From an uncultured beta proteobacterium (GTDB lineage: Bacteria; Pseudomonadota; Gammaproteobacteria; Burkholderiales; SG8-39): a DNA stretch of 13,178 bases. Both the position numbers and the translations under genes were made by a program. Numbering within the stretch: position 1 is the first letter of the stretch; each line of letters starts with the position of its first letter. The notes under the pieces were generated by a model. That model saw nothing but the letters and a program-made list of their open reading frames with translations, was not told the origin of the DNA and did no database searches. The stretch spans positions 1 through 13,178 of the forward strand of contig CADEDU010000134.1 in the NCBI GenBank assembly GCA_902826155.1, written 5' to 3'. Of this stretch, positions 1 through 13,178 are shown piece by piece.

Positions 1-2
1 CG

Positions 3-116
3 ACGCTGGGCATCATCCCGGTGGGCAACACGCCCGATCAGTTCGCCGAGCAGATCCGTGCCGACTACGCGCGCTGGGAGCCGGTGGTGAAGAAGGCTGG
101 CATCAAGGTCGATTGA
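3..116 (+). CDS. Bug-family (TctC-like) substrate-binding protein, C-terminal fragment cut by the window edge
   Basis: Only the last 37 codons and the stop (TGA, 114-116) are inside the window; the frame is open from base 3. The tail reads as a typical Bug receptor C-terminus: a PVGNTPDQFAEQIRADYARW segment followed by a conserved-looking VVKKAGIKVD ending. The next gene ends in the same way (FTEIMRRDYERWGQVIRNN), so the two are paralogues in tandem. Family knowledge: Bug proteins are periplasmic receptors for carboxylates and other small organic ligands, some feeding TctAB permeases. No permease gene is visible here and the ligand is unknown. The family call rests on the C-terminal pattern alone. 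Confidence 0.75.
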   Translation, partial: TLGIIPVGNTPDQFAEQIRADYARWEPVVKKAGIKVD

Positions 117-246
117 ACATGGGCGCTCTCCCGCCCCCCGCCCTCCCTCTCTCGCGCGACTGCGTCGCTAGAAAGGGAGGGAGCCGAGTTGGCGGCGCAG
201 CGCGTGCGCCGATTGGGGGGGGCGCTCTCCCTCCCCTGGAGGAAAC
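117..246. repeat. Intergenic hairpin and short direct repeat between the two Bug genes
   Basis: The 130-bp spacer contains an interrupted stem: CCCTCCCT (141-148) pairs with AGGGAGGG (174-181), and inside it GCGAC (156-160) pairs with GTCGC (164-168) around a TGC loop. GGGCGCTCTCC occurs twice, at 121-131 and 220-230, near the two ends of the spacer. There is no U-tract after the stem, so it is not a classical intrinsic terminator. It may attenuate readthrough or be a copy of a dispersed intergenic repeat. The ribosome-binding site of the next gene (GGAGGA, 238-243) lies at the right edge. Confidence 0.5.
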
Positions 247-1215
247 ATGATCGCAATGCGACGCGGCGGCGTGCTGGCGGTGCTGCTGCTTTGTCTGGGC
301 TTGGTGCTGCCGGTCAGTGCCCAAGAGTTTCCGAGCAAGCCGGTGCGATTGCTGGTGCCGTTCCCGCCCGGGGGCACGCTCGATCTGGTCGGTCGCATGC
401 TCGCTGACCGGTTGCGCACGGTGTGGTCGCAGCCGGTCATCGTCGAGAACCGCGTCGGCGCGAACAACACGCTGGCGGTCGACCAGGTGATCAAGAGCCC
501 GCCCGACGGGCACACGCTGCTGGTGCACGCCTTCCTGGTCGTCACCGTGCCGCATCTGCAGAAGGTGCCCTACGACGTCAACCGCGATCTGATCGGCGTG
601 ACGCAGACGGCCACCACCGCGTACGCGCTGGCTGCGAACGCGAAGTCGGGCGTCGACAGTTGGGAGGCGCTCGTGGCCGCCGCGCGCAAGGACCCTGGCA
701 GGCTCAACTACGGCAGCGCGGGCAACGGTTCGGCCGGCCACCTGTTCATCGAGATGGTCGCCAACGCCGCCAAGGTGTCGTTCACGCACGTGCCGTACAA
801 GGGGACTGGTCCGGCCATGCAGGGATTTCTGGCGGGCGAGATCGAACTGCTGTTCGATCCGACCAACACGGTGATCAATCTGGTGAAGTCGGGCAAAGGG
901 CGCGCCTTGCTGGTCACCGGCACGCGGCAGCACGAAGGTCTGCCCGGGGTACCTGCCATGGGCGCGCTCTATCCGCAGCTGGCGATCGACGGCTGGCACG
1001 GCGTGTTCGCATCGGCCGGCACGCCCAAGCCGATCCTCGATCAGCTCTCCAGCGCCATCCGCGCCGCGGTGCTTTCACCGGAGCTCTCGACGCGGTTTCG
1101 CGAGATGGGGTTCGAGGCGAGCGGCCTGGAGACCGGACCGTTCACCGAGATCATGCGCCGCGACTACGAGCGCTGGGGGCAGGTCATCCGCAACAACAAC
1201 ATCCGCGCGGACTAG
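247..1215 (+). CDS. Bug-family (TctC-like) tripartite tricarboxylate transporter substrate-binding protein
   Basis: Predicted periplasmic solute receptor of 322 aa, normal for the family. Residues 1-25 form a Sec signal peptide (MRR, a Leu/Val-rich core, then VSA before Gln26). The mature protein opens with FPSKPVRLLVPFPPGGTLD (28-46), the Bug signature of first strand and ligand loop with Asp46. Further family blocks are LNYGSAGNGSAGHLFIEM, HVPYKGTGPAMQGFLAGEIE and the terminal DYERWGQVI. The ATG at 247 is chosen because GGAGG lies 4 nt upstream; an ATG three codons later would be too far away. It follows a paralogue on the same strand after a 130-bp hairpin-bearing spacer. Such orphan receptors are very numerous in Burkholderiales and rarely have an adjacent permease, as here. 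Ligand unknown; probably a carboxylate. Confidence 0.92.
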   Translation: MIAMRRGGVLAVLLLCLGLVLPVSAQEFPSKPVRLLVPFPPGGTLDLVGRMLADRLRTVWSQPVIVENRVGANNTLAVDQVIKSPPDGHTLLVHAFLVVTVPHLQKVPYDVNRDLIGVTQTATTAYALAANAKSGVDSWEALVAAARKDPGRLNYGSAGNGSAGHLFIEMVANAAKVSFTHVPYKGTGPAMQGFLAGEIELLFDPTNTVINLVKSGKGRALLVTGTRQHEGLPGVPAMGALYPQLAIDGWHGVFASAGTPKPILDQLSSAIRAAVLSPELSTRFREMGFEASGLETGPFTEIMRRDYERWGQVIRNNNIRAD

Positions 1216-1285
1216 CGCCCGCTCGAACCGCAGCGCTCGAACGGGAAGCGTTCAAGACCGTCGGGCTCGAGCCGGGAAGACCCTT
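1216..1285. terminator. Possible bidirectional terminator region between convergent genes
   Basis: The 70-bp spacer separates the convergent Bug and VOC genes. It holds two copies of CGCTCGAAC (1220-1228 and 1234-1242) and a perfect 10-bp palindrome GGCTCGAGCC (1264-1273) flanked by further G/C. The position suits transcription termination from both sides, but there is no clear T-run on either strand, so the call is tentative. Confidence 0.25.
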
Positions 1286-1822
1286 TCAGTGCCGGATACC
1301 TTCGCGTGCGAACTGCTCGCGCTGCCTCACGTACGAATCGGGATCGACGTGGCCGGTGGCGGCGTGGACTTTCACGTCGGCTTCGATCTCCTTGAGGATC
1401 TGATCGACCGGCCGGTTGAGATCGATCGCCACGCCATAGGGTTGGCGCGCTTCGAACGGCGTGGTCCAGTACACCTCGCAGTGATTGCCTTCGGGGTCGT
1501 AGAAGTACAGGCCGACCGCGTTGCCGTGCGAGGTGACGCGCGAGAACTTGACGTTGTTCTCCTTGAAGCGCCGGTAGTAGTCGATCACGTCTTCGAGCCG
1601 TTCGCAGCTGAACGAGATCTGCTGGACGCTGGTGTGCTGCTCGGGCGTCTTGGCGCGAAACACCGCGAACTCGTGATGTTCGCGGACCGGATCAGACGTC
1701 ATGAATGCGACGTCATTCGTCTGATCGCTTATTTTCAGGCCGATCGTCTTCGAGTAGAAATCGCGCATCGACTCGAAGTCTTTGGCATAGATGCCGACGT
1801 GTCCCAATTTCCTGATGGCCAT
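1286..1822 (-). CDS. VOC-superfamily protein (glyoxalase/extradiol-dioxygenase-like), single domain
   Basis: Protein of 178 aa, probably cytosolic. Two beta-alpha-beta-beta-beta halves are visible: KLGHVGIYAKDFESMRDFY (5-23) begins the first and VQQISFSCERLEDVIDYY (66-83) the second. LYFYDPEGNHCEVYW (105-119) is the classic VOC terminal strand. Expected metal ligands are His8 and Glu117. The usual second-half His (the HHIAF-type motif) reads QQISF (67-71), so Gln replaces His. The start at 1822 is supported by AGGAG 8 nt upstream; a longer in-frame reading to 1918 would add 32 residues that do not look like the family. A tail of about 55 residues after the domain is not recognised. The role may be ring cleavage or another metal-dependent reaction in the catabolic cluster; the substrate is unknown. 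Confidence 0.85.
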   Translation of the reverse strand: MAIRKLGHVGIYAKDFESMRDFYSKTIGLKISDQTNDVAFMTSDPVREHHEFAVFRAKTPEQHTSVQQISFSCERLEDVIDYYRRFKENNVKFSRVTSHGNAVGLYFYDPEGNHCEVYWTTPFEARQPYGVAIDLNRPVDQILKEIEADVKVHAATGHVDPDSYVRQREQFAREGIRH

Positions 1823-2990
1823 GATGATGTCTCCTAGCGATAGTGCAACCGCAACCAACCCGCAGATTAGCGCAGATTCGCATCCTCGGATCACCTTGTC
1901 ACAGGAGCGAGCGAGCACCGAAGCACCCGCCGCGCGCGAGCCCGAACTCGACTTGCTGCGAGCGGTGGCGGCGCTGATGGTGGTGGGGTTTCACTTCCTC
2001 GACCGCGGCCCCAGGGTGGGGCTCATGCCGGAGTCGTCCTGGCCGCTGCTTGGCGGGCTGTTCGCATACGGCTACCTGGGCGTGCACCTCTTCTTCCTGA
2101 TCAGCGGCTACGTCATCCTGATGACAGCCGAGCGTTCGACCGCAGGATCGTTCGTGGCATCGCGGGTCGCCCGGCTGGTGCCGGCCTTCTGGATCGGTGC
2201 GGCGTGCACCACGTTGTTCGCGTTCGCGCTCGACCACGCCGAGTACCAGCCGACGCTGCGGCAGTTCCTGCTGAATCTGAGCCTGGTGCCCCAGCGAGTG
2301 GGGGCGGAGATGATCGACGGGGTCTACTGGTCGCTCGCCGTCGAGATCCAGTTCTACGCGTGGGTGCTGATCGCGCTGGCCACCGGGTTGCTGCGCCACG
2401 TCGAGCGGCTGATCCTCGTCTGGCTGATGATCGCGTTGCTGGAGCGCGTGCTGATTCCGAGCTGGACCATCCAGCTCTGGTTCTGCGCGCACTGGGCGCC
2501 GCTGTTCGCCGGCGGAATGTTGTTTTACCGGATCCGCCGCGAGGGCGGATCGCCGCTGCGCTGGGCGTTGCTTGCCGCCGCAACTGTGATGGCTGTCGTC
2601 AATGCCTGGATCGAGGCGGCGCGCGTCACGCCTGAATCGAACCCCGATCTGCATCCGGCGATCGCCGCCGCAGCGGTGCTCGCGTTCTTCATGCTCTTCC
2701 TGGCCATCCACGCGAACTGGCTGAGTGTCCGCCCGCGGTCGTGGATCACGCTCGGCGCCGCGCTCAGCTATCCGCTCTACGTCGTGCACCAGAACATCGG
2801 CTACATGGTCGCGAGCGAACTGGGAGAGACCGGCCTGAACGCGGGCCTCGGACTGGCGATCGCGATCGCGGTCGTGCTGGCGCTTACCTGGGCGATCAAC
2901 CGCTGGGTCGAGCGTCCGCTCGCGCGCCCGCTGCGCCAGGCCGTGGTGCGTCTGTTCAACGTTACTTCGGGTCGGGCGCCTCGAACGTGA
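1821..2990 (+). CDS. Acyltransferase-3 family membrane protein (OafA/YrhL-like)
   Basis: Integral membrane acyltransferase of about 389 aa. The family opening appears as ELDLLRAVAALMVVGFHFLDRG (numbering from 1821, residues 42-63), with the putative catalytic His58 in GFHF. It is followed by YGYLGVHLFFLISGYVI and SRVARLVPAFW, both strong PF01757 hallmarks, and then by roughly ten hydrophobic segments ending in NRWVERPLARPL. Family members O-acylate sugars, lipopolysaccharide or other surface carbohydrates. The start is uncertain: three consecutive ATGs (1821, 1824, 1827), an ATG at 1791 inside the divergent VOC gene, or a TTG near 1892 are all possible. None has a good ribosome-binding site, and the 40 residues before the domain are low in hydrophobicity. 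Functionally it looks unrelated to its catabolic neighbours. Confidence 0.88.
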   Translation: MMMSPSDSATATNPQISADSHPRITLSQERASTEAPAAREPELDLLRAVAALMVVGFHFLDRGPRVGLMPESSWPLLGGLFAYGYLGVHLFFLISGYVILMTAERSTAGSFVASRVARLVPAFWIGAACTTLFAFALDHAEYQPTLRQFLLNLSLVPQRVGAEMIDGVYWSLAVEIQFYAWVLIALATGLLRHVERLILVWLMIALLERVLIPSWTIQLWFCAHWAPLFAGGMLFYRIRREGGSPLRWALLAAATVMAVVNAWIEAARVTPESNPDLHPAIAAAAVLAFFMLFLAIHANWLSVRPRSWITLGAALSYPLYVVHQNIGYMVASELGETGLNAGLGLAIAIAVVLALTWAINRWVERPLARPLRQAVVRLFNVTSGRAPRT

Positions 2991-3543
2991 TGCCGAGGTT
3001 CTGGAAGTTGTCCCAGACCTTGTCGCCCCAGCGCTTCTTCACCTCGACGCCGATCGAGGGGTCGAACTTCACGTCGGCGAACGTCTTCTCGCCGTGCACG
3101 AGCACCAGCAGCTTCGCATCGGGAAGGTCCGAGACATTGCGAAAGCGCCGGAACACGCCCGGCGGCACCGCGCACATGTCGCACGGATCGAGCGTGACCG
3201 CGTGCTCGCCTTTGTCGCCCCAGATGATCTCGTAGCGACCGCTCATGCAGATGAAGATCTCGTGCGTTTCGCAGTGGGCGTGCAGCGACGGACCTTGCCC
3301 GGGCGGACATTGCGCGATCACCACTTCCAGCCCCGTTCCACCCACCACGGCGGGCTTGGCCGCATTGCGTTTGTTGTTCGGCGGTGCGAGCAGCGAGAAC
3401 ACGCTGTGCGCGGCGAGCAGTTCGTAAGCCTCGCCGGGCACGCCGACGTTCGACTCCTTGAAGCTGTCCTTGGTGGGTCGCAGCTTGTCGAAGCGTGCGA
3501 TGCGGCTTTGCATCTGCTCGGGGGTGACGTCGGGCGTTTTCAT
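2962..3543 (-). CDS. Cupin-domain protein, last gene of the TRAP operon
   Basis: Protein of 193 aa with one clear cupin domain. Cupin motif 1 is intact: GQGPSLHAHCETHEIFICMSG with His88, His90 and Glu95 in the G(X)5HXH(X)4E arrangement. Motif 2 reads DPCDMCAVPPGVFRRFRN; the expected metal-binding His two residues after the Gly-X is Arg132 (PPGVFR), so the fourth ligand is absent. The start at 3543 has AGGAG 7 nt upstream; 19 bp separate it from the dctM stop, so the two are probably co-transcribed. The 3' end overlaps the convergent acyltransferase gene by 29 bp. Many single-domain cupins in catabolic clusters are dioxygenases, isomerases or ligand sensors; with one ligand missing, either a three-ligand enzyme or a binding role is possible. 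Confidence 0.85.
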   Translation of the reverse strand: MKTPDVTPEQMQSRIARFDKLRPTKDSFKESNVGVPGEAYELLAAHSVFSLLAPPNNKRNAAKPAVVGGTGLEVVIAQCPPGQGPSLHAHCETHEIFICMSGRYEIIWGDKGEHAVTLDPCDMCAVPPGVFRRFRNVSDLPDAKLLVLVHGEKTFADVKFDPSIGVEVKKRWGDKVWDNFQNLGITFEAPDPK

Positions 3544-3562
3544 CGTCGGTCTCCTGTTTTCG

Positions 3563-4834
3563 CTATAGCAGCATCCGCGGCAATACCAGCACCACCCACG
3601 GGATGTACGCAATCACCAGAAGCGTGGCAATGAGGATGCTGATGTACGGCATCATCGGTCGTGTGACTGCGCCCAGGCTTACGCCGCCGATCTGGCACAC
3701 CACTACCAGCAGCAGACCTACCGGCGGCAGGATCAGACCGATCCCCAGCGCCGCCACGCTCAACAGGCCGAAGTGCAGCGGATCGACGCCGTACTTCGCC
3801 ACCGTCGCCGCCAGGATCGGATAGAAGATGATCAGCGCCGGCAGCCCGTCGAGAATGCTCGAGAAGATGATGATGGTGATCATCACCAGCGCGAGCAGCA
3901 GGTAGGGCGAGCTGGTGACCTGCTGCAGCGCGCTTGCGATCACCTGCGGCACGCCGAGCGTGGCGAAGATCCACGACATTGCGGTGGCCACGCCGGCGAG
4001 CATCGATACCGCGCCGGTGGTGATGCCGGTCTGCACCAGCATGCGTTTGTAGTCGGCGATCTTGAGTTCGCGATAGATGAATACGTCGAGCACCACCGCG
4101 TACAGAATCGCGAGTACCGCCGCTTCGGTGGCCGTGGCGATGCCGCCCAGAATCCCGCCGAACAGCACCACCGGCATGCCGAGGGGCAGCACCGATTCCT
4201 TGAACGCCTTGCCCAGCCGCTCCCACGAGAACTTGCCGTGCGTACCGGGCAGAATGCCGCGGCGCGCCTGGATGTGGATCACGATCATCAACGTGAGCGC
4301 CATCAGCAGGCCGGGCAGGAAGCCGGCGATGAACAGCGCCGAGATCGACAGGCCCGACATCGCCCCCAGAATCACCATCACCAGACACGGTGGGATCAGG
4401 ATGCCCATGCCCGATGCCGCCGCGACGATCGCTGCCGCGCGCTCGGGCGGATAACCCGCTTTCACCAGTGACGGGATGAGGATCGAGCCTATCGCCGAGG
4501 CGTCGGCCACCGACGAGCCGGAGATCCCGGAGAAGAGCAGCTCGGACACCACCACCACCATGCCCAACCCGCCGCGGATGTGGCCGATCAGCGCGGTGGC
4601 GAGATTGACCAGGCGGCGCGAGATGCCGCCGGTTTCCATCAGCGCGCCGGCGAGGATGAACAGCGGAATCGCGACGAACGGAAACGGCTCGATGCCGGCG
4701 AGCATTTTCTGCGCGATGGTTTCCAGCGGAATGTCGAGCGCGAGAAAGCCGCCGATGGTGGCGACCGTCATGGCGAACGCGACCGGAATGCCGAGCGCGA
4801 GCAGTCCGATGAACAGGATGATGAGGATCAGCAC
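3563..4834 (-). CDS. dctM: TRAP transporter large permease subunit (DctM family)
   Basis: Inner-membrane protein of 423 aa, full length for DctM, the ion-coupled translocating subunit of a TRAP system. Twelve or so hydrophobic helices are evident. Family landmarks include the N-terminal LLALGIPVAFAM, FILAGALMETGGISRRLV, SGSSVADASAIGSILIPSLVKAGY (the Ser/Gly-rich transport motif), GILIPPCLVMVILG, GGIATATEAAVLAILYAVV (second repeat equivalent) and GLILPPVGLLLVV. Translation starts at a GTG (4832-4834), which gives the standard N-terminus directly on the first helix; no in-frame ATG fits and the ribosome-binding site is weak. It lies 46 bp after dctQ and 19 bp before the cupin gene. Together with DctP and DctQ it should import a small organic acid or a related anion. 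Confidence 0.96.
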   Translation of the reverse strand: MLILIILFIGLLALGIPVAFAMTVATIGGFLALDIPLETIAQKMLAGIEPFPFVAIPLFILAGALMETGGISRRLVNLATALIGHIRGGLGMVVVVSELLFSGISGSSVADASAIGSILIPSLVKAGYPPERAAAIVAAASGMGILIPPCLVMVILGAMSGLSISALFIAGFLPGLLMALTLMIVIHIQARRGILPGTHGKFSWERLGKAFKESVLPLGMPVVLFGGILGGIATATEAAVLAILYAVVLDVFIYRELKIADYKRMLVQTGITTGAVSMLAGVATAMSWIFATLGVPQVIASALQQVTSSPYLLLALVMITIIIFSSILDGLPALIIFYPILAATVAKYGVDPLHFGLLSVAALGIGLILPPVGLLLVVVCQIGGVSLGAVTRPMMPYISILIATLLVIAYIPWVVLVLPRMLL

Positions 4835-4880
4835 GCGCGGCGCCTGGTTGTTGTCGTATGTAGCCCGACTGCGGGGTGGT

Positions 4881-5354
4881 TCAGTGTCCGGCGGCGGGCG
4901 CGCTCTTGTCGCGTATCAGCGCGATGTCCATCAGCAGGAACAGCACCCCGGCGATCGGCAGCACCAGATAGCCGGTGCCGACGCTGAAACCCAGGGTCGG
5001 ATACATCTGCGCCGCCGAGCTCTCGACGATGCGCAGGCCGTACACGATCATGAACACGCCGATGATCCACACCACGGCGTGGCCAAGCCATTCGAGTGGC
5101 CTGTGCCACGCCTCACTCAGCATCCGCGTGATGAAATCGACGCCGAAGTGGCCGCGATAGCGCACCGCGAGCGCCGCACCCAGGTACGACACCCATTGAT
5201 AGCACAGCGTGGTGAATTCCTCCGACCACACGATCGGTGCGGCGAGGACGTAGCGGAACACCACCTGCGCGGCCACGAGCAGCACGATCGCCAGGATCAG
5301 CGTACCGACCACGAAGCGCAGCAGTTTTTCGATCCCGCGAAGTGTTGATGTCAT
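4881..5354 (-). CDS. dctQ: TRAP transporter small permease subunit (DctQ family)
   Basis: Inner-membrane protein of 157 aa with four hydrophobic helices, as in DctQ. The family signature is clear: the first helix ends in VVFRYVLAAPIVWSEEF (about residues 31-47), followed by GAALAVRYRGHFGVDFI, then helices around WLGHAVVWIIGVFMIVYGL and GYLVLPIAGVLFLLMDIAL. The ATG at 5354 is preferred; an in-frame GTG at 5381 lies inside the upstream repeat and would add nine unconserved residues. No strong ribosome-binding site precedes the ATG, so translation may be modest. DctQ pairs with DctM to form the membrane complex. It is separated from dctP by about 200 bp of repeats, an unusually long gap for this operon type. 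Confidence 0.94.
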   Translation of the reverse strand: MTSTLRGIEKLLRFVVGTLILAIVLLVAAQVVFRYVLAAPIVWSEEFTTLCYQWVSYLGAALAVRYRGHFGVDFITRMLSEAWHRPLEWLGHAVVWIIGVFMIVYGLRIVESSAAQMYPTLGFSVGTGYLVLPIAGVLFLLMDIALIRDKSAPAAGH

Positions 5355-5370
5355 TGGGTTGGTATGCGCC

Positions 5371-5442
5371 CTTCGACTCACTCAGGGCAGGCTCCTTCGA
5401 CTCACTCAGGGCAGGCTCCTTCGACTCACTCAGGGCAGGCTC
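5371..5442. repeat. Three perfect tandem copies of a 24-bp unit
   Basis: The unit CTTCGACTCACTCAGGGCAGGCTC repeats exactly three times (5371-5394, 5395-5418, 5419-5442) with no spacers. It is a variant of the TTCGACAGGCTCAGGGC dispersed-repeat core found immediately to the right, and is most likely a local expansion of it. Because the unit is 24 bp (a multiple of three) it keeps every frame open, giving peptides such as FDSLRAGS repeated three times; these are not genes. The array sits between dctP and dctQ inside the minus-strand operon. Confidence 0.95.
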
Positions 5443-5545
5443 CCTTCGACAAGCTCCCTTCGACAGGCTCAGGGCGAACGGCCTTCAAGTCCCGTTTCGT
5501 GGTGAGCGAATCGAGTCCCGTTCGTGGTGAGCCTGTCGAACCACG
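5443..5545. repeat. Dispersed REP-like inverted repeat between dctP and dctQ
   Basis: Arms at 5459-5481 (TTCGACAGGCTCAGGGCGAACGG) and 5518-5540 are inverted copies: 20 of 23 positions pair (CCGTTCG and TGAGCCTGTCGAA match, three middle bases do not). A degenerate copy, CCTTCGACAAGCTC, precedes them (5444-5457). The right arm is itself partly duplicated: AGTCCCG(T)TTCGTGGTGAGC appears near 5488-5507 and 5514-5532. From experience this sequence type is scattered through intergenic regions of many proteobacterial genomes and yields FDRLRANG-like translations. In the transcript it would form a strong hairpin just 3' of dctP, where it could stabilise dctP mRNA and lower expression of the permease genes, by analogy with REP elements in other transport operons. 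Confidence 0.85.
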
Positions 5546-5555
5546 AACCCAGAAC

Positions 5556-6593
5556 CTAAAGCCCCGGATACCCCGCCTCCTTCAGTGCCTTGTCGACTAG
5601 CGGCGATTTCACCCGCGCGCGAAACGCAGTCACCACCGGCTCGGTGGCCTTGCGAAACGCAGCGACGTCGGGATCGGTCACCACCACGCCGGCCTTCGCC
5701 ATGAAATCCACCACCTTGTCGTTCGCGGTGTTCGGATTGGAGGTGAAGTACGCCGAGTCGGTGGTGAAGAACGCCTGCGAACCCGCCTCGATCGCGGCTT
5801 TCTGTTCCGCGTTGAGTGCGTTCCATTTCTTGAGGTTCATGATTACCACGCCGGATGCGCGGCCGTGGTTGGTGAACGACAGGTGCTTGGCGACTTCGTG
5901 ATTCTTCAGCGCCCACAGCAGTTGCGGGCCGGTGGCGTTGCCGTCGATCTGCCCTTGCTGGATCGCGGTGTAGACCTCGGGCGTGCCCATCGGCACCGGA
6001 ATGGCACCCATCGCCTTGATCATGTCGACCTGCATCGGGTCTTGCATCACGCGCAGCTTCAGCCCCTTCATGTCATTGGGCGTTTTCACGGCGCGTTTGC
6101 TGTTGAGCACCGCCAGCGACCCGCCATCGGCGAACACCAGCACCTTCAAGCCGTGCGGTTCCATTTTCTTGCCGAGTTCCGCGGAAATCGGGCCTTGCAG
6201 GAACTTGAGCCAGTCGTCGTACTTCAGCCACACGAACGGCAGCCCGAACATGCCGTGCTCGGGCACCAGCTGCTGGCTCACCTGCGAGGCGATCACGGCG
6301 ATGTCAATCGAGCCGATCTTGGTGGCTTCCATCAGCGCTTTCTGGTCACCCAGCACGCCTTCGCCGAAGGTCTTGATGGAGAGCGACTTGGTTTTCTCCT
6401 CGACCACGCGCTTGAATTCCATCATCGCCGGGTTGTAGGCGAAGGTCTTGGGCAGCGCGTCGGCGAATTTGAGTTCGACCTGCGCCATCGCCGGCAGGCT
6501 GAACAATCCGGTTGCGATCGACGCGGCCAGCGCGGCGGTGAAGCTGCGGCGCGACATCGATAAAGCAGCGGTATGACGGGTGCGTGTATTCAT
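5556..6593 (-). CDS. dctP: TRAP transporter substrate-binding protein (DctP family) with a Tat-type signal
   Basis: Periplasmic receptor of 345 aa for the TRAP system encoded downstream. The signal region contains MSRRSFTAALAAS (13-25), a twin-arginine-like motif, followed by a hydrophobic stretch and AMA before Gln38, so export by Tat is plausible. The mature protein starts VELKFADALPKTFAYN. The DctP core is visible: GEGVLGDQKALMEATKIGSIDIAV, then GLKLRVMQDPMQVDMIKAMGAIPVPM with the conserved ligand-binding Arg181, and GTPEVYTAIQQGQIDGN. The ATG at 6593 is chosen because AGGAGG (6602-6607) lies 8 nt upstream; a longer frame to 6737 runs into the promoter. It is the first gene of the operon and is followed by repeats before dctQ. 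The ligand is probably a carboxylate; identity unknown. Confidence 0.95.
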   Translation of the reverse strand: MNTRTRHTAALSMSRRSFTAALAASIATGLFSLPAMAQVELKFADALPKTFAYNPAMMEFKRVVEEKTKSLSIKTFGEGVLGDQKALMEATKIGSIDIAVIASQVSQQLVPEHGMFGLPFVWLKYDDWLKFLQGPISAELGKKMEPHGLKVLVFADGGSLAVLNSKRAVKTPNDMKGLKLRVMQDPMQVDMIKAMGAIPVPMGTPEVYTAIQQGQIDGNATGPQLLWALKNHEVAKHLSFTNHGRASGVVIMNLKKWNALNAEQKAAIEAGSQAFFTTDSAYFTSNPNTANDKVVDFMAKAGVVVTDPDVAAFRKATEPVVTAFRARVKSPLVDKALKEAGYPGL

Positions 6594-6656
6594 CGATCCA
6601 TCCTCCTCGTGAGCGTGGCGCGACCGCGATGGTCGGCTTGGCTGCTGGGTACGTGC

Positions 6657-6694
6657 TGACACCGGGTATATAGAGAACGCCCTCGGGGGTGTCA
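6657..6694. promoter_or_regulatory. Inverted repeat over the dctP promoter, candidate operator
   Basis: TGACACC (6657-6663) and GGTGTCA (6688-6694) are perfect inverted copies with a 24-bp gap. One arm covers the -35 hexamer and the other lies just beyond the -10, at the expected transcription start; the arm centres are 31 bp apart, about three helical turns. That geometry suits a dimeric repressor or two cooperating dimers. The regulator is not encoded in the window. A 7-bp match can occur by chance, so this is a candidate only. Confidence 0.4.
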
Positions 6695-6695
6695 A
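6667..6695 (-). promoter_or_regulatory. Sigma70-type promoter for the dctPQM-cupin operon
   Basis: Reading the minus strand, a perfect -35 TTGACA (6690-6695) is separated by exactly 17 bp from a -10 TATATA (6667-6672). This places the start of transcription near 6660 and leaves a leader of about 65 nt with AGGAGG before the dctP ATG. It is the only near-consensus promoter I see in the window. Very strong hexamers in GC-rich DNA usually need a repressor to control them, and an inverted repeat that overlaps this promoter is listed separately. Confidence 0.85.
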
Positions 6696-6766
6696 GGCGA
6701 CTGCCGCTGTGACCGGCGGCGCAAACGCGCGTGCCATACTTCGTGCACGTCGAATCGGAACCGATC

Positions 6767-8854
6767 ATGAGCACCACGCCAGGCGTCAACCACCCATTGC
6801 GCATCGCCGCAGACGTCGGCGGCACCTTCACCGACATCGCGGTGTTCGACGAAGCCACTCGCACGCTGCGTCTGGGCAAAACGCTGACCACCACCGATCA
6901 CATCGTGCGTGGCATCGACAACGGCGTGCACAAAGCCGGCAGCCGCTTCGAGCAGGCCAATCTGTTCCTGCACGGCGCCACGATCGCGATCAACACGCTG
7001 CTCGAACGCAACGGTGCGCGCACCGCGCTGGTGATCACCCGCGGCTTTCGCGACATCTACGAGATCGGACGCGTCAACCGCCCCGAGGCGTACAACCTGT
7101 TCTTTCGTAAGCACGTGCCGCTGGTGGAGCGGGCACTGCGCTTCGAGGTGAACGAACGCGTCGCCGCCTCGGGCGATGTCATGACACCGCTCGCCGAAGA
7201 CGAACTGGAGCGCGTGGCCAAAGCGCTGGCGGCCGAGAAGGTCGAGGCCGTGGCCATCCTGTTCCTGCACAGCTACCGCAATCCGGCGCACGAGATCAAG
7301 GCCAAGGCCTATCTGCAACAGCGCCTGCCGCACACGTTCATCACCGCTTCGCACGAGCTCTCGCAGGAATATCGAGAATTCGAACGCAGCTCGACGGTAG
7401 CGGCGAATGCCTACATCGGCCCGCGCGTGCAGAGCTATCTGGCCGAGATCGAGCAGCATCTGCAGCAGCACGCGTTCGCCGGCACCTTTCTGGTGGTGCA
7501 GTCGAGCGGCGGCCTGTACGACGCCAAGGCGGCGCAGCGCGAGTGCATCCGCATGCTGGAGTCGGGGCCGGCAGCCGGCGTCATCGGCACCCGTGCGCTA
7601 TGCCACGCGCTGAAGCTCGATCGCGCGATCGCCTTCGACATGGGCGGCACCACCGCGAAGTCGGGTGTGATCCTGAACGGCGACGTGCTGATGACTTCCA
7701 GCTCGATGATCGGCGGCTACAACGAAGGCCTGCCGGTGCAGATCCCGATGATCGACATCCAGGAGGTCGGCACCGGCGGAGGCAGCATCGCGCGCATCGG
7801 TCCGGCACGATCGCTGCGCGTGGGCCCGCAAAGCGCCGGCTCGCAGCCGGGCCCGGTGTGCTACGGGTTAGGCGGCGCCGAGCCGACGGTCACCGATGCG
7901 AACCTCCTGCTCGGCCGGCTCTCGGCGGCGCGCTTCCTCGGCGGCGACATGCAGCTCGACACCGAATCGGCGCGGCGCGTGATGGCGCGCTCGATCGCCG
8001 ATCCACTCGGCCTCACGCTCGAGCGCGCGGCCGATGGCATCGTGCGCATTGCGGCGGCGACCATGTCCAACGTGGTCAAGCGCGTGACCACCGAGCGCGG
8101 CCTCGATGCGCGCGACTTTCCGATGGTGGCTTTCGGCGGGGCGGGGCCGCTGCACGCGACTCTGGTGGCGCGCGAGCTGCAGATCAGGCAGGTCATCATC
8201 CCGAGCGCACCGGGACATTTCTCGGCGTTCGGCATGCTGGTGGCTGACCTGCGCCGCGACTTCGTCAAGACGCTGTTCACGCCGCTTGCGTCGATCGACT
8301 TCGATGCGTTCGAGCAGCAGTTCGGTCCGCTCGAGCGCGAAGGCGAACGCGACGTGCGCGCGGCCTCGCATGGCATCGCGCAGATCGTGGTCAACCGCAG
8401 CCTCGACATGCGCTACGTCGGCCAGGAGCACGCGGTGACCGTCGACATTCCGGTGGCCGCGTTCCACGCGCGCGACACCGCGCAGATCAAGCGCCTGTTC
8501 GACGCCGTGCACACCCAGCGTTATGGCTATGCGTCGGCGACCGAGCAGGCCGAGATCGTGAGCATCCGCACCTCGGTCTCGGGCACGATGTTCAAACCCA
8601 CACTGGCGCACGCGGCCACGGGGGGCATCGATCCGCCCAACGACGCGCTCACCGGCAAGCGGCCGGTCTATTTCTCGCAGGCGGGCGGCTGGGTCGACAC
8701 GCCGGTGTACTGGCGCGAGCGGCTGCTGGCCGGAAATCGCATCACCGGCCCGGCGCTGATCGAGGAGTACGCCTCCACCACGGTCGCGTTGCCGGGCGAC
8801 CGCATCGAAGTGGATGCATTGGGCAATCTGGTCATCGAGGTGGCACATGAGTAA
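6767..8854 (+). CDS. hyuA: Hydantoinase/oxoprolinase family protein, HyuA-like ATP-binding subunit
   Basis: Protein of 695 aa, the usual length for HyuA / N-methylhydantoinase A / acetone-carboxylase-beta relatives. The actin-like ATPase fold is marked by RIAADVGGTFTDIAVFD (12-28, phosphate loop 1), FDMGGTTAK (290-298, phosphate loop 2) and GGAGPLHA (457-464, nucleotide site). Other family blocks are ATIAINTLLERNGARTALVITRGFRDIYEIGR, SQEYREFERSSTVAANAYIGP and LESGPAAGVIG. The subunit hydrolyses or uses ATP to activate the substrate of its partner, encoded immediately downstream with an 8-bp overlap. The start ATG (6767) gives the standard N-terminus; an in-frame GTG at 6731 would add 12 residues. 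Its ribosome-binding site is poor. It is divergent from dctP, so import and catabolism may be co-regulated. Whether the reaction is hydantoin/oxoproline ring opening or carboxylation cannot be decided. Confidence 0.94.
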   Translation: MSTTPGVNHPLRIAADVGGTFTDIAVFDEATRTLRLGKTLTTTDHIVRGIDNGVHKAGSRFEQANLFLHGATIAINTLLERNGARTALVITRGFRDIYEIGRVNRPEAYNLFFRKHVPLVERALRFEVNERVAASGDVMTPLAEDELERVAKALAAEKVEAVAILFLHSYRNPAHEIKAKAYLQQRLPHTFITASHELSQEYREFERSSTVAANAYIGPRVQSYLAEIEQHLQQHAFAGTFLVVQSSGGLYDAKAAQRECIRMLESGPAAGVIGTRALCHALKLDRAIAFDMGGTTAKSGVILNGDVLMTSSSMIGGYNEGLPVQIPMIDIQEVGTGGGSIARIGPARSLRVGPQSAGSQPGPVCYGLGGAEPTVTDANLLLGRLSAARFLGGDMQLDTESARRVMARSIADPLGLTLERAADGIVRIAAATMSNVVKRVTTERGLDARDFPMVAFGGAGPLHATLVARELQIRQVIIPSAPGHFSAFGMLVADLRRDFVKTLFTPLASIDFDAFEQQFGPLEREGERDVRAASHGIAQIVVNRSLDMRYVGQEHAVTVDIPVAAFHARDTAQIKRLFDAVHTQRYGYASATEQAEIVSIRTSVSGTMFKPTLAHAATGGIDPPNDALTGKRPVYFSQAGGWVDTPVYWRERLLAGNRITGPALIEEYASTTVALPGDRIEVDALGNLVIEVAHE

Positions 8855-10796
8855 TACGACAAACACGGACAACCTCGGCGGCGGCGCGGGCGCTCGCGCG
8901 GCCTTCAGCGCCGATCCCGTCATCACCGAAATCCTGCGCAACGCCTTCGTCGCCACCACCGAGGAGATGAAGGCCAATCTGATGCGCACCGCCTACAACA
9001 TGATCATCTACGAGGCGCTCGATTTCACCGTCGGCCTGTTCGACCGCGCCGGCAACACGATCTCGGTGGGCATCGGGCTGCCGACGTTCATTCGCGGCAT
9101 GAGTAACACCGTGAAGAAGATGATCGAGCACTTCGGGCTGGCCGCGATGGAGGAGGGCGACGTGCTCCTCACCAACGACGCCTACACCACCGGCAGCCAT
9201 CTGAATCACATGACGTTCGTGGTGCCGGTGTTCTGGAAAGGGGAGATCGTTGCGTTCTCCGCGTGCATGGCGCACTGGATCGACATCGGCGGGACGCTGG
9301 ATGGCATGACGCTCGACATCTACTCCGAAGGCTTGCAGATGCCGATCGTGAAGGCATGGCGCAAGGGCGAGCCCAACGACGACGTGTTCCGCATCATCGC
9401 GCTCAACGTGCGCGTGCCCGAACGCGCCATGGGCGACCTGCGTGCGCAGATCGCGGCGGTGAAATCGGGCGAGAAGCGGGTGCTGGAGATGCTGGCCAAA
9501 TACGGGCGCGACGAGTTTCTCGGCGGCATCGAAGCGATCTTCGATCAGAGCGAAGCCACCACGCGCGAGCAGATCCGCGCCATTCCCGATGGCGTGTACG
9601 AAGCCGAGTCGTTCATGGACGACGACGGCGTCGACATGGGCAAGCCGATCCCGATCCGCGTGAAGGTGACGGTGGCAGGTGATGCGATGACCGTCGACCT
9701 CACCGGCGTGGGCGAGCAGGTGCGCGGCTTCTTCAACTCCGGCATGCCGGCCGGGCTGTCGGCCGCGCAGGTGGCGCTCAAATGCATCGCGGCGCCGCTG
9801 GAGATGCCGATCAACGACGGGTGCTTTCGGCCGCTCGAGATCATCGTGCCCGAGGGCAGGGTCGTGAACGCCACGCGCCCCGCGCCGATGCGCATGTGGA
9901 TGACCTTCCCGATGACGGTGATCGACACCGTATTCAAGGCACTGGCCCCGGCGATTCCCACCAAGGTGGCCGCCGCGCATCACGCCGACCTGGTCGTGGC
10001 GAACATCAACGGCCGCCGCCCCGACACCAAGAAACTCTTCCTCTACCTGGGTGGCCTCATTGGCGGCGGCTGGGGCGCCAAGCACGACAGCGATGGCATG
10101 TGCGCCACCATCGCCATCAACGACGGCGACACCCACAACGGCCCCTCGGAACAGGTCGAAGCCAAGTACCCGTTCATCATCGAGCGCTACGCGCTGCGGC
10201 AGGATTCCGGCGGCGCGGGCAAGCATCGCGGCGGCCTGGGCACCGAGCAGGTCGTGCGCTGCCTCACCGACACCATGTTCAACACGCAGATCGAGCGCGT
10301 GGAGCATCGTCCGTGGGGACTCTTCGGCGGACTCTCGGCGCTGGGTAACCAGGTGGCCATCGAACGCCATGGCCAACCGGAGACGGTGTACGCCACCGGC
10401 AAGATCTTCTCCCAACTCCTCAAACCGGGAGATCGCTACACCCTGCGATCAGGAGGCGGCGGTGGCTTCGGCAAACCGATCGACCGCAAACGGGAGGACG
10501 TGGAGAACGACGTGCGCCAGGGCTACGTCTCGATCGAATCCGCACGCGAGCACTACGGCGTGGTCATCGACCGCGTCACGATGAAAGCCGACGTAGCGGC
10601 GACCGAGGCGCTGCGCGCCCACATGCACGAACACGGTCTGCCCAAAGACGTGCCGCTCACCAGCATGGCAAACCCACCCGAGGGCGCGAAGGTCGTGCCG
10701 ATCACTCAGCGCGCGCGCCTGCTCGGCGCGAAAGCGCGTGCTTGGCACGCGGAGGCGCAGGCAGAGGGGTTGCTGGCGGATCGGTGTTGTAGCTAA
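8847..10796 (+). CDS. hyuB: Hydantoinase/oxoprolinase family protein, HyuB-like subunit
   Basis: Protein of 649 aa, partner of HyuA. Hydantoinase B landmarks are RNAFVATTEEMKANLMRTAYN (31-51), GDVLLTNDAYTTGSHLNHMTFVVPVF (104-129), AHWIDIGG (142-149), GVYEAESFMDDDG, a Gly-rich GGLIGGGWGAKHDSDG, PFIIERYALRQDSGGAGKHRGGLG, and the terminal LRSGGGGGFGKPIDR...VRQGYVSIESAREHYGVVID. In relatives the first metal motif is HLPD; here it is HLNH (118-121), replacing Asp by His121, while His143 and Asp146 remain. About 75 residues follow the usual C-terminal block, with no recognised domain. The ATG at 8847 has GAGG about 7 nt upstream and overlaps the hyuA stop, indicating translational coupling. Confidence 0.94.
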   Translation: MSNTTNTDNLGGGAGARAAFSADPVITEILRNAFVATTEEMKANLMRTAYNMIIYEALDFTVGLFDRAGNTISVGIGLPTFIRGMSNTVKKMIEHFGLAAMEEGDVLLTNDAYTTGSHLNHMTFVVPVFWKGEIVAFSACMAHWIDIGGTLDGMTLDIYSEGLQMPIVKAWRKGEPNDDVFRIIALNVRVPERAMGDLRAQIAAVKSGEKRVLEMLAKYGRDEFLGGIEAIFDQSEATTREQIRAIPDGVYEAESFMDDDGVDMGKPIPIRVKVTVAGDAMTVDLTGVGEQVRGFFNSGMPAGLSAAQVALKCIAAPLEMPINDGCFRPLEIIVPEGRVVNATRPAPMRMWMTFPMTVIDTVFKALAPAIPTKVAAAHHADLVVANINGRRPDTKKLFLYLGGLIGGGWGAKHDSDGMCATIAINDGDTHNGPSEQVEAKYPFIIERYALRQDSGGAGKHRGGLGTEQVVRCLTDTMFNTQIERVEHRPWGLFGGLSALGNQVAIERHGQPETVYATGKIFSQLLKPGDRYTLRSGGGGGFGKPIDRKREDVENDVRQGYVSIESAREHYGVVIDRVTMKADVAATEALRAHMHEHGLPKDVPLTSMANPPEGAKVVPITQRARLLGAKARAWHAEAQAEGLLADRCCS

Positions 10797-10849
10797 CTCA
10801 GGCTGCAGCCGGCTCGGCTTGCACGCCACGAAGCGCCTGAGTCGATAGC
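10792..10849. terminator. Imperfect stem-loop overlapping the hyuB stop, possible terminator
   Basis: GCTA-ACTCAGGC (10792-10803) pairs with GCCTGAGT-CGA-TAGC (10835-10849), with a 3-nt bulge and a 31-nt loop. The left part of the loop continues a separate 10-bp palindrome, GGCTGCAGCC (10801-10810). A pyrimidine-rich CCCGCCCTTCTT follows on the plus strand. Its position at the end of hyuAB fits termination, but the long loop and lack of a true T-run make the call weak. Confidence 0.35.
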
Positions 10850-10939
10850 CCGCCCTTCTTGCCGGTGCGGCGCCGGACGCGCACTTCCTTCGTCGGCTAT
10901 ATTTGCATACAGCCAACGACAACGAATGCGGAGGAAGGC

Positions 10940-11380
10940 ATGGAGGCGCGCGTCACCCTGCGACCCGGGGCAAAGGGCGCCAAGAAGCTAACCGCCGAAT
11001 TCGGCGACCGACTGATCTGCGTGCGCTATCGCTACGACCAGGAGCGCAGGCGCCGCATCAAGACCGTCGAGATCATCGTCGACGAAGCCGACTGGACGCC
11101 TGTTGCAGCGCGGAATGCAGCCGCGCCGGAGCCGGACCGCGAACACCTACGGCAGATCGTCGGCGTGCGCGTGGCCTACGCGGAGGTCGCGCTACGACGG
11201 GCCGTGGGCGAGGCGGGCGGACGCTGGGACCCGTCGGCGCGGCTGTGGCTGCTGCCGCTCGCGGCCGCGCGGGCTCTGGGGCTGCAGGAGCGCATCATCC
11301 AGTTGCTGCCCGATAACAGACGGAAGCAAAGTGAGGCGGCAGGGGGCGGTAACAGGGCAGAGAAGGGGGCGGTTCAGTGA
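10940..11380 (+). CDS. Hypothetical protein of 146 aa, basic N-terminal half, GxRWDP-type motif
   Basis: No function assigned. The start ATG at 10940 has GAGGAA (10931-10936) 3-4 nt upstream; a longer frame from 10859 adds 27 residues of intergenic character. The protein begins MEARVTLRPGAKGAKKLTAE, continues with a charged DRLICVRYRYDQERRRRIKTVEIIVDEADW stretch (23-52), and after a Pro/Ala linker has VRVAYAEVALRRAVGEAGGRWDPSARLWLLP (76-106). The GGRWDPxxRLWLLP pattern recalls short modules (DUF5710/HARP-like) found in mobile-element proteins, but this is resemblance only. I believe similar orphan proteins occur near transposases in betaproteobacteria; here it sits between the catabolic genes and the integron/IS segment. 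The Arg/Lys-rich core suggests nucleic-acid binding, as inference. Confidence 0.75.
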   Translation: MEARVTLRPGAKGAKKLTAEFGDRLICVRYRYDQERRRRIKTVEIIVDEADWTPVAARNAAAPEPDREHLRQIVGVRVAYAEVALRRAVGEAGGRWDPSARLWLLPLAAARALGLQERIIQLLPDNRRKQSEAAGGGNRAEKGAVQ

Positions 11381-11469
11381 TAAACCTGCCTATACCTACG
11401 ATAACCGGCTAATAGATCTGGAAACCGGTTTCTGGTATTGGAAACCCTTATCATGAAAGTTACTTCTAG
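11381..11469. other. AT-richer spacer upstream of the cassette: possible attI or decayed attC
   Basis: This stretch is markedly AT-richer than its surroundings. It contains a perfect 12-bp palindrome GAAACCGGTTTC (11421-11432). GGAAACC occurs twice, 20 bp apart (11420-11426 and 11440-11446). GGCTAATAG (11407-11415) is almost the reverse complement of CTAGTTAGCC (11466-11475), lacking one base. The stretch runs into the GTTAGCC core (11469-11475) where the exporter cassette starts. It could be an integron attI site, where a core follows integrase-binding direct repeats, or the residue of an attC. The interior arms do not pair as in a good attC. No convincing promoter was found. Confidence 0.4.
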
Positions 11470-12190
11470 TTAGCCGTCACCCAACTCCACCACAATCTCG
11501 TCATGATCACGCTCGAATTTCTCATCACCTCACTCGTCGTCGTTCTGGTCCCCGGCACCGGGGTCGTGTACACCGTTTCCACCGGCCTTACCCGTGGTCG
11601 CCGGGCAAGCATCTACGCTGCGGTCGGCTGTACGGCGGGAATCCTGCCGCACCTGCTGGCTACCGTCCTGGGCCTGGCGGCCGTCATGCACACCAGTGCC
11701 TTGGCGTTTCAGGTGCTCAAGTTCGCGGGTGTGGCCTACCTCTTCTACCTGGCTGTCGCCACTTGGCGCGACCGCTCCGCGTTCTCGGTCGATGGCAGCA
11801 TGTCCAAGGTCTCTGCTACAGGGCTTGTGGTCAAGGCCTTCCTGCTCAACATCCTCAACCCCAAACTCACCATCTTCTTCCTAGCCTTCCTGCCTCAGTT
11901 TGTCGACCCCACCTCTACGCAGCCACTCGCTCATCTGTTGGTGCTGAGTGCGGTCTTCATGGCAATGACCTTTGTGGTGTTTGTCATCTATGGCTTCTTG
12001 GCTCACGCCTTTCGTCGGTTCGTCATCGAGTCCGCTCGCGTACAGAGCGCTCTGCGCTATGGCTTCGCGGCGGCGTTTGCGGCGCTTGGTGCCCGGCTGG
12101 CCGCGAGTGAGCGGTGACGGCTAACCCTTCGCTGCACCTGACTGGCTCCAGCGGGCTTCGCCCGCCTCCGCCAGCAGGTGAGCTCAAACG
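11470..12190 (+). mobile_element. Integron gene cassette carrying a LysE-family exporter
   Basis: A 721-bp unit with the standard cassette anatomy: a GTTAGCC core at the left (11469-11475, crossover after G), 27 bp from that core to the ATG, one gene with no evident ribosome-binding site filling almost the whole unit, then an attC beginning two bases after the stop codon and ending in a second GTTRRRY core (GTTGAGC, 12190-12196). The left core TTAGCC joined to the terminal G restores GTTAGCC, exactly complementary to the R'' box GGCTAAC, as expected for a cassette that circularises. Base composition is lower in GC than the flanks. No intI gene is in the window. The left neighbour site is unclear, and the right side runs into IS remnants. 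Confidence 0.8.
11503..12117 (+). CDS. LysE/RhtB-family amino-acid or metabolite exporter (cassette-borne)
   Basis: Inner-membrane protein of 204 aa, typical length for LysE/RhtB, with six predicted hydrophobic helices. Family marks are the N-terminal ITSLVVVLVPGTGVVYTVSTGLTRGRRASIYAAVG (the usual PGP reads PGTG, 17-20), GILPHLLATVLGLAAVM, LKFAGVAYLFYLAVATWRDR, and the signature NILNPK (116-121) leading into the helix of LTIFFLAFLPQFV. Members export amino acids, homoserine lactone or related compounds by proton-linked transport. The ATG at 11503 fits the family N-terminus; no ribosome-binding site precedes it. Codon use has visibly more A/T in third positions than hyuAB, consistent with foreign origin. 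The stop codon lies inside the 13-bp inverted repeat that includes the attC R'' box. Confidence 0.92.
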   Translation: MITLEFLITSLVVVLVPGTGVVYTVSTGLTRGRRASIYAAVGCTAGILPHLLATVLGLAAVMHTSALAFQVLKFAGVAYLFYLAVATWRDRSAFSVDGSMSKVSATGLVVKAFLLNILNPKLTIFFLAFLPQFVDPTSTQPLAHLLVLSAVFMAMTFVVFVIYGFLAHAFRRFVIESARVQSALRYGFAAAFAALGARLAASER

Positions 12191-12196
12191 TTGAGC
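12119..12196 (+). other. attC recombination site (78 bp) of the exporter cassette
   Basis: The site begins with R'' GGCTAAC (12119-12125) and ends with R' GTTGAGC (12190-12196, fits GTTRRRY). Between them the sequence is an imperfect palindrome: CACCTG (12135-12140) pairs with CAGGTG (12175-12180), CTGG (12142-12145) with CCAG (12171-12174), and GCGGGC (12151-12156) with GCCCGC (12160-12165) around a TTC loop. The outer arms (CTTCGCTG against AGCTCAAAC) pair imperfectly with unpaired bases, as in the extrahelical-base region of attC. The start R''-CCTTCGCT resembles many environmental attC sites. Length is within the normal 55-140 bp range. Confidence 0.82.
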
Positions 12197-12330
12197 TTGT
12201 CGAAAAAGGTAGTTTTGCGGGGAGAACTTTCCCCTCCGACCTTCTTGATCGGAGTTTCTGAACACCTTTTCTGATTTGTCGCCGTTGTGGCGATTGAATT
12301 CGCCGACGCAAATCCCTCTCCGGTGCTTTC
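12197..12330. other. Non-coding stretch between attC and the IS1182-like remnant
   Basis: No gene is apparent. It begins with CTTGTCGAA, which with the end of attC gives TTGAGCTTGTCGAA, matching an arm of the dispersed TTCGACAAGCTC repeat. Two small hairpins follow: GGGGA (12219-12223) with TCCCC (12230-12234), and TCCGA (12235-12239) with TCGGA (12249-12253). This is probably the 3' untranslated end of the IS1182-like element, whose right terminus I cannot place exactly. Confidence 0.5.
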
Positions 12331-12576
12331 TTAGTGCACCTTGCCTGGCAGCTTTCCGTACCTGGCGATCTTCTCGATGTTGTGCACCAGGCAGAACAGG
12401 TGCCACTGCCCATCGACCTTGTCCTGCCCGCGCAGCGTGAACCGTCGTAGCCCCTTGTTCTTCAGGTTGCCGAACACCGGCTCGACGATGCCCAGGCGCC
12501 GGCTGTACAGGAACCGTCCCTGGTCGGATTTGATCCTGGCGCCCATCTTTGCGCTGTGGAAAGACGCGACCGCCAT
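12331..12576 (-). pseudogene. IS1182-family transposase, C-terminal remnant
   Basis: Only about 75 codons of the transposase C-terminus remain. The readable part is MGARIKSDQGRFLYSRRLGIVEPVFGNLKNKGLRRF, then LRGQDKVDGQWHLFCLVHNIEKIARYGK, the standard IS1182-type end of the DDE domain: GxxxYSRRxGxVEPVF, with the terminal catalytic Glu in VEPVF, and the QWxLFCLVHNIEKIA tail. The stop is TAA at 12331-12333. Similarity ends near 12547-12556, where the frame passes into the IS3-like relic on the opposite strand, so at least 80% of the transposase is missing and the element is dead. The remnant probably marks an IS that inserted next to the cassette and was later truncated. Confidence 0.85.
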
Positions 12577-13170
12577 ACGCGGCGGAGTTTCGCCAGCAAA
12601 TCGTAGAGCTGTACGCTGCGGGGCGAACGCGGCGCGAGCTGTCCAAGGAGTTCGGTTATTCGGAGCGGTCGGTACTGAATTGGGCCAAGCAGGCCGGTAC
12701 CGTGGTGGCCTTGCCCGATAAGGGTGCTGCGGTGCTACGCACGCACCCGGCCGAGTGTCGCAAGGTGGTGGGCTGGTCGATCGGGGAAGACCTGCGTCCC
12801 GAGTTGGTGCTGGCGGCGTTGGACATGGCCGTGGTGCAGCGCGCCGCTGAAGCGGTGGTGATTCACAGCGACAAGGGCTGCCTGTACACCAGCGTGAAGT
12901 TTGGGCAGCGCTGCCATGAAATGGGTGTGCAGCCCTCGACCTGGAGCGGCAGGGGACGCCTACGACAACGCCATGGCTGAGAGCTTCTTTGCCACGCTGG
13001 AATGCGAGCTGTTGGATCGGCGGGTGTTCAAAAGCAAGGCTGAAGCGCGCAGCGCGCTATTCACCTACGAACTCGGCAACACCGGGTACGCGTTAAGAAG
13101 CCTTCGCTTGGTGATGCGGGGCAGGGCGCGCGCAGGCTTGTGCGTTGATCAGCCGCGCTTTCCCAAGTAG
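12549..13170 (+). pseudogene. IS3-family transposase relic: orfA fused to orfB by deletion, then frameshifted
   Basis: The OrfA start is recognisable as PPYAAEFRQQIVELYAAGRT, then SKEFGYSERSVLNWAKQAG (helix-turn-helix, about codons 8-50 counted from the TTG at 12549). About 20 codons later the frame jumps into the OrfB integrase core: RKVVGWSIGEDLRPELVLAALDMA, then VIHSDKGCLYTS, with the second catalytic Asp codon at 12870-12872. The OrfB N-terminus and the first catalytic Asp are gone. A +1 shift, most simply an extra G in GGGG at 12952-12955, moves DAYDNAMAESFFATLECELLDR, with the catalytic Glu at 12979-12981, to another frame. Recognisable similarity stops near 13075; the last 30 codons to TAG (13168-13170) are not IS3-like. 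No terminal inverted repeats were found. Confidence 0.82.
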
Positions 13171-13178
13171 CGGCGCGG

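Follow-up and report, generated by a model that had tools for sequence, protein, structure and literature searches.

Integron gene cassettes, of class 1 and of chromosomal integrons alike, and the insertion sequences that enter their attC sites are the described systems closest to the locus reported here. The usual core-site consensus of integrons is GTTRRRY. The self-pairing of cassette ends commonly reaches 9-11 nt, as given in a passage of PMC2727003. Members of the IS1111-attC group insert at one end of an attC site (Tetu and Holmes 2008; Post and Hall 2009; both as cited in part of PMC11187229), and attC-seeking IS1111 elements are also mentioned in passages of PMC12444791 and PMC11089894. 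In the window, by which we mean the whole 13,178-nt stretch of DNA analysed, we are highly confident that a genuine LysE/RhtB integron cassette was later followed by the insertion of an attC-preferring IS1182-family element after the GTT of the R' box, and that this element is now a remnant.

The gene of the cassette (11503..12117, plus strand) encodes a LysE/RhtB-type protein of 204 aa (PF01810, 117.4 bits) with a predicted exporter function; its best NCBIfam model, homoserine/homoserine lactone efflux, gives 129.1 bits, below the cut-off of 209. The cassette itself (11470..12190, plus strand) measures 721 bp from the TT of its 5' core to the G of R', and is delimited by matching ends and an attC. 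The 5' core GTTAGCC (11469..11475, plus strand) lies 27 nt 5' of the ATG at 11503, in agreement with the sequence-only reading, and is the exact reverse complement of the R'' box GGCTAAC (12119-12125), which is separated by 1 nt from the lysE stop codon (12115-12117). GTTAGCC deviates from the core consensus at base 6, and R'' has the matching change. The inverted repeat formed by the two ends (11469-11480 with 12114-12125) is 12 bp long and exceeds the 7-bp box. In a comparison of six lysE cassettes, the two ends of one cassette fit each other better than ends swapped between cassettes (67 of 72 letters match, and 12 of 720 permutations do as well), as is expected if cassette ends pair. The attC has the orientation of lysE (+), and the gene fills the cassette behind a 27-nt leader, in which no Shine-Dalgarno-like run was seen by eye (unscored), consistent with the earlier remark that a ribosome-binding site is missing. 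The differing base composition claimed for the gene was likewise observed, with a G+C content of about 0.60 over 11251-12250 versus 0.65-0.68 over 9251-11250. Expression of lysE probably relies on an outside promoter.

Every attC motif that the sequence-only reading had named was found in its place: besides R'', these are the inner helix CACCTG/CAGGTG (12135-12140/12175-12180), the CTGG/CCAG arms (12142-12145/12171-12174), the GCGGGC/GCCCGC terminal hairpin (12151-12156/12160-12165) and R' GTTGAGC (12190-12196). An outer helix is formed by 12131-12133/12181-12183. Because Rfam at its gathering scores yielded no match in the window, an attC covariance model, R1, was built from 18 attC sites, none of them from the window: 8 from plasmid class 1 integrons and 10 from genome loci, all found by a rough motif search. 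A first alignment, A1, had 22 rows and 9 consensus pairs; for A2 (18 rows), five rows from L116 with an L' spacing one base off were removed, one row from L103 was added, and the structure was set by hand. Pairing cells amount to 86.1% in the training set, compared with 71.2% in shuffles. The genomes of L089, L103, L106 and L116 were chosen for their cassette-like lysE flanks, and R1 is biased towards hosts of that kind; for the intI search, 18 genomes were chosen by eye, 12 of which scored above the cut-off. R1 assigns 43.6 bits to 12119..12196 on the plus strand, with an E-value of 9.6e-10 that is rough owing to a short calibration, and the runner-up among the 18 R1 matches listed for the window (filters off) reaches 9.7 bits. 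Folding of the site's bottom strand gives -23.8 kcal/mol (z -3.68), a stability matched by none of 200 shuffles. A12141 and G12134 are unpaired on the L'' side, as expected of an attC. A12141 corresponds to T on the bottom strand, the usual base; G12134 corresponds to C where G is usual, and the same G occurs in 3 of the 18 training sites. For the site studied in PMC2727003, a section heading says that which base occupies the first extrahelical position is not essential.

That the exporter gene is packaged as an integron cassette is borne out both by the covariance search and by independent homologous cassettes, two of which stand behind intI1. Of 7999 scored homologues the best 120 were considered; within these, P0002-P0025 share 88-95% identity with the exporter and lie mostly on short metagenome contigs. 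Two Aeromonas plasmids encode LysE proteins 77.5% and 78.5% identical to it over an aligned 89% and 73% of the query, and in both the gene is located after intI1 and aac(6')-Ib4, in class 1 integrons; it is annotated in one plasmid record and reaches the record end in the other. A lysE relative is present in each of 80 listed genome loci; attC matches at E<0.01 occur in 9 of these loci and are absent from 71, and an attC directly adjoins lysE in 4 (L001, L010, L028 and L060). Related lysE cassettes lie within arrays in L001, L020 and L028. Members of the lineage are found both in arrays of environmental origin and in the class 1 integrons of carbapenemase plasmids, and its cassette adds another transporter to the pool of non-resistance cassettes. 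In the betaproteobacterial soil genome that also holds L020, the stretch L116 1-8833 is largely a cassette array, with 13 attC matches on the plus strand at E<0.1 in 8.8 kb, one of which was used in training. The attC sites at L148 1470-1547 and L154 1470-1547, from two other genomes, share the terminal hairpin of the window's site (91% identity over 43 bases and 94% over 32), possibly a hint at a common cassette pool.

The sequence-only reading went further and held that the right part of the window is or was an integron array. The cassette stands, but an array is not shown: R1 detects one attC only in the window (all other matches score at most 9.7 bits), tblastn at E<=1e-5 finds no IntI1 relative in it, and the contig stops at 13178, 982 bp past the attC. 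For the same reasons, what is left of an array would look no different here from a single cassette inserted at a secondary site. We give a little less than an even chance to the account of a decayed integron that, through the activity of insertion sequences, lost its integrase and every cassette but this one. The several related lysE cassettes found in arrays fit this account, as do the degraded insertion sequences to the right of the cassette, of the IS1182 and IS3 families, the IS3-family pieces lying at 12549..13170 on the plus strand (NF033516, 70 and 34 bits, cut-off 160). The single attC and the ordinary genes on the left speak against it, and the right side ends with the record. The left neighbour, outside the cassette, encodes a 146-aa protein (10940..11380, plus strand) with 106 homologues and no Pfam or NCBIfam match; its distant relatives occur in varied contexts, once next to a transposase-like gene (L125, by eye). 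Considered as a partner or as an empty-site marker, this gene gained no support. Further left, at 6767-10796, two adjoining genes are relatives of those for the alpha and beta subunits of caprolactamase (524.7 and 329.2 bits, each below the cut-off of 1000) and lie near TRAP transporter genes.

At the right edge of the cassette stands a probable IS1182-family IS remnant on the minus strand (12193..12576), which consists of a terminus and the end of a transposase gene. The terminus GAGCTTGTCGAAAAA (12193-12207) begins directly after the GTT (12190-12192) of R' and matches at 13 of 15 letters. The transposase gene end (12331-12576, minus strand) encodes an 81-aa fragment that scores 65.1 bits with NF033551 at model positions 421-487 of 488, the family cut-off being 270. 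GTTGAGC had been read as the R' box of the attC; its sequence and place hold, while its last four letters (12193-12196) are most likely the IS end and not attC. R' is probably a hybrid of GTT from the attC and GAGC from an IS1182-type terminus, which conforms to the core consensus; with such a hybrid, the original right junction of the cassette would be lost.

The DNA of this element matches 42 of 369 genomes of one class, and the transposase of a relative matches 34 of the same 369 genomes at 1e-20. In a second class, the transposase is present in 24 of 242 genomes at 1e-40 and the examined copies have the same junctions; in a third class, it is present in 3 of 42 genomes. Many fetched copies bear two termini of the approximate form GAG(G/C)CTGTAGAAAA. 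Two full-length transposases of this clade score 301.9 and 289.3 bits, above the IS1182 cut-off of 270, and a third scores 263.4, just below it; IS1182 is the best family, and IS110 is absent from those listed for the transposase at E<=0.001. The window remnant is up to 79% identical to clade copies, which also occur on named replicons of Pseudoalteromonas piscicida and Catenovulum adriaticum. In a tree, 16 clade transposases split from six other IS1182 copies (L222-L227, 23-29% identical to L163) with support 100/100, under a long-branch warning. Near the transposases of these six copies no clade-like terminus was found, and their sole attC-like match has an E-value of 0.52 (L227). The exact IS-end pattern had no match in viral contigs or in 160 loci, and a shortened pattern matched in 13 viral contigs.

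The target habit of the clade was examined at 49 junctions, 21 in a first set and 28 in a second, from stretches taken by the window-IS DNA search (17), the transposase search (20) and the second-class search (16). This sample is part of the listed places, with the short loci L178-L207 outside the terminus scan. Copies with one usable end (L162, L164, L170, L173, L174, L175, L216, L229, L233, L234, L250, L252 and L254) or with a flank below 15 nt (L161, L172 and L240) were excluded, as were the inner copies of tandem chains (L208, L269, L272 and L281), partial copies in L177, L215 and L228 of which one end was seen, duplicates in which the same copy had been fetched twice (L237, L241, L242, L245, L247, L248 and L251), loci in which no terminus close to the transposase was convincing (L166, L168, L171, L222-L227 and L232), and L231. 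L001 and L094/L114 were found separately and are outside the 49.

The IS directly follows GTT in 48 of the 49 junctions and CGTT in 47; over these loci as a whole, C precedes 21% of GTT occurrences. All 46 two-ended copies are flanked by 3-bp direct repeats, GTT in 45 and TTT in one. A or G follows the right-hand GTT in 44 of 46 (background 46%), and GTTRRR follows the IS in only 15 of 46 (background 11%). An R1 attC match at E<0.1 spans the junction in 25 of 49 cases (9 of 21 in the first set, 16 of 28 in the second); 6 further junctions have a weak attC match only (E 0.24-1.9), and the other 18 lack one at the thresholds listed. Scores for attC geometry at IS junctions differ from background at p 5e-6, with 13 of 22 scoring at least 7 compared with 3.7% of 4901 background GTT sites, and a stricter R'' pattern gives weaker attC support (Mann-Whitney p 0.008); the window is part of both counts, and true attC sites are among the background. 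In 48 of 49 junctions the transposase points the same way as the cassette, the count being 48 because L230 was entered by its GTT side, with its transposase running opposite; only L001 and the window share this reversed orientation. Junctions L169, L176, L209 and L210 resemble off-target sites, and L231, whose terminus (one mismatch) is preceded by TGT, is a counter-example. Tandem IS1182-type copies separated by GTT alone were seen at L208 2412-2416, L269 3787-3791 and 5638-5642, L272 3796-3800 and L281 3704-3708, as if a first insertion leaves a target for the next; they show that a further insertion used either such a hybrid box or the GTT at the opposite end of the IS.

These junctions bear on a different explanation of the right edge, in which the cassette is real, GTTGAGC is the native R' joined to the next cassette, and the sequence from 12193 resembles an IS1182 terminus by accident. 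GTTGAGC by itself fits GTTRRRY, the window's IS runs in the rarer direction, and the terminus could be a mere repeat because a GAGCCTGTCGAA-like 15-mer with 3 mismatches is also present at 5529. Against this, the 13 matching letters stand directly after an attC GTT, the place used by 48 of the 49 counted relatives, and the distance from the terminus to the transposase stop is 138 bp, close to the 140 bp of L161. In addition, at the L094/L114 junction, beside an intI gene, an attC-like match (E 0.082) ends at a GTT followed directly by GAGCCTGTCGAAAAA, a terminus one letter from that of the window. We regard an accidental likeness as unlikely. Short repeats (GAGCCTGTCGAA / TTCGACAGGCTC) similar to the IS terminus are present in intergenic DNA at 5380-5540. 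It is still far less credible that an ordinary chromosomal lysE is followed by a terminator-like hairpin resembling attC by chance, an idea suited to the 71 loci lacking an attC match but contradicted by the E-value of the site beside a next match of 9.7 bits, by cassette ends matching over 12 bp and by closest plasmid homologues that sit in class 1 integrons.

For the preferred reading, a cassette followed by an IS1182-family insertion, we infer the order of events and the ability of the cassette to excise. An integron integrase folds the attC bottom strand into a hairpin and recombines between the G and TT of the core, which is the likely arrival route of the lysE cassette, in a window where no integrase was found. 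An IS1182-family element, from a lineage that prefers attC R' boxes and duplicates GTT, probably inserted later, directly after the GTT of R', its terminus GAGC leaving a consensus-like R' GTTGAGC. The IS was then probably truncated where IS3-type DNA now starts. From junction sequences, this lineage looks like one that aims at attC outside the IS1111-attC group. More tentatively, and with the balance somewhat against it in our judgement, the lineage may have evolved to hunt attC sites, inserting after the GTT of R' in a preferred direction and duplicating GTT; it would rebuild a usable R' box because IS termini begin GAG(G/C), so that the upstream cassette would stay mobile and the IS would merge with the downstream cassette into a single larger unit open to movement by integrases, the window being an example. 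Apart from that scenario, a second transposase family appears to have an attC-seeking habit, with the signature CGTT-IS-GTT found in two bacterial classes. This signature could flag attC sites overlooked by attC models, and the clade makes it possible to test how a transposase of ordinary appearance could acquire recognition of a folded-strand site.

Compared with the cassettes of class 1 and chromosomal integrons, the window likewise has R'', L'', L' and R' boxes, a bottom-strand hairpin, a 5' core matching R'' and one gene in the attC direction, and the class 1 order intI1-aac(6')-Ib4-lysE carries a LysE 77.5% identical to its own. It differs from them in having neither an integrase nor a second attC, in the extrahelical C in place of the usual G at bottom-strand L'', and in an R' that is probably in part IS-derived. 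The lysE cassette is a further integron cassette of known type. The clade shares with other IS1182 elements a transposase of that family, two scoring above the cut-off and a third just below it; L222-L227 lack the clade terminus near their transposases. Like the IS1111-attC group, the clade inserts at one end of attC sites; in contrast to that group, its transposase belongs to the IS1182 family and not to IS110/IS1111, and its 3-bp target repeats, found in 46 of 46 two-ended copies, would probably set it apart from IS1111 elements as well. Among the open-access papers listed by literature searches, no title or opening of an abstract described IS1182 elements aimed at attC. Provisionally, attC-targeting in the IS1182 family is new and stands outside the known IS1111-attC group.
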